Positions 1 to 64,000 of a stretch of DNA of 64,000 bases are shown piece by piece. A program made the position numbers and the translations under genes. The notes below the pieces were generated by a model, which saw only the letters and a program-made list of their open reading frames with translations, was not told the DNA's origin and did not search any database. The stretch lies in assembly GCF_000022205.1 (NCBI RefSeq), contig NC_012029.1:1302001-1366000 (forward strand), in the 5' to 3' direction. This stretch comes from Halorubrum lacusprofundi ATCC 49239. Its GTDB lineage: Archaea > Halobacteriota > Halobacteria > Halobacteriales > Haloferacaceae. Each line of letters opens with the position of its first letter. The first letter of the stretch is position 1.

Positions 1-22
1 ACAGGACGCGCTCGACGCTCAT
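1..22 (-). CDS. Possible 5' end of a gene leaving the left edge
   Basis: An ATG on the minus strand opens a frame beginning MSVERVL that continues past the window edge. Only seven codons are visible, so neither product nor reality can be judged. The about 126 bp before the next gene would hold the promoters of both divergent genes. Confidence 0.25.
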
Positions 23-148
23 ACCGTTACCTCGGGCGGTTCGGCCAAAAGTCCACCGTCCCGCTTAGGCGCCGGGAAATGCCAAGGAGACCGCGAGCTC
101 ACCGCGCCGAACGGAAAAGCCCACGTATCTCGAACCCAATCGCCCGAT

Positions 149-505
149 ATGGGATTCGGGGACACGGCGAAGAAGATCCAGACGCTCGCCGACAAGGCCG
201 AGCGAACGTACCAGAAGATAAACGAGCTCCGCAGCGAGGTCGAGGAGACGCAGACGACCGTCCTCGACACCTCCGAGCGGATACAGAAGCTGGAAAACGA
301 GATGGCCGAACAGCGGGCCGTTCTCGACGCGGTCGCGACCGAAGTCGGCGTCGACTTAGAGAGCGTGAGCACCGAGGCGCACATCACCGACGCCGAGGAA
401 GTGACCACGTCCGAGGGAGGCGACGCCGGGGACGTGAGTGGTACCGAGAACGCGGGAGGCGCCGCCGAAAGCGACGGCGGCGAGTCCGCGGACGCCGGAA
501 AGTAA
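149..505 (+). CDS. DUF5798-like coiled-coil protein
   Basis: A 118-residue acidic protein beginning MGFGDTAKKIQTLADKAE. Residues about 1-75 form a predicted coiled coil (heptad-like pattern through KINELRSEVEETQTTV and RIQKLENEMAEQRAVL). The tail of about 40 residues is Asp/Glu/Gly/Ala-rich and probably disordered. The N-terminus resembles the haloarchaeal DUF5798 family from memory. There is no signal peptide or membrane segment, so it should be cytoplasmic. The function is unknown. It converges on the acyltransferase gene with only about 16 bp between stops. Confidence 0.8.
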   Translation: MGFGDTAKKIQTLADKAERTYQKINELRSEVEETQTTVLDTSERIQKLENEMAEQRAVLDAVATEVGVDLESVSTEAHITDAEEVTTSEGGDAGDVSGTENAGGAAESDGGESADAGK

Positions 506-521
506 GTCCGAGACGGCCGGA

Positions 522-1106
522 TTAGTCGTTGTCTTCTCTCCGTTCTTCGCGCTCTGCATCCGCCTGCGAGACGACCTCGGCCGGCACGCCGGCGACCGTC
601 GTCCCGGGCGGCACGTCCTCGGCGACGAGCGAATTCGCGGCGACGCGGGCGCCCTCGCCGACCGTGACGCCCGGGAGGACGATCGCGCCCGCGCCGATCA
701 TCGCGCGGTCCTCGACGACCACGTCGCCGAGGCGGTACTCGTCTTGGAGGAACTCGTGGCAAAGCAGCGTGGCGTCGTAGCCGATGATGGCGTCATCTTC
801 GACCGTGATCCGCTCGGGCCAGAACACGTCCGGGGTCGACTCCAACCCCCACGCGACGCCGGCGCCGACGGTGACGCCGATCCGGCGCAACAGCCAGTTT
901 TTCAGTCGGAGGCTCGGGCAGATCCGCGCGAGCACGATCACGACGTAGTTGCGGACGACCGCGAGCGGTGACTTCGCGTTGGGCCACGACCACAGGGAGT
1001 TGCGTGGCCCGGGCGTCGGGTGGCGCTCCAGCCGGTCGCCGCGGTGGCCGTCGCTCTCCGTGGCGTCAGTCTCCGCGGCGCCGAGACGCTCGTCCTCGTG
1101 AGTCAC
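522..1106 (-). CDS. Left-handed beta-helix (hexapeptide repeat) acyltransferase
   Basis: A 194-residue protein. Residues about 80-180 show hexapeptide [LIV]GxxxX periodicity (GVTVGAGVAW, VEDDAIIGYDATL, VEDRAMIGAGAIVLPGVTVGEGARVAANSLV) and end in the VPPGTTVAGVPAEVV turn typical of maltose O-acetyltransferase/serine acetyltransferase-like enzymes. It should transfer an acyl group from acyl-CoA to a sugar or small-molecule acceptor as a trimer. The acceptor cannot be inferred. The N-terminal 40 residues are low complexity, and M39-60 is a hydrophobic/basic helix. It lies 48 bp after purD on the same strand, so co-transcription is possible. Confidence 0.85.
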   Translation of the reverse strand: MTHEDERLGAAETDATESDGHRGDRLERHPTPGPRNSLWSWPNAKSPLAVVRNYVVIVLARICPSLRLKNWLLRRIGVTVGAGVAWGLESTPDVFWPERITVEDDAIIGYDATLLCHEFLQDEYRLGDVVVEDRAMIGAGAIVLPGVTVGEGARVAANSLVAEDVPPGTTVAGVPAEVVSQADAEREERREDND

Positions 1107-1154
1107 GGGAGAGCGTTCGGGCGGCTCCGGTAAAAGTATCGCTGACGGCGCGAG

Positions 1155-2438
1155 CTACTTTCGGATCTCGGCCATGTGCTCGATCCGCCGCTCGACGAGG
1201 TCGGCCGTCCCGATGTCGTGACGGATGCGGACGCGGTCGCCGGCGGCGGCGAGCGCGTCCTCGGCCTCAGCCTCTGCGGCCGCGATGGAGTCGCCGCGAC
1301 CGACGACCGCGAACGCCCGAGAGGTGGTGGTGTAGAGCCCGTCGTCGCGCTCGTCGACGCTGGCGTAGTAGAGGAGCGCGTCGCCGACGCTCTCCTCGTC
1401 GACCGCGATCTTCGCACCCGCGTCGGGGTCGGTCGGGTACCCCTCCGGCACCGCGTACTTACAGACCGTCGCCTCGCCGGTGAAGGAGAGTTTGGGGAGG
1501 TCGTTTCCGTCACGCGCGGCCGTGAGCACGTCGATGAAGGGCGTCTCCAAGACCGGGAGCGTGTTCATCGCCTCCGGGTCGCCGAAGCGCGCGTTGAACT
1601 CGACGACTTTCGGGCCCTCGGCGGTGAGCATGAACTGGCCGTAGAGGACGCCCTTGTAGTCGGGGAGCGCGTCGACGACTGCCTCCAGCACGTCGACGGC
1701 GTCGTCGTAGTCGCCCTCGGCCATGAACGGCAGCGAGAGGCCGGTGTCGGTGTACGAGCCCATCCCGCCGGTGTTCGGTCCCTCGTCGCCCTCGTAGGCG
1801 CGCTTGTGGTCCTGCACTGCGGGGGTCGTGCGGAGGTCGCCGTTCGCGACGAACGCCTGCACCGTGAACTCCTCGCCGACGAGCCGCTCTTCCAACACGA
1901 CCCGGTCGTAGTCGGAATCGCGGAGGTACGTCTTGGCCTCCTCGGCAGTCACCTGATCGCCGATCACCTTCACGCCCTTGCCGCCGGTGAGCCCGGCCGG
2001 CTTCACCGCGAGGTCGCCGTCGTACGCGTCGATGTGGTCGCAGGCGGCCTCGATGTCGTCGAACACCGCGTAGTCCGGACAGCCGGGGATGTCGGCCTCG
2101 TCCATGAACTCGCGCTGGTACGCCTTGTCCGTCTCTAAGCGCGCCTCCTCGGCCTGCGGGCCGAAGGCGTACACGCCGGCCTCGTCGAGCGCGTCGGCGA
2201 CGCCCGCCGCGAGCGCGGATTCCGGTCCGATCACAGCCAGATCAGCGCCGACCGCGGTCGCGTAGTCGGCGACCGCCTCGGCGTCGGTCTCATCGATCGT
2301 CTCGAACCCGTCTGCGAGTCGGCGGATTCCCGGGTTTCGGTTGCTCGCGCAGGCGTACAGCGCGCAGTCGTCGGCGACGGCGCGGGCGATCGCGTGTTCG
2401 CGCCCGCCGCCCCCGACCAAGAGTACGGTCTCCGTCAT
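1155..2438 (-). CDS. purD: Phosphoribosylamine-glycine ligase
   Basis: 427 residues, the usual GARS length. The N-terminus carries the LLVGGGGREHAIARA nucleotide-binding motif, the centre is an ATP-grasp domain (KPAGLTGGKGVKV, HKRAYEGDEGPNTGGMGSY), and FNARFGDPEAMNTLPVL supplies metal and substrate ligands. It catalyses ATP-dependent joining of glycine to 5-phosphoribosylamine, step two of purine synthesis. It is divergent from the DUF255 gene. A 6-bp inverted repeat lies 12 bp upstream of the start. purA, also in this window, is 31 kb away and not linked. Confidence 0.95.
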   Translation of the reverse strand: MTETVLLVGGGGREHAIARAVADDCALYACASNRNPGIRRLADGFETIDETDAEAVADYATAVGADLAVIGPESALAAGVADALDEAGVYAFGPQAEEARLETDKAYQREFMDEADIPGCPDYAVFDDIEAACDHIDAYDGDLAVKPAGLTGGKGVKVIGDQVTAEEAKTYLRDSDYDRVVLEERLVGEEFTVQAFVANGDLRTTPAVQDHKRAYEGDEGPNTGGMGSYTDTGLSLPFMAEGDYDDAVDVLEAVVDALPDYKGVLYGQFMLTAEGPKVVEFNARFGDPEAMNTLPVLETPFIDVLTAARDGNDLPKLSFTGEATVCKYAVPEGYPTDPDAGAKIAVDEESVGDALLYYASVDERDDGLYTTTSRAFAVVGRGDSIAAAEAEAEDALAAAGDRVRIRHDIGTADLVERRIEHMAEIRK

Positions 2439-2449
2439 GTGCGACCGAT

Positions 2450-2464
2450 CACTACACGGTAGTG
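2450..2464. promoter_or_regulatory. Inverted repeat in the purD leader
   Basis: CACTAC-ACG-GTAGTG, a perfect 6-bp inverted repeat with a 3-bp spacer, lies 12-26 bp upstream of the purD ATG. It would overlap the transcription start region. It could be an operator or a chance palindrome. Confidence 0.3.
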
Positions 2465-2568
2465 TAAGCTTTACTCTCTATCTGCACAGAGATGAACACG
2501 TTCGTGGACACATGCGGCGGCCGTCGCTCGTGTGACGGGTTTTTGCCGCACCGGATCGAATCGGGCGT

Positions 2569-4803
2569 ATGTCACAGCCGACCGAGCGGAACCGCCTCGA
2601 CGGGGAGGCGAGTCCGTACCTCCAACAGCACGCCGACAACCCCGTTAACTGGCAGCCGTGGGGCGAGGAGGCCTTCGAGCGCGCCCGCGAACACGACGTG
2701 CCGGTGTTCGTCTCGATCGGCTACTCCTCGTGTCACTGGTGTCACGTGATGGCCGAGGAGAGCTTCGAGGACGAGTCGATCGCCGCCGTACTCAACGAGA
2801 AGTTCGTCCCCGTGAAGGTCGACAGAGAGGAGCGGCCCGACGTCGACAGCACCTTCATGACCGTCTCACAGCTCGTCACGGGCGGGGGCGGGTGGCCCCT
2901 GTCGGCGTGGTGTACGCCGAAGGGGAAGCCGTTCTATGTGGGGACCTACTTCCCGCCGGAGCCGCGCCGGAACCAGCCGGGGTTCCGCGACCTCTGTGAG
3001 CGCATCGCCGACTCGTGGGCAGATCCGGAGCAGCGCGAGGAGATGAAGCGGCGCGCCGACCAGTGGACGACGAGCGCCCGCGACGAGCTGGAGTCGGTGC
3101 CGGAGCCGGACGCTGCTGGCGACGCGAGCGGTACGGGCGGCGCGGGCCCCCCGGGCCCCGACCTCCTTGACGAGGCCGCGGCCGCGGCGATCCGCGGATA
3201 CGACGACGAGTACGGTGGGTTCGGAAGCGGGGGCGCGAAGTTCCCGATGCCCGGTCGGATCGACGTCCTCCTGCGGGCGTACGCGCGGAGCGGCGGCGAC
3301 GCCGCCCTCACGGCCGCAACGGGTACCCTCGACGGGATGGCCCGCGGCGGGATGTACGACCAGATCGGCGGGGGGTTCCACCGGTACGCGGTCGACCGCC
3401 AGTGGACGGTCCCGCACTTCGAGAAGATGCTGTACGACAACGCGGAGCTTCCGATGGCGTACCTCGACGGCTATCGGTTGACGGGCGACGCTTCGTACGC
3501 CCGCGTCGCGAGCGAGACACTCGGATTTCTCGACCGCGAACTCCGCCACGACGACGGCGGATTCTTCAGCACGCTCGACGCTCGGAGCCGACCGCCCGAG
3601 AACAGGCGGGGGAACGCGGGATCCGACGAGAGCGACGACGCCGACGACGTCGCCGACGTCGAGGGCGCGTTCTACGTCTGGACGCCCGCCGAGGTCGACG
3701 CGGTCCTCGACGAACCCGCGGCGTCGCTCGCGAAGGACCGGTACGGGATCCGCTCGGGGGGGAACTTCGAGCGCGGGACGACCGTCCCCACGATCGCGGC
3801 GTCGATCGCGGAGCTCGCCGATGAGCACGACATGTCGACGGAAGCGGTCCGAGAAGCCCTGACGGCGGCCCGCGTCGCGCTCTTCGAGGCGCGCGAGTCG
3901 CGGCCGCGCCCCGCTCGCGACGAGAAGGTGCTCGCGTCGTGGAACGGTCGAGCGATCTCCGCGTTCGCCACCGCCGGGCAAGTCCTCGGCGAGCCGTACG
4001 CCGACATCGCGAGCGACGCGCTCTCGTTCTGCCGCGAGCGCCTGTACGACGAGGAGACCGAGACCCTCGCGCGGCGCTGGCTCGACGGCGACGTGCGCGG
4101 GCCGGGCTACCTCGACGACCACGCGTTCCTCGCGCGCGGCGCGCTCGACGTGTACTCGGTCACCGGCGACCCGGAGGCGCTCGGATTCGCGCTCGATCTG
4201 GCGGCGACGGTCGTTTCGGACTTCTACGACGAAGCGGACGGGACGATCTACTTCACGCGGGATCCGGACGGAAACGCCGGTCACGGCGGCGACGATACCC
4301 TCTTCGCCCGGCCGCAGGAGTTCACCGACCAGTCGACCCCGTCGAGCCTCGGCGTGGCGGCGGAGACGCTCGCGCTCCTCGACGGCTTCCGGACCGACCG
4401 CGAGTTCGCCGAGGTCGCAGAGACGGTCGTGACGACCCACGCGGACCGGATCCGCGCGAGCCCGCTGGAACACGTCTCGCTCGTGCGCGCCGCCGACCGC
4501 GTCGCCTCCGGCGGGATCGAAGTGACCATCGCCGTCGACGCAGTGCCGGACGCGTGGCGCGAGACGCTCGGGGAGCGCTACCTGCCGGGCGCGCTCGTCG
4601 CCCCGCGCCCCCCGACCGAAGACGGGCTGGCGGCGTGGCTCGACCGACTTGATATGGACGAAGCGCCGCCGATTTGGGCCGACCGCGACGCGGTCGACGG
4701 CGAGCCGACCGCCTACGTCTGTGAGGGGCGCACGTGCTCGCCGCCGGAGACCGACCTCGACGCGGCGCTGGAGTGGCTGGCGGCGCGGCGCAGATCTGAG
4801 TAG
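2569..4803 (+). CDS. DUF255 thioredoxin-fold / six-hairpin glycosidase-like protein
   Basis: 744 residues, the size of YyaL/SSP411 (spermatogenesis-associated protein 20) homologues. The N-terminal [21 protein letters not shown] and the thioredoxin motif SSCHWCHVM (Cys55-His-Trp-Cys58) are hallmarks of the family. The rest matches the (alpha/alpha)6 barrel region ([45 protein letters not shown]). A redox or N-acylglucosamine-epimerase-like role has been suggested for relatives, but the substrate is unknown. Soluble, with no signal peptide. It is divergent from purD and followed after about 70 bp by the HAD hydrolase. Confidence 0.92.
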
Positions 4804-4873
4804 CGACGCCGGAACGTCCATCGTTCGAGCGGGAGGCGGCACGTTTTACGCACCTCGGTTCGGAGGGGCGATC

Positions 4874-6181
4874 ATGGAGCGGCACGATCTTCTCTATCGC
4901 TTATACGACGAGTTCGACGTGGAGACCCTCCGAGAGTACCAGTCGCTCGTGGACCTGTTCCCGCCGGTCGACTCGCGGGTAGCGCTGGAACACTGGGAGG
5001 ACGCCGGCGAAGAGCTCGCTCGGCTGAAACGCGAGATTCGCGAAGCGCTGCCCGCGGGCGCCACCTTCGCGGAGGTCGCGGCCTACGCTGACCGCGAGGC
5101 GGCGTTCACTGCGCTCGATCTGCACGCGCGCTACGACCGCGCCGTCAACGCCCTCGTGTTGGACGTCGACGAGACGCTCCGGTCCGCGGGCGGCACGGAC
5201 AACGAGATCCCCCGCGAGACGCTCCACATGCTGACGGAGCTGCACGACGCCGGCGTGCCGATCGTTATCTGCACCGGTCAGACGCTGGAGAATGTGAAGG
5301 GGTTCATGATCCAGGGGCTCGGCAACGAACTCGTCCACTCCGGGCGCTTCTCGATCGTCTACGAGGCCGGCAACGGCGTGTTCACGGCCGGGCACGGATC
5401 GCGCACGAAGTGCCTGCTGTACGAGGACCTCGACGAGGCGGTCCGGGGGGTCTTCGGCGCGGTGCGGTCGCGCGTGCTCCCCGATGCGCCCGAGAACGTC
5501 CGACGCGGCTGTCACCTTCAGGGCAACGAGTTCAACGTCACCCTGAAGCCGAACTTCGAGACCGGCGGCGCGGACGCCGAGGCCGTGATCGACGACGGGC
5601 TCATCCACCTGATCGACCTGCTCGGCGAGGTGGTCGTCGATCGGATCGCTGAGGACCTCGACCCGAGTGACTTCGACACTGAGGGCGACGCGACCAACGC
5701 CGACCTCGCGGACCGCGGCGCGGCGTGGGCGCGCGCTCATTACGCGGCGGCCGACCCCGAGATCCGAGAGGTGATCGAGGCGACCGCGGTCGATAACCCG
5801 ATCGACGACCCGGCCGAAATCGAGGACGTGCCGGAACCGGTCGCCGCGCTGTTCGACCGGATAGACGTCGGTTACTACCGCGCGGACGCCGCGGAGATCA
5901 GCTCGCTAGAGTTAGACAAGGTTGCAGGCGTCGAGGCGGCGCTCGACGTGCTCGATGTGCGGGATCCGTTCCTACTCGTGATGGGCGACAGCAAGTCTGA
6001 TCTCCGCGTGATGGAGTGGGCTGCCGAGCACGACGCGGGGATCGCCGCGGCGCCGGAACACGCCTCTGCGGACGTGCTCTCGCACGTACTCGACCGCGAC
6101 GAACTGGTGTTTGGCAGGGGCCAATCCGCGACAATACTTCGGACGGTCTACGTCCTCAACCTGCTGGCTCAACTGGAGTAA
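4874..6181 (+). CDS. HAD-superfamily hydrolase
   Basis: The chosen ATG (MERHDLLYRL) gives 435 residues and is preceded by GGAGG seven bases upstream; longer in-frame extensions run back into the previous gene. HAD motif I is VLDVDET (Asp97, Asp99), motif II is IVICTGQT, and motif IV is VMGDSKSD near the C-terminus. The cap region between them (about 180-350) is C2-type, suggesting a sugar- or trehalose-phosphate phosphatase-like enzyme. The N-terminal 90 residues are helical and specific to haloarchaeal homologues. The substrate is not determinable. Confidence 0.85.
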   Translation: MERHDLLYRLYDEFDVETLREYQSLVDLFPPVDSRVALEHWEDAGEELARLKREIREALPAGATFAEVAAYADREAAFTALDLHARYDRAVNALVLDVDETLRSAGGTDNEIPRETLHMLTELHDAGVPIVICTGQTLENVKGFMIQGLGNELVHSGRFSIVYEAGNGVFTAGHGSRTKCLLYEDLDEAVRGVFGAVRSRVLPDAPENVRRGCHLQGNEFNVTLKPNFETGGADAEAVIDDGLIHLIDLLGEVVVDRIAEDLDPSDFDTEGDATNADLADRGAAWARAHYAAADPEIREVIEATAVDNPIDDPAEIEDVPEPVAALFDRIDVGYYRADAAEISSLELDKVAGVEAALDVLDVRDPFLLVMGDSKSDLRVMEWAAEHDAGIAAAPEHASADVLSHVLDRDELVFGRGQSATILRTVYVLNLLAQLE

Positions 6182-6222
6182 GTCACATCGTAATTATAAG
6201 TCCCCGTCACGACGCTGCGCCC

Positions 6223-7332
6223 ATGCATGATTTCGTCGTCGTGGGCGCGGGGCCGCCGGGGTCGCGGTTCGCCCGCCGCGCGGCCGCGGCCGGTCGCGAT
6301 GTCGTCGTTTTCGAGAAGGGGTCGATCGGGACCCCGCTGGCCTGCTCCGGACACGTCTCGGACGACGTATGGGAGTACGTCCCGGACGACGCCCGCGACG
6401 AACTCCTCCAGAACCGGGTGTACGGCGCGCGCTTCCACGTCGGTGGCCCCGGGTCGAAGGCGTACCCGTTTTATAAGTCCGAGCCCGTCTCGAACGTGAT
6501 CGACCGCGTCGGACTCGATCGCACTCTCGCCGACTGCGCGCGTGAGGCCGGCGCCGATGTCCGAGAGAACCACACGGTCGTCGGCGTCGACGAGCGTGAC
6601 GACCGGGTCGTCGTCGAGGTCCGGACGCCCGCGGGCGACGTGGAGACGGTCGAGGCGCGCATGGTCGCCGGCTGCGACGGCCCCACGTCGCGCGTCCGAC
6701 GGTCGCTCGGTCTCCCGGAGCCGGACGAACTGCTCCACGGTGTGCTCGCGTTCGACGAGGCTCCCGACGACGGCGACCTCGTCGACGTCCACCTCACCGC
6801 GCCGACGTTCTTCGCGTGGCGGATCCCCCGCGGTGACGCCGGCGTGGAGTACGGGCTCGCGGCGCCGCCGAGCGACGACGTGTCCGCGATGTTCGACCGG
6901 CTCACCGACGCGTACGACGTGACGACCGACCACTTCTGCTCCGGAGCGATCCCCGTCGGTCCGCCGGAGCGCGTGACGACGGACCGGGCATTTCTCATCG
7001 GCGACGCCGCCGCGCAGACGAAGCCGTTCACCGGCGGGGGGATCCTCTACGGGATGACCGCGGCCGACGTGGCGGCCGAGGTGATCGACCCGAGGGATCC
7101 GGCGACGCTCGCCGACTACGAGTCGGGGTGGCGGGACGCAATCGGCACCGAAATCCGGCTCGGCTCGGCGATCCGCCGGTGTTACTCCCTCCCCGAGCCG
7201 GTCCAGCGGACCGGGCTGTGGGCACTATCCGGCGAGATCGGCGTCCACATGGACCGGCCGAGCTCCTTCTTCTCGCCGGCGCATCTCAAAAAACTGTTCT
7301 CGCGGAGCAACCGCGAGAATGCGCCGCGGTAG
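6223..7332 (+). CDS. Geranylgeranyl reductase family FAD-dependent oxidoreductase
   Basis: 369 residues from the ATG reading MHDFVVVGAG. The N-terminal Rossmann motif GAGPPGS, followed by an acidic residue at the end of strand two (VVVFEKG), binds FAD. ARMVAGCDGPTSRVRRSLG and the second FAD motif FLIGDAAAQTKPFTGGG are typical of digeranylgeranylglycerophospholipid reductases and related prenyl reductases. It probably saturates isoprenoid chains of archaeal lipids or quinones, but the substrate is inferred only from family. It sits about 40 bp after the HAD gene, with which it may share a transcript. Confidence 0.88.
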   Translation: MHDFVVVGAGPPGSRFARRAAAAGRDVVVFEKGSIGTPLACSGHVSDDVWEYVPDDARDELLQNRVYGARFHVGGPGSKAYPFYKSEPVSNVIDRVGLDRTLADCAREAGADVRENHTVVGVDERDDRVVVEVRTPAGDVETVEARMVAGCDGPTSRVRRSLGLPEPDELLHGVLAFDEAPDDGDLVDVHLTAPTFFAWRIPRGDAGVEYGLAAPPSDDVSAMFDRLTDAYDVTTDHFCSGAIPVGPPERVTTDRAFLIGDAAAQTKPFTGGGILYGMTAADVAAEVIDPRDPATLADYESGWRDAIGTEIRLGSAIRRCYSLPEPVQRTGLWALSGEIGVHMDRPSSFFSPAHLKKLFSRSNRENAPR

Positions 7333-7351
7333 TCGGCGTCGGCAGGGAGAA

Positions 7352-7819
7352 CTACTCCTCGACGATGTCCGCGAACGAGACGTTCTCGCGGACGCTGGTG
7401 ATCTCGACGGTCGGCTCGTCGCCCGGCTGAGAGTCCGGAACGATGACGACGTACCCTCGCTCGATCTTCGCGATCCCGTCGCCCTTGTCGCCGAGCGTCT
7501 CGATCGTCACTTCCCGTACGTCGCCCTCGGAGACCGGCGGGCCGGACGCTACGGGGTCGTTCGTCGGCCGCGTCGTCGTCGACGTGGGGGTCCCGCCGGT
7601 ACCGTTACCGGCGACGGTTCGGTCCGCGGCGCCGTCGGTCGCGACGGTCGCGCCGTCGCCGTCCCCCTCGCGTTTGATAAGCGCCACGCGGTACGACTCG
7701 CCCGCCTCGATCGTCCCGTGTTCGATCTCCGTGGCGGGGATCTGAACGACGTGCTCGTCGCCGCGCTCCTCGATAGTCCCGGTAAACAGACACTTCAGCG
7801 AATCCGTGAGTTCGACCAT
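7352..7819 (-). CDS. TRAM domain protein with an internal low-complexity linker
   Basis: The start MVELTDSLKCLF gives 155 residues; upstream in-frame sequence is AT-rich promoter. The C-terminal about 60 residues (GDVREVTIETLGDKGDGIAKIERGYVVIVP ...) are a TRAM domain, an RNA-binding beta barrel. The N-terminal 50 residues match the small haloarchaeal TRAM proteins (CLFTGTIEERGDEHVVQIP). Between them is a Thr/Gly/Pro-rich stretch (TGGTPTSTTTRPTNDP). Archaeal TRAM proteins act as RNA chaperones. It converges with the upstream oxidoreductase gene, leaving 19 bp between stops. Confidence 0.9.
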   Translation of the reverse strand: MVELTDSLKCLFTGTIEERGDEHVVQIPATEIEHGTIEAGESYRVALIKREGDGDGATVATDGAADRTVAGNGTGGTPTSTTTRPTNDPVASGPPVSEGDVREVTIETLGDKGDGIAKIERGYVVIVPDSQPGDEPTVEITSVRENVSFADIVEE

Positions 7820-7949
7820 ACTGACAGTAATGAGTACGCCAATGAAAAACTCCCTATTTGTGCAGCGGCGAACCGAAGCATTCCCACCGCTGCGAACCCC
7901 TCCCCAGAAGAACATAAACGTTTACCCTGTTCCGAATGAATCGGGAGCC

Positions 7950-9188
7950 ATGAGCCGAAACTACGAGTCGCTCCACGATCCGAACGCGGAGTACACGATG
8001 CGAGAACTCTCCGCCGAGACGATGGGAACAACGGGCTCGCGCGGCGGCGGGCGCGACGTCGAGATCACGGACGTGCAGACGACGATGGTCGACGGGAACT
8101 TCCCGTGGACGCTGGTTCGCGTGTACACGGACGCGGGCGTCGTGGGTACCGGCGAGGCGTACTGGGGCGCCGGCGTGCCGGAGCTCATCGAGCGCATGAA
8201 GCCGTTCGTGATCGGCGAGAACCCGCTCGACATCGACCGGCTGTACGAACACCTCATCCAGAAGATGTCGGGCGAGGGCTCCGTCGAGGGCGTCACTGTC
8301 ACCGCGATCTCCGGGATCGAGGTGGCGCTGCACGACGTGGCCGGCAAGATCCTCGACGTGCCCGCCTACCAGCTGCTCGGTGGCAAGTACCGCGACAAGA
8401 TGCGCGTCTACTGCGACTGCCACACCGAGGAGGAGGCTGACCCCGAGGCGTGCGCCGACGAGGCCGAGCGCGTCGTCGACGAACTCGGCTACGACGCCCT
8501 GAAGTTCGACCTCGACGTGCCGAGCGGCTTCGAGAAGGACCGCGCGAACCGCCACCTGCGCCCCGGTGAGATCCGCCACAAGGCGGAGATCGTCGAGACG
8601 GTCACCGAGCGCGTGAAGGACAAGGCCGACGTGGCCTTCGACTGCCACTGGACGTTCTCGGGCGGCTCCGCGAAGCGCCTCGCGGACGCCATCGAGGAGT
8701 ACGACGTGTGGTGGCTCGAAGACCCCGTGCCGCCGGAGAACCTCGAAGTGCAGGAGGAAGTGACGAAGAACACGGTCACGCCGATCGCGGTCGGCGAGAA
8801 CCGCTACCGCGTCACGGAGCTTCGCCGCCTCATCGAGAATCAGGCGGTCGACATCGTCGCGCCCGACCTGCCGAAGGTCGGCGGGATGCGCGAAACCCGC
8901 AAGATCGCGGACGTGGCGAACCAGTACTACGTCCCGGTCGCGATGCACAACGTCGCCTCCCCGATCGCGACGATGGCGGCGACCCACGTCGGCGCCGCGA
9001 TCCCGAACTCGCTCGCGATCGAGTACCATTCCTACGAGCTCGGCTGGTGGGAGGACCTCGTCGAGGAGGACGTCATCGAGGACGGCTACATCGAGGTGCC
9101 GGAGAAGCCCGGTATCGGCCTCACACTCGACATGGACACCGTCGAGGAGCATATGGTCGAAGGCGAGACGCTGTTCGATCCGGCGTAA
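7950..9188 (+). CDS. Mandelate racemase/enolase-superfamily sugar-acid dehydratase
   Basis: 412 residues from MSRNYESLHD. It contains the enolase-superfamily capping domain and barrel with the usual carboxylate ligands (Asp in DCHW, Glu in WWLEDPVPPEN, Glu in VGENRYR), a barrel lysine (LKFDLDVPSG) and His in AMHNVASP. The sequence closely resembles haloarchaeal D-gluconate/D-xylonate dehydratases (GnaD/XacD type), which dehydrate the acid to a 2-keto-3-deoxy product in the semiphosphorylative Entner-Doudoroff or Weimberg-like pathways. No other sugar-acid gene is adjacent, so gluconate and xylonate cannot be separated. A TATA-like TAAACGTTTA lies about 30 bp upstream. Confidence 0.88.
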   Translation: MSRNYESLHDPNAEYTMRELSAETMGTTGSRGGGRDVEITDVQTTMVDGNFPWTLVRVYTDAGVVGTGEAYWGAGVPELIERMKPFVIGENPLDIDRLYEHLIQKMSGEGSVEGVTVTAISGIEVALHDVAGKILDVPAYQLLGGKYRDKMRVYCDCHTEEEADPEACADEAERVVDELGYDALKFDLDVPSGFEKDRANRHLRPGEIRHKAEIVETVTERVKDKADVAFDCHWTFSGGSAKRLADAIEEYDVWWLEDPVPPENLEVQEEVTKNTVTPIAVGENRYRVTELRRLIENQAVDIVAPDLPKVGGMRETRKIADVANQYYVPVAMHNVASPIATMAATHVGAAIPNSLAIEYHSYELGWWEDLVEEDVIEDGYIEVPEKPGIGLTLDMDTVEEHMVEGETLFDPA

Positions 9189-9201
9189 GCCGGAGCGAGC
9201 T

Positions 9202-9310
9202 CGATAGACGAGCGCAGCGAGTCTATCGGTGTTTGACGAGGCGTAAGCCGAAGTCAAGCGCGGAAATCGAAGATTTCCGCAGTTCGACGAAGCGTAGCGT
9301 CGCTTCGTCG
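9202..9310. terminator. Three consecutive hairpins between convergent genes
   Basis: Three near-perfect inverted repeats follow one another: CGATAGAC/GTCTATCG (9202-9209/9221-9228), GCGGAAATC/GATTTCCGC (9260-9268/9272-9280) and CGACGAAGCG/CGCTTCGTCG (9285-9294/9301-9310). A 10-bp direct repeat GCGTAAGCCG occurs at 9183 and 9241. The position between two converging stops suggests bidirectional termination or transcript 3'-end protection. Confidence 0.5.
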
Positions 9311-9314
9311 GGCG

Positions 9315-10043
9315 CTACTCCTCGGGCATCCACGCTGGCCGGGCCACCGTCGCGTTTCCGAACTCAGAAACGCCGTATCTCGTCTGCCGGGAGAACTCGT
9401 CGTTTCCTCTCGTGATGTTGAATTCCGCGATGTATCCCGTCTCAGTAACGACGACGTGCCCGGTCGCGTTATTGGCTGGAACGCGGATGGGGTCTCTGAT
9501 GCCGGTCACGTTGTACCTGACAGCTGTCGTCCCCTCAACGGTGACCGTCTCAGTCGCGTTTACATCGAGTTCCAACAGGGGTCGTTGCAGCTGCAACCGC
9601 TCGTGCGAGGCGACGCGAGCTTGTGTCCAATTTTCGTCGGGATTCCGATTCAGCTCTCCCGTCGTTCGATCGTACTCGAACACGCCCTCGGCGCTGAAGT
9701 AGTAGTGAACGTCACTACCGAATAGCGTATCGCTCCATCGCACTGAGGCGGTGCCGGCATCGGTGTCTACCGTTCTCACTGTCGTGCGATTGCTGTCCTC
9801 GTCGGTTATGCTCAACCGACTTCTGCGGGAGGTGTTGTTCACTGTCTCATCGTGCGTTTGCAGCGCAACGGAGAGATCTGCGATCTCCTCCTGTGACCAC
9901 CCCGATGGATACGAAAAATTCTCCACTGTCGGTTCGGGGGTCGGTTCCTGTTGGTCTGTGGCAGGCAACCCAGAACAGCCAGCCAAGAGGATGACAAGGG
10001 CCAGCGTTATCGCGGGGAGGGGGCCTCGGATCCGGCGGACCAT
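9315..10043 (-). CDS. Lipoprotein (DUF7537-like)
   Basis: 242 residues from MVRRIRGPLP. The N-terminus has a basic n-region, a hydrophobic core and the lipobox LAGCSG (Cys23), so it is an exported, lipid-anchored protein. The mature part is beta-rich and acidic, with repeated patterns such as YYFSAEGVFEYDRTTGELN and TVEGTTAVRYNVTGI. These resemble haloarchaeal DUF7537/LolA-like lipoproteins. The Thr/Pro/Glu spacer after the lipobox is typical. Codon use is less GC3-biased than in the neighbours. The function is unknown. Confidence 0.82.
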   Translation of the reverse strand: MVRRIRGPLPAITLALVILLAGCSGLPATDQQEPTPEPTVENFSYPSGWSQEEIADLSVALQTHDETVNNTSRRSRLSITDEDSNRTTVRTVDTDAGTASVRWSDTLFGSDVHYYFSAEGVFEYDRTTGELNRNPDENWTQARVASHERLQLQRPLLELDVNATETVTVEGTTAVRYNVTGIRDPIRVPANNATGHVVVTETGYIAEFNITRGNDEFSRQTRYGVSEFGNATVARPAWMPEE

Positions 10044-10151
10044 ACCAACACTGACTGGCGTCCGGTGAAGATGTTTGTGGCTACTCTCGCCGCGCAAGCG
10101 ACGATGCCGACCACGGAAACGTTCAATTCGGCGGGTGGCCTACCGGGGCGT

Positions 10152-10587
10152 ATGGAGGCGACAGCCACGAAACCGGAGCAGAGTCCCGATCGAACCGAGG
10201 TGGCAGGCGCCCGTCCCTGAGGTCGTCGGCGTCGACATCAGCGGCCGCCACGAGGAGGCGGGTGAGTACCTGATGGTCGCGGCCGCGGTCCACGCGCGGA
10301 TCGACGCAACCCGAATCCGATCGGTCGAGGGGGTGGGCTTCGCCGCCGTGCGCGGAGGGCCGACCCTCGATGCGACCGTCGCACTCACGGCCGAGGCGGT
10401 CGGGAACCTCCCGGAGCCGCCGGACGGACCGATCGTCGCGGAGGGCGGTGAGTTCTACGAGGAGCCGGCCGGGCGAGTGGGACTGAGCTTCCAACCCGAG
10501 TTTAAATACGTCGAGAGCATAGGGGAACGCGAAACAGTGCAGGCAGCACACCACGCCGCGTACGCCGCTCGCGATCTCCTGTTATGA
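10152..10587 (+). pseudogene. DUF2209-like gene with apparent +1 frameshift near its 5' end
   Basis: The conserved body (VPEVVGVDISGRHEEAGEY through YVESIGERETVQAAHHAAYAARDLLL) resembles archaeal DUF2209 proteins, but its frame has no plausible start: upstream codons are Arg-rich shadow sequence without ATG/GTG/TTG. A good start (MEATATKPEQSPDRTEVAGA) lies in the other frame and stops at 10220. Removing one C from the CCC run at 10210-10212 joins the two into a 144-residue protein. The stop overlaps the hflX ATG (ATGA), showing an operon. This could be a base-calling error, a real mutation or recoding. Confidence 0.7.
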
Positions 10588-11933
10588 CCGGGAGCGTCGA
10601 GGGGCGGGACACCGACACCGAGCCGACCGCCGCCGAGCGGCGCGCGGTCGTCGCCAAGCGCGTCGAGTCCGGATCCGCGGACTTGACGGAGATCACCCAA
10701 CTCGCGGCCGCCGCGGGCTACGACGTGGTCGGCGAACTCACCCAGACTCGCACCGAGGACGCCGCGTTCATGTTCGGAGAAGGGAAGGTCGCGGAGCTCC
10801 GCGATCTGGTCCGCCGGACCGACGCCAACGCCGTGATCATCGACAACGACGTTGGGCCGTACCAGACGTTCAACATCGGCGGCGAGCTTCCCGAGGGCGT
10901 CGAGGTGATCGACCGGTTCGCGCTCATCCTCGAGATATTCGGACAGCGCGCCAACACCCGGAAGGCCCAGCTCCAAGTCGAACTCGCGGAGCTGCGGTAC
11001 GAACTCCCGCGCGCCGAGGCGAAGGCGAGCCTCGCGAAGCGCGACGAGCGGCCCGGGTTCATGGGACTCGGCGAGTACGACGAGAGCGTCGAGCGCGACA
11101 TCAAACGCCAGATATCGGAGATCCGCGACGAGCTGGCGTCGATCGCGGAGAAGGAGGAGGCGCGCCGCGAACAGCGCCGCGACTCAGGGTTCGATCTGGT
11201 CGCGCTCGCGGGCTACACCAACGCCGGCAAGTCGACGCTGATGCGGCGGCTCGCCGCCGAGATTGACGTCGACGAGAACGCCGAGCGCCACCCCGACCTC
11301 GACACGACCGCCGAGTCCCAAGACATGCTGTTCACCACTCTCGGGACGACCACCCGCCGGGCAGAGATGGAAAAGCGCGATGTCCTCCTCACCGACACGG
11401 TCGGATTCATCGCTGATCTCCCCCACTGGCTGGTGGAGTCGTTCGAGTCGACGCTCGATTCGGTGTACCGCGCCGACCTTGTACTACTCGTCGTCGACGC
11501 CAGCGAGCCCGTCGAAACAATGCGCGAGAAGCTCGTTACGAGCCACGACACCCTCTACGAGCGCAACGAGGCGCCGGTCGTCACCGTGTTCAACAAGGTC
11601 GACCGGCTGGCGCCGGGCGAGCTGGCGGACAAGCGCGCCGCGCTCTCGGGTGTCGCGCCAGATCCCGTCGCCGTTTCGGCAAAAACGAGCGCCGGCGTCG
11701 CGGAGCTCCGCGACCGCGTCGAGGCGGAGCTACCGGACTGGGAGCGCGAGCGGCTCGTCCTCCCCCTCTCCGACGACGCGATGAGCCTCGTCTCGTGGAT
11801 CCACGACCACGGCCACGTCGAGGCGGAGACGTACGCGGACGATCAAGTCACCCTCGACTTCGAGGCGAAGCCGTCGATCGTGGCGCGCGCTCGGTCGAAA
11901 GCGGCCGGGCTCGCGCCCGCAGGGTCGACGTAG
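10584..11933 (+). CDS. hflX: GTPase HflX
   Basis: 449 residues. The N-terminal HflX domain includes DAVIIDNDVGPYQ-like and ANTRKAQLQVELAELRYELPR segments. The G domain follows with G1 GYTNAGKST, a DTVGFI switch II motif, NKVD (G4) and SAKT (G5). HflX binds the large ribosomal subunit and rescues or splits stalled ribosomes, with GTP hydrolysis. It starts inside the stop of the DUF2209-like gene, so the two are translationally coupled. Confidence 0.95.
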   Translation: MTGSVEGRDTDTEPTAAERRAVVAKRVESGSADLTEITQLAAAAGYDVVGELTQTRTEDAAFMFGEGKVAELRDLVRRTDANAVIIDNDVGPYQTFNIGGELPEGVEVIDRFALILEIFGQRANTRKAQLQVELAELRYELPRAEAKASLAKRDERPGFMGLGEYDESVERDIKRQISEIRDELASIAEKEEARREQRRDSGFDLVALAGYTNAGKSTLMRRLAAEIDVDENAERHPDLDTTAESQDMLFTTLGTTTRRAEMEKRDVLLTDTVGFIADLPHWLVESFESTLDSVYRADLVLLVVDASEPVETMREKLVTSHDTLYERNEAPVVTVFNKVDRLAPGELADKRAALSGVAPDPVAVSAKTSAGVAELRDRVEAELPDWERERLVLPLSDDAMSLVSWIHDHGHVEAETYADDQVTLDFEAKPSIVARARSKAAGLAPAGST

Positions 11934-11995
11934 GCTCCTCCCGCACGCCGGAGTTTCGGACAAAGTATACGTTCCTTCGCTTGCGTGGTAGTATC

Positions 11996-13954
11996 ATGGA
12001 TTACGCCGGAGTTGACGGCCGGCGGACGAACGGGCTCGAAGACGGCGACGACGCCGTCGAGCCGCCGGCCGGGTTCAGCGATCGGGCCGTCGCCAGCGAC
12101 GCGGGACTGTACGAGGCCTTCGCCGAGGAAGGACCTGAGGCGTGGCGCCGCGCCGCCGACCTGCTCGACTGGGAGCGTCCCTCCGAGACCGTCCTCGACG
12201 ACAGCGATCCGCCCTTCTACGAGTGGTTTCCGGACGGGCGGCTCAACGCCGCGGCCAACTGCGTCGACCGCCACCTCGACGAGCGCCGGAACCAGCTCGC
12301 GATCCGCTGGTTCGGCAAGCGCGGAGAGCGCCGGTCGTACACCTATCTCGACCTCCACCGCGAAGTGAACGCGCTCGCGGCCGGCCTCCGCGATCTGGGG
12401 GTCGAAGAGGACGACGTGGTGACGCTGTACCTCCCGATGGTTCCCGAACTGCCGATCGCGATGCTGGCGTGTGCCCGGATCGGGGCGCCTCATAACGTCG
12501 TCTTCGCGGGGCTGTCGGCGGAGGCGCTCGCGACCCGGATCGACGCCGCCGACTCGGAGTACCTCGTCACCTGCGACGGCTACTATCGCCGTGAGGACGC
12601 GTTCAACCAGAAGTCGAAGGCGGACAACGCCCGACTCCGGGCCGACGTCGACCTGTCCGAGACGGTGGTCGTCGACCGGCTCGGCGACGCGCTCGACGTG
12701 CCGCTGGGCGACGACGAACACGAGTACGAGGCGATCGTGGACGCACACGACGGAGAGACCGTCGAGCCGGTCGCGCGCGACGCCACCGACCTCCTCTTCG
12801 TGATGTACACCTCCGGGACCACGGGTCGTCCGAAAGGCGTCGAGCACGCGACCGGGGGGTACCTCTCGCACGTCGCGTGGACGACCCGGAACGTGCTCGA
12901 CGTGCGCCCCGACGACACCTACTGGTGTGCGGCCGACATCGGCTGGATCACGGGGCACTCCTACGGCGTGTACGGTCCCCTCTCCGTCGGGACCACGACC
13001 CTCCTCTACGAGGGGTCACCCGACTACCCCGACCGCGACCGCGTGTGGGACCTGATCGAGCGCAACGCCGTCAGCGTCTTTTACACCTCGCCGACCGCGA
13101 TTCGCTCGTTTATGAAGTGGGGCGCGGAGTACCCCGAGGCCCACGACCTGTCGTCGATCCGCCTGTTGGGGACCGTCGGCGAGTCGATCACTCCGAAGGC
13201 GTGGCACTGGTACCGCAAGCACGTCGGCGGAGGCGAGGCGCCGATCGTCGACACGTGGTGGCAGACCGAGACGGGCGCCATCTCCCTCGCGACCCTGCCG
13301 GGGATCACGCCGATGAAACCCGGCAAGGTCGGCCCGCCGCTGCCGGGGATCGACGCGCGCGTCGTCGACGAGGACGGCGATCCGGTCGAGCCCGGCGAGC
13401 CGGGGTACCTCACGATCGCCGCTCCGTGGCCCGGCATGCTCCGCGGGCTCCGCGAGGGCGACGAGCGGTACCGCCGGGAGTACTGGCTGGAGGGCGACGA
13501 CGGGTGGCGGTACCGCACCGGCGACGGCGCCACCGTCGACGAGGACGGCTACGTGACGATCCTCGGCCGCGTCGACGACGTGATCAACGTCCGGACGCAC
13601 CGATTCAACACCGCGGAGCTGGAGTCAGCCATCGTCGGGGCCGACGGCGTCACCGAGGCCGCGGTCGTCGGCGACGACGACGGGAAGATCGTCGCGTACG
13701 TGACGACTCGGGGCGACATCGACCCCGATGAATCCCTCCGCGAGACGATCGGCGAGCGGCTGGCGCAGGCGGTCGGCGACGTGGCGCGCCCCGACCGGAT
13801 CGTGTTCACCCCTGACCTCCCGAAGACGCGGTCCGGGAAGATCATGCGCCGCCTTCTGGAGGACATCGCGCGCGGTGACGAGTTTGGCGACGTGAGCGCC
13901 CTCCGCAACCCCGAGGTCGTCGGCGAGATCGAGTCGGCGGTTCGCGAGGAGTAA
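11996..13954 (+). CDS. Acetate-CoA ligase paralogue 1 (AMP-forming acyl-CoA synthetase)
   Basis: 652 residues from MDYAGVDGRR. It has the N-terminal ACAS segment (ADLLDWERP, DSDPPFYEWFPDGRLNAAANCVDRH), the P-loop YTSGTTGRPKGVEH, VDTWWQTETGA including the tryptophan that limits the acyl pocket in acetyl-CoA synthetases, and the C-terminal PKTRSGKIMRR with the adenylation lysine. The A8 hinge reads DDVINVRTHRFNTAELE, whereas its paralogue has the canonical NVSGHRLGTMEIE, so kinetics or acyl substrate may differ. It heads the acetate island, directly upstream of the Bat-type regulator. Confidence 0.9.
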   Translation: MDYAGVDGRRTNGLEDGDDAVEPPAGFSDRAVASDAGLYEAFAEEGPEAWRRAADLLDWERPSETVLDDSDPPFYEWFPDGRLNAAANCVDRHLDERRNQLAIRWFGKRGERRSYTYLDLHREVNALAAGLRDLGVEEDDVVTLYLPMVPELPIAMLACARIGAPHNVVFAGLSAEALATRIDAADSEYLVTCDGYYRREDAFNQKSKADNARLRADVDLSETVVVDRLGDALDVPLGDDEHEYEAIVDAHDGETVEPVARDATDLLFVMYTSGTTGRPKGVEHATGGYLSHVAWTTRNVLDVRPDDTYWCAADIGWITGHSYGVYGPLSVGTTTLLYEGSPDYPDRDRVWDLIERNAVSVFYTSPTAIRSFMKWGAEYPEAHDLSSIRLLGTVGESITPKAWHWYRKHVGGGEAPIVDTWWQTETGAISLATLPGITPMKPGKVGPPLPGIDARVVDEDGDPVEPGEPGYLTIAAPWPGMLRGLREGDERYRREYWLEGDDGWRYRTGDGATVDEDGYVTILGRVDDVINVRTHRFNTAELESAIVGADGVTEAAVVGDDDGKIVAYVTTRGDIDPDESLRETIGERLAQAVGDVARPDRIVFTPDLPKTRSGKIMRRLLEDIARGDEFGDVSALRNPEVVGEIESAVREE

Positions 13955-14096
13955 TCACGAGCGCCTGTGGGACCACGTCGCGTGGGGCGTTGCCGAGACG
14001 GGGTGAGCCGGCCAGCACGATAGCGGACCTGCGTTCACAAGGGGATCCGGTGATAGATTTTCGCCTTCAAATACATCCCCGAAATCGATTCGTGGG

Positions 14097-14182
14097 TTTC
14101 GGGGGAAAGAATGATGGAGAGACGATGGCAAAGAAACGAAATCGAACTAATTGAGTCGGTTATAGCCTTTTCGGGGGAAAGA
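14097..14182. promoter_or_regulatory. Repeated 14-bp motif upstream of the Bat-type gene
   Basis: TTTCGGGGGAAAGA occurs identically at 14097-14110 and 14169-14182, 72 bp apart, with an inverted partial copy CCCCGAAA at 14077-14084. The second copy abuts the TATA-like GATTTATTTC, about 30 bp before the chosen start. The layout suggests operator sites, possibly for autoregulation. Confidence 0.45.
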
Positions 14183-14215
14183 TTTATTTCGTTTTTCTAA
14201 GTGTATACGAAACGA

Positions 14216-16012
14216 ATGGTCGAGGGACTTGACGCCGAGGAGTATGAGGCGCTCGTGACCGGGGCGGAGACGTACCGCGCCGCGCTGGTCGTCCGTCTCG
14301 GCGGCGAGGCGGGGCTCCGAACTGGCGAGATTACGTGCGTCACCCCGGGACACCTCCGTGAGACGGAAGGCGACGCGGATCTCTCCCTCCTCGCGGTTCC
14401 ATCGGACGACACGGAAGGGGAAACCAAAGCGGGCGACGATCCCGAGACGGAGGGCGCACCACGGGACCACAGCGGGATCGACCGCGAAACGGCGATTCCG
14501 GCGTCACTGGCAGCCGAGCTGCGGCGGTACGCAGAGAGCGCCGACCTCCGCGAGTCGGAGCCATTCGTCGACGTGTCGCCCCGCCGCGTCCAGATGATCG
14601 TGAGCGAGACCGCAGAGCACGCGGCCGCGCGGACCGACGGCCTCGTCGACCCCGACGTGACCCCGCGAGATCTCCGACGGACCTTCGCGCGACGACTCCT
14701 CGTCGACCGCGGCGTCGACCCCCACGCGGTTCGCGAGGCCGGCGGCTGGGAGACGATGGCGACGCTCGACGGTTACCTCGGGGCGCTCGACGGGGACGCA
14801 ATCGCCGAGGCGATCGCCGGCGATCGGGCCGGGTCCTCGGACGGACCGGCGGCAGAATCTGCGCCCACCACCCTTGGCGGGTTCGAGGCGCTCGCCGACG
14901 GAGACGACCGGAAGACGCCCCTCGCGACGGTTCCCGGCGGCGTAGTTGAGGCCGATCGCTGGGCCGAGGCGTGGGTCGCCCGCGGGATGGGGGACCGAGA
15001 CCGCGTCGAGATCGCGGGCGCGGCCGGGGCCGACCGAGAGACCCTCGTCGATCGCGGTGCGACCGCCGACGGTCCGTGTCGTGACGCGGTCGAGGCGGGA
15101 GAGCCGGTCGCGACCGAGGGATCGCCCGCGACCGCGGGTCGACCGGCGATCGCGGTTCCCGTTCGGTACCGCGACGTGACGCACGGCGCGCTGTGCGTCG
15201 TTGCCGGCGGAGAGCCGCCAGTCTCTCCCGTCTCGCCGGCCGAGCGCCGGGAGATCGCGGCGCTCGGCCGGTGCCTCGGGTGGGCCGTGACTGCGGGGCG
15301 CTGGCGCGACCTGCTCCACTCCGACGCGGTGACCGAGGTGGAGTTCCACACCGGCGACGAGGGTGCGTTCCTCTCCCGCGCGAGCGCGGCGCTCGGCTGT
15401 CGGATCGATCTGGCCTCGACGGTGGCGGTCGACGACGACGCCTCTCGCTTCTACCTCTCCGTCGAAGGGGCGCGCCCGCAGGCGCTGGCCGACGCAGTCG
15501 CGGGTGCGTCCGGCGTCTCGGATCTCCGCGTGATCGAGACCCGAGAAGACGGTTGCGACGTGTCCGTGCGCGTGGAGGGCGGGTCGGCGGTCCGAGCGCT
15601 CACCGAGCACGGCGCGACCGTTCGCGACGCGACCGCGGAGGACGGGCGGGTCAGGGTCGTCGCAGACCTTCCGGAAGGCGCCGATGTCCGCCCCGTCGCC
15701 GACGGGTTCCGGGCTACCTTCGCCGACGCGCGACTCGCGAGCAAGGAGTCTGTCGCGCGGCCGGCCCGTAGCGAGGACTCGTTGCGAGACGGAGTCGCGG
15801 AACGGTTCACCGACCGCCAGTGGGCCGCGCTGTCGGCTGCGTACCACGGCGGATATTTCGACTGGCCGCGCGGGAGCACCGCCGAGGAGGTCGCCGACGC
15901 CATGGACGTCTCCTCGCCGACGTTTCACAATCACCTCCGGAAGGCCCAACGCAGACTGCTCGACGAGCTCTTCGAGGACGGCCGGCGGGCCCGTCGCCTC
16001 GATCAGGGGTGA
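14216..16012 (+). CDS. Bat-type (HTH_10) regulator with N-terminal tyrosine-recombinase-like domain
   Basis: 598 residues from the ATG reading MVEGLDAEEY; a GTG five codons upstream is also possible, but the TATA spacing favours the ATG as leaderless. Residues about 10-195 resemble a tyrosine recombinase catalytic domain: GLRTGEI (Arg35), TPRDLRRTFARRLL (Arg154; the usual His of HxxR is Arg151), AGGWETMATLDGYLG (Trp178, Tyr187). Residues about 230-365 are GAF-like, and about 540-595 are the Bat HTH (FTDRQWAALSAAYHGGYFDWPRG ... SSPTFHNHLRKAQRRLL). It sits between two acs genes, so control of acetate activation is likely. The recombinase part probably binds DNA without cutting. Confidence 0.82.
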   Translation: MVEGLDAEEYEALVTGAETYRAALVVRLGGEAGLRTGEITCVTPGHLRETEGDADLSLLAVPSDDTEGETKAGDDPETEGAPRDHSGIDRETAIPASLAAELRRYAESADLRESEPFVDVSPRRVQMIVSETAEHAAARTDGLVDPDVTPRDLRRTFARRLLVDRGVDPHAVREAGGWETMATLDGYLGALDGDAIAEAIAGDRAGSSDGPAAESAPTTLGGFEALADGDDRKTPLATVPGGVVEADRWAEAWVARGMGDRDRVEIAGAAGADRETLVDRGATADGPCRDAVEAGEPVATEGSPATAGRPAIAVPVRYRDVTHGALCVVAGGEPPVSPVSPAERREIAALGRCLGWAVTAGRWRDLLHSDAVTEVEFHTGDEGAFLSRASAALGCRIDLASTVAVDDDASRFYLSVEGARPQALADAVAGASGVSDLRVIETREDGCDVSVRVEGGSAVRALTEHGATVRDATAEDGRVRVVADLPEGADVRPVADGFRATFADARLASKESVARPARSEDSLRDGVAERFTDRQWAALSAAYHGGYFDWPRGSTAEEVADAMDVSSPTFHNHLRKAQRRLLDELFEDGRRARRLDQG

Positions 16013-16056
16013 ATTAGCCCAGAGCGATTGGAACCCTCCAAATCGCAGGCCAAATC

Positions 16057-16073
16057 TATCACGATTTTTCGTA
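16057..16073. promoter_or_regulatory. TATCACGAT-N4-CGTA motif upstream of acs2
   Basis: TATCACGAT followed by TTTT and CGTA lies about 15 bp upstream of the TATA-like TTTATAT of acs2. An almost identical arrangement precedes the symporter genes at 18181-18198. This suggests a shared activator or repressor site. Confidence 0.45.
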
Positions 16074-16121
16074 TTTAGCGCCAGCGTTTATATGGTGAGA
16101 TCGGTTGGGTATGCCCGTACC

Positions 16122-18116
16122 ATGACAGAGGGAGACGGTCAACTTGAAGCGAGATTAGCAGAGCAGGAGGTGTTCGAGCCGCCGGAGTCCTTCGTTGAGC
16201 AGGCGAACGTCTCGGATTCCGGCGTCTACGACGAGTTCGAGGAGAACTGGCCAGAGTGCTGGGAGGGGGCGGCTGACCTGCTCGACTGGGAATCCGACTA
16301 CGACCAGGTGCTCGACGACAGCAACCCTCCCTTCTACGAGTGGTTCACGGGCGGCGAGCTGAACGCGTCGGCCAACTGCCTCGACCGACACCTCGACGAC
16401 CGCGGCGACGAGGTCGCCATCGAGTGGATCGGTGAGCCCGTCGACGAGGACGACCGGTCGTACACCTACGCGGAGCTGCACCGCGAGGTAAACGAGTTCG
16501 CGGCCGCGCTCCGCGATCAGGGCGTCGAGGAGGACGACGTGGTGACGATGTACATGCCGATGATTCCGGAGCTGCCGATCGCGATGCTGGCGTGCGCCCG
16601 AATCGGCGCGCCCCACAGCGTCGTGTTCGCCGGATTCTCGGCGGACGCGCTCGCGACGCGGATGAACTCCGCGGAGTCGGAGTACCTCGTCACCTGCGAC
16701 GGCTACTACCGCCGCGGCGATCCCCTCGACCACCTCGACAAGGCGAACCAAGGGCTCGCGGGCGTCGAGCACGACACGACCACGGTCGTCGTCGACCGGC
16801 TCGGCCCGAACGGCGACGACTTCGGCCACGACCTAGGCGACGATCAGATCGACTACGGCGACCTCGTCGCGGACCACGAGGGCGCCGAGGTCGACCCGGT
16901 CACGCGCGACGCCGAGGACATGCTGTTCCTGATGTACACCTCGGGAACGACCGGGAAGCCGAAGGGCGTGAAACACACGACCGGGGGCTATCTCTCGTGG
17001 GTATCGTGGACCTCGCAGTCGGTCCTCGATATCAAGCCGGATGACACGTACTTCTGTTCGGCCGACATCGGCTGGATCACGGGTCACTCGTACATCGTCT
17101 ACGGGCCGCTCTCGCTCGGGACGACGACGATGATGTACGAGGGGACGCCCGATCACCCGGAGCGCGATCGCCTCTGGGAGATCGTCGACGAGTACGACGC
17201 GACCCAACTGTACACCGCACCCACCGCGATCCGCGCGTTCATGAAGTGGGGCGCGAAGTACCCCGACGCCCACGACCTCTCCTCGCTGCGGCTGCTCGGC
17301 ACGGTCGGCGAGCCGATCAATCCGCGCGCGTGGAAGTGGTACTACAAGCACATCGGCGACGAGGAGTGCCCGATCGTCGACACGTGGTGGCAGACCGAGA
17401 CCGGCGGGATGATGATCACGACGCTGCCCGGGATCAAGGATATGAAACCGGGCGCCGCGGGGCCGCCGCTCCCGGGCCTCGACGTACAGATCCTCGACAC
17501 GCTCGGCGACGAGGTCGAGCCGGGGAAGGCCGGCTACCTCACGGTACAGAAACCGTGGCCCGGCATGCTCCGGACGCTGTACAACAACGACGAGCGCTAC
17601 ATCGACGAGTACTGGGCGGAGTACTCCGACACCGACAGCGACGATCCCGACGACTGGGTGTACTTCCCGGAGGACGGCGCCAAGATCGACGAGGACGGGT
17701 ACATCACCGTTCTCGGCCGCGTCGACGACGTGCTCAACGTCTCGGGCCACCGGCTGGGGACGATGGAGATCGAGTCCGCCATCGTCGGCGTCGAGGGCGT
17801 CGCCGAGGCGGCCGTCGTCGGCGGCAACCACGACATCAAAGGTGAGGCCGTCTACGCGTACGTGACCACCGAGGACGGGTACGAGGGCAACGACGAGCTC
17901 CGCGACGCGATCATCACGGGCGTCGAAGACGCCATCGGCCCGATCGCCCGGCCGGAGCAGGTCGTGTTCACGCCCGACCTGCCGAAGACCCGATCCGGAA
18001 AGATCATGCGCCGCCTGCTTGAGAACATCGCCGACGGGGAAGAGCTGGGTAATACCAGCACGCTCCGGAACCCGGAGATCGTCGAAGAGATCCAGCAGAA
18101 GGCCAAGGGCGAGTAG
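16122..18116 (+). CDS. acs: Acetate-CoA ligase paralogue 2 (acetyl-CoA synthetase)
   Basis: 664 residues from MTEGDGQLEA; the TATA-like TTTATAT about 31 bp upstream supports this start with little or no leader. It has P-loop YTSGTTGKPKGVKHTTGG, acetate-pocket VDTWWQTETGG, canonical hinge RVDDVLNVSGHRLGTMEIE and C-terminal PKTRSGKIMRR. It forms acetyl-CoA from acetate, ATP and CoA through acetyl-AMP. It is followed by the DUF4212/ActP symporter pair, giving uptake plus activation. It differs from paralogue 1 in the hinge and in an insert around residues 500-520. Confidence 0.94.
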   Translation: MTEGDGQLEARLAEQEVFEPPESFVEQANVSDSGVYDEFEENWPECWEGAADLLDWESDYDQVLDDSNPPFYEWFTGGELNASANCLDRHLDDRGDEVAIEWIGEPVDEDDRSYTYAELHREVNEFAAALRDQGVEEDDVVTMYMPMIPELPIAMLACARIGAPHSVVFAGFSADALATRMNSAESEYLVTCDGYYRRGDPLDHLDKANQGLAGVEHDTTTVVVDRLGPNGDDFGHDLGDDQIDYGDLVADHEGAEVDPVTRDAEDMLFLMYTSGTTGKPKGVKHTTGGYLSWVSWTSQSVLDIKPDDTYFCSADIGWITGHSYIVYGPLSLGTTTMMYEGTPDHPERDRLWEIVDEYDATQLYTAPTAIRAFMKWGAKYPDAHDLSSLRLLGTVGEPINPRAWKWYYKHIGDEECPIVDTWWQTETGGMMITTLPGIKDMKPGAAGPPLPGLDVQILDTLGDEVEPGKAGYLTVQKPWPGMLRTLYNNDERYIDEYWAEYSDTDSDDPDDWVYFPEDGAKIDEDGYITVLGRVDDVLNVSGHRLGTMEIESAIVGVEGVAEAAVVGGNHDIKGEAVYAYVTTEDGYEGNDELRDAIITGVEDAIGPIARPEQVVFTPDLPKTRSGKIMRRLLENIADGEELGNTSTLRNPEIVEEIQQKAKGE

Positions 18117-18180
18117 CCGAACGGCGGCTCCGTTTTCGAGGTGCCAGACGAGAGACGAAGCGCGCGGCACCACGAATAAA

Positions 18181-18198
18181 TATCACGATAAAATCGTA
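18181..18198. promoter_or_regulatory. TATCACGAT-N5-CGTA motif upstream of the symporter operon
   Basis: TATCACGAT, AAAAT, CGTA; a further related CCACGATAATA follows at 18208-18218. It lies immediately upstream of the TATA-like AAATATACC, whose spacing to the DUF4212 ATG (about 27 bp) indicates a leaderless transcript. It matches the motif upstream of acs2. Confidence 0.45.
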
Positions 18199-18230
18199 CA
18201 AATATACCACGATAATACACACCACAACAC

Positions 18231-18668
18231 ATGACAGATAATAACTCACGAAATTCGGACGACGCGGTCACCGATGGGGGCGTCGCCTCGGGCGCGGCAC
18301 AGAAGCACCGACAGACCGACTACCTCGGAGCGGAAGTGAACATCCTGAATCCGAGCACGCCGTACATGCGTGATCACCTCCGAATCGTCTGGACGGGATT
18401 CGCCATCTGGGTCCTCGCGGTATGGGGCCCGGTGACCCTGACGCGGCTCGCACCCGATGTGATGACGACCCAGATGCCGATCCTTGCGTTCCCGCTCCAC
18501 TACTTCCTCGTCGCGTTCGGAGCGCCGACCAGCGCGCTGATCCTCGCGTTCTGGTACTCGCGCAAGCGGGACGCGCTTGACGAAAAGTACGGTATCGATC
18601 ACGCCACTGTCACGGAGACAGAGAGCGGTGCTGAGGTCGCAGCGGCCGACGGAGGGGTAGACGAATGA
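18231..18668 (+). CDS. DUF4212 small subunit of a sodium/solute symporter
   Basis: 145 residues with two membrane segments (about 58-80, IVWTGFAIWVLAVWGPVTL, and about 88-110, LAFPLHYFLVAFGAPTSALIL) followed by a basic loop (YSRKRDALDEKYG). This is the family that pairs with VC_2705-type sodium:solute symporters. The 40-residue N-terminus is hydrophilic and cytoplasmic. The stop overlaps the next start (ATGA), so the two proteins are coupled and probably form one transporter. Confidence 0.92.
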   Translation: MTDNNSRNSDDAVTDGGVASGAAQKHRQTDYLGAEVNILNPSTPYMRDHLRIVWTGFAIWVLAVWGPVTLTRLAPDVMTTQMPILAFPLHYFLVAFGAPTSALILAFWYSRKRDALDEKYGIDHATVTETESGAEVAAADGGVDE

Positions 18669-20425
18669 CGGGGAGTTCGGCCCTCCTGCAGAGCGAGCTC
18701 CTTCCGGAGGCGCTCGACATCTCGTTCAAGCTGGTGCCGTCGATCCTCGTGATCGGGATGTTGGGGCTGTTCCTCACGATCGGCTACGTCTTCCGCGTGG
18801 CCGACACCGATAACATGTGGGTCGCGGGCCGGTCCATCGGGAACGTCGAGAACGGGATGGCGATCGGCGCCAACTGGATGTCGGCGGCGTCCTATCTCGG
18901 GATGGCCGCGTCCATCGCGCTGGCCGGCTTCTACGGACTGGTGTTCGTTGTCGGCTGGACGACCGGATACTTCATCCTGCTCATCTTCCTCGCCGCGCAG
19001 CTGCGCCGGTTCGGGAAGTACACGGCGCCGGACTTCGTCGGCGATCGATTCAACTCCGACACCGCGCGCGCCATTGCGGCGGTGACGACGTTCCTCATCG
19101 GCTTCGTCTACGCCATCGGGCAGGCGAAGGGGATGGCGCTCGTCGGCCTGTACATCTTCGGCAATTACGGGGCGTACGTCCCCGGCTTAGACGGGTACCA
19201 GGTGATGGTCGTCGCCATGATGGTTGTCACCGTCGGCTACCTGACGCTGTCCGGCATGCTGGGCGCCACGAAGAACCAGACCGTCCAGTACACCATCCTC
19301 ATCTTCGCGTTCGTCCTCGGGCTGTTCGCCGTCGGCTACACCAACGGCTACTCCACGGTGTTGCCGCAGCTCGAGTACGGTGCGCTGATCAGTCAGCTCG
19401 GCAGCGAGTTTTCCGAGCCGTTCGCGTCCTCGAGCTACTACCTGTGGGTCGCCACGACGTTCTCGCTGATCGTCGGCACCTGCGGGCTGCCGCACGTGCT
19501 CGTGCGATTCTACACGGTTGAAAGCGAACGGACGGCCCGCTGGTCGACGGTCTGGGGGCTGTTCTTCATCTGTATCCTGTACTGGAGCGCCCCGGCGTTC
19601 GCGGCGTTCGGTACCGACCTCTACTCGCAGAACGTCAACCCGACCTACGGCGATCCCGGGATGACGGGCGCGGCCAGTGAGGTTATCGTCGTGCTGGCGG
19701 CGCAGCTATCGAACCTCCCCGAGTGGTTCGTCGGCTTCGTCGCGGCGGGCGGTATCGCCGCCGCGATCGCGACTGTCGCCGGGCTGTTCATCGCCGGCTC
19801 GTCGGCCATCAGCCACGACATCTACACGAACATCATCAACGAGGATGCGACACAGCGCCAGCAGATCTTCGTCGGCCGCCTCTCGATCGTCGCGCTGGGC
19901 GCGCTGACTACGTTGGCCGCACTCAATCCCGCATCCTCGATCGCCGCGCTCGTGGGATACGCGTTCTCGCTCGCCGGCTCCGTTCTGTTCCCGATGTTCT
20001 TCCTGGGTATGTGGTGGGAGAACGCCAACCGACAGGGGGCACTCGCCGGCATGACGACCGGACTGACCCTCTGGTCCATCCCGATGATCAACCAGATCGT
20101 TCCGACGTACATCGGCTCGCTTGAGGCGCCGCTGTCGGCGGGGCTGGCCCAGTGGATGCCCGCCATCGGCTCGGCGCTCATCACGCTCCCGATCGTGTTC
20201 ATCGTCACCATTGCCGTTTCGATGGCGACCGACGAACCGTCGCTCGAAACGAAGCGGATCGTCCGGCAGTGTCACAGCCCCGAGCCGATGGGGCAACAGG
20301 AGACTGCCGAGGATGTCGTCGCCGACGGCGGCGAGGAGGTGGCGACTGATGGTGGCCGCGCAGCGGACGACGCGGGCGCCGATGGTGGCCGCGCAGCGGA
20401 CGACGACGCGGCCACGGAGGAGTAA
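18665..20425 (+). CDS. Sodium:solute symporter, ActP/VC_2705-like (probable acetate uptake)
   Basis: 586 residues with about 13 hydrophobic helices, including signature stretches GANWMSAASYLGMAASIAL, YTAPDFVGDRFNS and the conserved GTCGLPHVLVRFYTV. Its position after acs2 and DUF4212 makes acetate or another short monocarboxylate the likely substrate; this is inferred from context. The C-terminal tail carries a 24-bp perfect coding repeat (20348-20371 and 20381-20404, period 33) encoding DGGRAADD twice. UspA follows after three bases. Confidence 0.9.
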   Translation: MTGSSALLQSELLPEALDISFKLVPSILVIGMLGLFLTIGYVFRVADTDNMWVAGRSIGNVENGMAIGANWMSAASYLGMAASIALAGFYGLVFVVGWTTGYFILLIFLAAQLRRFGKYTAPDFVGDRFNSDTARAIAAVTTFLIGFVYAIGQAKGMALVGLYIFGNYGAYVPGLDGYQVMVVAMMVVTVGYLTLSGMLGATKNQTVQYTILIFAFVLGLFAVGYTNGYSTVLPQLEYGALISQLGSEFSEPFASSSYYLWVATTFSLIVGTCGLPHVLVRFYTVESERTARWSTVWGLFFICILYWSAPAFAAFGTDLYSQNVNPTYGDPGMTGAASEVIVVLAAQLSNLPEWFVGFVAAGGIAAAIATVAGLFIAGSSAISHDIYTNIINEDATQRQQIFVGRLSIVALGALTTLAALNPASSIAALVGYAFSLAGSVLFPMFFLGMWWENANRQGALAGMTTGLTLWSIPMINQIVPTYIGSLEAPLSAGLAQWMPAIGSALITLPIVFIVTIAVSMATDEPSLETKRIVRQCHSPEPMGQQETAEDVVADGGEEVATDGGRAADDAGADGGRAADDDAATEE

Positions 20426-20428
20426 TCC

Positions 20429-20890
20429 ATGTACGAACACATCCTTGTTCCCACAGACGGAAGCGATGTCGCAGAGGCCGCCGTCGACCACGCGCTCGAC
20501 CTCGCGGAGAAGTACGATGCCGAGGTCCACGCGCTGTACGTGGTCGACATCGACTCCGTAAACTACAGTCTCGGAACCGAACAGGTCGACCGGCTCAAAC
20601 AGGGCCGGTTTGACGAGATGGGGGAACTGAAAGAACAGGCGGACGAGGCGACCGGCGTGGTCGCCGAGCGCGGAGCCGAACGCGGCGTTGCTATCGTCGA
20701 GCACGTCTCGGGCGGTCGGCCGCACAAAGTGATCGGCGACTACGCCGAGAATCACGACATCGACCTCATCGTAATGGGGAGCCACGGGCGCGCCGGCGTC
20801 CGGCGAGCGCTGCTCGGGAGCGTCACCGAACGGACGCTACGTTCGACACACGTTCCAGTTCTCGTCGTCGACTACCTCGACGAAGACTGA
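20429..20890 (+). CDS. Universal stress protein (UspA family)
   Basis: 153 residues: MYEHILVPTDGSDVAEAAVDHALDLA at the N-terminus and the ATP-binding signature MGSHGRAGVRRALLGSVTERTLRSTHVPVLVV at the C-terminus (G-2x-G-9x-G-(S/T)), so it probably belongs to the ATP-binding class. It starts three bases after the symporter stop and may modulate that transporter, as Usp genes commonly accompany haloarchaeal transporters. Confidence 0.93.
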   Translation: MYEHILVPTDGSDVAEAAVDHALDLAEKYDAEVHALYVVDIDSVNYSLGTEQVDRLKQGRFDEMGELKEQADEATGVVAERGAERGVAIVEHVSGGRPHKVIGDYAENHDIDLIVMGSHGRAGVRRALLGSVTERTLRSTHVPVLVVDYLDED

Positions 20891-20978
20891 ATCGCCGCCG
20901 AACGCGCACCCCACCCGGGCCCGTTCGAGAGCTGAACCGTTCCGGAACACCGACGTATTTCGACGCTGACGTTCATCC

Positions 20979-21236
20979 ATGACCGACGCCAATCAGATCG
21001 ACGAGCCCGATGCGGACGAGAGCCTCGCTGACCGGGTCCGGTCTCACATCAAGGGGAACCGGACCGGAATGATACAGGATCTCGCGTTCGCGGTCGTCTG
21101 GGTGACGATCGTGTCGGTGCTGTACGATTTCGTGTTTTCCGCCTCGCCGCGATGGGTGTTGTACATGTTCATGCTCGCCGGTATTCCGGCGTACTTCGGC
21201 TTCTTCATCTCGCTAGAGATGGCGAGAGCACAGTAG
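20979..21236 (+). CDS. Small two-helix membrane protein
   Basis: 85 residues: a hydrophilic acidic N-terminus (about 40 residues), then two hydrophobic helices (DLAFAVVWVTIVSVLYDFVF and WVLYMFMLAGIPAYFGFFISL). No recognised domain. A gap of 88 bp separates it from uspA. It could be a late member of the acetate operon or independent. Confidence 0.75.
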   Translation: MTDANQIDEPDADESLADRVRSHIKGNRTGMIQDLAFAVVWVTIVSVLYDFVFSASPRWVLYMFMLAGIPAYFGFFISLEMARAQ

Positions 21237-21250
21237 TGATCTGACGCGTA

Positions 21251-21309
21251 GTGGACGCGTATTGGCTCGCAACGGGCACGTATTGTCTCGCAGTGGACAC
21301 GTACTGGAG
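21251..21309. repeat. 21-bp imperfect tandem repeat, about 2.8 copies
   Basis: Units GTGGACGCGTATTGGCTCGCA, ACGGGCACGTATTGTCTCGCA and GTGGACACGTACTGGAG lie between the stops of two convergent genes. A 21-bp period equals two helical turns or seven codons. No function is assigned. Confidence 0.6.
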
Positions 21310-21311
21310 TT

Positions 21312-21968
21312 TCACTGACCGAGTTGCCGAATGTCTTCGACATCGAGAATCGACGCCCCCGGGTCGATCGTCGCCCGGTATGCGGCCCGCGCGACCGTTT
21401 CGACGGGGAGCGGCCGCGACTCGCCGAGACGATCCGCTATCGGAGAGGCGGAGTCTGCGAGTCGGAGTCCAGCGTTCAACAGCCGAGAGCCGTGGGACCG
21501 ATCGGCACCGTACACGGGCCCCGGACGGAGCGTAACCTGAGCGAACGCTAGGTCAGCGATTGCTGCCTCGGCGCGTCGCTTGGCGGTTAGGTACGCGTGG
21601 CGGGTTCGCGGCGGCGCCACCGCCGCCGAGAGGAACACGTACGTCTCGACGCCCGCGCGTTCGGCTTCCAGCGCGGTGATAATGGCGCTGTCACCGTTGA
21701 GTCGCTCGAAGGTGACCCCCGAAGCCGGTGTTTCGTCCATCGTACCGACTGCGTGGATGACGGCGTCGACATCGACGAGCCGATCACGCCAGGCGTTCGG
21801 TCGGAACAGGTCGGCGCTGGTCCACGAGACGCTATCGACCCACGGCGCGTCGGTGGCGGGACGGCCGCCACGAGAGACGCTCCGGACGTCGTGTCCGTCT
21901 CGGACCGCGAGCCGGCAGATCTCGCGACCGATGAACCCGCTACCGCCGACGACAAGGAGGGTCGACAT
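21312..21968 (-). CDS. NAD(P)-binding epimerase/NDUFA9-like SDR protein
   Basis: 218 residues from MSTLLVVGGSGFIGREICRLAV, whose GGSGFIG dinucleotide-binding motif is right at the N-terminus; longer starts have no supporting context. It resembles atypical SDRs (NAD-dependent epimerase/complex I NDUFA9 type): AVIHAVGT, FLSAAVAPP, LTAKRRAEAAI and the LRPGPVYGADRS substrate loop. The usual active-site YxxxK is weak (HAYLTAKRRAE). It is divergent from cspA. The substrate is unknown. Confidence 0.87.
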   Translation of the reverse strand: MSTLLVVGGSGFIGREICRLAVRDGHDVRSVSRGGRPATDAPWVDSVSWTSADLFRPNAWRDRLVDVDAVIHAVGTMDETPASGVTFERLNGDSAIITALEAERAGVETYVFLSAAVAPPRTRHAYLTAKRRAEAAIADLAFAQVTLRPGPVYGADRSHGSRLLNAGLRLADSASPIADRLGESRPLPVETVARAAYRATIDPGASILDVEDIRQLGQ

Positions 21969-22070
21969 GGCTACCCGTTGTCGCGCATCATCCTTGCCGT
22001 TTCGGTCACTGGGCACAACTGGGCGACCCACACAACACTTATGATGCAGTCGGGAGTTTGTTGAAGTGCG

Positions 22071-22265
22071 ATGGCGACAGGCAAGGTCGATTTCTTCAAC
22101 GACACTGGCGGCTACGGATTCATCGAGACTGACGACGCTGACGATGACGTGTTCTTCCACATGGAAGACGTCGGCGGCCCGGATCTCGAGGAGGGACAGG
22201 AAGTAGAGTTCGAGATCGAGGAGTCCGATAAGGGCCCGCGCGCGACGAACCTCACCCGACTGTAA
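22071..22265 (+). CDS. cspA: Cold shock domain protein
   Basis: 64 residues, a single cold-shock OB fold. The RNP1-like motif GGYGFIETD and RNP2-like DVFFHMEDV are intact. It binds single-stranded RNA/DNA and acts as an RNA chaperone. The protein is unusually acidic, as expected for a halophile. A TATA-like ACTTATGA lies about 33 bp upstream. Confidence 0.95.
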   Translation: MATGKVDFFNDTGGYGFIETDDADDDVFFHMEDVGGPDLEEGQEVEFEIEESDKGPRATNLTRL

Positions 22266-22396
22266 TCGGTCGGCGTCGACGCCCTCGGACAGCTCTCGAA
22301 ATGTGTTCTGCGTATATCACACGCACTAGCAACGGCGCCGTCGAGTGCGGTGGTACTGATCGGGTTTAAAACCGATGGCGCGCGCCACCGCTCCTT

Positions 22397-23359
22397 TTAA
22401 ACCGAAAAATCGACGCCGGTGGCCTCTGTCGAGTATTCCCAGAGTTCCCGCGCGTCATCGCGGTCGTAGGAGGCGTCGTTCGACCGACCCACGGTCGGGT
22501 GCCCGCGCATGTTCATCAGCCCGCCGGGCTCGATGTAGGCGCCGCCGTCGACGTCGGCGGTCGCGGCGTACAACATCGGTTCGGCCCCGATCGCGGCGTC
22601 TTGTCCGAGCACAGCGTTCGCCAGCCGCATGCCGATCTTCAGCAGGGGGTTCCCGCTCTCCGCGGCGGTGCGCAACTGGAGATTGGTGTCGGTGTAACCC
22701 GGGTGGCAAGCAGCGCTGCGGACGTTGACCCCCGTGTCGGCCTCGCGGTTCGCGGCGTCGATCCGGTGCTGGAGCTCGTAGGCGAACAGCAGGTTCGCGA
22801 GTTTGCTCCGACCGTACGCCTTCCACTTGCCGTACGACTCCTCCCAGTTGAGGTCTGAAAAGTCCATTTCACCCTGCTCGTGGGCACCCGACGACTGCGT
22901 GACGATGCGCGCGTCGCCGTCGATACCCTCGGCACCTTTTAAAAGGGAGAACAAGCGACCGGTGAGCGCGAAGTGCCCGAGGTGATTGACGCCGAACTGC
23001 GTCTCGAAGCCGTCCTCGGTCTCGCTCCGGGGGATCGCCATCACGCCCGCGTTGTTACAGAGCACGTCGACCGCGTCGTAGTCGGCGGCGAGCCTATCGG
23101 CGAAATCTCGCACCGAGTCGAGCGACGCGAGGTCGCACTCTCGCACGTCGAGTTCGCCGTCGATGTCGCCGCCGGCGTCGGCGCGGATCTCGTCGGCCGC
23201 GGTCTCGGCGCGTTCGGCGCTCCGACACGCCATCACCACCGTGGCGCCCTTCGCGGCGAACGCGCGCGTACCCTCGTAACCGAGCCCGCTGTTCGCGCCG
23301 GTGACGACCACCGTCTTCCCGTCCAGTCGCGGCATCTCCTCGGCGGTCCATTCTGCCAT
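22397..23359 (-). CDS. Short-chain dehydrogenase/reductase
   Basis: 320 residues with the SDR cofactor motif TGANSGLGYEG, the NNAG motif (LCNNAGVMAIP), catalytic Ser in VTQSSGAHEQG and YGRSKLANLL (YxxxK). It resembles the retinol dehydrogenase/WWOX-like group of SDRs common in haloarchaea, NADP(H)-dependent (Arg-rich after strand two: ACRSAER). The substrate is unknown. It is divergent from top6B with a 170-bp shared promoter region. Confidence 0.9.
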   Translation of the reverse strand: MAEWTAEEMPRLDGKTVVVTGANSGLGYEGTRAFAAKGATVVMACRSAERAETAADEIRADAGGDIDGELDVRECDLASLDSVRDFADRLAADYDAVDVLCNNAGVMAIPRSETEDGFETQFGVNHLGHFALTGRLFSLLKGAEGIDGDARIVTQSSGAHEQGEMDFSDLNWEESYGKWKAYGRSKLANLLFAYELQHRIDAANREADTGVNVRSAACHPGYTDTNLQLRTAAESGNPLLKIGMRLANAVLGQDAAIGAEPMLYAATADVDGGAYIEPGGLMNMRGHPTVGRSNDASYDRDDARELWEYSTEATGVDFSV

Positions 23360-23529
23360 AGATCACGAAAGGGGCGTCGCGGGGAGAAACCTGTCGACGG
23401 GATCGAACGTTTCCGTGTTGTGCGATTCGTTCCCGAATAGGGCGACGAGACGCGTTCTCACGTCGGGATTCACTTTCACTTCGCCGGCGGTGCGTTTTTA
23501 GGTGCCTCGGTGGAAGGGGAGGGTACCGA

Positions 23530-25986
23530 ATGACGTCCTTCCAGTCGACGATCGGCGACGAGGAGGGGATCGCGGAGGAGCTGGCCGAGGGCCAGCGCGA
23601 GATCTCCATCGCCGAGTTCTTCGAGAAGAACAAACACATGCTCGGGTTCGACTCGGGCGCCCGCGGGCTCGTCACCGCCGTCAAGGAGGCGGTCGACAAC
23701 GCCCTCGACGCGACCGAGGAGGCCGGCGTCCTCCCCGACATCTACATCGAGATCGAGGAGGTGGGCGACTACTACCGGCTCGTGATCGAGGACAACGGGC
23801 CGGGCATCACGAAAGAACAGCTCCCGAAAGTGTTCGGGAAGCTCCTGTACGGGAGTCGTTTCCACGCCCGCGAGCAGTCTCGCGGTCAACAGGGAATCGG
23901 GATTTCGGCGGCCGTGCTGTACTCGCAGCTCACGTCCGGCCAGCCCGCGAAGATCACCTCGCGCCCCAAGGGGCAGTCCCGGGCGCAGTACTTCGAGCTG
24001 ATCATCGACACCGACACGAACGAGCCGGAGATCAAGGCGGACGAGGAGACGACGTGGGACCGCCCCCACGGCACCCGCATCGAACTGGAGATGGAGGCGA
24101 ACATGCGCGCCCGCAACCAGCTCCACGACTACGTGAAACACACCGCGGTCGTCAACCCCCACGCGCGGTTCGAGCTGCGCGAGCCGGGACTCGACGAGCC
24201 GCTGAAGTTCGAGCGCGCGACCGACGAGCTGCCGGCCGAGACCGAGGAGATTCGCCCGCACCCCCACGGCGTCGAGCTGGGCGCGCTGATCAAGATGCTG
24301 GAGGCGACCGAGTCGTACTCCGTCTCCGGATTCCTCCAGGAGGAGTTCACGCGAGTCGGCAAGAAGACCGCCGACAGCGTCATCGACAACTTTCGCGACG
24401 TGTACTACGGTCGCGAACTCGCGTGGTCGCCCCCGCGCGCCCACGACGATCGCGACGTCGCGGCCGCGGTCGCGGGCGCGGTCGCCAACAAGGGCAAGGC
24501 GGCGACGACCGACTTCGCCGACGGCATCGCCGAGACGGTCGCAGGCAACGACCGGCTCTCCCGGTCCGAGCTCGCGACGATCGTCGACAACGTCGCGGAG
24601 ACCGTCGAGGACGACACCGGCAAGACCTTCGGCGGGACCGTCCGCGAGAACGCGGTCGACGCCGCGTGGCAGGCGATTTCCGGCGCCGGAGATGACGACG
24701 GAGCGGGCGACAGCGAGGACGGCGAGAACGTCGATCCGAGCGAGTCGTCACTCGTCGCCGACGCCTACGCCTTAGTCGACGACGCCACCTCGACCCGGAA
24801 GGACGACGCCGCGGTGCGGGCGATGGCCGAAGCGCTCGCGCGCCGGTTCGAGAACCTCGACGGCGACGCGTTCCGGATCACTCGCGACGACCTCGAACGC
24901 CTCGTCGCGGACGCCGCCTCGTTCGTCACCGAGCAGCACGACGTGACGTTCGGCGAGACTGCCCGCGAGAACGTCGTCGAGACGTTCTGGTCGCGGGCGC
25001 GAACGGTCCCGGACGACCCCCCGAAAGTAACGGCGATCGCGGGCGACCGCGACGCCTCGGCCGACCTGCTCGAAGCGATGCGGACGACCGACATTCTCGC
25101 ACCGCCGACCGACTGCCTCGCGCCGATCACGGCCGAGCTGGTCGAAGCCGGGCTTCGGAAGGAGTACGACGCTGACTTCTACGCGGCCGCGACCCGCGAT
25201 GCCGAGGTCCACGGCGGCGACCCGTTCATCGTCGAGGCCGGCATCGCCTACGGCGGCGAGATCCCGGCGGAGGGGTCGGTGGAGCTGCTCCGGTTCGCGA
25301 ACCGCGTCCCGCTCGTGTACCAGCGTGGCGCCTGCGCGACGACGGACGTGATCAAGTCGATCGGGTGGCGCAACTACGGGCTCGATCAACCCGGCGGGTC
25401 GGGGCTGCCCAACGGCCCGGCCGTCATCAGCATCCACATCGCGTCCACGAACGTCCCCTTCACGAGCGAGTCGAAGGACGCACTCGCGAACGTGCCGGCG
25501 ATCGAAGACGAGATCGAACTCGCCGTTCGCGAGGCGGCCCGCGAGCTGAAGTCGTACCTCAACAAGCGGCGCTCGATGCAGCAGCGCCGGGAGAAACAGG
25601 ACGTGCTCGGCCGGATCCTCCCGGAGATGGCGGACAAGGTTTCGGAGGTCACGGGCCGGCCGCGCCCCGACATCGACAGCGCGCTCGCGCGGATCATGAA
25701 CAACGTCAGCGTCGAGCGCGAGGTGAACGACGAGACGGTGACGCTCGTCGTCGAGAACCACTCGGACGTGAACGAGCAGCTGGAGATCACGGACATCGTC
25801 TCGGCGGAGCCGACAGACCTCTCGGACGGGACGGTGGTGGACATGGACGGCGAGTGGTTCGTCCAGTGGAAACCCGAGGTACCCTCGGGCGACGAGCGGG
25901 AACTGACGTACGCGATCGACGGCGACGCAGACTTCGAGGTCAGCGTCGGCGGCGTCGAAACGGAGAAACTCACGGTGAACGCGTAA
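23530..25986 (+). CDS. top6B: DNA topoisomerase VI subunit B
   Basis: 818 residues. The GHKL ATPase has [10 protein letters not shown] (Glu53, Asn57), EDNGPG (88-92) and RGQQGIGIS (119-126). The transducer domain follows, with the conserved [11 protein letters not shown] segment, and a C-terminal Ig-like domain closes the protein. It is far longer than about 530-residue Sulfolobus homologues because of the expansion at about 300-490, which contains two related 42-44-residue units (340-381 and 445-488). ATP binding dimerises it to gate strand passage by the A subunit. top6A follows with no spacer. Confidence 0.96.
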
Positions 25987-27072
25987 ATGACGACAGAAAG
26001 CGACGCACGAGACGAGCTGATCGACCTGGCGGCCGACTTCTACGACCAGTTCGCCGACGGGAAGATCCCGGAAATGAAGCTTCCCACGCGGACGAAAAGC
26101 AACATCGAGTACGACACCGAAAGCGGCGTCTGGACCTACGGCGACCGCACGTCGACGCGAAGCGCCAACTCGGTTCGGGGCGCGCGCAAGCTGCTGAAGG
26201 CGGCGTACACGATCGAGTTCCTCGCGGACCAGCTCGACGAGGACCGCTCGTCGACCCTGCGGGAGCTGTACTACCTCTCGGAGTCGTGGGACAACGACGA
26301 GGCGCAGTTCAAGAGTCAGGACGAGTCGAACGACCTCGTGGAGGACTTGGAGATCGTCACGGGCGTCACCCGCGAGGACTTCCACATGCGCCCGGAGGAG
26401 TCTGGCGCGACCCTGATGGGACCGCTGTTGATCCGCGAACAGACCCGACGCGGGGAGCGCGAGATCCACTGTCAGGAGGACGTTGGCACGGGCGGCTACC
26501 AGATCCCGAACAACCCGGACATGATCGAGTTCCTCGACGACGACATCGACTTCGCGCTCGCCGTCGAGACCGGCGGGATGCGCGACCGACTCGTCGAGAA
26601 CGGGTTCGACGAGGCGTACAACTGCCTCGTCATCCACCTCAAGGGCCAGCCGGCGCGGGCGACTCGCCGGATCACGAAGCGCGTCCACGACGAACTGGAC
26701 GTTCCGGTGGCCGTGTTCGCCGACGGTGACCCATGGTCCTACCGGATCTACGGCTCCGTGGCGTACGGCTCGATCAAGTCCGCGCACCTCTCGAAGTATC
26801 TCGCGACGCCGGAGGCGCAGTTCGTGGGGATCCAGCCGGAGGACATCGTCGAGTACGACCTCCCGGCTGATCCGCTCGCCGACTCCGACATCAACGCCCT
26901 CGAATCGGAGCTGGAGGATCCCCGATTCCAGACCGATTACTGGGAAGAACAGATCGAACTACAGCTCGACATCGGGAAGAAGTCCGAACAGCAGTCGCTC
27001 GCGAGTCGCGGGCTCGACTTCGTTACCGACACCTACCTCCCCGAGCGGCTCGACGCGATGGGCGTGATCTGA
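25987..27072 (+). CDS. top6A: DNA topoisomerase VI subunit A
   Basis: 361 residues. The 5Y-CAP winged-helix region has [11 protein letters not shown] (Tyr95/Tyr96; one is the DNA-cleaving tyrosine by Spo11 homology), and the Toprim domain has [21 protein letters not shown] with its metal-binding acidic residues. The heterotetramer with Top6B relaxes and decatenates DNA with two-base-staggered double-strand breaks. The ATG directly follows the top6B stop. Gyrase genes, often next to top6 in haloarchaea, are absent here. Confidence 0.96.
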
Positions 27073-27092
27073 GCCCTCCCGGAGATACCTCG

Positions 27093-27329
27093 CTACTCGT
27101 CCGCTTCGTCGAGTTCGCCGATCTCGCGGCGCTCACCGTCCGCGTCGTCGTTCACGTACTTATAAATGACCCCGTCCTCCTCGTCGGCGGTCGCGTTGTG
27201 CGAGCCGTCACAGAGCGGCTTCGAGTCCGAGAGGCCACACTGACAGACGTAGATCATGCCGTCGTCACCCATGTCGGACTCGTCGAGTTTGGCCGGTCCG
27301 TTCTCCTCGTGTGTGACTTCGCGTGCCAT
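27093..27329 (-). CDS. CDGSH iron-sulfur domain protein
   Basis: 78 residues from MAREVTHEENG. CQCGLSDSKPLCDGSH supplies the three Cys and one His that bind a [2Fe-2S] cluster in the CDGSH (mitoNEET) family. The C-terminal 25 residues are acidic. A small soluble redox or cluster-transfer protein; the partner is unknown. It converges with top6A, leaving 20 bp. Confidence 0.92.
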   Translation of the reverse strand: MAREVTHEENGPAKLDESDMGDDGMIYVCQCGLSDSKPLCDGSHNATADEEDGVIYKYVNDDADGERREIGELDEADE

Positions 27330-27453
27330 GGTCGTCAATCGACGCCCACCCGAATACGGTTTGTGGCCGCAGATCGGGAGCGACCGGTGCGGGCGTGACC
27401 GGTCTCCGCGTGACCGCCGCAACCGCCTTGAGCGTGGGCGCCGTGTATCGGGT

Positions 27454-27858
27454 ATGAGCGAGACCGACGGGCACGACGAACTGACCGACGAGGAGTGGCG
27501 AGAACGACTCTCCGAGGAGGAGTACCGCGTGCTCCGCGAGAGCGGCACGGAGGCCAAGTTCTCCGGCGAGTACGTCGACCACCACCCCGAGGACGGGGAG
27601 TACCGCTGCCGGGCCTGCGGGACGGTACTGTTCGAGGCCGAGACGAAGTACGAGTCCGGCTGCGGCTGGCCGGCCTTCTACGCCGCCGAGGAGGAGTCGG
27701 TGACGACGACGACCGACACGAGCCACGGGATGCGCCGCACCGAAGTCCGGTGTGCGAACTGCGACTCGCACCTCGGCCACGTGTTCGACGACGGTCCCGA
27801 GCCCACCGGCAAGCGGTTCTGCATCAACTCGGTCGCGATGAAATACAACGAGGAGTGA
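27454..27858 (+). CDS. msrB: Peptide methionine (R)-S-oxide reductase
   Basis: 134 residues from MSETDGHDEL. Zinc is held by CRACG and CANCDSHLGH; SGCGWPAFY and catalytic Cys in KRFCINSVAM are intact. It reduces methionine-R-sulfoxide in proteins using thioredoxin-type donors. Divergent from the CDGSH gene with about 125 bp between them. Confidence 0.95.
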   Translation: MSETDGHDELTDEEWRERLSEEEYRVLRESGTEAKFSGEYVDHHPEDGEYRCRACGTVLFEAETKYESGCGWPAFYAAEEESVTTTTDTSHGMRRTEVRCANCDSHLGHVFDDGPEPTGKRFCINSVAMKYNEE

Positions 27859-27879
27859 TCGGTCTCAGCGAATCCGGCC

Positions 27880-29034
27880 TCATACCCCCTCGTCGAGGAG
27901 TTCGCGGGCGATGATGTTCTTCTGGATCTCCGTGGTCCCCTCGTAGATCTGGGTGATCTTCGCGTCGCGGTAGAGCCGTTCGACGTCGTGGTCGTTGACG
28001 TAGCCGGCGCCGCCGTGGACCTGGACCGCCTCGTTGGCGACCTCCACCGCGGTCCGGGAGGCGAACTCCTTGGCCATCGACGCGAGCGCAGTGAGATCGC
28101 CCGATTCGTTGTCGACCGCCCACGCGGAGCGGTAGGTGAGCCAGCGAGCGGCCTCGGTGTTCGTGTGCATCTCCGCGAGCTTGTGTTTGATCGCCTGGAA
28201 GTCGCTGATCGGGCGGTCGAACTGCTCGCGCTCCTCCGCGTACTCAAGCGCGCGCTCGGCCGCGCCGCGGGCGATCCCGACGCCCTGCGCGGCGACCGCG
28301 GTGCGCGTCTCGTCGAAGAACTGCATGAGCTGGAGGAATCCCATCCCGCGCTGGCCGATCAAGTTCTCGTCAGGAACGCGCACGTCGTCGAACCGCAGTT
28401 CGGCCGTGTCGCTCGCCCGAATCCCGAGCTTGCCGGTGATCTTATCGCGGGTGAGCCCGTCGCGGTCGCCCTCGACGAGGATCTGCGAGTAGCCGGAGTA
28501 GCGGTCGTCGATCTCGGGGTCGGTCTCGCAGACGACGACGAAGTAGTCGGCGACGGTCCCGTTCGTGATCCACATCTTCGACCCGTTGATCACCCACTCG
28601 TCGCCGTCCTTCTCCGCGCGTGTGGCGACCGAGGTCACGTCAGAGCCCGCCTGCGGCTCCGAGATGGCCGAGCCCATCACCGCGTCGCCGGCGGTCACCT
28701 CGGGCAGGACGCGCTCCTTCTGCTCGTCCGTGCCGAACTCCATCAGCGCCTCCGCGCCGAAGCCGGCGCTGGAGACGCAGAGGCCGATCCCGGGGTCGGC
28801 GGCGAACAGCTCCTCGGTGAGGATCGCGTTCTCCACCGACGAGTAGCCGACGCCGCCGTATTCGACGGGGACGTGCGGCGCGAGCAACCCCATGTCGGCG
28901 GCCTTGTCCATGACCTCGTAGGGATACTCCTCCTCGACGTCGTACTCGGTCGCGACCGGGCGAATCTCTTCTTCGGCGAACTTCCGTACCTCCTCGCGTA
29001 GCTGCTTCTGTTCGTCCGTTAGCTGGAACTCCAT
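27880..29034 (-). CDS. Acyl-CoA dehydrogenase
   Basis: 384 residues. It carries AISEPQAGSDVTSVATRAEKDG, WITNGTVADYF and the C-terminal catalytic base region QIYEGTTEIQKNIIARELL, all typical of FAD-dependent short/medium-chain acyl-CoA dehydrogenases. It oxidises acyl-CoA to 2-enoyl-CoA and passes electrons to ETF. GATTATTAAC about 27 bp upstream of the ATG (29056-29065 on the minus strand) indicates a leaderless transcript. No other beta-oxidation gene is adjacent. Confidence 0.93.
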   Translation of the reverse strand: MEFQLTDEQKQLREEVRKFAEEEIRPVATEYDVEEEYPYEVMDKAADMGLLAPHVPVEYGGVGYSSVENAILTEELFAADPGIGLCVSSAGFGAEALMEFGTDEQKERVLPEVTAGDAVMGSAISEPQAGSDVTSVATRAEKDGDEWVINGSKMWITNGTVADYFVVVCETDPEIDDRYSGYSQILVEGDRDGLTRDKITGKLGIRASDTAELRFDDVRVPDENLIGQRGMGFLQLMQFFDETRTAVAAQGVGIARGAAERALEYAEEREQFDRPISDFQAIKHKLAEMHTNTEAARWLTYRSAWAVDNESGDLTALASMAKEFASRTAVEVANEAVQVHGGAGYVNDHDVERLYRDAKITQIYEGTTEIQKNIIARELLDEGV

Positions 29035-29119
29035 ACGTCGCTCTTCCGCAGAGTTGTTAATAATCGTTCGTAAATGTTCAAGAATTTGGATCGCGTTTAC
29101 CGTTTCTCCACTTGGCGAA

Positions 29120-29575
29120 GTGAGCGATAGCGGGAGTACGTGAATCGATATGACTGAGCGATTGTTTATAAGTGAGAGAGTGGTGTTGCTGGCGGCTATT
29201 TATACGTGATCGACGACTCTACGATGAACTCCTCCAAAGCCCCAGCCGCGAGGCGCGAAGCGCCTCTGGCAGCCGGCGGCAAGGCCGCCGGCGACTGCCC
29301 CTTTGAGTCCCGCACCGCAACCGCAGCCTCACACCTCCCCAGCCTCGCCGCTCGCGCTTAAAAGCGCTCGCGGCGTCTCTCGCGCGTGCGACTCGCAGCC
29401 TGACGACTGCTCGTCGGCACGCAGGGCGAGAGCGAAGCTCTCGCTTGCAGCCGGCGCGTAGCGCCGGCGACGCCACCGCGCCGGTTGTTTATAAGTGAAC
29501 GTCGGCGTCGCTCACGGCTATTTAAATAGTGTATCGTCGCTGACCAACTGCAACACCCACCCCGCTATCGATCAC
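29120..29575 (+). repeat. Structured dispersed repeat, copy A
   Basis: This fills most of the 619-bp gap before the aminotransferase gene. CGATAGCG (29125) and CGCTATCG (29563) form an outer inverted pair. Inside, TTGTTTATAAGTGA (29162, 29485) and CGGCTATTTA (29193, 29515) are repeated with nearly equal spacing, flanking a hairpin-rich core. Segment 29421-29456 matches 55303-55338 perfectly as reverse complement (36 bp), and 29224-29250 and 29551-29570 also match copy B. It looks like a non-autonomous repeat family with promoter-like ends, not a gene. Confidence 0.7.
29224..29361 (+). other. 45-codon frame inside repeat copy A
   Basis: It begins ATG AAC TCC TCC AAA (MNSSKAPAARREAPLAAGG...) and ends at TAA. 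TATTTATAC lies about 23 bp upstream. Copy B keeps the start of the frame (NSSKAPAA) and the motif LAAGGKAAGD. Whether it is translated is open; it could simply be conserved DNA structure that happens to be open. Confidence 0.25.
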
Positions 29576-29653
29576 GCGGCGGGCCCGATAGCGGCCGCTA
29601 CGACCGATATCGGTCGCGGTTCCCCCGATCGAGCAAAATTCGACTGCGTCCCG

Positions 29654-30796
29654 TCAGTCCCGTCCTTCCACGAACGTCGCGATCCGGTCGGTGGCCTCCT
29701 TCAGTTCGCGCATCGAGGTCGCGTACGACACCCGAAGGTGTCCCTCGCCGCCTTCACCGAAGACGGAACCGGGGACGACCGCGACGCCCTGCGCCTCCAA
29801 CAGCTCCTCGGCGAAGGCCTCGTCGTCGCCACCGCAGTCCGGGAACGCATAGAACGCGCCACCCGGTTCGAATGTGTCGAGGCCCATCTCGTTGAACCGG
29901 GAGACGACCAGCCGTCGCCGGCGGTTGTACTCATTGACCATCTCCGCGACCTCATCGTCACAGCGGTCCAGCGCCTCGCAAGCGGCGTACTGCGGCGTCG
30001 TCGGTGCCGACAGCATCGTGTACTGGTGGATCCGGTTCATCGCGTCGATCGCGTCTGTGGGCCCCAGCGCGTACCCGAGTCGGAGTCCCGTCATCGCGTA
30101 CGCCTTCGAGAACCCGTTGACGACGACCGTGCGCTCGCGCATCCCCGGCTGGGTCGCGATCGAAGTGTGCTCAGTCCCGTAGGTGAGCGCGGAGTAAATC
30201 TCGTCGGCGATCACCCGGAGGTCGTTGTCGCGACAGAACGCGGCGACCTCGGCGTACTCCTCCTCGGTCATCGTCGCGCCGGTCGGGTTGTTCGGGTAAC
30301 AGAGGACGAGGAGATCCGCATCGGCGGCGCCCGACGCCTCCAGCGACTCCCGAGTGAGCGCGAAGTCGTCTTCGGCCCGCGTTGGGACCGTCAGTTGCTC
30401 GCCGCCCGCCAGCTCGATCCCGGGGCCGTAGGAGATGTACGTCGGCTCGTGGACCGCGACCGTGTCACCGGGGTCGACGAGCGCGCGGAACGCCAGATCG
30501 ACCGCCTCGCTCGCGCCGGTCGTGACGAGGATCTCGTCGGTCGGGGCGTACGTCTGGTCGTAGCGCTCGTGGTGGACCGCGATCCGCTCGCGGAGCGCGG
30601 CCATCCCGCGGTTCGAGGTGTAGGAGGTCTTCCCGCGTTCGAGCGAGTCGATCGCGGCGGTGCGGGCGGCCCACGGCGCGGAGAAGTCGGGCTCGCCGAC
30701 CCCGAGGGAGATCACGTCGTCGCGCGCCTCCGCGAGCTCGAAGAACTTCCGGATCCCCGACTCGGGGAGGTCGCGAGCGCGGTCCGAGAGTCTCAT
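29654..30796 (-). CDS. PLP-dependent aminotransferase (class I/II)
   Basis: 380 residues, fold type I: N-terminal SLGVGEPDF, YTSNRGMAALRERIA, the cofactor contacts CYPNNPTGATM and DEIYSALTYG, and the PLP lysine in NGFSKAYAMTGLRLGY. The C-terminal Arg region (HLRVSYATSMRELKEA) binds the substrate alpha-carboxylate. It belongs to the aspartate/aromatic or alanine-type group; the amino donor is not fixed by sequence alone. Its start overlaps the stop of the Lrp regulator (ATGA), implying that the regulator controls or senses the same amino acids. Confidence 0.92.
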   Translation of the reverse strand: MRLSDRARDLPESGIRKFFELAEARDDVISLGVGEPDFSAPWAARTAAIDSLERGKTSYTSNRGMAALRERIAVHHERYDQTYAPTDEILVTTGASEAVDLAFRALVDPGDTVAVHEPTYISYGPGIELAGGEQLTVPTRAEDDFALTRESLEASGAADADLLVLCYPNNPTGATMTEEEYAEVAAFCRDNDLRVIADEIYSALTYGTEHTSIATQPGMRERTVVVNGFSKAYAMTGLRLGYALGPTDAIDAMNRIHQYTMLSAPTTPQYAACEALDRCDDEVAEMVNEYNRRRRLVVSRFNEMGLDTFEPGGAFYAFPDCGGDDEAFAEELLEAQGVAVVPGSVFGEGGEGHLRVSYATSMRELKEATDRIATFVEGRD

Positions 30797-31281
30797 GGCG
30801 AGACGGAGAGGCGGTCGTCGTCGTCGCCGTCCTCGAACCGTATCCCGCCGTCCTTGTAGGTCTCCATGATGTAGTGGGTCACCGTCTGGGTGACCTCCGG
30901 CATGGGCGCGACCTGCTCGGAGATGAACCGCGAGACGTCCTGCATCGTCTCGCCGAGCACCTCGACGGCGAAGTCGTAATCACCGGAAACGAGGTGGAGG
31001 GCGTCGACCGCGGGGAACTTCGCGATCCGGTCGGCGACCTGCTCGTAGCCGGTCTCGCGGTCGAGTTCGACGTTGATCTCGACGAGCGCCCGGATCTTCC
31101 CCTCGTCGACGCGGTCCCAGTCGACGACCGCTTGGTAGCCGTGAACCACGTTATCCGCCTCCAGCGCGTCGATCGCTTCCGCTACCGCTGCCGCGTCGAA
31201 GCCCGTCTGGGCCGCGATGTCGTCGATGTCTTCGCGGGCGTTCCGCGCCAACACGTCGAGTACCTCGCGCTCGGCGTCCAT
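30793..31281 (-). CDS. Lrp/AsnC-family transcriptional regulator
   Basis: 162 residues: N-terminal winged helix (REDIDDIAAQTGFDAAAVAEAIDALEADNVVHGY) and C-terminal RAM ligand-binding domain (RALVEINVE, HLVSGDYDFAVEVLG, TQTVTHYIMETYKDGG). It binds DNA as an oligomer and responds to amino acids. First gene of a two-gene unit with the aminotransferase, with a four-base overlap. Confidence 0.95.
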   Translation of the reverse strand: MDAEREVLDVLARNAREDIDDIAAQTGFDAAAVAEAIDALEADNVVHGYQAVVDWDRVDEGKIRALVEINVELDRETGYEQVADRIAKFPAVDALHLVSGDYDFAVEVLGETMQDVSRFISEQVAPMPEVTQTVTHYIMETYKDGGIRFEDGDDDDRLSVSP

Positions 31282-31424
31282 ACCTCATGATCACGCGGGG
31301 GCGGTTTATCAGTAGCGACGGGCGCAAGACGGGCGAGACCTCACGGCATGGAAGAATCACGGTCGACGCACACCCCCCTTCCGCCACCCCCACCGCTTTC
31401 CGCGTGGCGTGCGATCGGTCGACC

Positions 31425-32288
31425 ATGGCTTCAGACACCACCAGCCGGAGTGACACGTTCGACATCGGCGGCGACCTGACCGTCAACCGACTCGGCTTCG
31501 GCGCGATGCGGATCACGGGCGAGGACATCATCGGCCGACCCGACGACGAGGTCGACGCGAAGGCCGTCCTCCAGCGCGCGGTCGAACTCGGCGTCGACTT
31601 CGTCGACACCGCCGACTCCTACGGCCCGGGCGTCTCGGAGCGCCTCATCGGCGAGGCGCTCGGCGACCCCGACGACGTGGTCGTCGCCTCGAAGGCCGGC
31701 CTGCTCCGCAACCGTGAGGGCGAGTGGCTCCCCCACGGCGACCCGGACTTCCTGCGGAATCAGGTGCTGTGTAGCCTCGACCGGCTCGGGACCGACACGA
31801 TCGACCTGTACCAGTTCCACCGTCCCGACCCGGACACCGACTTCGAGGAGTCCGTCCACGCCTTTGCGGAGATGAAGGACGCCGGGCAGATCGCCCACGT
31901 CGGGCTCTCGAACGTCACCGTCGAACAGCTTGAGACCGCGATGGAGATCGTCGACGTCGCGACCGTCCAGAACCGCTACAACGTCGGCCATCGCGACGAC
32001 GAGGACGTGCAGCAGGCCTGCGAGGGCAACGACGTGGGGTTCATCCCGTGGGGGCCGATGTACGCGATCGATGGAGACGAGACTCCCGGCGCGCTCGACG
32101 ATGTCGCCGACCGCCACGACGCGACGGCCCGGCAGGTCGCGCTCGCGTGGCTGCTCAACCACTCCGACGTGACGCTCCCGATTCCGGGCACGTCGAGCGT
32201 CGATCACCTCGAATCGAACCTCGCGGCCGCGGAGCTGTCGCTGACGGACGAGGACATGACCGCGCTGAACGAGATCGATTCACAGTAA
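31425..32288 (+). CDS. Aldo/keto reductase
   Basis: 287 residues from MASDTTSRSD; the upstream in-frame extension is promoter DNA. A TIM-barrel AKR with catalytic Asp and Tyr in DTADSYGPG, Lys in VASKAGL and His in YQFHRPD. The C-terminal cofactor motif PIPGTSSVDHLESN binds NADP(H). It reduces carbonyls; the substrate is unknown. Convergent with the following membrane protein gene. Confidence 0.93.
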   Translation: MASDTTSRSDTFDIGGDLTVNRLGFGAMRITGEDIIGRPDDEVDAKAVLQRAVELGVDFVDTADSYGPGVSERLIGEALGDPDDVVVASKAGLLRNREGEWLPHGDPDFLRNQVLCSLDRLGTDTIDLYQFHRPDPDTDFEESVHAFAEMKDAGQIAHVGLSNVTVEQLETAMEIVDVATVQNRYNVGHRDDEDVQQACEGNDVGFIPWGPMYAIDGDETPGALDDVADRHDATARQVALAWLLNHSDVTLPIPGTSSVDHLESNLAAAELSLTDEDMTALNEIDSQ

Positions 32289-32317
32289 GAACGGAAGGCT
32301 CGCCGTACTGCGAACGG

Positions 32318-33133
32318 TCACTCGACGGTCTCGATGTCGGCCATTTTAGCGACTTTCAGCGCGGTCGCGACGTTGAACGCGAGCCCGATCGGCGCGGCGA
32401 CGACCGCGGCCAACACCGCCCCGATCGGCCCGGCGTGTGTCAGGAGACTCAGGGGGACGGAACAGACGGCAGTCACGACCGCGACGAAGAGGAAGAACCC
32501 GAGCGGCTGGTGGCGCCGCACGAGTTCGCGCGCGCGCCGCGCCGCGGACTCGATGCCGCGGTCCTCTAACACGAGGATATACACCGTGGGGAAGAACAGA
32601 TAGGAGAGTACCAACGCCGCGAGGATCGCAACCACGAACAGCAGTGGGACCACGAGCAGCGGGAGGAAGACGGCTGCCAGCGCAACGATGACGAGCGCCT
32701 CCAGCGCGATCATCCGAACAGCGAACCGGCGGACGCCGGCGACAAAATCGAACCGACCGGTCGTGAGCCCGTCCGCAATGCTACCGAAGTACCCCGCGCT
32801 CAACGCCCCCGAGACGACGACGTACGCCCCGAGCAGCGGAACGAGGAGAACTAGCGACTCCAGCGTCCCGAACGGGACCGACACCGACAGCCCGCCGCCG
32901 GTGGGCGATTCGACGAAACTCCAGAGGTCGTACCGGTAGATGGGGAACGACGCTCGGATCGATATCCCGTCGGTCCGCGCCGCCGCCAGCAGGTCGCTGG
33001 TGTTTAACAGGGCCGTGGCGAGCGGGACGAGCGCGAGTGGGAGCAACCGAGAAAGGTGCGCGAAGGTACGTTCGAAAATCGGTTCCGTCGGAGACGGCGC
33101 GCCGTCTGACGGGCCATTGGAGGGCTGGGCCAT
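32318..33133 (-). CDS. Polytopic membrane protein of unknown function
   Basis: 271 residues with about five to six hydrophobic segments (about 28-50, 90-115, 140-165, 165-190, 220-245). Polar loop RGIESAARRARELVRRHQPLGF separates the last two helices, a layout seen in DUF4013/DUF7544-like haloarchaeal membrane proteins. No catalytic motif visible. It stands alone, with the AKR converging on one side and purA on the other. Confidence 0.8.
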   Translation of the reverse strand: MAQPSNGPSDGAPSPTEPIFERTFAHLSRLLPLALVPLATALLNTSDLLAAARTDGISIRASFPIYRYDLWSFVESPTGGGLSVSVPFGTLESLVLLVPLLGAYVVVSGALSAGYFGSIADGLTTGRFDFVAGVRRFAVRMIALEALVIVALAAVFLPLLVVPLLFVVAILAALVLSYLFFPTVYILVLEDRGIESAARRARELVRRHQPLGFFLFVAVVTAVCSVPLSLLTHAGPIGAVLAAVVAAPIGLAFNVATALKVAKMADIETVE

Positions 33134-33243
33134 ATCGGCGATTCGCGTTCGACTGTCAAAAAAATCACCCGAATCTCTGGATATCCGGGCTCGCGTCGCC
33201 CCGCCCCGACTTCCCGGGTAGCTGCCTCCCTTCTCGGGCGACC

Positions 33244-34599
33244 CTACTCGTCGAACGGGTTCGTCAGTTCGACCGTCTCCTCGCGGTCGGGACCGACGCC
33301 GACCGCGTAGATCGGGGTGTCGATCTCGTCGGCGACGAACTCCAGGTACTCGCGGGCCGCTTCCGGCAGCGCGTCGTAGCCCCCCTCAGCGACCGCGGCC
33401 GAGTCGAACGACTCCCACGTGTCGAGGGTCTCGAACACCGGCTCGCAACGCTCCCACCGCTCGGTCGTCGTGGGAACGGTGTCGATCTCCTCTCCATCAA
33501 GCTGGTAGCCCGTACACACCTTCAGATCGTCGAGCCCGGCGAGCACGTCGACGTGGTTGACCGCGACGCCCGTGAACCCGGAGACGCGCGCGGCGTGCCG
33601 GAGCATCGGGAGGTCGAGCCAGCCGATTCTGCGGGGGCGCCCGGTGACGGTGCCGAATTCGCCGCCCTTCTCACGGATGTCGTCAGCGAGCGCTTCCTCG
33701 TCGGCGTCGCCGTCGAGTTCAGTCGGGAGCGGTCCCTCGCCGACTCGCGAGAGGTACGCCTTCACGATGCCGACGACTTCGCCGTCGCCGACCGTGGTGA
33801 CGCCGAGCCCGGAACCGACCGACGCGGCGCCGGCGGTCGGGTTCGAGGAGGTGACGAACGGGTAGTTCCCGTGATCGATGTCGATGTGGGTGCCCTGCGC
33901 GCCCTCGAAGAGGATCTCGTCGCCCGCCTCGTGGCGGCGGTGGAGGTAGTCGGAGCAGTTGACGGTCATCCCCTCGTCGGCGAGGCGCTCGCCGATCGCG
34001 GCGAACTCCTCGTGAAGGGCGTCGACGTCGAACGCCGCGGCGCGATCGTCCTCCCCCTCAAGCTTGAGCCCGTACACGTCCTCGACGAGCGCGCGCTTCT
34101 GCGGGACCGCGTACTCGAGCTTGTCGCGAAGTACGTCGGGATCGAGCAGGTCGGCGACCCGGATTCCCCGACGCCCGGCCTTGTCCTCGTACGTCGGACC
34201 GATGCCGCGGCCGGTCGTGCCGACCTCGTCGCCGGCGTCGTCGTCCGCCTTGACCTCCTCTTCGATGCCGTCGAGCACGCGGTGATACGGGAGGATGACG
34301 TGCGCCCGGCGGGCGACCCGCACGTCGGGGTCGAGCCCGCGTTCGCGCAGGTCGTCGATCTCGGTGAACAGCGTCTTCGGGTTGACGACGCAGCCGTTGC
34401 CGAGGATACCGGTCGTCCCCCGGACTGCGCCGCTCGGCACTAACGACAGCTTATACTCGACGCCGCCTTCGACGACGGTGTGGCCGGCGTTGTCGCCGCC
34501 CTGATAACGGACTACGACGTCCGCGTCCCCTCCCCACCGGTCGACGAGCGCGCCCTTCCCCTCGTCTCCCAGCTGGGAGCCGACGATGGTGAGTGTCAT
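33244..34599 (-). CDS. purA: Adenylosuccinate synthetase
   Basis: 451 residues from MTLTIVGSQLGDEGKGALVD; the upstream extension lacks homology and holds the promoter. The P-loop-like GDEGKG, GGDNAGHTV, the IMP-contacting TTGRGIGPTYEDKAGR, and GTVTGRPRRIGWLD are intact. It condenses IMP and aspartate with GTP to adenylosuccinate, first step to AMP. It is slightly longer than bacterial PurA (about 430). The 270-bp gap to the next gene is a divergent promoter region. Confidence 0.96.
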   Translation of the reverse strand: MTLTIVGSQLGDEGKGALVDRWGGDADVVVRYQGGDNAGHTVVEGGVEYKLSLVPSGAVRGTTGILGNGCVVNPKTLFTEIDDLRERGLDPDVRVARRAHVILPYHRVLDGIEEEVKADDDAGDEVGTTGRGIGPTYEDKAGRRGIRVADLLDPDVLRDKLEYAVPQKRALVEDVYGLKLEGEDDRAAAFDVDALHEEFAAIGERLADEGMTVNCSDYLHRRHEAGDEILFEGAQGTHIDIDHGNYPFVTSSNPTAGAASVGSGLGVTTVGDGEVVGIVKAYLSRVGEGPLPTELDGDADEEALADDIREKGGEFGTVTGRPRRIGWLDLPMLRHAARVSGFTGVAVNHVDVLAGLDDLKVCTGYQLDGEEIDTVPTTTERWERCEPVFETLDTWESFDSAAVAEGGYDALPEAAREYLEFVADEIDTPIYAVGVGPDREETVELTNPFDE

Positions 34600-34774
34600 A
34601 CGACCCGGTGGTTCCGGGCGAGAGGTAAAACCGATTACGGTCCAGCGTCGAGAATACACCACGAAGGTGCATTAGACGCGTGGCGTACGCGCGTAGCTAT
34701 CGTCGTTCGTGCAGGTACTCTCGCGTTCGGCGACGGAGCGGCTTAATCGGCATGACACCGCCGCGATCGAACGC

Positions 34775-34862
34775 GTTAACTACTGCCACGTCAAAGCGTC
34801 GGGTCGAGCGATTCCGGGTCGGCCCCGACAGCAACTTTTAAACCGGGGCATGACTAGTTAAC
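34775..34862. promoter_or_regulatory. Promoter region of the winged-helix gene with an inverted octamer
   Basis: TATA-like ACTTTTAAACC (34835-34843 core) lies about 30 bp before the start of the next gene. GTTAACTA (34775-34782) and TAGTTAAC (34855-34862) form an inverted pair, the second just before the ATG. A possible autoregulatory operator. Confidence 0.35.
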
Positions 34863-34869
34863 ATGTGCC

Positions 34870-35175
34870 ATGATAGATCGATTAGAGAAGGAGGTAGACA
34901 TGCTGGAACGTCACCTCCAGGTCCTGCGGATGGTCATCGAAAACGAGCCGATCGGCATCGTGAAAATGTCGAACGAGACTGGCTACCCCCATCACAAGGT
35001 CCGCTACTCGCTGCGCGTGCTCGAAGAGGAGAACCTCATCGAGCCGTCCAGCCAGGGCGCGATCACGACCGAGCGCACCCACGAGTTCGTCGACGAACTC
35101 GACGAGAAACTCGACGAGACGGTCGAGAAGCTCGGCTCCATGCGGATCGACGACGCCGCAGAACTCGAGAACTGA
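34870..35175 (+). CDS. Small winged-helix protein, probable transcription regulator
   Basis: 101 residues. Helices at about 10-25 and 32-42 followed by KVRYSLRVLEEENLIEPSSQGAITTE resemble a winged-helix DNA-binding domain. The C-terminal helix (HEFVDELDEKLDETVEKL) is coiled-coil-like and could dimerise. It is a conserved haloarchaeal type without assigned function. The ATG is close to the predicted transcription start, so the leader is minimal. Confidence 0.82.
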   Translation: MIDRLEKEVDMLERHLQVLRMVIENEPIGIVKMSNETGYPHHKVRYSLRVLEEENLIEPSSQGAITTERTHEFVDELDEKLDETVEKLGSMRIDDAAELEN

Positions 35176-35220
35176 ATCGGTTTGACTTCACGCGAGGCGA
35201 GTACGGTATCACGTTAGGCT

Positions 35221-35252
35221 GCGTTTAAGCCGCGTTTAGACGCGTTTGAACC
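35221..35252. repeat. Short tandem repeat GCGTTTRRRCC
   Basis: GCGTTTAAGCC, GCGTTTAGAC and GCGTTTGAACC follow one another in the 254-bp gap between two convergent genes. No other feature is seen in that gap. Confidence 0.45.
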
Positions 35253-35429
35253 GTATTCGAACGGTGTTTGCTCAGTTCTTCCGCGTTGCCCGTACTGCCT
35301 CGTTCACTCTCCTAACTTCCTCCCGACATCCTCCCGAGTCGTTCCGGCCGCATTTCGAGAGCCTTCCAGCGATCGCTGGCCAGTTCAGGAGATCGCGCGA
35401 AAGCGGGAGCGGACCGATCGGCCCGGCGG

Positions 35430-37781
35430 TTACAGGTCCGGGACCGTCATGTGGAAGCCGCCGTCGCGGGCTTCGACGAGACAGAGGTGGTACCCCTGCT
35501 TGCGTGAGAGCTTCACGAAGCTCTCGCGCTTCGACCGGCTGAACAGTCCGCCACCGACCGCGTCGCTCGCGGTCTCTAACGCGCCCGGCTCGAAGAAGCT
35601 CTCCGTTACCGCGAACGCCGCGGCGAACGGCTCGTTCGACTCGGCGATGTCGCGACCGTTCTCGACAAGCGACTCCAATGCCCCCTCGGCGGTCGGGTCG
35701 CGGCTGTCGTTCAGGTCGGCGACGAACAGCGGGTTCCCCATCCGGTCGCGCAACACCAGATCGAACGAGCGCTGCTCGCGGGTCTCCTCGCCGTTCTCTC
35801 GGATCACGATCGACACGGAGCCGCCGATCTCCGCGCGGTCGATCTCCGGGATCGCGTCGTAGAGGTCGCGGAGCACGCTCTGGTTGCCGGTGCTGCTCAC
35901 CTCGAACGGGAGGTCCTCGACGAGCCACCGGGTGAAGCCGTGTTCGATCGTGTCCTCTAAGAACTCCTCGTACGGGCGACCGTCGACGGCCAGCCCATCC
36001 GTCTCGAAGCTGGTGTGGTGCTCGATCCGGAGGTTCTCGCGGAGCGCGTCGCGGTCGACCGCTCCGTCGTGGGCGTCTTCGAGCGTCGCGCCGCCCTTGG
36101 ACTCGTACCTGACGAAGAGGTTCGTCCCGCTTCGCGCCTCCGCCGCCGAGATCGTCCGATCGCTCTCCGGGAGCCGGTCGCGAGCGGCCGACAGCTCCGA
36201 CTTCAGCCGGTCGCGCTCCTCACGGAGCGTCGATAGTTCCGACTCCAGTCGGTCGACCTCGGTCGCGAGTTCGTCCCGCTCGTCGGCTATCTCGTCGCGG
36301 TCGGTCGCGAGAGTGTCGCGTTCCGCCTCCAGCGACTCCCGTTCTCGTGTGGCGGCTTCGAGTGCGGCTTCGAGTTTTTCGACGCGCTCGTCGACCCGCT
36401 CGCTCGCGCCCGATCCCGACGCGCGCTGCGAGACGGCCGACCGGTTCGACCGATCTCCCTCAGTCGAACGCGGCTCGGGGGACCGGTCATCGACGGGCGC
36501 GGCGGCCGAGCCGGTGTCTCCGCCCCGGCCGGCACTTCTGGAGCGCCGACGGTCGCCCGCCTCGCTCGTGGATCGTCCGCCCGCATTCGGATCGGTCTCA
36601 TCGCGGCTCCGGCTACCCGGCGGATCGCTCGCCTCTGACGGGTCGAGCGCGGGGATCGACTTCTGCTCGCGCCACTGCTCCTCCTCGGAGAACACGTCGT
36701 CGTTTGGATGGTCAACATCGGACTCGGGCGCGTCGGAGGCATCGTGTGCGTCGGGGGAATCAGATCTGTCGGATACGTCGGATCGATCGCCGACTGACTG
36801 GGGTGACGGCGCGTCGTCGGTTCCGTCGTCGGTCGACCGCGCCCCAACCCGTCCGGCCGGCCCGCGCCCGGTCGAGGCGTTTGTCTCGGTGCTTGCTTCC
36901 GATTCCCCGGTAGCCGCCGTCTCGGCCGTATCCGTGGCCCCTCCGATTTTGCTCGGTTCGTTCGGCTCGTCGGGCTCGCCCGCTCGTTCTCGGGACGGGG
37001 ACGGTGCCTCGTCTCCTCCTTCGCCGTCGTGTACGCCTCGTGCCGGCTCTCCGCCGTCGTCGTCCGTCTCGCTCTCGAGAGTTGCGTCGCGGACGAGATC
37101 GTCATTGACCGGGTCGTCCTCGGTGGGATCGTCTTCGGGCGTTTCGTCCTCGGAGGCCTCGTCCTCGGCAGTTCCCTCGTCAACGACCTCATCTTCGACG
37201 ACGACCGCATCCCCGGCGGCGGTCACGTCGCCGGTCGCTTCGGGATCTGGAATCTCGCGCACGTCTAGATCAACCTCGTAGACGGTGTATATTCCGACCT
37301 CTTCGTCGGCCAGTTCGAAGGCGTCGTCGTCGGTTTCGAGCCGGCGCGAGTTGCCGACGTACGCCGCGGCCATCGACTCACCGGCGGTGTAGGTGACGTA
37401 GTAGTCGCCGGAGAGCACGTTCTCCGACAGTTCGATGTAGCCGGTGAACCCGCCCTGTGAGAGCTTCCGGTCGGCCTCCGAGAGCGACGTGTCGTTCGTG
37501 TAGTACTGCGCCCGCGGCTCTCCGCCCTGCTCCTGCATGGCGAATAAGACCGGGAGGACCTCGGCCGGTGACTGATAAACTGTCCCGGAGGCGTCCGCGA
37601 ACGCGTCGAGGTCGGCGTCGGCGGTGCCGACGACGCGGCCCTCGAACACGAACAGCCACCCCGTGCCGTTCGTCACCGCGCCGGAGAATCCCCGGTCAAC
37701 GAGACGCCTGAGCCCCGCGAACCCGTCCGAGAACTCCCGGGCGTCCCACCCGGTTATCTCCGCTCTTCGCTCTGCGTCCAT
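35430..37781 (-). CDS. Large acidic coiled-coil protein (DUF7527-like)
   Basis: 783 residues from MDAERRAEITGWD. Residues 1-190 form a folded domain (FSGAVTNGTGWLFVFEGRVVGTADADLDAF, GFTGYIELSENVLSGDYYVTYTAGESMAAAYVG). Residues about 190-470 are low-complexity Asp/Glu/Ser. About 470-560 is a strong coiled coil (EKLEAALEAATRERESLEAERDTLA ...). The last 220 residues are a second folded domain (FVRYESKGGATLEDA ... RDRMGNPLFVADLND). It matches the domain plan of haloarchaeal DUF7527 proteins, which have no known function. No signal peptide. Confidence 0.85.
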   Translation of the reverse strand: MDAERRAEITGWDAREFSDGFAGLRRLVDRGFSGAVTNGTGWLFVFEGRVVGTADADLDAFADASGTVYQSPAEVLPVLFAMQEQGGEPRAQYYTNDTSLSEADRKLSQGGFTGYIELSENVLSGDYYVTYTAGESMAAAYVGNSRRLETDDDAFELADEEVGIYTVYEVDLDVREIPDPEATGDVTAAGDAVVVEDEVVDEGTAEDEASEDETPEDDPTEDDPVNDDLVRDATLESETDDDGGEPARGVHDGEGGDEAPSPSRERAGEPDEPNEPSKIGGATDTAETAATGESEASTETNASTGRGPAGRVGARSTDDGTDDAPSPQSVGDRSDVSDRSDSPDAHDASDAPESDVDHPNDDVFSEEEQWREQKSIPALDPSEASDPPGSRSRDETDPNAGGRSTSEAGDRRRSRSAGRGGDTGSAAAPVDDRSPEPRSTEGDRSNRSAVSQRASGSGASERVDERVEKLEAALEAATRERESLEAERDTLATDRDEIADERDELATEVDRLESELSTLREERDRLKSELSAARDRLPESDRTISAAEARSGTNLFVRYESKGGATLEDAHDGAVDRDALRENLRIEHHTSFETDGLAVDGRPYEEFLEDTIEHGFTRWLVEDLPFEVSSTGNQSVLRDLYDAIPEIDRAEIGGSVSIVIRENGEETREQRSFDLVLRDRMGNPLFVADLNDSRDPTAEGALESLVENGRDIAESNEPFAAAFAVTESFFEPGALETASDAVGGGLFSRSKRESFVKLSRKQGYHLCLVEARDGGFHMTVPDL

Positions 37782-37904
37782 TCTTGCGTTTACGTCGCCT
37801 GCAACGACCCAAATACCTTCCGGAGCGTGAGACGGTCGTCTGACGCCGGTCGTCGGTCGATCCGGGCCCGGTCGGGAGGACGCTCCCCGCCTCACCGATC
37901 GCGG

Positions 37905-38378
37905 CTATTCCTCATCGACCGCGGCGATCGCCTCGCGGCCGAGTTCGATCACGTCCCGCTGGAGGTCGCTCTCGGCCAGTTCCCTCGGCGTGTACCAGCG
38001 CCAGCCGTCGGCGGCGACCTCGTCCGCGCCGCTCGGCGCGATTTCGCGAGAGTCGACCCGGGCGTAGTAGAGGTGGTCGACGTGCTGGTGGCCGACCGAC
38101 CCGTCCTCGTGGACGTTGATGTCGTGGAGCATGAGGTGCGCCGGCTCCGGGAGCCCGCGCGTGTTCGGCCCCTCGATCGACGACTCGGTCGCAACGAGTT
38201 CGGCCTCCAGTCCCGTCTCCTCGCGGATCTCTCGGAGTGCGGCCTCGTGAGGAAGTTCGTCGCGGTCGACGTGCCCGCCCGGCGGAAGCCGGATCCCCAG
38301 CCGCTCGTGCGCGTGGAGCGCGGTCGCGCCGTCGTTGACGACGTACGTCGTCGCCGTGAAGTGGCGAGTGGTCTCCAT
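37905..38378 (-). CDS. NUDIX hydrolase
   Basis: 157 residues. The Nudix box is perfect: G-HVDRD-E-LPHEAAL-REIREETGL (GX5EX7REUXEEXGU). It hydrolyses a nucleoside diphosphate linked to another moiety. The specificity is unknown. The N-terminus (METTRHFTATTYVVNDGATALHAHERLGI) is the usual first strand pair. It is followed upstream by tfb in the same direction, 86 bp away. Confidence 0.94.
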   Translation of the reverse strand: METTRHFTATTYVVNDGATALHAHERLGIRLPPGGHVDRDELPHEAALREIREETGLEAELVATESSIEGPNTRGLPEPAHLMLHDINVHEDGSVGHQHVDHLYYARVDSREIAPSGADEVAADGWRWYTPRELAESDLQRDVIELGREAIAAVDEE

Positions 38379-38464
38379 ACCCGTGGCTCGGCCTGTGACG
38401 GCTTGGGCGTTCGGAAAAACGGCGGGCGTCGACGGCTTCGCGCCGGTTCCTCTCAGGGAGCGCG

Positions 38465-39445
38465 TCAGTTCAGTGTGGCGCCGTCCTCGGCCTCTAACAG
38501 CTCGTGATAGCGGTTCCGGATGGTGACCTCGCTGATGTTCGCGACATCGCTGACCTCGCTTTGGGTCACCTTCTCGTTGACGAGCAGCGAGGCGGCGTAG
38601 ACGGCGGCGGCCGCGAGCCCCACGGGCGATTTGCCCGAGTGGAGCCCCTGTTCCTTTGCCGTGTTGAGCAGGCTTCGGGCCCGACGCTCGGCCTCGTCGG
38701 AGAGGCCCAGATCGGAGGCGAACCGGGGGACGTAGCTCTCGGGGTCTGCGGGCTGGATCTCCAGTTTGAGCTCGCGAACGACGTAGCGGTACGTCCGGGC
38801 GATCTCGTCCTTCTCGACGCGGGAGACGGCCGCGATCTCGTCGAGGCTTCGGGGAGTTCCGGCCTGTCGGGCGGCGGCGTACAGTGACGATGTCGACACG
38901 CCCTCGATGGATCGGCCGGGAAGCAGGTCCTCGTCGAGTGCGCGCCGATAGATGACCGAGGCGGTCTCGCGGACGTTGTCGGGGAGCCCGAGCGCGCTGG
39001 CCATGCGGTCGATCTCGCCGAGCGCCTGCTTCAGGTTGCGTTCCTTGGAGTCGCGGGTGCGGAACCGCTCGTTCCAGGTGCGCAGCCGCTGCATCTTCTC
39101 GCGCTGGCGGCTGGACAGGGACTTGCCGTAGGCGTCTTTATCCTGCCAGCCGATGTTCGTCGAGAGCCCCTTATCGTGCATCATGTTCGTCGTTGGGGCC
39201 CCAACGCGGCTCTTCTCGTCTTTCTCGCTGGAGTCGAACGCGCGCCACTCCGGCCCGCGGTCGATCTCGTCTTCCTCGACGACGAGTCCGCAGTCGACAC
39301 AGACGGTCTCGCCGTGTTCCGTGTCGCTCGCGAGCTGACCGCTGCACTCCGGGCAGCGCAGCTCCTCGTCAACCGATTCGGTCTCGGTTTCGGATTCGGT
39401 CTCGTCGACGTGCTCCGCCGTGTACGTTCGAACGTTTTCGCTCAT
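38465..39445 (-). CDS. tfb: Transcription initiation factor IIB
   Basis: 326 residues. N-terminal zinc ribbon CPEC ... CVDC, B-finger/linker (RGPEWRAFDSSEKDEKSRVG), then two cyclin folds with TFB signatures (QREKMQRLRTWNERFR, GRSIEGVSTSSLYAAAR, GKSPVGLAAAAVYAASLLVNEKVTQSEVSDVANISEVTIRNRYHELLE). It recruits RNA polymerase to TATA-TBP complexes. Haloarchaea carry several TFB paralogues; this one has an acidic Thr/Glu-rich 25-residue N-terminal extension. Confidence 0.96.
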   Translation of the reverse strand: MSENVRTYTAEHVDETESETETESVDEELRCPECSGQLASDTEHGETVCVDCGLVVEEDEIDRGPEWRAFDSSEKDEKSRVGAPTTNMMHDKGLSTNIGWQDKDAYGKSLSSRQREKMQRLRTWNERFRTRDSKERNLKQALGEIDRMASALGLPDNVRETASVIYRRALDEDLLPGRSIEGVSTSSLYAAARQAGTPRSLDEIAAVSRVEKDEIARTYRYVVRELKLEIQPADPESYVPRFASDLGLSDEAERRARSLLNTAKEQGLHSGKSPVGLAAAAVYAASLLVNEKVTQSEVSDVANISEVTIRNRYHELLEAEDGATLN

Positions 39446-39755
39446 TGGTTAGTTCAAGTGGAGGGAACGAAGGGACCGAGAGACGCATCTCGGTTGGTTT
39501 CCTCACCGTCATGTAAGCGTCGAACGTATTTAAATTCTTGGGGCAGTTTCGGATCGGAGAACGCACGATAGATCGGTTTAAAGGCCAGTTACGACGGGTA
39601 TTCCCGGTTTTTTGGCTGACCTTAACGCCCACCGAATCCCATCGTCGATCGGCGACACGTACCTATATAGCTATTTCGCGGGAGAGCTGACCGACAGTCG
39701 GCCTCGCAGTTTCCGCGAGGACAACGGATTTGGGGGTCGGCCGAGCAGGTGCCGT
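39446..39755. promoter_or_regulatory. Divergent promoter region between tfb and the M24 peptidase gene
   Basis: No gene seen. For tfb, ATTTAAATA (39528-39536, minus strand) implies a leader of about 60 nt. For the peptidase, CCTATATAGC (39662-39671) implies a leader of about 60 nt containing the hairpin CCTCGC/GCGAGG (39702-39707/39715-39720) and the small palindrome CCGACAGTCGG just before it. Confidence 0.5.
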
Positions 39756-40928
39756 ATGAACCGCGCGCGACTCGACGACCGGCTCGCCGATCTCGACACG
39801 GACGGGTACCTGATCGACGCCTCGCAGGACGACGCCAACCAGCTGTATCTCTCCGGGTTCACCGGCCCCGACCCGTTCCTCACGCTGTACGCCGACGGCG
39901 AGATCCACGTTCTCGTCGGCGGACTGGAGTACGGTCGCGCCCGCAAGGAGGCGACCGCCGACACCGTCGAGCGCCACGCCGACTACGACTACGAGTACGG
40001 CGGCCGCGAGGCCCGCAACGACATGTACGCCCGGTTCGTTCGCGACAAGGGCGTCGAGTCCGTGTCGATGCCGCCGCGCGGCCCGGTCGGCACCGCGGAC
40101 GCGCTCCGCGAGCGCGGGATCGAGGTCGCCGTCGACACCGACGACCGGATCCGCGAGGTCCGAGCGGTCAAGACCGACGAGGAGGTCGACGCGATCCGCG
40201 AGGCCCAGCGCGCTAACGAGGCGGCGATGCGGGCCGCCGAGGCGCTGATCGCCGGCGCCGAGGTGGCCGGCGAAGGTGACGACACAGAGACAGGTGTCCT
40301 GCTTCACGACGGCGATGCCCTCACCAGCGAGCGAGTGACCGAGGAGATCGAGGTGACGCTGCTGCGGCACGGCTGTGCGCTCGATCAGACGATCGTCGCC
40401 GGCGGCGTGCAGGCCGCGGACCCCCACGACCGCGGTTCGGGGCCGCTCCGGGCGGACGAGGCGATCATCGTCGACATCTTCCCGCGGTCGAAGGCGACGA
40501 AGTACAACGCCGACATGACCCGGACGTTCTGCGTCGGCGAGCCGCCAGCGACGCTCCGCGAGTGGTACGATCTCACCGAACGCGCGCTCGACGCCGCGCT
40601 CGACGCCGTCGAGCCGGGCGCGACCGGCGAGGATGTCCACGCGGCGGCCTGCGAGGTGTACGAGGACGCGGGCGAGCCGACGTTCCGGACCGACCCCGAG
40701 ACGGAGACCGGATTTATCCACTCCACCGGCCACGGGGTCGGCCTCGACGTCCACGAGTCCCCGCGGCTCGCGAGCGGCGGCGAGGAGCTGGAGCCCGGCC
40801 ACGTGATCACCGTCGAGCCCGGGCTCTACGACCCCGAGGTTGGCGGCGTCCGGATCGAGGACATCGTCGTCGTCACCGAGGACGGCTACGAGAACCTCAC
40901 GGCGTACCCGATCGAGTTTGAGGTCTGA
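39756..40928 (+). CDS. M24-family Xaa-Pro dipeptidase/aminopeptidase
   Basis: 390 residues from MNRARLDDRL. The creatinase-type N-terminal domain precedes the pita-bread metallopeptidase domain with all five metal ligands: Asp in IIVDIFPRS, Asp in YNADMTRTF, His in STGHGVGLDVHESP, Glu in ITVEPGLY and Glu in GVRIEDIVVV. It cleaves X-Pro bonds or related dipeptides in the cytoplasm. The MFS gene follows on the same strand after about 70 bp. Confidence 0.93.
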   Translation: MNRARLDDRLADLDTDGYLIDASQDDANQLYLSGFTGPDPFLTLYADGEIHVLVGGLEYGRARKEATADTVERHADYDYEYGGREARNDMYARFVRDKGVESVSMPPRGPVGTADALRERGIEVAVDTDDRIREVRAVKTDEEVDAIREAQRANEAAMRAAEALIAGAEVAGEGDDTETGVLLHDGDALTSERVTEEIEVTLLRHGCALDQTIVAGGVQAADPHDRGSGPLRADEAIIVDIFPRSKATKYNADMTRTFCVGEPPATLREWYDLTERALDAALDAVEPGATGEDVHAAACEVYEDAGEPTFRTDPETETGFIHSTGHGVGLDVHESPRLASGGEELEPGHVITVEPGLYDPEVGGVRIEDIVVVTEDGYENLTAYPIEFEV

Positions 40929-40997
40929 TTGCACATCACACCCGGCCCCGCTGGCCGCGACCGGAACCCGCTTTGACCCGCGTCGAGAACGGCGACC

Positions 40998-42182
40998 GTG
41001 AACTGGCGGTACAAACACACCGCGCTCGCCCTCTGTACGCTCGCGTTCACCGCGACGATGGTCGCGCGGCTGGTTATCAGCCCGCTGATCCCGCAGATCC
41101 GCGCCGAGTTCGGCGTCACGAACGCGACCGTCGGGTTGGGGCTGTCGGGGATGTGGCTCGCGTACGCGCTCTCGCAGTTCCCCTCCGGCGTGCTCGGCGA
41201 CCGCTACGGCGAGCGCACCGTCATTCTGGCCGCCGTCGGCGCCACCGCAGTCGCCTCCCTGCTCATCGCCGTCTCTCCGTCGATCCTCGCGTTCATCGTC
41301 TTCGCCGTCGTGCTCGGCGCGGGCGCCGGCCTCCACTACTCGGTAGCGACCACGTTCCTCGCCAAGCAGTTCGACAACATCGGCCGCGCCATCGGCGTCC
41401 ACGTCGCCGGCGGCCCAATCGCGGGGCTCGCCGCCCCGCCCCTGGCCGCGCTCGTCGGATCCCGGTACGGCTGGCGCGCCGGTATCGCCCTCGGCGTCGC
41501 CGTCGCGGTCCCCGTGTTCGCCCTGTTCGCGTGGCGGGTGCGTCCCACCGAGCCGCTCCGGCCCGACCAGCCCGTGCGCGAGCGGTTCGCACTCGGGCCG
41601 CTCGCGGAGTTGCTCTCCCGGCCAGAAATTCTCTACACGACCGCGCTGTCGACGATGGGCGCGTTCACCTGGCAGGCGACCGCCTCCTTCCTCCCGTCGT
41701 TCTTGGAGTTCGGGACGGAGCTGTCCGCCGGAGTTTCGGCGCTGCTGTTCTCGCTGTACTTCCTCGTCCACGGCGCGACGCAGCCGGTGACGGGGTCGAT
41801 GTCAGATCGGATCGGCCGCGACGCGACCGTGATGGCGACGATGGCCGCCGGAGTCGTCGGCTACGGGCTACTCGTCGCGGCGGCGGAGTTCGACTTCGGG
41901 CGTCCCATCACCGTCGTCGGCGTCGGCTTCGTCGGCCTCGCGATGTCGTGGGGCGCGCCGCTGCAGTCGCGGTTCATGGACCTCCTCTCCGACGCCGAGC
42001 GCGGCGCCGGGTTCGGGCTCGTCCGGACCGCCTACATGGTCGTCGGCGCGTCGGGAAGCGTCGTCGTCGGCGCGGTCTCCGACGCCGCCGGCTGGTCGGT
42101 CGCGTTCGGGCTGCTCGCTGGCGTGATGGTGCTCGGGCTGGCCGCGCTGCTCGCGAATCGACTGTTGCGGCTCGGGTATTAG
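40998..42182 (+). CDS. Major facilitator superfamily transporter
   Basis: 394 residues with about 12 hydrophobic helices and the MFS loop 2-3 motif GVLGDRYGERTVILAA and its loop 8-9 echo GSMSDRIGRDATVMAT. The substrate is not predictable; no neighbour gives a hint. Both termini short, so cytoplasmic domains are minimal. Confidence 0.92.
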   Translation: MNWRYKHTALALCTLAFTATMVARLVISPLIPQIRAEFGVTNATVGLGLSGMWLAYALSQFPSGVLGDRYGERTVILAAVGATAVASLLIAVSPSILAFIVFAVVLGAGAGLHYSVATTFLAKQFDNIGRAIGVHVAGGPIAGLAAPPLAALVGSRYGWRAGIALGVAVAVPVFALFAWRVRPTEPLRPDQPVRERFALGPLAELLSRPEILYTTALSTMGAFTWQATASFLPSFLEFGTELSAGVSALLFSLYFLVHGATQPVTGSMSDRIGRDATVMATMAAGVVGYGLLVAAAEFDFGRPITVVGVGFVGLAMSWGAPLQSRFMDLLSDAERGAGFGLVRTAYMVVGASGSVVVGAVSDAAGWSVAFGLLAGVMVLGLAALLANRLLRLGY

Positions 42183-42232
42183 CGGGCTGTCGCCAGTTTA
42201 CAAGACGGAGTCAGTTAACGAGGAGAACCCGA

Positions 42233-42469
42233 CTACAGCCGGTCGTCTTCGAGGCTTCCCGGGTCCTGCGCCGTGTCGAACATGTTGTTCTCGGCGCCAT
42301 CAAGCATCTCGTCGCGGGGCTCGTCGTCAACGATGGAGACGTTGTACGCCTCGATCCCGGAGGCGATCAGGTCCTCAGCGGCCTGCTCCTCGGAGACGAA
42401 CTCCTGTTCGGCGAGCTGCTGAAACTCCGCGTACACGTCGTCGGACAGATTCAGCTCGAAGGTGGGCAT
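42233..42469 (-). CDS. Small acidic protein with N-terminal ribbon-helix-like segment
   Basis: 78 residues from MPTFELNLSDDVYAEFQQLAEQEFVSEEQAAEDLIASGIEAY. The first 45 residues have the strand-helix-helix pattern of a CopG/ribbon-helix-helix-like fold; the tail is acidic and disordered. CTTTTAAGC about 22 bp upstream on the minus strand favours this start, with the ATG two codons earlier as alternative. A DNA-binding role is possible but not shown. Confidence 0.75.
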   Translation of the reverse strand: MPTFELNLSDDVYAEFQQLAEQEFVSEEQAAEDLIASGIEAYNVSIVDDEPRDEMLDGAENNMFDTAQDPGSLEDDRL

Positions 42470-42862
42470 ACGCATTCGTTCCGGCCGGACGCTTTTAAGC
42501 ATTCCCTCGCCGGCGACCACCGCCTGCGGGCCGAAGTCGCGCCTCTGAGCCCAGACACCGGCAACAGGAGATCGGACGCGGTCCCGATCGACCTCGATCT
42601 GGCCCCGTCGACCGTCTCGGGATACCTCCGGCTCGTGACGGCGACCGTATTTAAACCGCCGAACAGTTCGGGAGTAGCTAGTTGTTTGTTTCTGGTCTAA
42701 CAGTACGGTATGTCACGGCTCAGGAGAGCGTAATTAACATCTCCAGACGCCCAGAGGCATCGGGAACTCACGAGCGATCGCCGCGGCGGACGGCGGGCCG
42801 GCGCCGCGGAAACGCGTCCGTACCGCCGAGCCGGCTCATCGACACGATACACGATACACACA
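42470..42862. promoter_or_regulatory. nar operon upstream region
   Basis: 393 bp without a convincing gene. TATTTAAACC (42648-42657) is the best TATA element, immediately followed by the palindrome CCGAA-CAG-TTCGG (42659-42671). CGAA...TTCG half-sites are recalled upstream of haloarchaeal denitrification genes. If used, the leader before narA would be about 180 nt. GTAATTAACA (42730-42739) is a weaker TATA candidate nearer the gene. CACGATACACGATACAC directly precedes the narA ATG. Confidence 0.45.
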
Positions 42863-43501
42863 ATGGATCGACGAACGATTGCCATCCTCCTCATCGTGCT
42901 CGCCGTGCTGCTACCGACGTGGTACGTCGGACTGCACGGTGAGCCGCCGTCGGAGGAGGTCAGGATCGACCAGAGCGTGAGCGAGATGCAACCGCTGGAG
43001 GGGTTCGTAGACACGCCGAACAAGCTCTCGCCGAGTCAGGTCGGCGTGATCGTCTGGATCGCGCTGCTCGGGCTTCTGGGAGCCATGGCGTTCTTCCACC
43101 GCTTCATGAATCGGGCCGCACGACCCGACCCGAGCGGCGGCGGCCCGGGTGATGCAGCCGACGCGACCGAAGCGGCCGCCACCGACGGCGGCGGGCTCGA
43201 CGGACCGCCGCCAGAGGGGATGAACCGGGCGACGTTCCCGTGGTTCGAGACCGAAGACCGGTGGGTCGTCGAGTACCACGACGCGAGCGACGCCATCGAG
43301 GGGCTCGTCGCGATGGGCGGACTCACTGTCCTCGCCATCGTGTTCTCGGCGCTGCTCACCGCCGAGTACCTCACCTTGGCGCGGACCCAGTACTTCGGGG
43401 TCTACGCCTTCGGGCTGTTCATGTCGCTGCTGGGCTCGACGGTGTCGTACTACGCCTGGTTCATGCCCCACGTCGAAGTCGCCGAACGGAGGGACCACTG
43501 A
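42863..43501 (+). CDS. narA: nar-operon membrane protein NarA
   Basis: 212 residues with about four hydrophobic helices (about 5-25, 60-82, 147-170, 176-200) and a Gly/Ala/Asp-rich loop at 90-115. No heme or metal motif is evident. It is first in the operon and shares one base with the Rieske gene (TGATG), so it is probably a membrane component of the quinol-oxidising module. The symbol follows the Haloferax nar operon order, recalled from memory. Confidence 0.8.
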   Translation: MDRRTIAILLIVLAVLLPTWYVGLHGEPPSEEVRIDQSVSEMQPLEGFVDTPNKLSPSQVGVIVWIALLGLLGAMAFFHRFMNRAARPDPSGGGPGDAADATEAAATDGGGLDGPPPEGMNRATFPWFETEDRWVVEYHDASDAIEGLVAMGGLTVLAIVFSALLTAEYLTLARTQYFGVYAFGLFMSLLGSTVSYYAWFMPHVEVAERRDH

Positions 43502-44202
43502 TGGGAGACGACGCAACCGATCCACGACAGACGCGAGCAGGAACCGACACTCATCTCGGCGACCGCGAGCTGTGCGACGCCTGCCCGGAGAACGACGACG
43601 GGCTCGCCGTCGACCCGAGCATCTACCGGCCGTTCTGGAAGGACGCGCGCGCCGAACTCAAACGGCGCGACTACGCGAAGGTCCTCGCGACGGTCGGCGG
43701 GATAACGGCGGTCGGAAGCCTCGTCGCCCCCGTCGCGGGGCTCACGCGGGTGTTCGACACCAAGTATCGGGGACCGGTGTACGAAGACGGGATCCCCCTC
43801 GTCGACGACGCTGGCGAGCGGATCGCGGAGGACCGCATCGCCCCGGGCGAACAGCTCACCGTCTTCCCCGAGCCGCGTCCGGGGATCGAGGACGCCCCGA
43901 CGCTGCTCGTGCGCTTCGAGGAGTCGGCGTACGGCGACGAGGTGCGTGACGAGTACACCGTCGGCGGATACGCCGCGTTCTCGAAGGTGTGTACCCACGC
44001 GGGCTGTATGGTCGCCGACCGCGACGGCGACGTGCTCGTCTGTCCGTGTCACTCCGGCCGGTTCGATCCGGTGACGGGCGGGCAGGTCGTCGGGGGGCCG
44101 GCGCCACGAGCGCTCCCGCAGCTGCCGATCACGCTCTCGGGCGACGGGTACCTCGTCGCGACCGGGGACTTCCAGGGGCCGATCGGCCCCGGAGGCGAAT
44201 GA
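43501..44202 (+). CDS. narB: Rieske [2Fe-2S] protein NarB
   Basis: 233 residues from [11 protein letters not shown] membrane anchor lies at about 60-82. The Rieske motifs are CTHAGC (Cys164, His166, Cys169) and CPCH (Cys181, Cys183, His184), supplying two Cys and two His ligands plus the disulfide. An extra CDAC lies near residue 25. It should take electrons from quinol at NarC and pass them toward the nitrate reductase on the outer face. It overlaps neighbours on both sides. Confidence 0.93.
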
Positions 44203-45668
44203 TGTCCCGGATCGACGCCGCGGTCGACCGAGCCGAGTCGGCGTACGACTGGGTCGACTCGCGGCTGGACCTCGACGACGCGAACGACTTCCTCGGGAAG
44301 GCGTTCCCGGCGGAGGATTCGTTCCTCCTCGGCGAGGTCGCGCTGTTCTGTTTCGGTATCCTCGTCTCGACCGGAACGTTCCTCGCGTTCTTCTACGAGC
44401 CGAGCACGGCCGCCGTCGAGTACGGCGGCAGCGTCGCGCAGTACCAGGGTCAGGAGATGCCGGCCGCGTTCAAAAGCGTCCTCAACATCACCTACGACGT
44501 GCCGTTCGGGATGTTCCTGCGGCGCATGCACCACTGGGCGGCGCACCTGTTCGTCGCGTCGATAGCGTTGCACATGCTCCGCGTGTTCTTCACCGGGGCG
44601 TACCGCAACCCGCGCGAGCCGAACTGGCTCGTCGGGACCGGCCTCGCCGGGCTAGCGATGTTCGCCGCGTACACCGGCTACTCGCTCCCGTACGACGAGT
44701 TCGCGAGCACGGCGGTCGGTATCGGCTACAACGTCGCCGCCTCGATCCCGATCGTCGGCGACCCGCTCGCGAGCATCGTCTTCGGCGGGCAGTTCCCGAC
44801 GAGCGCGACGATCCCGCGGCTGTTCTTCCTCCACGTCTTCCTCATTCCGGCCGCGATCGCGGGGCTCATCGCCGTCCACATGGCCATCCTCGTCCGGCAG
44901 AAACACACCGAGGCGCAGCGCGACGAGGACGTGGCCGCCGCGGGAGGGGGCGGTGGTACCGCGAAGACGGGCGGGAGCGCCGAGGCGACCGACGGCGGCG
45001 CCCGCCTGATCGACCGCGACGATGACAGCGTCGTGATCGGGCTCCCCGCGTTTCCGAACCAAGCCGCGGTGAGCGCGGTCGTGTTCTTCCTCACGATGGC
45101 CGTGCTTTCGCTGCTCGCCGGCCTGCTCCCCGTCCACAACATCGCCCAGTACGGGCCGAACGACCCGGCGTCGACGCCGTCGCTCGTCATGCCGGACTGG
45201 TTCCTGATGTGGGGGTACGGATTCTTGAAGCTCACCCCCTCGTGGATGAGTTTCGACGTGCTTGGCGTGCACATTAGCTCGGAGTTCGTGGGCGGGCTGT
45301 TCCTCCCGAGTCTCGTGTTCGTCGCCGTGGCGGTCTGGCCGTTCATCGACCGCGCGGAGAAGCCGGAACACTTCACCCGGAACTATCTCGACCGGCCGTT
45401 CCCGACCGCGGTCGGCATCCTCGGCGTCACGCTCGTCATGGTCGCCTCCATCGCCGGGATGGACGTGATCGTCGCCGAGATTCTCGGCACGTCGACGGCC
45501 GTGCTCCGGCCGTACCTGATCGCGGCGCTCGTGCTCGTCCCCGCCGCGGCCGGCACGCTCACCTACGCGATCCTCGGCGGCTTCGAGGACGGTTCGGGGG
45601 CGGGCGGCGAGGAGGCGACGACAGACGATCGACCGTCGTCGGCCACGGAGGGATCGAGCGATGACTGA
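44202..45668 (+). CDS. narC: Cytochrome b-type quinol oxidase subunit NarC
   Basis: 488 residues (an ATG three bases earlier is equally possible). The N-terminal half has heme-ligand pairs His110/His124 and His211/His226; spacings of 13 and 14 residues resemble cytochrome b6. After a Gly-rich linker (about 240-275) the C-terminal part has a subunit-IV-like [14 protein letters not shown] and four further helices, so b6 and subunit IV appear fused. With NarB it forms a bc1-like quinol-oxidising unit. It overlaps narB and orf4. Confidence 0.92.
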
Positions 45669-45858
45669 GTCGAGCACGTTCCGGCTGGCCGAGCTGTCGC
45701 CGCGCCGGTACCGCTGGGCGGATCGAGCGACGAAACTGGCCGGCGTGGGGCTGATCGCCGTCGGACTCGACGCTGGCGGCGGCACGCCCGCGGGCGTCGC
45801 GTTCGCGGCGCTCGGCGTCGCGCTCGGCCTCGCGACCGTTCTCATAGAGAAACAATGA
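45661..45858 (+). CDS. Small nar-operon membrane protein (orf4)
   Basis: 65 residues with two hydrophobic stretches (about 24-42 and 44-62) and a basic N-terminus ([15 protein letters not shown]). It overlaps narC by eight bases and narG by four, so it is translated as part of the operon. No known domain; it may stabilise the membrane module. Confidence 0.8.
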
Positions 45859-48845
45859 CTGACACGACAAACACGTCCGACGAATCGACACGCGACGAGT
45901 CCGGTACCGCGCGCCGCGACTTCCTGAAGGGGGCCGGGGTGGCGGCCGCCGTCGGCGCCACCGGCTTGGGCTCCGCGCAGGACCTCACCGAGATGACCGC
46001 GCTGGAGGTCGTCGACGACCCGATCGGCAACTACCCGTACCGCGACTGGGAGGACCTCTACCGCGAGGAGTGGGACTGGGACGGGAAGGCCCGCTCGACG
46101 CACAGCGTCAACTGCACGGGCAGCTGCTCGTGGCAGGTGTACACGCGGAATGGGCAGGTGTGGCGCGAGGAGCAAGCCGGCGACTACCCCCGATTCGACG
46201 AGTCGCTCCCGGATCCGAACCCGCGGGGCTGTCAGAAGGGAGCGTGTTTCAGCGACTACGTGAACGCCGACCAGCGCGTCACGCACCCGCTCCGTCGGAC
46301 CGGCGAGCGCGGCGAGGGGAAGTGGGAGCGGATCTCCTGGGACGAGGCGCTCACCGAGATCGCCGAGGAGGTCATCGACGCCGTCGAGGACGAGGAGTAC
46401 GACGCGATCAGCGGCTTCACCCCGATCCCGGCGATGAGCCCGGTCTCGTTCGCCTCTGGGAGCCGCCTCGTCAACCTGCTCGGCGGCGTCAGCCACTCCT
46501 TCTACGACTGGTACTCCGACCTCCCGCCGGGACAGCCGATCACGTGGGGGACCCAGACCGAGAACGCCGAGAGCGCGGACTGGTACAACGCCGACTACAT
46601 CATCGCGTGGGGCTCGAACATCAACGTCACGCGGATCCCCGATGCGAAGTACTTCCTCGAAGCCGGCTACGACGGCGCCAAGCGCGTCGGCATCTTCACC
46701 GACTACAGCCAGACGGCGATCCACTGCGACGAGTGGATCGGCCCGGAGCCCGGCAGCGACACGGCGCTCGCGCTCGGGATGGCGCGCACCATCGTCGACG
46801 AGGGGCTCTACGACGAGGAGCATTTAAAAGAGCAGACGGACATGCCGCTGCTCGTCCGCGAGGACACCGGGAAGTTCCTCCGCGCGAGCGAGGTGTCCGG
46901 GCTGAGCGTCGACGCCGACCGGCCGGAGAAGGTGTTCGTCATGCAGGACGCCGACGGCACCCTCCGGACGGCGCCCGGATCGCTGGGCGAGCGCGACGGA
47001 CAGCACGACCACTCCGTGAGCATCGAGCTCGACTTCGACCCCGAACTCGCCGTCAAGCGCACGGTCGGCACGACCGACGGCGACATCGAGACGCGCTCGG
47101 TGTGGCTGAATCTCCGCGACGAGCTGTCGGAGTACACCCCCGAGCGCGTCAACGAGATCACGGGCGTCGGCCGGCAGACTCACCAGAAGATCGCCCGCGA
47201 GTTCGCCGAAGTCGACCGCGCGAAGATCATCCACGGGAAGGGGGTCAACGACTGGTACCACAACGATCTGGGGAACCGTTCGATCCAACTGCTCGTCACG
47301 CTCACGGGGAACCTCGGCCGACAGGGAACGGGTCTCGACCACTACGTCGGCCAGGAGAAGATCTGGACGTTCAACGGGTGGAAGAACCTCTCGTTCCCGA
47401 CCGGAAGCGTCCGGGGCGTCCCGACGACGCTCTGGACGTACTACCACGCCGGGATCATGGAGAACACCGACCCGGACACGGCGGCGAAGATTCGGGAGTC
47501 GATCGACAAGGGGTGGATGCCGCTGTACCCGAGCGAACGCGACGACAGCGGCCGCCCGGACCCCCGAGTCATGTTCGTCTGGCGCGGGAACTACTTCAAT
47601 CAGGCCAAGGGGAACATCGCGGTCGAAGAGGAGCTGTGGCCGAAGCTCGATTTGGTCGTCGACATCAACTTCCGGATGGACTCGACGGCGCTCAACAGCG
47701 ATATCGTCCTGCCGACGGCGAGCCACTACGAGAAACACGACCTCTCGGAGACGGACATGCACACCTACGTGCACCCGTTCACGCCGGCGGTCGAGCCGCT
47801 GGGCGAGTCGAAGACCGACTGGCAGATCTTCCGCGATCTCGCCGCGAAGATACAGGAACTGGCCGCGGACCGCGGTACGGAGCCGGTCGACGATCGGAAG
47901 TTCGACCGCCAGATCGACCTCCAGTCGGTCCACGACGACTACGTCCGCGACTGGCTCGACGACGAGCCCGGTGCGCTGTCCGAGGACAAGGCGGCCGCGG
48001 AGTTCATCCTCGAGAACTCCGAGGAGACGAACCCCGAGGGGACCGACGAGCAGATCACGTTCGACGAGATCGACGAACAGCCCAAACGGCTCCTCGAAAC
48101 CGGCGACCACTGGTCGTCGGACATCGAGGAGGGCGAGGCGTACACGCCGTGGAAAGACTACGTGCAGGACAAGAACCCGTGGCCGACGTTCACGGGGCGA
48201 CAGCAGTACTACATCGACCACGACTGGTTCTTGGAGCTCGACGAGCAGCTTCCGACCCACAAGGAGGCGCCGGTGTTACAGGAGAAGTCGGAGTACCCGC
48301 TGGGGTACAACACGCCCCACAGCCGCTGGTCGATCCACTCGACGTGGCGCGACAGCAGCAAGATGCTCCGGCTGCAGCGCGGCGAGCCGACCGTCTACCT
48401 CAACCCCGACGACGCCGAGGAGCGGGGGATCGAGGACGGCGACACCGTGCGGGTGTACAACGACCTCGACTCGGTCGAGGTGCAGGCGAAGATCTACCCG
48501 AGCGGGGAGCCCGGCACCGTCCGGCACTTCTTCAGCTGGGAGCGGTTCCAGTACCCCGACCGCAACAACTTCAATTCGCTCGTCCCGATGTACATGAAGC
48601 CGACGCAGCTCGTCCAGTACCCCGAGGACACGGGCGAGCACCTCCACTTCTTCCCGAACTACTGGGGTCCGACCGGCGTGAACAGCGACGTTCGGATCGA
48701 GGTCGAGAAGGTCGAAGAGGGGGCAGCGTCGCTCGACGCCGGTTTGCTCGGAGAGTCGGCGACGGAGTTGGAGTCGCCCGATTCGGGCTCGAAATCGCGC
48801 GGCGCGTTGGGTCGCGTCTCGGACCTGCTCGGAGGTGACGACTAA
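45855..48845 (+). CDS. narG: Nitrate reductase catalytic subunit NarG, Tat-exported
   Basis: 996 residues. Twin-arginine signal ARRDFLKGAGVAAA (Arg20-Arg21) sends it outside, unlike bacterial cytoplasmic NarG. The FS0 [4Fe-4S] ligands are His83, Cys87, Cys91 (HSVNCTGSCSW) and Cys126; the Mo ligand is Asp222 in DWYSDLPPGQP. Molybdopterin-binding segments include YNADYIIAWGSNINVTRIPDA and the C-terminal HSRWSIHSTW. It reduces nitrate to nitrite using bis-MGD. Shorter than E. coli NarG (about 1247). Confidence 0.97.
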   Translation: MTDTTNTSDESTRDESGTARRDFLKGAGVAAAVGATGLGSAQDLTEMTALEVVDDPIGNYPYRDWEDLYREEWDWDGKARSTHSVNCTGSCSWQVYTRNGQVWREEQAGDYPRFDESLPDPNPRGCQKGACFSDYVNADQRVTHPLRRTGERGEGKWERISWDEALTEIAEEVIDAVEDEEYDAISGFTPIPAMSPVSFASGSRLVNLLGGVSHSFYDWYSDLPPGQPITWGTQTENAESADWYNADYIIAWGSNINVTRIPDAKYFLEAGYDGAKRVGIFTDYSQTAIHCDEWIGPEPGSDTALALGMARTIVDEGLYDEEHLKEQTDMPLLVREDTGKFLRASEVSGLSVDADRPEKVFVMQDADGTLRTAPGSLGERDGQHDHSVSIELDFDPELAVKRTVGTTDGDIETRSVWLNLRDELSEYTPERVNEITGVGRQTHQKIAREFAEVDRAKIIHGKGVNDWYHNDLGNRSIQLLVTLTGNLGRQGTGLDHYVGQEKIWTFNGWKNLSFPTGSVRGVPTTLWTYYHAGIMENTDPDTAAKIRESIDKGWMPLYPSERDDSGRPDPRVMFVWRGNYFNQAKGNIAVEEELWPKLDLVVDINFRMDSTALNSDIVLPTASHYEKHDLSETDMHTYVHPFTPAVEPLGESKTDWQIFRDLAAKIQELAADRGTEPVDDRKFDRQIDLQSVHDDYVRDWLDDEPGALSEDKAAAEFILENSEETNPEGTDEQITFDEIDEQPKRLLETGDHWSSDIEEGEAYTPWKDYVQDKNPWPTFTGRQQYYIDHDWFLELDEQLPTHKEAPVLQEKSEYPLGYNTPHSRWSIHSTWRDSSKMLRLQRGEPTVYLNPDDAEERGIEDGDTVRVYNDLDSVEVQAKIYPSGEPGTVRHFFSWERFQYPDRNNFNSLVPMYMKPTQLVQYPEDTGEHLHFFPNYWGPTGVNSDVRIEVEKVEEGAASLDAGLLGESATELESPDSGSKSRGALGRVSDLLGGDD

Positions 48846-49966
48846 TGAGCAAGACCACCGAGGATGCGACCCGCCAGACCGACGACGACGCTCGCCAGAC
48901 CGACGACACGGTCCGCCAGACCGACGACGGCGACGTGTCGCTCGCGGAGGGCGTCGATCATCAGGTCGCGATGGTGATGGACCTGAACAAGTGCATCGGC
49001 TGCCAGACGTGTACGATCGCGTGTAAGACCAACTGGACCGAGTCCGGGGGCCGCGAGTACATGTACTGGAACAACGTCGAGACGAAGCCCGGCGCCGGCT
49101 ACCCCCGCGACTGGGAGGAGTTGGGCGGCGGCTGGGACGAGGAGGGGCAGTCCCGAACGCCCGGCGAACTCCCGGAGAAGGAGGACTACGGTCGTGCGTG
49201 GGACTTCAACCACGAGGCGATCATGTACGAGGGGAGCGACGAGCCGCTCCGCCCCATGGAGAACGCCGACTGGGGGCCGAACTGGGACGAGGACGAGGGT
49301 GCCGGCGAGTACCCCAACTCCTACTACTTCTACCTCCCCCGGATCTGCAACCACTGTACGCACCCCTCCTGCGTCGAGGCGTGCCCGCGCTCGGCGATCT
49401 ACAAGCGCGAGGAGGACGGGATCGTCCTCGTCGATCAGGACCGCTGCCGCGGCTACCGGTACTGCGTCGAGGGGTGTCCCTACAAGAAGGTGTTCTACAA
49501 CGCACAGACGAAGACCAGCGAGAAGTGCATCTTCTGTTACCCCCGGATCGAAGGAGAAGGGCCGGAGGGCGAGGTGCGGCCCCCGTCCTGCGCCGAGGAC
49601 TGCCCGCCGCAGCTCCGGCACGTCGGCTTCCTCGACGACGAGGACGGTCCGATTCACAAGCTCGTCAACGAGTACGAGGTCGCCTTACGGCTCCACCCCG
49701 AGTACCGGACCGAGCCGAACGTCTACTACATCCCGCCGTACGCGCCGCCACAGACCTCCGAGAGCGGCGAGACGGTGGACGCCAACCGGATTCCGCGCAA
49801 CTACCTGGAAGAGCTGTTCGGCCCGGAGGTCGAGTCGGCGCTCAACACGATCACCCGCGAGCGGGAGAAGGCCGAGCGCGGCGAGGAGAGCGAACTCATG
49901 GAGATCCTCTCGACCGTGAACAACGACGACCAGTACCGGTTGGAGGTGTTCGACGATGACGGCTGA
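48845..49966 (+). CDS. narH: Nitrate reductase iron-sulfur subunit NarH
   Basis: 373 residues. Ferredoxin-type cluster motifs: CIGCQTCTIAC (Cys50, 53, 56, 60), CNHCTHPSCVEACP, CRGYRYCVEGCPYKK and CIFC ... CAEDCPP, giving four Fe-S clusters. It relays electrons to NarG and is co-exported without its own signal. The N-terminus carries three copies of RQTDD from a 21-bp perfect-core repeat (CGCCAGACCGACGAC at 48872, 48893, 48914). It shares one base with narG (TAATG). Confidence 0.96.
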   Translation: MSKTTEDATRQTDDDARQTDDTVRQTDDGDVSLAEGVDHQVAMVMDLNKCIGCQTCTIACKTNWTESGGREYMYWNNVETKPGAGYPRDWEELGGGWDEEGQSRTPGELPEKEDYGRAWDFNHEAIMYEGSDEPLRPMENADWGPNWDEDEGAGEYPNSYYFYLPRICNHCTHPSCVEACPRSAIYKREEDGIVLVDQDRCRGYRYCVEGCPYKKVFYNAQTKTSEKCIFCYPRIEGEGPEGEVRPPSCAEDCPPQLRHVGFLDDEDGPIHKLVNEYEVALRLHPEYRTEPNVYYIPPYAPPQTSESGETVDANRIPRNYLEELFGPEVESALNTITREREKAERGEESELMEILSTVNNDDQYRLEVFDDDG

Positions 49967-50807
49967 CGACGCGAGAGCCGGCAGCGGACTCCGATCGCGG
50001 GAACTCGCCGTGGCGGCCGCCCTCGCGCTCGCCGTCGTGGTCGCGACCGCGGCGTTCCCGATGATCGTCGACGCTCGCGCGGCCTACGAGATTCCGGTCG
50101 AGCAGCAGGCGGGCGCCGGCGACCTCGCGGAGCCGACCGGGGACGCGTGGGAGTCGGTCGAGACCGTGAGCGTCCCGCTGAGCAGCTCCGGCGCGGCGGT
50201 GCCGGGCGGCACCGAAACCACGGTCGAGTCCGCCAGCGTCGCGGCCGCGCGAACGGACGAGCGGCTCTACCTCCGAATGTCGTGGAGCGACGGGACGGCG
50301 AACACGTCGACCGATTCGCTGCGCGAATTCGCCGATGCCGCCGCGGTCCAGCTTCCGGTCTCGTCCGAGGAACGGCCCCCGATCGCGATGGGATCGACCG
50401 ACAACCGGGTGAACGTCTGGTACTGGAACGGAGCCGACGGAACGGAGTCGCTACTCGCCGGCGGCGCCGGCAGCACGACACAGATCCGGGAGTCGACGGT
50501 GGAGACGAACGCGACACACACCGGCGACCGATGGACCGTCGTGTTCAGCCGGCCGCTCGCGTCAGACCGCGCGAACGTGACCGACATCGACGCCGACGAG
50601 GACATGAACGCCGCGTTCGCGGTCTGGGAAGGGTCGAACGACGAGCGCTCCGGCCAGAAGGCGGCCAGCGAGTGGTACTACCTCTCGCTCGGCCCGAACG
50701 AGGGCGGGGCGCCGTACGAGACGGTGCTGTGGGGGATCGCCGGCATCGCCGTCGTGTTCACCACGCTCGTGACCGTCGAGGGCGTCCGCCGAACGAGGGG
50801 TGAGTGA
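49956..50807 (+). CDS. Heme-b-type subunit of the nitrate reductase (ethylbenzene dehydrogenase gamma-like)
   Basis: 283 residues: N-terminal signal anchor (about 17-40), soluble beta-rich domain, and C-terminal helix (about 255-275). LYLRMSWSDGTAN (Met108) and GQKAASEWYYLSLG (Lys235) match the Met/Lys heme-b ligand pattern of DMSO-reductase type II gamma subunits (EbdC/DdhC). This fits an electron link between the Rieske/cytochrome b module and NarH on the outer face. It overlaps narH by 11 bases and corresponds to orf7 of the Haloferax cluster. Confidence 0.85.
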   Translation: MTADDARAGSGLRSRELAVAAALALAVVVATAAFPMIVDARAAYEIPVEQQAGAGDLAEPTGDAWESVETVSVPLSSSGAAVPGGTETTVESASVAAARTDERLYLRMSWSDGTANTSTDSLREFADAAAVQLPVSSEERPPIAMGSTDNRVNVWYWNGADGTESLLAGGAGSTTQIRESTVETNATHTGDRWTVVFSRPLASDRANVTDIDADEDMNAAFAVWEGSNDERSGQKAASEWYYLSLGPNEGGAPYETVLWGIAGIAVVFTTLVTVEGVRRTRGE

Positions 50808-51622
50808 CCGTGTCGGAACCGATCTCCGAACACGACGGGCCCCGATTCGACGAGGAGTTACCGAGCGGCGCGATCGACGACGAAACCGTCGCCCGCGGGA
50901 GCGTCTACGCGCTCGCTGCGGCGGCGTTCACCGAGCCGAGTCAGGGCGTCTACGAGCACTTCGCCGACGGCTCGCTCGACGACGCCGTCGCGACGCTCGT
51001 CGAGCAGAGCGGCCTCGACGTCGAGCCGCCGGACCTGACCGTCGAAGACGACCGCGAGACGCTCGCGGCTCGGTACAACGACCTGTTCGTCGTCGGCTAC
51101 TCCGAGGTGATCGACGGGACGGACGGGACGGTCGAGAATCAGGGGCCGCCGGTGTCGCTGTACGAGTCGACGTACCGCTCGGACGTGTCGTGGAACGACG
51201 TGAACCTCGATCTCGCCCGGGCGTACGAGCACTTCGGATGCGAGATCGGCGGCGACGAGCGCCGCCACCACGACCACGTCCGACTGGAGCTCGAGTTCGC
51301 GGGGTATCTCTGTCGGCTGGCCGCCGCGGGCGACAACGCAGACAGCGGTGCCGACGCCGCCGAGCCAGCCAACCTCGACCGGGCGCGGCTCGACTTCCAC
51401 GACCGACACCTCTCCGTCCTCGCGTCGGGGCTTCGAGACGCCATCGACGAGGAACCCGGAACGAGCGTCTACGGACGCCTCGCGCGCTTCCTCGACGCGT
51501 TCGTCGCCGCCGACGTCGACGATCTGGCGGTCCGGCTCGACGCCGGCGTCGGAAGTGATCGCGAGCACGCGGTCGCTGACGGTCCGGACGGAGACGGGGC
51601 CGACGGAGGTGGTCTGTCGTGA
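50804..51622 (+). CDS. narJ: Nitrate reductase assembly chaperone NarJ (TorD-like)
   Basis: 272 residues from a GTG (a second GTG lies two codons later); all-helical TorD/DmsD fold. YALAAAAFTEPSQGVYEHFADG, NDLFVVGYSEVIDGTDGTV, PPVSLYESTYRS and the C-terminal FHDRHLSVLASGLRDAI are typical of this chaperone family. It assists cofactor insertion into NarG before Tat export. It overlaps the heme-b subunit gene and the next gene by four bases each. Confidence 0.88.
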   Translation: MTVSEPISEHDGPRFDEELPSGAIDDETVARGSVYALAAAAFTEPSQGVYEHFADGSLDDAVATLVEQSGLDVEPPDLTVEDDRETLAARYNDLFVVGYSEVIDGTDGTVENQGPPVSLYESTYRSDVSWNDVNLDLARAYEHFGCEIGGDERRHHDHVRLELEFAGYLCRLAAAGDNADSGADAAEPANLDRARLDFHDRHLSVLASGLRDAIDEEPGTSVYGRLARFLDAFVAADVDDLAVRLDAGVGSDREHAVADGPDGDGADGGGLS

Positions 51623-52536
51623 GTTCGCCGACGAAACGCGCGACTGCGCGAGCGACCTCACCGCGGTCCCCCGGTCGCTTCGGCGGTCGCGTGGGCTCGG
51701 TCGGCCTGCTCGCCGCCGTCGCCGTCGGGGTCGCGACCGCGATCCGCGTGCTGTACAACGCGCCGTTCGAGCCGGTCGCGTTCCCGCCCCGACTGGTCCC
51801 GGCTGTCGGGACGGTCGCGGCGCTCGCGTCCGGGGTCGCGCTCGCGGCCGTCGGGCTCTCGACGGAGCGTCCCGTCGTTCGCGTCGGACTCCTGTTCGCC
51901 GGGGTGTTCGGCGTGCTCGCGACGGTCTCCGGTGCGGCGACGGTCGCTGCGGCCGTCGCGATTCCGGTCGGCGCGGCGCTCGCGTTCGCCCGCGCAATGG
52001 GGCCGCCAGAAACCTACTTCGAGCTTCGACGGGGCGTCATCGCGCTGACGTTCGCGCTCGCCGTCGGGCTCTCGCTCGCCGCGACGGCCGGACTCGTTGG
52101 GTCCCCCTTCCGAGCGGCCGGATCCGCCGCGTTCCTCGCGGGGGTGACCCTCCTCGCGGTTCGGGCCGAGGGCGACCCGGTCGCCCTCGGTGCCGGCGCA
52201 CTCGCGTTCGCGGGGGTCGTCGCCGCGAGCGCCGCCGCGCCGTACGTTACCGGGAGCGCGCTGCTCGCCGGATTCGCCGTCGTCGGGAGCCCGCACCTGC
52301 TCGTCGCGACCGCCGCGTTCGGCGGGGTCGCTGCCGCCGTTTCCGGGTTCCGCGGCGGCGACGCGCGGCTCGCGATCGGCGCGGTCCTCCTGCTTCTCGC
52401 GGGCGTCCCCGCGACGCCGGGGGCCGCGACCGCCGTCTGTCTCGGCGCGGCGCTCGCGGTGCTCGACGCGGACGAGTTCTTCGGGAAGGCGGACGGGCCG
52501 GACGAACCGAACGCTACCGAGGTGAATACCCGATGA
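51619..52536 (+). CDS. Polytopic membrane protein of the nar operon (orf9)
   Basis: 305 residues starting at GTG (GTGA overlap with narJ). About nine very Ala/Val/Gly-rich hydrophobic segments occupy nearly the whole length; termini are polar. No channel or transporter signature recognised. Location between narJ and a HEAT protein suggests a role in assembly or membrane anchoring. Composition is extremely alanine-rich. Confidence 0.78.
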   Translation: MSSPTKRATARATSPRSPGRFGGRVGSVGLLAAVAVGVATAIRVLYNAPFEPVAFPPRLVPAVGTVAALASGVALAAVGLSTERPVVRVGLLFAGVFGVLATVSGAATVAAAVAIPVGAALAFARAMGPPETYFELRRGVIALTFALAVGLSLAATAGLVGSPFRAAGSAAFLAGVTLLAVRAEGDPVALGAGALAFAGVVAASAAAPYVTGSALLAGFAVVGSPHLLVATAAFGGVAAAVSGFRGGDARLAIGAVLLLLAGVPATPGAATAVCLGAALAVLDADEFFGKADGPDEPNATEVNTR

Positions 52537-53369
52537 GAGACCCTGACGAGGCGACTGACGGACCCACCGACCCGCGCGTCCACCCCGAGGAGAGCCCCGG
52601 ATTCGGCGAGGAGCCCGACGGGCTCGAAGACATCGAGGTGAGTCGCGACGTGACGATCGGCGACGCGAGCCCCCGGGAGCTACAGGCGACCGACACCGCG
52701 CCGCTCCGCGGGACCGACGCCGCCGAGAAGATCGCGGACCTCGTCGACGGCGATCCCGTCGAGCGCCGGCGGGCCGCGCTGGCGCTCGGCGAGGGCCGAC
52801 CCACCGAGGCCTCCCTCGACGCGCTGATCGAATACGGCCTCGCGGACGACGACGCCGACGTGCGCCAGTTCGCAGTCGAGGCGCTCGGCGAACTCGGCGG
52901 CGAGCGCGCCGGCGAAGCCGCGGTCGCAGCGTGTGACGACCCCGACCCGTGGGTCCGCGCTGAGGCCGTCGTCGCGCTCGACCGGATCGGCCGGAGCGAG
53001 CACGCGCCGACCATCGAGACGGCGCTCGACGACGACCACCACGCGGTCGTCAGGAACGCGATGGTCTCGCTGTTCAAGCTGCGCGGCGAGGCGCTGTGCT
53101 CCGTCCTGCTGGAGCTGTCGCACGCGGACAGCGAGCGCCTCCGAGAGTGGGCGGTCCACCTGCTCGCCGGCGTCGACGACGAGCGCGCCACATCCCGCCT
53201 CGACGCGGTCGCGAACGACGAGACGCAGTCGAAAGTCGTCCGGAGCACCGCCGTCCGCGCGCTCGACGCCGACCCCGGGAAGTTCCGGCGGCAGTTCAGC
53301 GGCGGCACCGAAAACGACAGCGCGGACCTACCCGGCGAGAGCACGCTCAACCGCCGACCGGACCTGTGA
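52533..53369 (+). CDS. HEAT-repeat protein of the nar operon
   Basis: 278 residues from MRDPDEATDG. Four to five HEAT/PBS-lyase-like units (ERRRAALALGEGRPTEASLDALIEYGLADDDADVRQFAVEALGELGG and following) lie between residues about 65 and 245. The ends are disordered. HEAT proteins are scaffolds; here it may serve cofactor or subunit assembly. The ATGA overlap with the preceding gene places it in the operon. Confidence 0.88.
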   Translation: MRDPDEATDGPTDPRVHPEESPGFGEEPDGLEDIEVSRDVTIGDASPRELQATDTAPLRGTDAAEKIADLVDGDPVERRRAALALGEGRPTEASLDALIEYGLADDDADVRQFAVEALGELGGERAGEAAVAACDDPDPWVRAEAVVALDRIGRSEHAPTIETALDDDHHAVVRNAMVSLFKLRGEALCSVLLELSHADSERLREWAVHLLAGVDDERATSRLDAVANDETQSKVVRSTAVRALDADPGKFRRQFSGGTENDSADLPGESTLNRRPDL

Positions 53370-53418
53370 ACCGCTCGGGTCCGGAATCGGCGACGACACT
53401 GACACCGACACCAATACC

Positions 53419-54756
53419 ATGACAGATCCCACCGCAGATATCTCAGACGACGCCGTCGACGCCGACGAAACCGACGAAACGGACGAACCGAACGCTCAGA
53501 AATCATCCGCCGATGCCGTAGAGGTGGCGCTCCGGAAGGTCCGGGACCCGGAAGCCGGCGTGAGCGTATTCGAGGCCGGCGTCGTCGAGGACGTGACGGT
53601 CGCGGATGAGACCGCAACGATCACCGCGGACCTGCGGGAGTTCCCGCGGGACGCCGTCGAGCGGGTGTCGGCCGCCATGGTACGCGCCGCCTCGGACGCG
53701 CCAGGCGTCTCGAACGCGCGCGTCGAGCAAGTCGACCCGAGTCCGGACCTCGACGGGCGGTCGTCGGGGATCGAGACCGCGGACCGGGTGATCGCGGTCG
53801 CGAGTACGAAGGGCGGCGTCGGGAAGACGACGGTCGCGACGACGCTGGCGTGCGCGCTCGCAGCGGGTGACAGCGACAGTCAGGGTTCCCCCTCGGTCGG
53901 ACTCTTCGACGCCGACATCTACGGGCCGAACGTCCCCGAGGTGATCGGTGCGAGCGGCCCCGTCTACAGCGACGACGACGGAAACCCCGTCCCGGTCGAC
54001 GCCGGCGGGCTGGAGGTGATGAGCATGGCGCTGCTCTCGGACGACGGCCCGCTCGCGTGGCGGGGTGCGATGGCTCACGCCGCGCTCTCGGACCTGTTCG
54101 AGACCACCGCGTGGAGCGGCCCGGACACCGTCGTCGTCGACATGCCGCCGGGAACGGGCGACGTGGCGCTGACCACCTTACAGGAGGTGCCGGTTGACGG
54201 CGTCGTCCTCGTCACCACGCCGTTTCACGCCGCCGTCTCCGACACCGGTCGGGCGCTGGAGCTGTTCGAGGAGAACGACGTGCCCGTGCTCGGCGTCGTC
54301 TCGAACATGGGCGAGTTCGTCTGTGACGAGTGCGGCACGCCCCACAACCTGTTCGGCGGCGACGACCCCATCGAGGCGCTCGATATGCCGATCCTCGCGG
54401 AGCTCCCGTTCGATCCGGAGATGCAGTCGACGCCGGCGCCGAGGGCCGACGCGCTCCCCGAGCACGCCGACGATCTGGCCGCCGCCGTCGACGAGCGCTA
54501 CGAGGAGGTCTGGTCGGTCGATCCGCCCGCGGACGCCGTCGACCTGCGCGGGCTCGACCCGGAGACACGCACGGAACGCGTCGAAGAACGGTTCCGCGAA
54601 CTCGACGCCGGTGAGGAGTGTTTCATCGTGAGCGATCGCGACCCCGCGCCGGTCCGGGGGTTCCTGCTGGATCTGGTCGACGCCGACGAACTCCCGAGTT
54701 TCCGCGTCAAGCGGCAGAACCCGGAGACGTGGTTCGCGCGAGCGACGCGACCGTAA
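53419..54756 (+). CDS. Mrp/NBP35-type ATPase with N-terminal MIP18 and C-terminal DUF2249-like domains
   Basis: 445 residues from MTDPTADISD. Residues about 30-105 are a MIP18/DUF59 domain (ALRKVRDPEAGVSVFEAGVVEDVTV). The P-loop ATPase follows: deviant Walker A STKGGVGKTT, DMPPGTGDVALT and CDECG, the CxxC that binds a bridging Fe-S cluster in ApbC/Nbp35. The last about 95 residues (DLRGLDPETRTERVEERFRELDAGEECFIVSD ... FRVKRQNPETWFARATRP) resemble DUF2249. An Fe-S carrier dedicated to NarH/NarG is a reasonable inference. It lies 50 bp after the HEAT gene. Confidence 0.85.
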   Translation: MTDPTADISDDAVDADETDETDEPNAQKSSADAVEVALRKVRDPEAGVSVFEAGVVEDVTVADETATITADLREFPRDAVERVSAAMVRAASDAPGVSNARVEQVDPSPDLDGRSSGIETADRVIAVASTKGGVGKTTVATTLACALAAGDSDSQGSPSVGLFDADIYGPNVPEVIGASGPVYSDDDGNPVPVDAGGLEVMSMALLSDDGPLAWRGAMAHAALSDLFETTAWSGPDTVVVDMPPGTGDVALTTLQEVPVDGVVLVTTPFHAAVSDTGRALELFEENDVPVLGVVSNMGEFVCDECGTPHNLFGGDDPIEALDMPILAELPFDPEMQSTPAPRADALPEHADDLAAAVDERYEEVWSVDPPADAVDLRGLDPETRTERVEERFRELDAGEECFIVSDRDPAPVRGFLLDLVDADELPSFRVKRQNPETWFARATRP

Positions 54757-54786
54757 TCCTTCTTCGCGGCTCTGTTGGGAGTATCC

Positions 54787-55127
54787 GGCTCTATTGAAAT
54801 CCTATTCTTCAAACACATTATCGCCTGAAACAGCCGGTCGGTGGGGACTGCGAACTACACGAGGAGACCTGCAAGAGCAGTTACAGCGATGACCAGTCCA
54901 CCAACTGCTTCTTCGTAATTCCGTTGGTATCCGCTATACGAAGATAGCGCGAGAGAACCAATAGCGGCGACAAGTAGGTGGATCTGTGGAGATGTAATCA
55001 CGTCCACTAATATTCAGATGACCCGTATATATCTTTTCCAAGGCCAGAATCAAAGCGTGAGGCAGATCCTCTGTACTGACCGCAGGGGAAACAATACATG
55101 TCACTTTCTAAGGGTTTCAACAGAGCC
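54787..55127. mobile_element. 341-bp non-autonomous IS6-like element (MITE) with 8-bp target duplication
   Basis: Terminal inverted repeats GGCTCTATTGAAATCCT (54787-54803) and the reverse complement GGCTCTGTTGAAACCCT (55111-55127) differ at two of 17 positions. Perfect direct repeats GAGTATCC (54779-54786 and 55128-55135) flank it. The end sequence resembles the IS6-family consensus GGnnCTGTTGnAAA, and 8 bp is the IS6 duplication size (from memory). No transposase is present. Base composition is visibly more AT-rich than the surroundings. It carries small frames on the minus strand. Confidence 0.8.
54855..55007 (-). CDS. 50-residue membrane peptide inside the mobile element
   Basis: From GTG: VDVITSPQIHLLVAAIGSLA, then LSSYSGYQRNYEEAVGGLVI and AVTALAGLLV. 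Two hydrophobic helices (about 8-24 and 35-50) flank a polar turn. TATATA (55027-55032, minus strand) is about 22 bp upstream, fitting a leaderless start at this GTG or the one two codons later. A preceding 30-codon frame (from 55099, starting MYCFPCGQYRG) ends with TAG overlapping this GTG. Unlike neighbouring genes it is not GC3-rich, consistent with foreign origin. Confidence 0.45.
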   Translation of the reverse strand: MDVITSPQIHLLVAAIGSLALSSYSGYQRNYEEAVGGLVIAVTALAGLLV

Positions 55128-55179
55128 GAGTATCCGTAATTGATCCATTTCCTCCCGGTCCCGATCGATACAGGCACAG

Positions 55180-55420
55180 CGGTGAACGATAGCGGGAGTG
55201 GGTGTTGCTGTTCGTTTGCGACGACAGGGTGTTTAAATAACTGTACGCGACGGTGACGGTCACTTATAAATGACGACGCGGTGGCGTCGCCGGCGGCTTT
55301 GCCGCCGGCTGCAAGCGAGAGCTTCGCTCTCGCCCTGCCGCGAGTCGTCGCGGCTGGGGCTTTAGAAGAGTTCACCGCGTCATCGATGAGTTATAAACAG
55401 TCGATAGCGACACCATTCCA
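55180..55420 (-). repeat. Structured dispersed repeat, copy B (inverted relative to copy A)
   Basis: Read on the minus strand it contains, in the same order as copy A, the GTGAACTCTTCTAAAGCC segment, the 36-bp identical block (55303-55338), GCCGGCGACGCCACCGCG, TTTATAAGTGAC, a TATTTAAA box and CAACACCCACTCCCGCTATCG. It lacks about 160 bp of the copy A core. CGATAGCG occurs at 55187 and 55402. A GTG frame starting at 55375 runs through it but looks like repeat sequence, not a gene. Confidence 0.7.
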
Positions 55421-55435
55421 CGGAGCCGTCTTCCC

Positions 55436-56038
55436 TTATAAATCGCTCCAGGCACCGAGGAACCGCTGGACCGCGGTCAGGTGTCCGACGGCCGCGAACA
55501 GCGCCAGCAGGAGACCGACGACGTTCAGGCCGGCGACGATCGGCGCCGAGTAGACGGCGGCGACGACGCCCACGATCCCCATCAGCGCGAGCCGGTCGGC
55601 GCGCCCGAGCAGGCCGCCGTACTCCCGACCGATGCCGACCGCCTGAATCTGCGTGCCCATGTACGATGTCATCAGCACGCCGGTCACCGCGGCGAAGCCG
55701 AGCGCGTACGACTCGATCCCGACCGTGAATCCGGCGATCACCGCGATGTCGGCGTAGCGGTCGAGGACGTGATCGAGGAGGTCGCCGCCGTCGGAGGAGA
55801 CCTCGAGGTGGCGCGCGAGCGCGCCGTCGACGAGGTCGAGCCAGCCGTTGAGCAGGACGCAGAGCGCCCCGACGAGATAAAAGACGGGCTCACCGACCGC
55901 GAACGCACCGGCGGCCGCGACCGCGACGCCGAACGCGAGGACGCTCACTTGGTCCGGCGAGAGCCCGATCTTTGCCGCGGCGCGCACCCACGGCCCGAGC
56001 AGGCGGTCCGCGACCGAGCGGTACTGGTCGAGGGTCAT
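55436..56038 (-). CDS. CDP-alcohol phosphatidyltransferase family protein
   Basis: 200 residues with the catalytic signature DGALARHLEVSSDGGDLLDHVLDR (DGxxAR...G...D...D, spaced as DG-x2-AR-x8-G-x3-D-x3-D) and about five to six membrane helices. It transfers a phospho-alcohol head group from CDP-archaeol or a CDP-alcohol, making polar lipids such as archaetidylinositol phosphate or archaetidylglycerol phosphate. It is third in a unit with hisC and the adenylate-kinase-like gene, 26 bp after the latter. Confidence 0.9.
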   Translation of the reverse strand: MTLDQYRSVADRLLGPWVRAAAKIGLSPDQVSVLAFGVAVAAAGAFAVGEPVFYLVGALCVLLNGWLDLVDGALARHLEVSSDGGDLLDHVLDRYADIAVIAGFTVGIESYALGFAAVTGVLMTSYMGTQIQAVGIGREYGGLLGRADRLALMGIVGVVAAVYSAPIVAGLNVVGLLLALFAAVGHLTAVQRFLGAWSDL

Positions 56039-56064
56039 CTATCGATCCGACGGTCGCGGCGGGC

Positions 56065-56607
56065 TCATATATAATCCATGAAGTCGACGGTCCCCGCGCT
56101 CGGCTCGCGATCGCCCTCGATCGCCGCGCGGATCGCGTCGGCCACGGACTCCGGGTCGCGGTCAGTGGTGTCGATCTCGTAGACGTTGTCCATGCCGTGT
56201 TCGGCGACCGCCTCCGAGAGGATCACGTCGAGCGCCTCGCTCTCCGCATTTTCCTCGGCGGTCGCGTCCGACTCGCCACGCTCGCGGAGCCGCCGCTCGA
56301 TCGTCTCCGGGTGACACCGGAGGACGACCACGCGGTCGACGTCGAACCGGTGCGCGAGGTGGGAGTCGAGCACGCCGGACCAGTCGCCGAGGTGCTCGCG
56401 GACCGCGTCGAGGTCGGCGACGAGCGTGTCCCGGTCGGCGTCGCGCTCGGTCCAGAGGTCGTCGTCGCCTTTAATGCGGTCGTTAAGATGGATCACGTCG
56501 TACTCGTCAGCGAGCAGTGCCGTCGCGGTCGACTTGCCGGTTCCCGGGGTGCCGGTGACCGCGACGCGGATTGGGGAGTCAGCTTCGTCGCGCTCGGTCC
56601 CGCTCAC
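56065..56607 (-). CDS. AK6/Fap7-type adenylate kinase
   Basis: 180 residues from a GTG overlapping the hisC stop (GTGA). Walker A is GTPGTGKST near residue 19; HLNDRIKGDD, SHLAHRFDVDRVVVLRCHPETIERRLRERG and the C-terminal EIDTTDRDPESVADAI are typical of archaeal AK6/Fap7 kinases. Such enzymes are nucleotide kinases also needed for small-subunit ribosome maturation. Middle gene of the hisC unit. Confidence 0.88.
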   Translation of the reverse strand: MSGTERDEADSPIRVAVTGTPGTGKSTATALLADEYDVIHLNDRIKGDDDLWTERDADRDTLVADLDAVREHLGDWSGVLDSHLAHRFDVDRVVVLRCHPETIERRLRERGESDATAEENAESEALDVILSEAVAEHGMDNVYEIDTTDRDPESVADAIRAAIEGDREPSAGTVDFMDYI

Positions 56608-57698
56608 GCTCGAACACCCAACCCGAGGTCCGCGAGCGTCTCGTTGAGCCGGGCGACGGCCTCGCGGGTCCCCTCGCGCGTCCCGGTCGAGATCCGGACG
56701 TGGTTCGGGAGCCCGAAGGAGGTACAGTCGCGGATGATGACGCCGCGCTCCTGCGCCTCCTCGGCGACCCGCTCCGCGTCGCCGACCTCGGCGAGCACGA
56801 AGTTCCCGGCCGACTCGACCGTGGGGGCGTCCAGTTCGTCCGCGATGTACTCGCGCGCCCAGCGTGCCGTCTCGACCGACTCCGCGACGTGCTCCTCGTC
56901 GTCGAGGGCGGCGAGCGCGGCCCGGCACGCGAGTTCGTTCGCCGCGAAGGGAGTGTTGACCCGAGCGTACGCCTCGCCCCACGCCTCCGGGACGACGCTG
57001 TACCCGATCCGGAGCCCGGCGAGGCCGTACGCCTTCGAGAAGGTGCGCAGCACCGCCACGTCGTCGCGCTCGTCGACCAGCGGGATCGCGCTGTCGACCT
57101 CGGCGAACTCCCCGTACGCCTCGTCGACGACGACGAGCGTCTCCTCGGCGGTCGCGTCCGCGATCGCCCGCACCTCGTCGAGGGGCATGACCGAGCCCGA
57201 GGGGTTGTGCGGCGACGTGAGGTAGACGATCCGCTCGCCGCCGTAGGCGCTCAGCACCGTCTCGGCGTCCTGCGCGAAGCCGTCGTCGGGAGAGAGCGCG
57301 TACTCAGAGACCTCGCCGTGGTGGTACCGGGCGGACATCGCGTAGTAGGCGAATCCCGGTTCCGGCACGAGCACCTCGTCGCCGGGCTCCAACGCGGCCC
57401 GCGAGAGGTAGTCGATCGAGCCGTCGGCGCCCGGCGAGACCCACACCTGCTCGGTCGACACGTCCCACTTCTCGGCCAGCTTCGCGGTGAGGTCGGTGTG
57501 CGAAGATTTCGGGTACTGGTGGACGCGGTCGGCGTGCTCGCGGATCGCGTCGACGGCCGCCGGGCTCGGCCCGTGGGGGTTCTCGTTCGAGGAGAGCTTG
57601 ATGAGGTCGTCGGGGTCGAGCCCGCGGTCGCGGGCGACCTCCTCGACGCCCCGACCCGGCACGTACGGCGAGTGATCGGAGAGATCCCGTGGTTGCAT
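56604..57698 (-). CDS. hisC: Histidinol-phosphate aminotransferase
   Basis: 364 residues, fold-type I PLP enzyme: PGRGVEEVARDRGLDPDDLIKLSSNENPHGPSP, the SPHNPSGSVM and VVDEAYGEF cofactor contacts, PLP lysine in LRTFSKAYGLAGLRIGY and the C-terminal RISTGTREGTREAVARL. It makes histidinol phosphate from imidazole-acetol phosphate and glutamate. No other his genes are adjacent. First gene of a three-gene unit. Confidence 0.93.
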   Translation of the reverse strand: MQPRDLSDHSPYVPGRGVEEVARDRGLDPDDLIKLSSNENPHGPSPAAVDAIREHADRVHQYPKSSHTDLTAKLAEKWDVSTEQVWVSPGADGSIDYLSRAALEPGDEVLVPEPGFAYYAMSARYHHGEVSEYALSPDDGFAQDAETVLSAYGGERIVYLTSPHNPSGSVMPLDEVRAIADATAEETLVVVDEAYGEFAEVDSAIPLVDERDDVAVLRTFSKAYGLAGLRIGYSVVPEAWGEAYARVNTPFAANELACRAALAALDDEEHVAESVETARWAREYIADELDAPTVESAGNFVLAEVGDAERVAEEAQERGVIIRDCTSFGLPNHVRISTGTREGTREAVARLNETLADLGLGVRA

Positions 57699-57848
57699 GG
57701 GCGTCGATCCGGGCGGGGCGCTCTTAAGAGTGACCGAACCGATCGTTCACCGGAAACGCGGTGTGTAATCCAGCGACACGGGGCAAGGAGGAGCGGTCGC
57801 CTAGTCGCGAGAAAACGTCCGCGTGGTCGGCGAGAAACGGTCGCGTTC

Positions 57849-58592
57849 TCAGGGCACGCGCACGTCGTGTTCGAGCGTTCCGACGCCCTCAATCTCGACT
57901 TCGACGGTGTCGCCGTCTGAGAGGGCGCCGACGCCCTCTGGCGTCCCGGTCGAGATCACGTCGCCCGGCTCTAAGGTGAGGTAGGTCGTGATCTCCTCGA
58001 TCAGCGTCGGCACGTCGAACATGAGGTACGAGCGGTCGCTCGACTGCTTCGTCTCGCCGTTGACGCGGAGCTCGACGCTCGCGTCGGCCGGCACCTCGTC
58101 GGGGGTCGCCATCACGGGGCCGAGCGGCGCGGCGCCGTCGAACGCCTTCCCGCGCACCCAGTTCTGCTCGCGGTCCTGGTCGTCGCGGTTCGACACGTCG
58201 TTCATGCAGGTGAACCCGGCGACGACGTCCATCGCGTCGTCGGCGTCGACGTCTTTGCACTGTTCGCCGATGACGACCGCGATCTCGGCCTCCCAGTCGA
58301 TCCGGTCTTTCCCCGCGGGGACCGTGATCTCGTCGCCGTGGCTCGCCAGCGCGTTCGGCGGCTTCAAGAAGAGGAGGGGCCGGTCCGGCACGTCGTTGTC
58401 GAGCTCGGCGGCGTGGTCGGCGTAGTTGCGGCCGATACAGACGATCTTCGTCGGCTCCGCGGGCGGGAGCACGTCGATCGCGGGGTCGTCGAGGGCGTAC
58501 TCCTCGCCCGCGAAGGCGACGGTGTCGGTCTCGGGGTCGTACGTTCCCTCGCGGATCGAGCCGGCCGGGTCGCGGAATCGCGCGTGGTGCAT
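57849..58592 (-). CDS. Fumarylacetoacetate hydrolase family protein
   Basis: 247 residues from MHHARFRDPA; upstream in-frame sequence is Ser/Thr-rich without homology. The FAH fold is shown by KIVCIGRNYADHAAELDN, LFLKPPNAL, DWEAEIAVVIG (metal-binding Glu pair) and DVISTGTPEGVG. It acts on a 2-oxo acid or acylpyruvate, as hydrolase, decarboxylase or isomerase; the substrate is not determinable. Confidence 0.92.
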   Translation of the reverse strand: MHHARFRDPAGSIREGTYDPETDTVAFAGEEYALDDPAIDVLPPAEPTKIVCIGRNYADHAAELDNDVPDRPLLFLKPPNALASHGDEITVPAGKDRIDWEAEIAVVIGEQCKDVDADDAMDVVAGFTCMNDVSNRDDQDREQNWVRGKAFDGAAPLGPVMATPDEVPADASVELRVNGETKQSSDRSYLMFDVPTLIEEITTYLTLEPGDVISTGTPEGVGALSDGDTVEVEIEGVGTLEHDVRVP

Positions 58593-58662
58593 ACCGGCCC
58601 ATCGAACGGACTGATAAAAGGATTGCCGGAGGCCGTTCGGTGCGAGCGGGCGGGTCGATCGA

Positions 58663-59721
58663 TCAGCGCTCTCGCTCCCGCTCCCGCTCCGTCTCCTCGT
58701 CCCGTCCGAACTCGGAGTCGTCGAATTCGGAGTCGTCGAACTCGGAGTCGTCGAGGCTGACATCCGGATCGATCGCCGTCTCGTCGGCGTCGCCGCCGAA
58801 CAGCTCCGCGCGGGCGCAGCCGGCGCAGTAGTGGTTGCACCGCAGCGAGTGGGTCCGAATCGGGACGCCCGCGACGACCGTCTCGTCGCGGCGCCGGCGG
58901 ACGACGCCGCGCTCGAACGCCTCGCCGCAGACGACGCAGGGCGCCTCGGTCCGCTCCGTCGACGGGGTGATCCGGTGGTCGACGGTGCGGATTCGGCCGA
59001 ACCGGGAGAGGCCGTGTCGGCGGTCGAGCCGCCGCTCAGCGGGCGGAGACAACGCCAGCCCGAGCGCGGCGAACGCGAGCCCGAACAGCGCGCCGAGGCG
59101 CGCTCCCTGCCCGACCGCGACGGCGGCGATCCCGAGCCCGACCAGCAGGAGAATGCCGCCCAAGAGGTAGCCGGAGAGGGCGACGAGCGGGTCGCCGTCG
59201 CCGGGCGCCCCCAGTTCGCCGTCCGGGAGCGGGCCGTCGGAGACGCTGAGCCGACGCGTCTCCGCCAGCTCGGCGTAGTTGTACCAGCCGTACAGCAGGT
59301 TCCCGACGCCGCCGGTCGTCAGGAGGAGGAGGACGTGGGCCGGGATCGAGCCGATGTCCCTGGCGACAAGCACGACCCGGTCGCCGTGGTCCTCGGTGAG
59401 CTCCCAGCCGTCGTCGAGGTGGTCTCGTACTCGGACGCGGAACTCGCGTCGGGCGTCGGAGTCGGCGGTGGGATCAGGGGGGCCGGCTGTCGGGGGCTCG
59501 GCCCTCCCGCACCGCGTTCCGCAGTTCGCGCAGAACTCGGCGGCGGGCGCGACGGGCTCGCCGCACTCCGTGCAGTAGGCGGCTGAGGCGTCGTCCCGCG
59601 ATTCCGCGGCGCGCAGGTCGGCGCCACAGCCCGGACAGAAGTTCGCGCCGGGCGTGACCGCCCGATCGCACTCGCGACACCGATCGGTCCGCGACGGGGC
59701 GTCGTTCCGCTCGGAGGGCAT
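58663..59721 (-). CDS. Multi-zinc-ribbon membrane protein with repeated acidic tail
   Basis: 352 residues from [10 protein letters not shown]. Two N-terminal zinc ribbons ([38 protein letters not shown]), a middle domain with two to three hydrophobic segments (about 125-160, 185-235) and a third Cys cluster near 280-315 (CVVCGEAF ... CNHYCAGC). The tail repeats DSEFD three times from a 15-bp tandem repeat, then ends in alternating ERERER. Function unknown; ribbons may mediate protein contacts. Confidence 0.82.
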
Positions 59722-59822
59722 CGACAGGCGGTTCGTTCGGTGAGCGGTTAACTCCTCTCCCGGAGAGAGCCGGCCGCGGCGTCGGTTTTTATTACGACTC
59801 GCCGAGATGTTCAAGCCGTATC

Positions 59823-60569
59823 ATGGAACTTACTTGGCACGGCCACTCGACGTGGCACGTCGTCGTCGACGACACCGAACTCCTGATCGATCCGTACTTC
59901 GACAACCCGAAGACCGACGTCGATCCGGAAGAGCTCGACCCCGACTACCTCCTCTTGACCCACGGTCACTCCGATCACATCGGCGACGTGGACCGCTACG
60001 AGGGCGCGACAGTGGTCGCCACCCCGGAGCTGACGGGGTACATCCAGGAAAACTTCGGCCACGAGAACGCCGTCGGCGGGATGGGGATGAACATCGGCGG
60101 CACCGTCGAGTGCGGCGACGCGTGGGTGACGATGGTCCGCGCGGACCACTCGAACGGGATCGACACGGGCTACGGCACCTCCGCCGGGATGCCGGCCGGG
60201 TTCGTCATCGGCGACAAGAAGCCGACCCAAGAGTCCGACCCCGACTGCACGACGTTCTACCACGCCGGCGACACCGGGCTGATGTCCGAGATGGTCGACG
60301 TGATCGCGCCGTACCTCGAACCCGACGCCGCCGCGCTGCCGACGGGCGACCACTTCACGATGGGGCCGGCCGGGGCCGGCATCGCCGCCGACTGGGTGGG
60401 CGCCGACGTGGTGTTCCCGATGCACTACGACACGTTCCAGCCGATCGAGATCGACACGCGCGAGTTCGTCAACGAGGTGAAGGCGGCCGGCGCCGCGGCC
60501 GAGCCCGTCGTCCTCGAGGGCGACGAGACGTACGTGCTGGAGAACGAATTCGGTAGCGACGGCGACTGA
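59823..60569 (+). CDS. UPF0173 metallo-beta-lactamase-fold hydrolase
   Basis: 248 residues. [13 protein letters not shown] and the metal motif [10 protein letters not shown] (HxHxDH) with GDTGLMSEM and PMHYDTFQP identify the UPF0173 branch of the metallo-beta-lactamase fold. It should be a metal-dependent hydrolase; the substrate is unknown. A TATA-like TTTTTATTACG about 35 bp upstream supports the start. Confidence 0.93.
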
Positions 60570-60875
60570 TTCGGCACGGCGAGCCGCGAGTCGGTCCGCA
60601 GCCACGACCGTTTTTTCGCGTGACAGCGCGACCGAAGAGTCGCAAGACATCGGGGTTCGAACGACGATCCGGAAGTCGCTCGCGGACCTCGCCGTGGCGC
60701 TGTCGTTCCCCCTGCTGCTCGACGGGACCAGGTCGGCGGCGGACGTTCGCGGCGACGACTGAGCGAGCAGGCGACGACCGAGCCCGTCGGTAACGGTGCG
60801 CCGTCCCTCGACGCGCCTCACGACGTGCCGATGCCGGTAACCTTTATCCTCGCGAGACCGAACCGGAGGACGACT
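60570..60875. other. Intergenic region with an open frame lacking a start
   Basis: A + strand frame ending at the TGA at 60760-60762 reads ...ATEESQDIGVRTTIRK and then SLADLAVALSFPLLLDGTRS. It is open back through the upstream gene but has no ATG/GTG/TTG until the Val within LAVAL. It may be a gene remnant or chance. The last 100 bp hold the promoter of the OsmC gene (CCTTTATCC at 60841). Confidence 0.35.
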
Positions 60876-61274
60876 ATGGCAGACATCGAGACATCCACCG
60901 TTTCCGAGGAAGGCTACGCCTGCACGAGTCAGGTCGGCGAGTTCGACCTGCAGATCGACGCGACCGACGAGACGGGGCCGAACCCGAACGCCGCGCTCGT
61001 CGCGACATACGCCTCCTGTTACCTCCCCGCGTTCCGCGTCGGCGGGAGCCAGCGCGGCGAGGAGGAGCTCGGTAAGGTCCAGATCGACGCGAGCGCGGTG
61101 CTCGACGACGACGACGACCTCGAGTCCATCGCCTTCGACGTCCACGTCGCGGCCGACCTCGACGACGAGACCGCGACCGACATCGCCGAGCGCGCCGAGG
61201 GCATCTGTCACGTCCACAGCGCGCTGCGCGACGACCTCCACGCCGACGTCAGCGTCTACCCGGGCGCGTTCTGA
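60876..61274 (+). CDS. OsmC/Ohr family protein
   Basis: 132 residues from MADIETSTVS. GGAGGA lies five bases upstream. The two redox cysteines of the family are present in YASCYLPAF and EGICHVHSA. OsmC-like proteins are thiol peroxidases that remove organic hydroperoxides. The overall fold (GEFDLQIDATDETGPNPNAALVATY) fits. Acidic (DDDDDLES) mid-loop. Confidence 0.9.
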   Translation: MADIETSTVSEEGYACTSQVGEFDLQIDATDETGPNPNAALVATYASCYLPAFRVGGSQRGEEELGKVQIDASAVLDDDDDLESIAFDVHVAADLDDETATDIAERAEGICHVHSALRDDLHADVSVYPGAF

Positions 61275-61361
61275 GGCGGCGACTCGACACTTCAACCGGT
61301 TTTTTCGCGACGGCGTCCTCCGGCCAGCCACGCGATCAGCGGGACCGCCGTCGGCGAGGGG

Positions 61362-63989
61362 TCACGGTCGCTCGACGCCGGTGAACTCGAAGCGAGCGCC
61401 GCCGTCGGCGCCCGCCGTCAGCGTCACCTCCCAGCCGTGGGCCTCCGCGATGCGCTCGACGATGGCGAGCCCGAACCCGGTTCCCGACTCGGAGGTCGTG
61501 TGACCGCTTTCGAACACCTCATCGCGCCGGTTTTCAGGTATTCCGGGACCGTTGTCGGCGACGTAGAACCCGTCCGAAAGGTCGCCGACGACGACGCGGT
61601 CCCCGCCGTGTTCGGCCGCGTTCCGGAAGAGATTCTGGAGCAGGCGTTTGAGCCGGCCGGGGTCCGCGAGCACGTCGCCCTTGGTCTCGACGGCGACCTC
61701 GACCGAATCGTCTGCGTCGTCTCCGGCGTCGGCTCCATCGCCACCTCCGTCGTCGCCGATCGAGCCGAACGCGTCGGTCGCGTGCCGGGTCGCCAGTTCG
61801 CCGAGGGAGACGGGGTCGACCGACCCCACGGCGTCGCCCTGCCGGGCGAGGGTGAGCACGTCGGCGATCAGTCGCTCCATCTCGTCAAGCGCGGTGTCAC
61901 AGCGCTCGAAGTACGACTCGTTACCCGTCTCCCGGGCGAGACGGAGGTAGCCGGAGAGCACGTTGAGCGGGTTCCGGAGGTCGTGCGAGACGATGCTCGC
62001 GAACTCGTCGAGCCGCTCGTTTTCGCGTTCGATCCGGCGCTCGTACGCCTTCCGCTCCGAGATGTCGCGGCTGGTGGCGAGGAACCGGTCTTCGCCCTGC
62101 ACGTCGACGCGACGGATCTGCACCTCCACCGGGAAAGTCGTGCCGTCGGCACGCCGGAACGTCGTCTCCAGCCGGTGCGTCTCGCCCATCTCCAAGCTCT
62201 GCCAGACGTCGATCGCCTCCGCAGGGTCCATGTCCGTGTCGATCTCCCAGACGTCCATCTCCACGATCTCCTCACGGTCGTAGCCGAGCTCGGCCGCCAT
62301 CACCGGGTTCGCGTCGACGATCTCGCCCGCCTCATCGTGGATGTTGATCATGTCCGGCGAGTCCTCGTAGAGGGCCTCCAACCGAGCCGAGGTGCGTTCG
62401 AGATCCCGCTGACGGCGGCGTTTTTCGGTCACGTCGCGGGCGATGCCGAGCACCCCGTCGAACTCGCCGTCGATAACGAGCCGCTGGAAGCCGAAGTCGA
62501 CGATCGCGTCGGACCGGACGGGAAAGTCGAGTTCGACCGTTCCAGACAGGGTCTCGCGGTCGCCCGCGACCAGCGCCGCGAACGGATCGTCCTCGCTCCT
62601 CTCGCGGAGCCGCGCGACGAGCGGGCTCTGCCGACCGATGAGTTCCTCGGGGGTCGAGTCGTACACGTCGACGATCCGGTCGTTGACGACCGAGAACCGC
62701 CCATCGGCGTCGTAGACGGCCACGGAGTCGGGGAGCTCGTCGACGAGCCGCCGGTAGCGCTTCAGGTCGCGTTCGCGCTTTTTCTCCTCCGTCACGTCGA
62801 TGTGGATCCCGACGGCGCGAACCGGCTCTCCCTCGTCGTTGCGCTCGACAACGCGGCCGCGGTCTCGGATCCACTTCCACTCGCCTCCCTTCGTCTCCAT
62901 CCGGTAGTCGCACTGGAATTGCTCCGTCGCACCGGAAAAGTGCGCCTCCAGCGCCGACCACACGGCGCTGAGGTCGTCGGGGTGGACCCGCTCTTCCCAC
63001 CCCGCGAGATCGAAGGCGATCTCCGACCGATCGTAGCCCAGCATGCTGGCCCACCGCTCGTCGAACCGCACCTCATCGGTGCGGATGTTCCAGTCCCACA
63101 CGCCCGCATCGGCGCCCTCGACGGCGAGCCGGAGCCGCTCGGAGAGTTCGCGGAGTTCGCGCTTGCGCTCCTTCTCCTCGGTCACGTCGCGGAAGTACAC
63201 CGAGAGGCCGGTGTCGGAGGGATACGCGTCGATCGCGAGATCGAGATCCGGGCCGGCGAAGTGGAACTCGAAGGCGGTCGGTTCCCCGGTAGCCATCGCG
63301 TCGCGGAACTGCTCCTCCAGTTCGGTCCCGCGAAGAGCCCGGAACCGGTCCCAGATCTGGTCGCCGAGCAGGTCCTCGGCGTCGCGTGGGAGCAGCTCTG
63401 CCGCCCGCTTGTTGAGGTAGGTGAGCCGCCAGGACTCGTCGATACCGCAGAACGCGTCCGTCATCCGGTCGAGATGCTCCGTCACTCGACGCTCGGTGTG
63501 GGACCGAGACACAGCGTAGTCGACACGGGACGCGAGTGTCGCGTAGGGGTCGTCGTTGCTCTCGTTGTCGTCGGGAGCGTCTGGGGCGTCGGGGGCGTCG
63601 GGGGCGTCGTTGTCACCGCCCACCGGAAGGTACTCGTCGACGCCCGCAGCGACCGCCTCGCTCGCGATCGCCTCCGATCCACGGGCCGTGAACAGCACGA
63701 AGGGGAGGTCGCCGACGCGCTCGCGGACGGTACGAAGGAACTCGACACCGTCCATCCCGGGGAGGTCGTAGCCGCTGACGACGCAGTCGACCGGCTTGCG
63801 ATCGACGACGCTGAGCCCTTCGGCCGCGTCCTCGGCCCGCGTCACCTCGAACCGGTCGGCCCGATCCTCGATGCCCGCTGCCGCGCGGTCCCCGACCGCC
63901 AGTTCGTCAGCGACGAGGAGCACCCGGGCCGGCTCGGACCGCGCGTCCGCCGCGAGCGCGTTCGACTGTTGTCCATCCCGTTTCGTCAT
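61362..63989 (-). CDS. Hybrid PAS sensor histidine kinase with pseudo-receiver
   Basis: 875 residues, soluble. Residues about 22-125 are a receiver-like domain, but the usual aspartate is Gly73 (CVVSGYDLPGMDG), one acidic-pocket residue is Ala27 and the conserved lysine is Val123. A (DAP)n linker follows (about 127-140), then four PAS/PAC units (about 160-280, 285-410, 415-535, 545-665), HisKA with His669 (IVSHDLRNPLNVLSGYL) and an HATPase (FRNAAEHGG, VADNGPGIP, GTGFGLAIVE). No cognate regulator is adjacent. Input is presumably cytoplasmic, perhaps redox or ligand. Confidence 0.92.
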   Translation of the reverse strand: MTKRDGQQSNALAADARSEPARVLLVADELAVGDRAAAGIEDRADRFEVTRAEDAAEGLSVVDRKPVDCVVSGYDLPGMDGVEFLRTVRERVGDLPFVLFTARGSEAIASEAVAAGVDEYLPVGGDNDAPDAPDAPDAPDDNESNDDPYATLASRVDYAVSRSHTERRVTEHLDRMTDAFCGIDESWRLTYLNKRAAELLPRDAEDLLGDQIWDRFRALRGTELEEQFRDAMATGEPTAFEFHFAGPDLDLAIDAYPSDTGLSVYFRDVTEEKERKRELRELSERLRLAVEGADAGVWDWNIRTDEVRFDERWASMLGYDRSEIAFDLAGWEERVHPDDLSAVWSALEAHFSGATEQFQCDYRMETKGGEWKWIRDRGRVVERNDEGEPVRAVGIHIDVTEEKKRERDLKRYRRLVDELPDSVAVYDADGRFSVVNDRIVDVYDSTPEELIGRQSPLVARLRERSEDDPFAALVAGDRETLSGTVELDFPVRSDAIVDFGFQRLVIDGEFDGVLGIARDVTEKRRRQRDLERTSARLEALYEDSPDMINIHDEAGEIVDANPVMAAELGYDREEIVEMDVWEIDTDMDPAEAIDVWQSLEMGETHRLETTFRRADGTTFPVEVQIRRVDVQGEDRFLATSRDISERKAYERRIERENERLDEFASIVSHDLRNPLNVLSGYLRLARETGNESYFERCDTALDEMERLIADVLTLARQGDAVGSVDPVSLGELATRHATDAFGSIGDDGGGDGADAGDDADDSVEVAVETKGDVLADPGRLKRLLQNLFRNAAEHGGDRVVVGDLSDGFYVADNGPGIPENRRDEVFESGHTTSESGTGFGLAIVERIAEAHGWEVTLTAGADGGARFEFTGVERP

Positions 63990-64000
63990 TCGTTCGTGTG

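Follow-up and report, generated by a model that had tools for sequence, protein, structure and literature searches.

We propose that the 341-bp element at positions 54787-55127 of the window (the whole stretch analysed, 64,000 nucleotides of Halorubrum lacusprofundi DNA, 1302001-1366000 of a 2,735,295-bp contig in a genome of three contigs) very probably belongs to a group of IS5-family transposons, as a gene cassette without a transposase. The elements that share its ends appear, from their sequences, to be widespread mobile cassettes in haloarchaea, with one fixed gene slot whose content differs between cassettes and is most often a tiny membrane protein. We observed conserved ends, target site duplications (TSDs), an empty site in relatives, cargo shared between elements up to an abrupt breakpoint at a common motif, and intact transposase genes.

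Direct reading of the sequence places the element between perfect 8-bp TSDs (GAGTATCC, 54779-54786 and 55128-55135). Its 17-bp terminal inverted repeats (TIRs), GGCTCTATTGAAATCCT at 54787-54803 and GGCTCTGTTGAAACCCT at 55111-55127 on the minus strand, differ at 2 positions; a repeat search of the window returned the same pair, and the TIR pattern, with up to three mismatches allowed, occurs at only these two places in 64 kb (0.03 expected). On the length, the duplication and the TIRs, the first-pass annotation was therefore exact. In the family orientation, from left end (LE) to right end (RE), the element reads on the minus strand. The 57-bp LE, of cassette type A by alignment, spans 55071-55127 on that strand (77% identity to the cassette LE consensus), and its inner part is the slot motif GCGGTCAGTACAG at 55071-55083, which marks the left cargo boundary and has its counterpart right after the transposase stop codon of autonomous relatives. 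The RE, 67 bp with family-wide conservation, lies at 54787-54853 on the plus strand and is 76-85% identical to other sites of the genome.

Both flanks recur without the intervening element in other genomes of the genus. Once the element and one GAGTATCC are removed, the joined flanks align gap-free across the junction, from GAGTATCCGTAATTGAT to ACGTGTCCGTAGGTGAG, to locus L147 of genome G009 and, less closely, to L141 of genome G004, and the empty site of these relatives would carry a single copy of the 8 bp. The first-pass annotation had proposed looking for such empty sites, and they bear out its reading of a transposed element with an intact TSD. It had also taken a TIR-like GGCTCTGTTGG at 54768-54778, outside the left duplication, as a hint of nested or preferred targeting; the sequence is present, but it aligns to native flank in L147 and L141 (TTTCTGTCGTA, TTTCCGTCGAA) and is thus ancestral flank and not a second element end. 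On the other side, at 55182-55339, strong palindromes (CGGCGGCTTTGCCGCCGG, GCGAGAGCTTCGCTCTCGC) stand between TTATAAA boxes in a dispersed repeat that has many copies in the genome and the genus and a related sequence at the orthologous place in relatives; an Rfam search of this repeat gave nothing above the gathering threshold.

The ends of the element have about 40 further matches in the same genome, and its interior as a whole does not recur there. We assembled 141 stretches from 73 haloarchaeal genomes (20 from this genome, 60 end loci from other Halorubrum, about 40 from other genera and 20 further), paired inverted ends by script, and tested each pair for an 8-bp TSD with at most one mismatch, the control being the positions 12 bp further out. 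A TSD was found in 50 of 150 pairs and in none of the 150 shifted controls. This yielded 49 distinct TSD-flanked elements of 278 to 2784 bp, 12 with transposase homology and 37 without, a ratio that is not an unbiased census since the loci were picked by RE similarity. The 17-bp TIR and the 8-bp TSD occur in both sorts of members, with the transposase-bearing ones coming from several genera, and the RE was found in 97 of 292 genomes of the class and in 34 of 77 genera. In an alignment of 29 elements, conservation extends over ~70 bp at the RE and ~57 bp at the LE and drops abruptly inside, while the RE of the three 1193-bp elements of this genome matches the family RE over the last 20 bp only. 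Two identical 462-bp copies stand at different sites of the same genome.

The 37 distinct elements without transposase homology correspond to mobile insertion cassettes, with insertion sequence (IS) ends and a passenger gene, and many of them carry recognised gene families; for the window copy the passenger gene is only probable. The MITE label given earlier holds in that the element is short, TIR-bounded, TSD-flanked and devoid of transposase; the reading as a plain MITE is not supported, given a family with diverse genes and a window copy with a two-transmembrane type of open reading frame (ORF).

The cargo is indeed diverse. In the same genome, elements with family ends include a 462-bp one with a 69-aa membrane ORF and a 487-bp one with a DUF6176 protein, next to transposase-bearing members of 1804 bp, with a PGF-CTERM protein, and 1193 bp, with an 88-aa membrane ORF. 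Across the family, Pfam matches comprise RidA, TrkA_N/C, Mrr_cat, SBF, M48, DUF7387 with HicA and redoxin, as well as trypsin-like, PQQ, DUF5518, DUF7534, DUF6653 and DUF3592 proteins, each in one member only; the transposase-less elements hold unrelated genes in one slot, including an SBF transporter, TrkA, an Mrr nuclease and proteases. Among elements below 800 bp, 13 of 16 carry an ORF with at least two predicted transmembrane segments, where dinucleotide-shuffled interiors lead one to expect 0.055. A shared cassette promoter in one end is ruled out by cargo orientation (18 one way, 17 the other); across the family, there is a rise in A+T between positions -30 and -22 relative to the cargo start codons, which we interpret as the pattern expected of cargos that bring their own promoters. 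PADLOC on 53 cargo ORFs returned scattered single matches, largely to Mrr-type nuclease models, and no evidence of mainly defence cargo. The DUF7387-HicA pair resembles a toxin-antitoxin module lying between mobile ends, in a cassette of another genus (L189, 2713-3401). In L199, the passenger slot holds a second transposase-like ORF of 227 aa, probably a nested IS.

In the window copy, the candidate cargo is an ORF on the minus strand at 54855-55007, of 50 aa from a GTG at 55007 or 48 aa from a second GTG at 55001, hydrophobic and with two predicted transmembrane segments. A TATA-like box, GATATATA, at 55026-55033 on the same strand, ~22-28 nt upstream of the ORF start, could serve as a leaderless promoter, and with the second GTG it would fall at about -28. 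The AlphaFold model of the single sequence, built without an alignment, is one long helix (mean pLDDT 86) and carries no information on a hairpin. No homologue was found in 52 Halorubrum genomes or in phages, so that coding status is judged from composition only. The ORF is probably a gene and would be expressed as a small membrane protein. A less likely, though credible, reading sees in the window copy an ordinary IS5-group MITE that codes for nothing and whose 50-aa ORF arose by chance, the gene-carrying relatives forming a separate class. The lack of homologues and the GTG start agree with it, as do other very short members (278, 307 and 344 bp) that show no convincing ORF. Against this, only 12 of 8000 shuffles of the interior gave a comparable hydrophobic ORF (p ~0.0015), the same property recurs in the short relatives far beyond expectation, and the window element has the identical layout, slot motif included.

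The layout itself points to how cargo could move between elements. The transposase stop codon is directly followed, in most of the elements that have one, by GCGGTCARTACAG or a close variant (stop at 874, TCARTACAG at 879), and the same motif lies in cassettes at 49-57 from the tip, that is, ending 57 nt from it. Cargo hence fills the same interval, from the motif to the RE, in both. Autonomous members are ordered as LE, transposase (nt 53-874), GCGGTCARTACAG, passenger gene and RE, and cassettes as LE joined directly to the motif, then passenger and RE. Two LE types exist, A ending in GCGGTCAGTACAG, as in the window, and B in ATCGCTCAGTACAG, and their motifs match successive units of a ~25-bp repeat after the transposase stop in the 1804-bp element. 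Many unrelated passengers are found on these two backbones, which have either motif unit A or motif unit B, and this argues for exchange of cargo between elements.

Individual pairs illustrate the breakpoint. The 489-bp cassette L107 has a counterpart of another genus in L172, a transposase-bearing element on plasmid pHTIA of Halorhabdus tiamatea: the two are 96% identical in DNA between nt 53, which lies in the motif, and the right tip, and to the left of nt 53 they diverge. In L172 itself, an ISH3-family insertion splits the transposase gene. The membrane-protein cargo of the 477-bp cassette L106 belongs to the same family as that of the transposase-bearing L206 and L194 (dN 0.13-0.15, dS 0.45-0.50, dN/dS ~0.26-0.33), and plasmids of archaeon DL31 and H. 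lacusprofundi have 100% identical copies of the 487-bp DUF6176 cassette. It is unlikely that each cassette instead arose by an independent deletion of the transposase gene from a passenger-carrying IS, with no exchange between backbones. Transposase-bearing elements with passengers do exist, and L129, as a deletion derivative should, retains the transposase gene's 5' end, but the junction position is common to many cassettes (motif at 48-51), and L104 and L125 have unrelated cargo between nearly identical LE and RE; separate deletions would not lead to this. Under cargo exchange, passengers would be swapped with the motif and the RE as the two exchange points, and homologous recombination, suggested by the breakpoints, would be the simplest mechanism. 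A bolder and rather doubtful proposal makes GCGGTCARTACAG, together with the inner boundary of the RE, a site dedicated to cargo exchange; the family would then be an archaeal counterpart of gene-cassette systems, in which transposable backbones are continually loaded with new genes, chiefly for small membrane proteins possibly acting in virus exclusion or conflict.

As to the transposase, the first-pass annotation had called the element IS6-like and had suggested a search for full-length elements with its TIRs. These exist and encode an IS5-family enzyme and not an IS6 one. The 1193-bp relatives, in three copies 99.9-100% identical, encode a 273-aa DDE transposase (NF033579 at 222.6 and 210 bits for a cut-off of 140, PF01609 also matched), the exact TIR of the window element is common to the IS5-family elements of the genome, and this transposase has six intact copies there. 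Mobilisation by an IS6-family transposase is accordingly very improbable: archaeal IS6 TIRs also begin with GG, many IS6 members have 8-bp TSDs (PMC6807381, PMC7986276), and MITEHarch3, known here by its listing and not its sequence, is filed under IS6 in ISfinder (PMC6807381), but the five IS6-family transposase copies above cut-off in this genome sit in elements with other TIRs, GGTCGCGTTAAGTT in four copies and GGCACTGTCTAGTT in one, and the transposases inside elements with the window TIR are the IS5 one. The claim of mobilisation in trans is supported by inference, since the window element has no transposase; relatives with the same ends exist. We propose a model in which an IS5 transposase from an intact copy elsewhere in the genome would recognise the 17-bp TIRs and move the cassette, whose insertion would create the 8-bp duplication; the shared TIR and TSD are what suggest this enzyme.

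Elements could also grow through the use of outer ends. In L081, L110 and L121, a whole cassette or IS lies inside a larger unit that also has a further gene and an outer end; their outer TSD matches, and the 8 nt beside the inner left end do not match it, which indicates that the larger composite unit moved as a whole. As read from these composites, such movement gives a putative route to larger cargo. At nt 1116 of L110, the inner cassette lies inside a TIR that belongs to a second cassette in inverted orientation, and L129 has a TIR-like TSD (GCTCTATT); insertion into family ends may therefore occur elsewhere, though not at the window site.

Altogether, this family could be a concrete vehicle for the traffic of small genes between haloarchaeal genera. 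Its cassettes may account for some of the orphan small membrane proteins of haloarchaeal genomes, elements filed as MITEs may be coding, and the shared breakpoint makes the loading of cargo into transposons a testable question. The open literature searched, a scope with subscription papers and ISfinder outside it, gave no paper with the family end sequence and no description of the cassettes. In H. lacusprofundi, a 2023 paper reports the PGF-CTERM protein Hlac_3088 as a transposon passenger whose gene is expressed during virus infection (PMC10544981); judging by its PGF-CTERM domain and adjoining transposase, this transposon is most likely the 1804-bp relative at C1:341790-343593. That paper treats one transposon only, and none of the papers found describes the family, its fixed slot or the cassettes that lack a transposase.

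By its sequence organisation, the family matches the mobile insertion cassette with transporter IS (tIS) partners, tIS having been defined in the ISsaga paper (PMC3129680). The best-known case, IS231/MIC231 of the Bacillus cereus group, likewise combines modular, passenger-carrying IS with transposase-less cassettes having the same ends (PMC2266710), but it is bacterial and belongs to the IS4 family, whereas the family described here is haloarchaeal, of the IS5 family, with an 8-bp TSD and often membrane-protein cargo. According to a 2008 review of IS4, no such modular, passenger-carrying organisation had been seen beyond the IS231 group (PMC2266710); haloarchaea now show it in a group of the IS5 family, where one fixed slot takes tens of cargo types. 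The Tn3-derived TIMEs are also transposase-less, and paired copies move the intervening DNA (PMC4133298), which recalls the composites L110 and L121, but they differ by their Tn3 family, 38-bp inverted repeats, 5-6 bp TSD and Pseudomonas host. HqIRS32, an ISH2-type MITE of Haloquadratum, is haloarchaeal and transposase-less, and its short ORF is reported to be expressed in Halobacterium (PMC3119063); compared by description and not by ends, it differs in being one element type, the other MITE families there being non-coding. The nearest named transposases, compared by transposase alone, are those of the haloarchaeal IS5 elements ISH28, ISH19 and ISHma10, at 47%, 46% and 41% identity to the one here, and are more distant than those within the group (mostly 78-100%).
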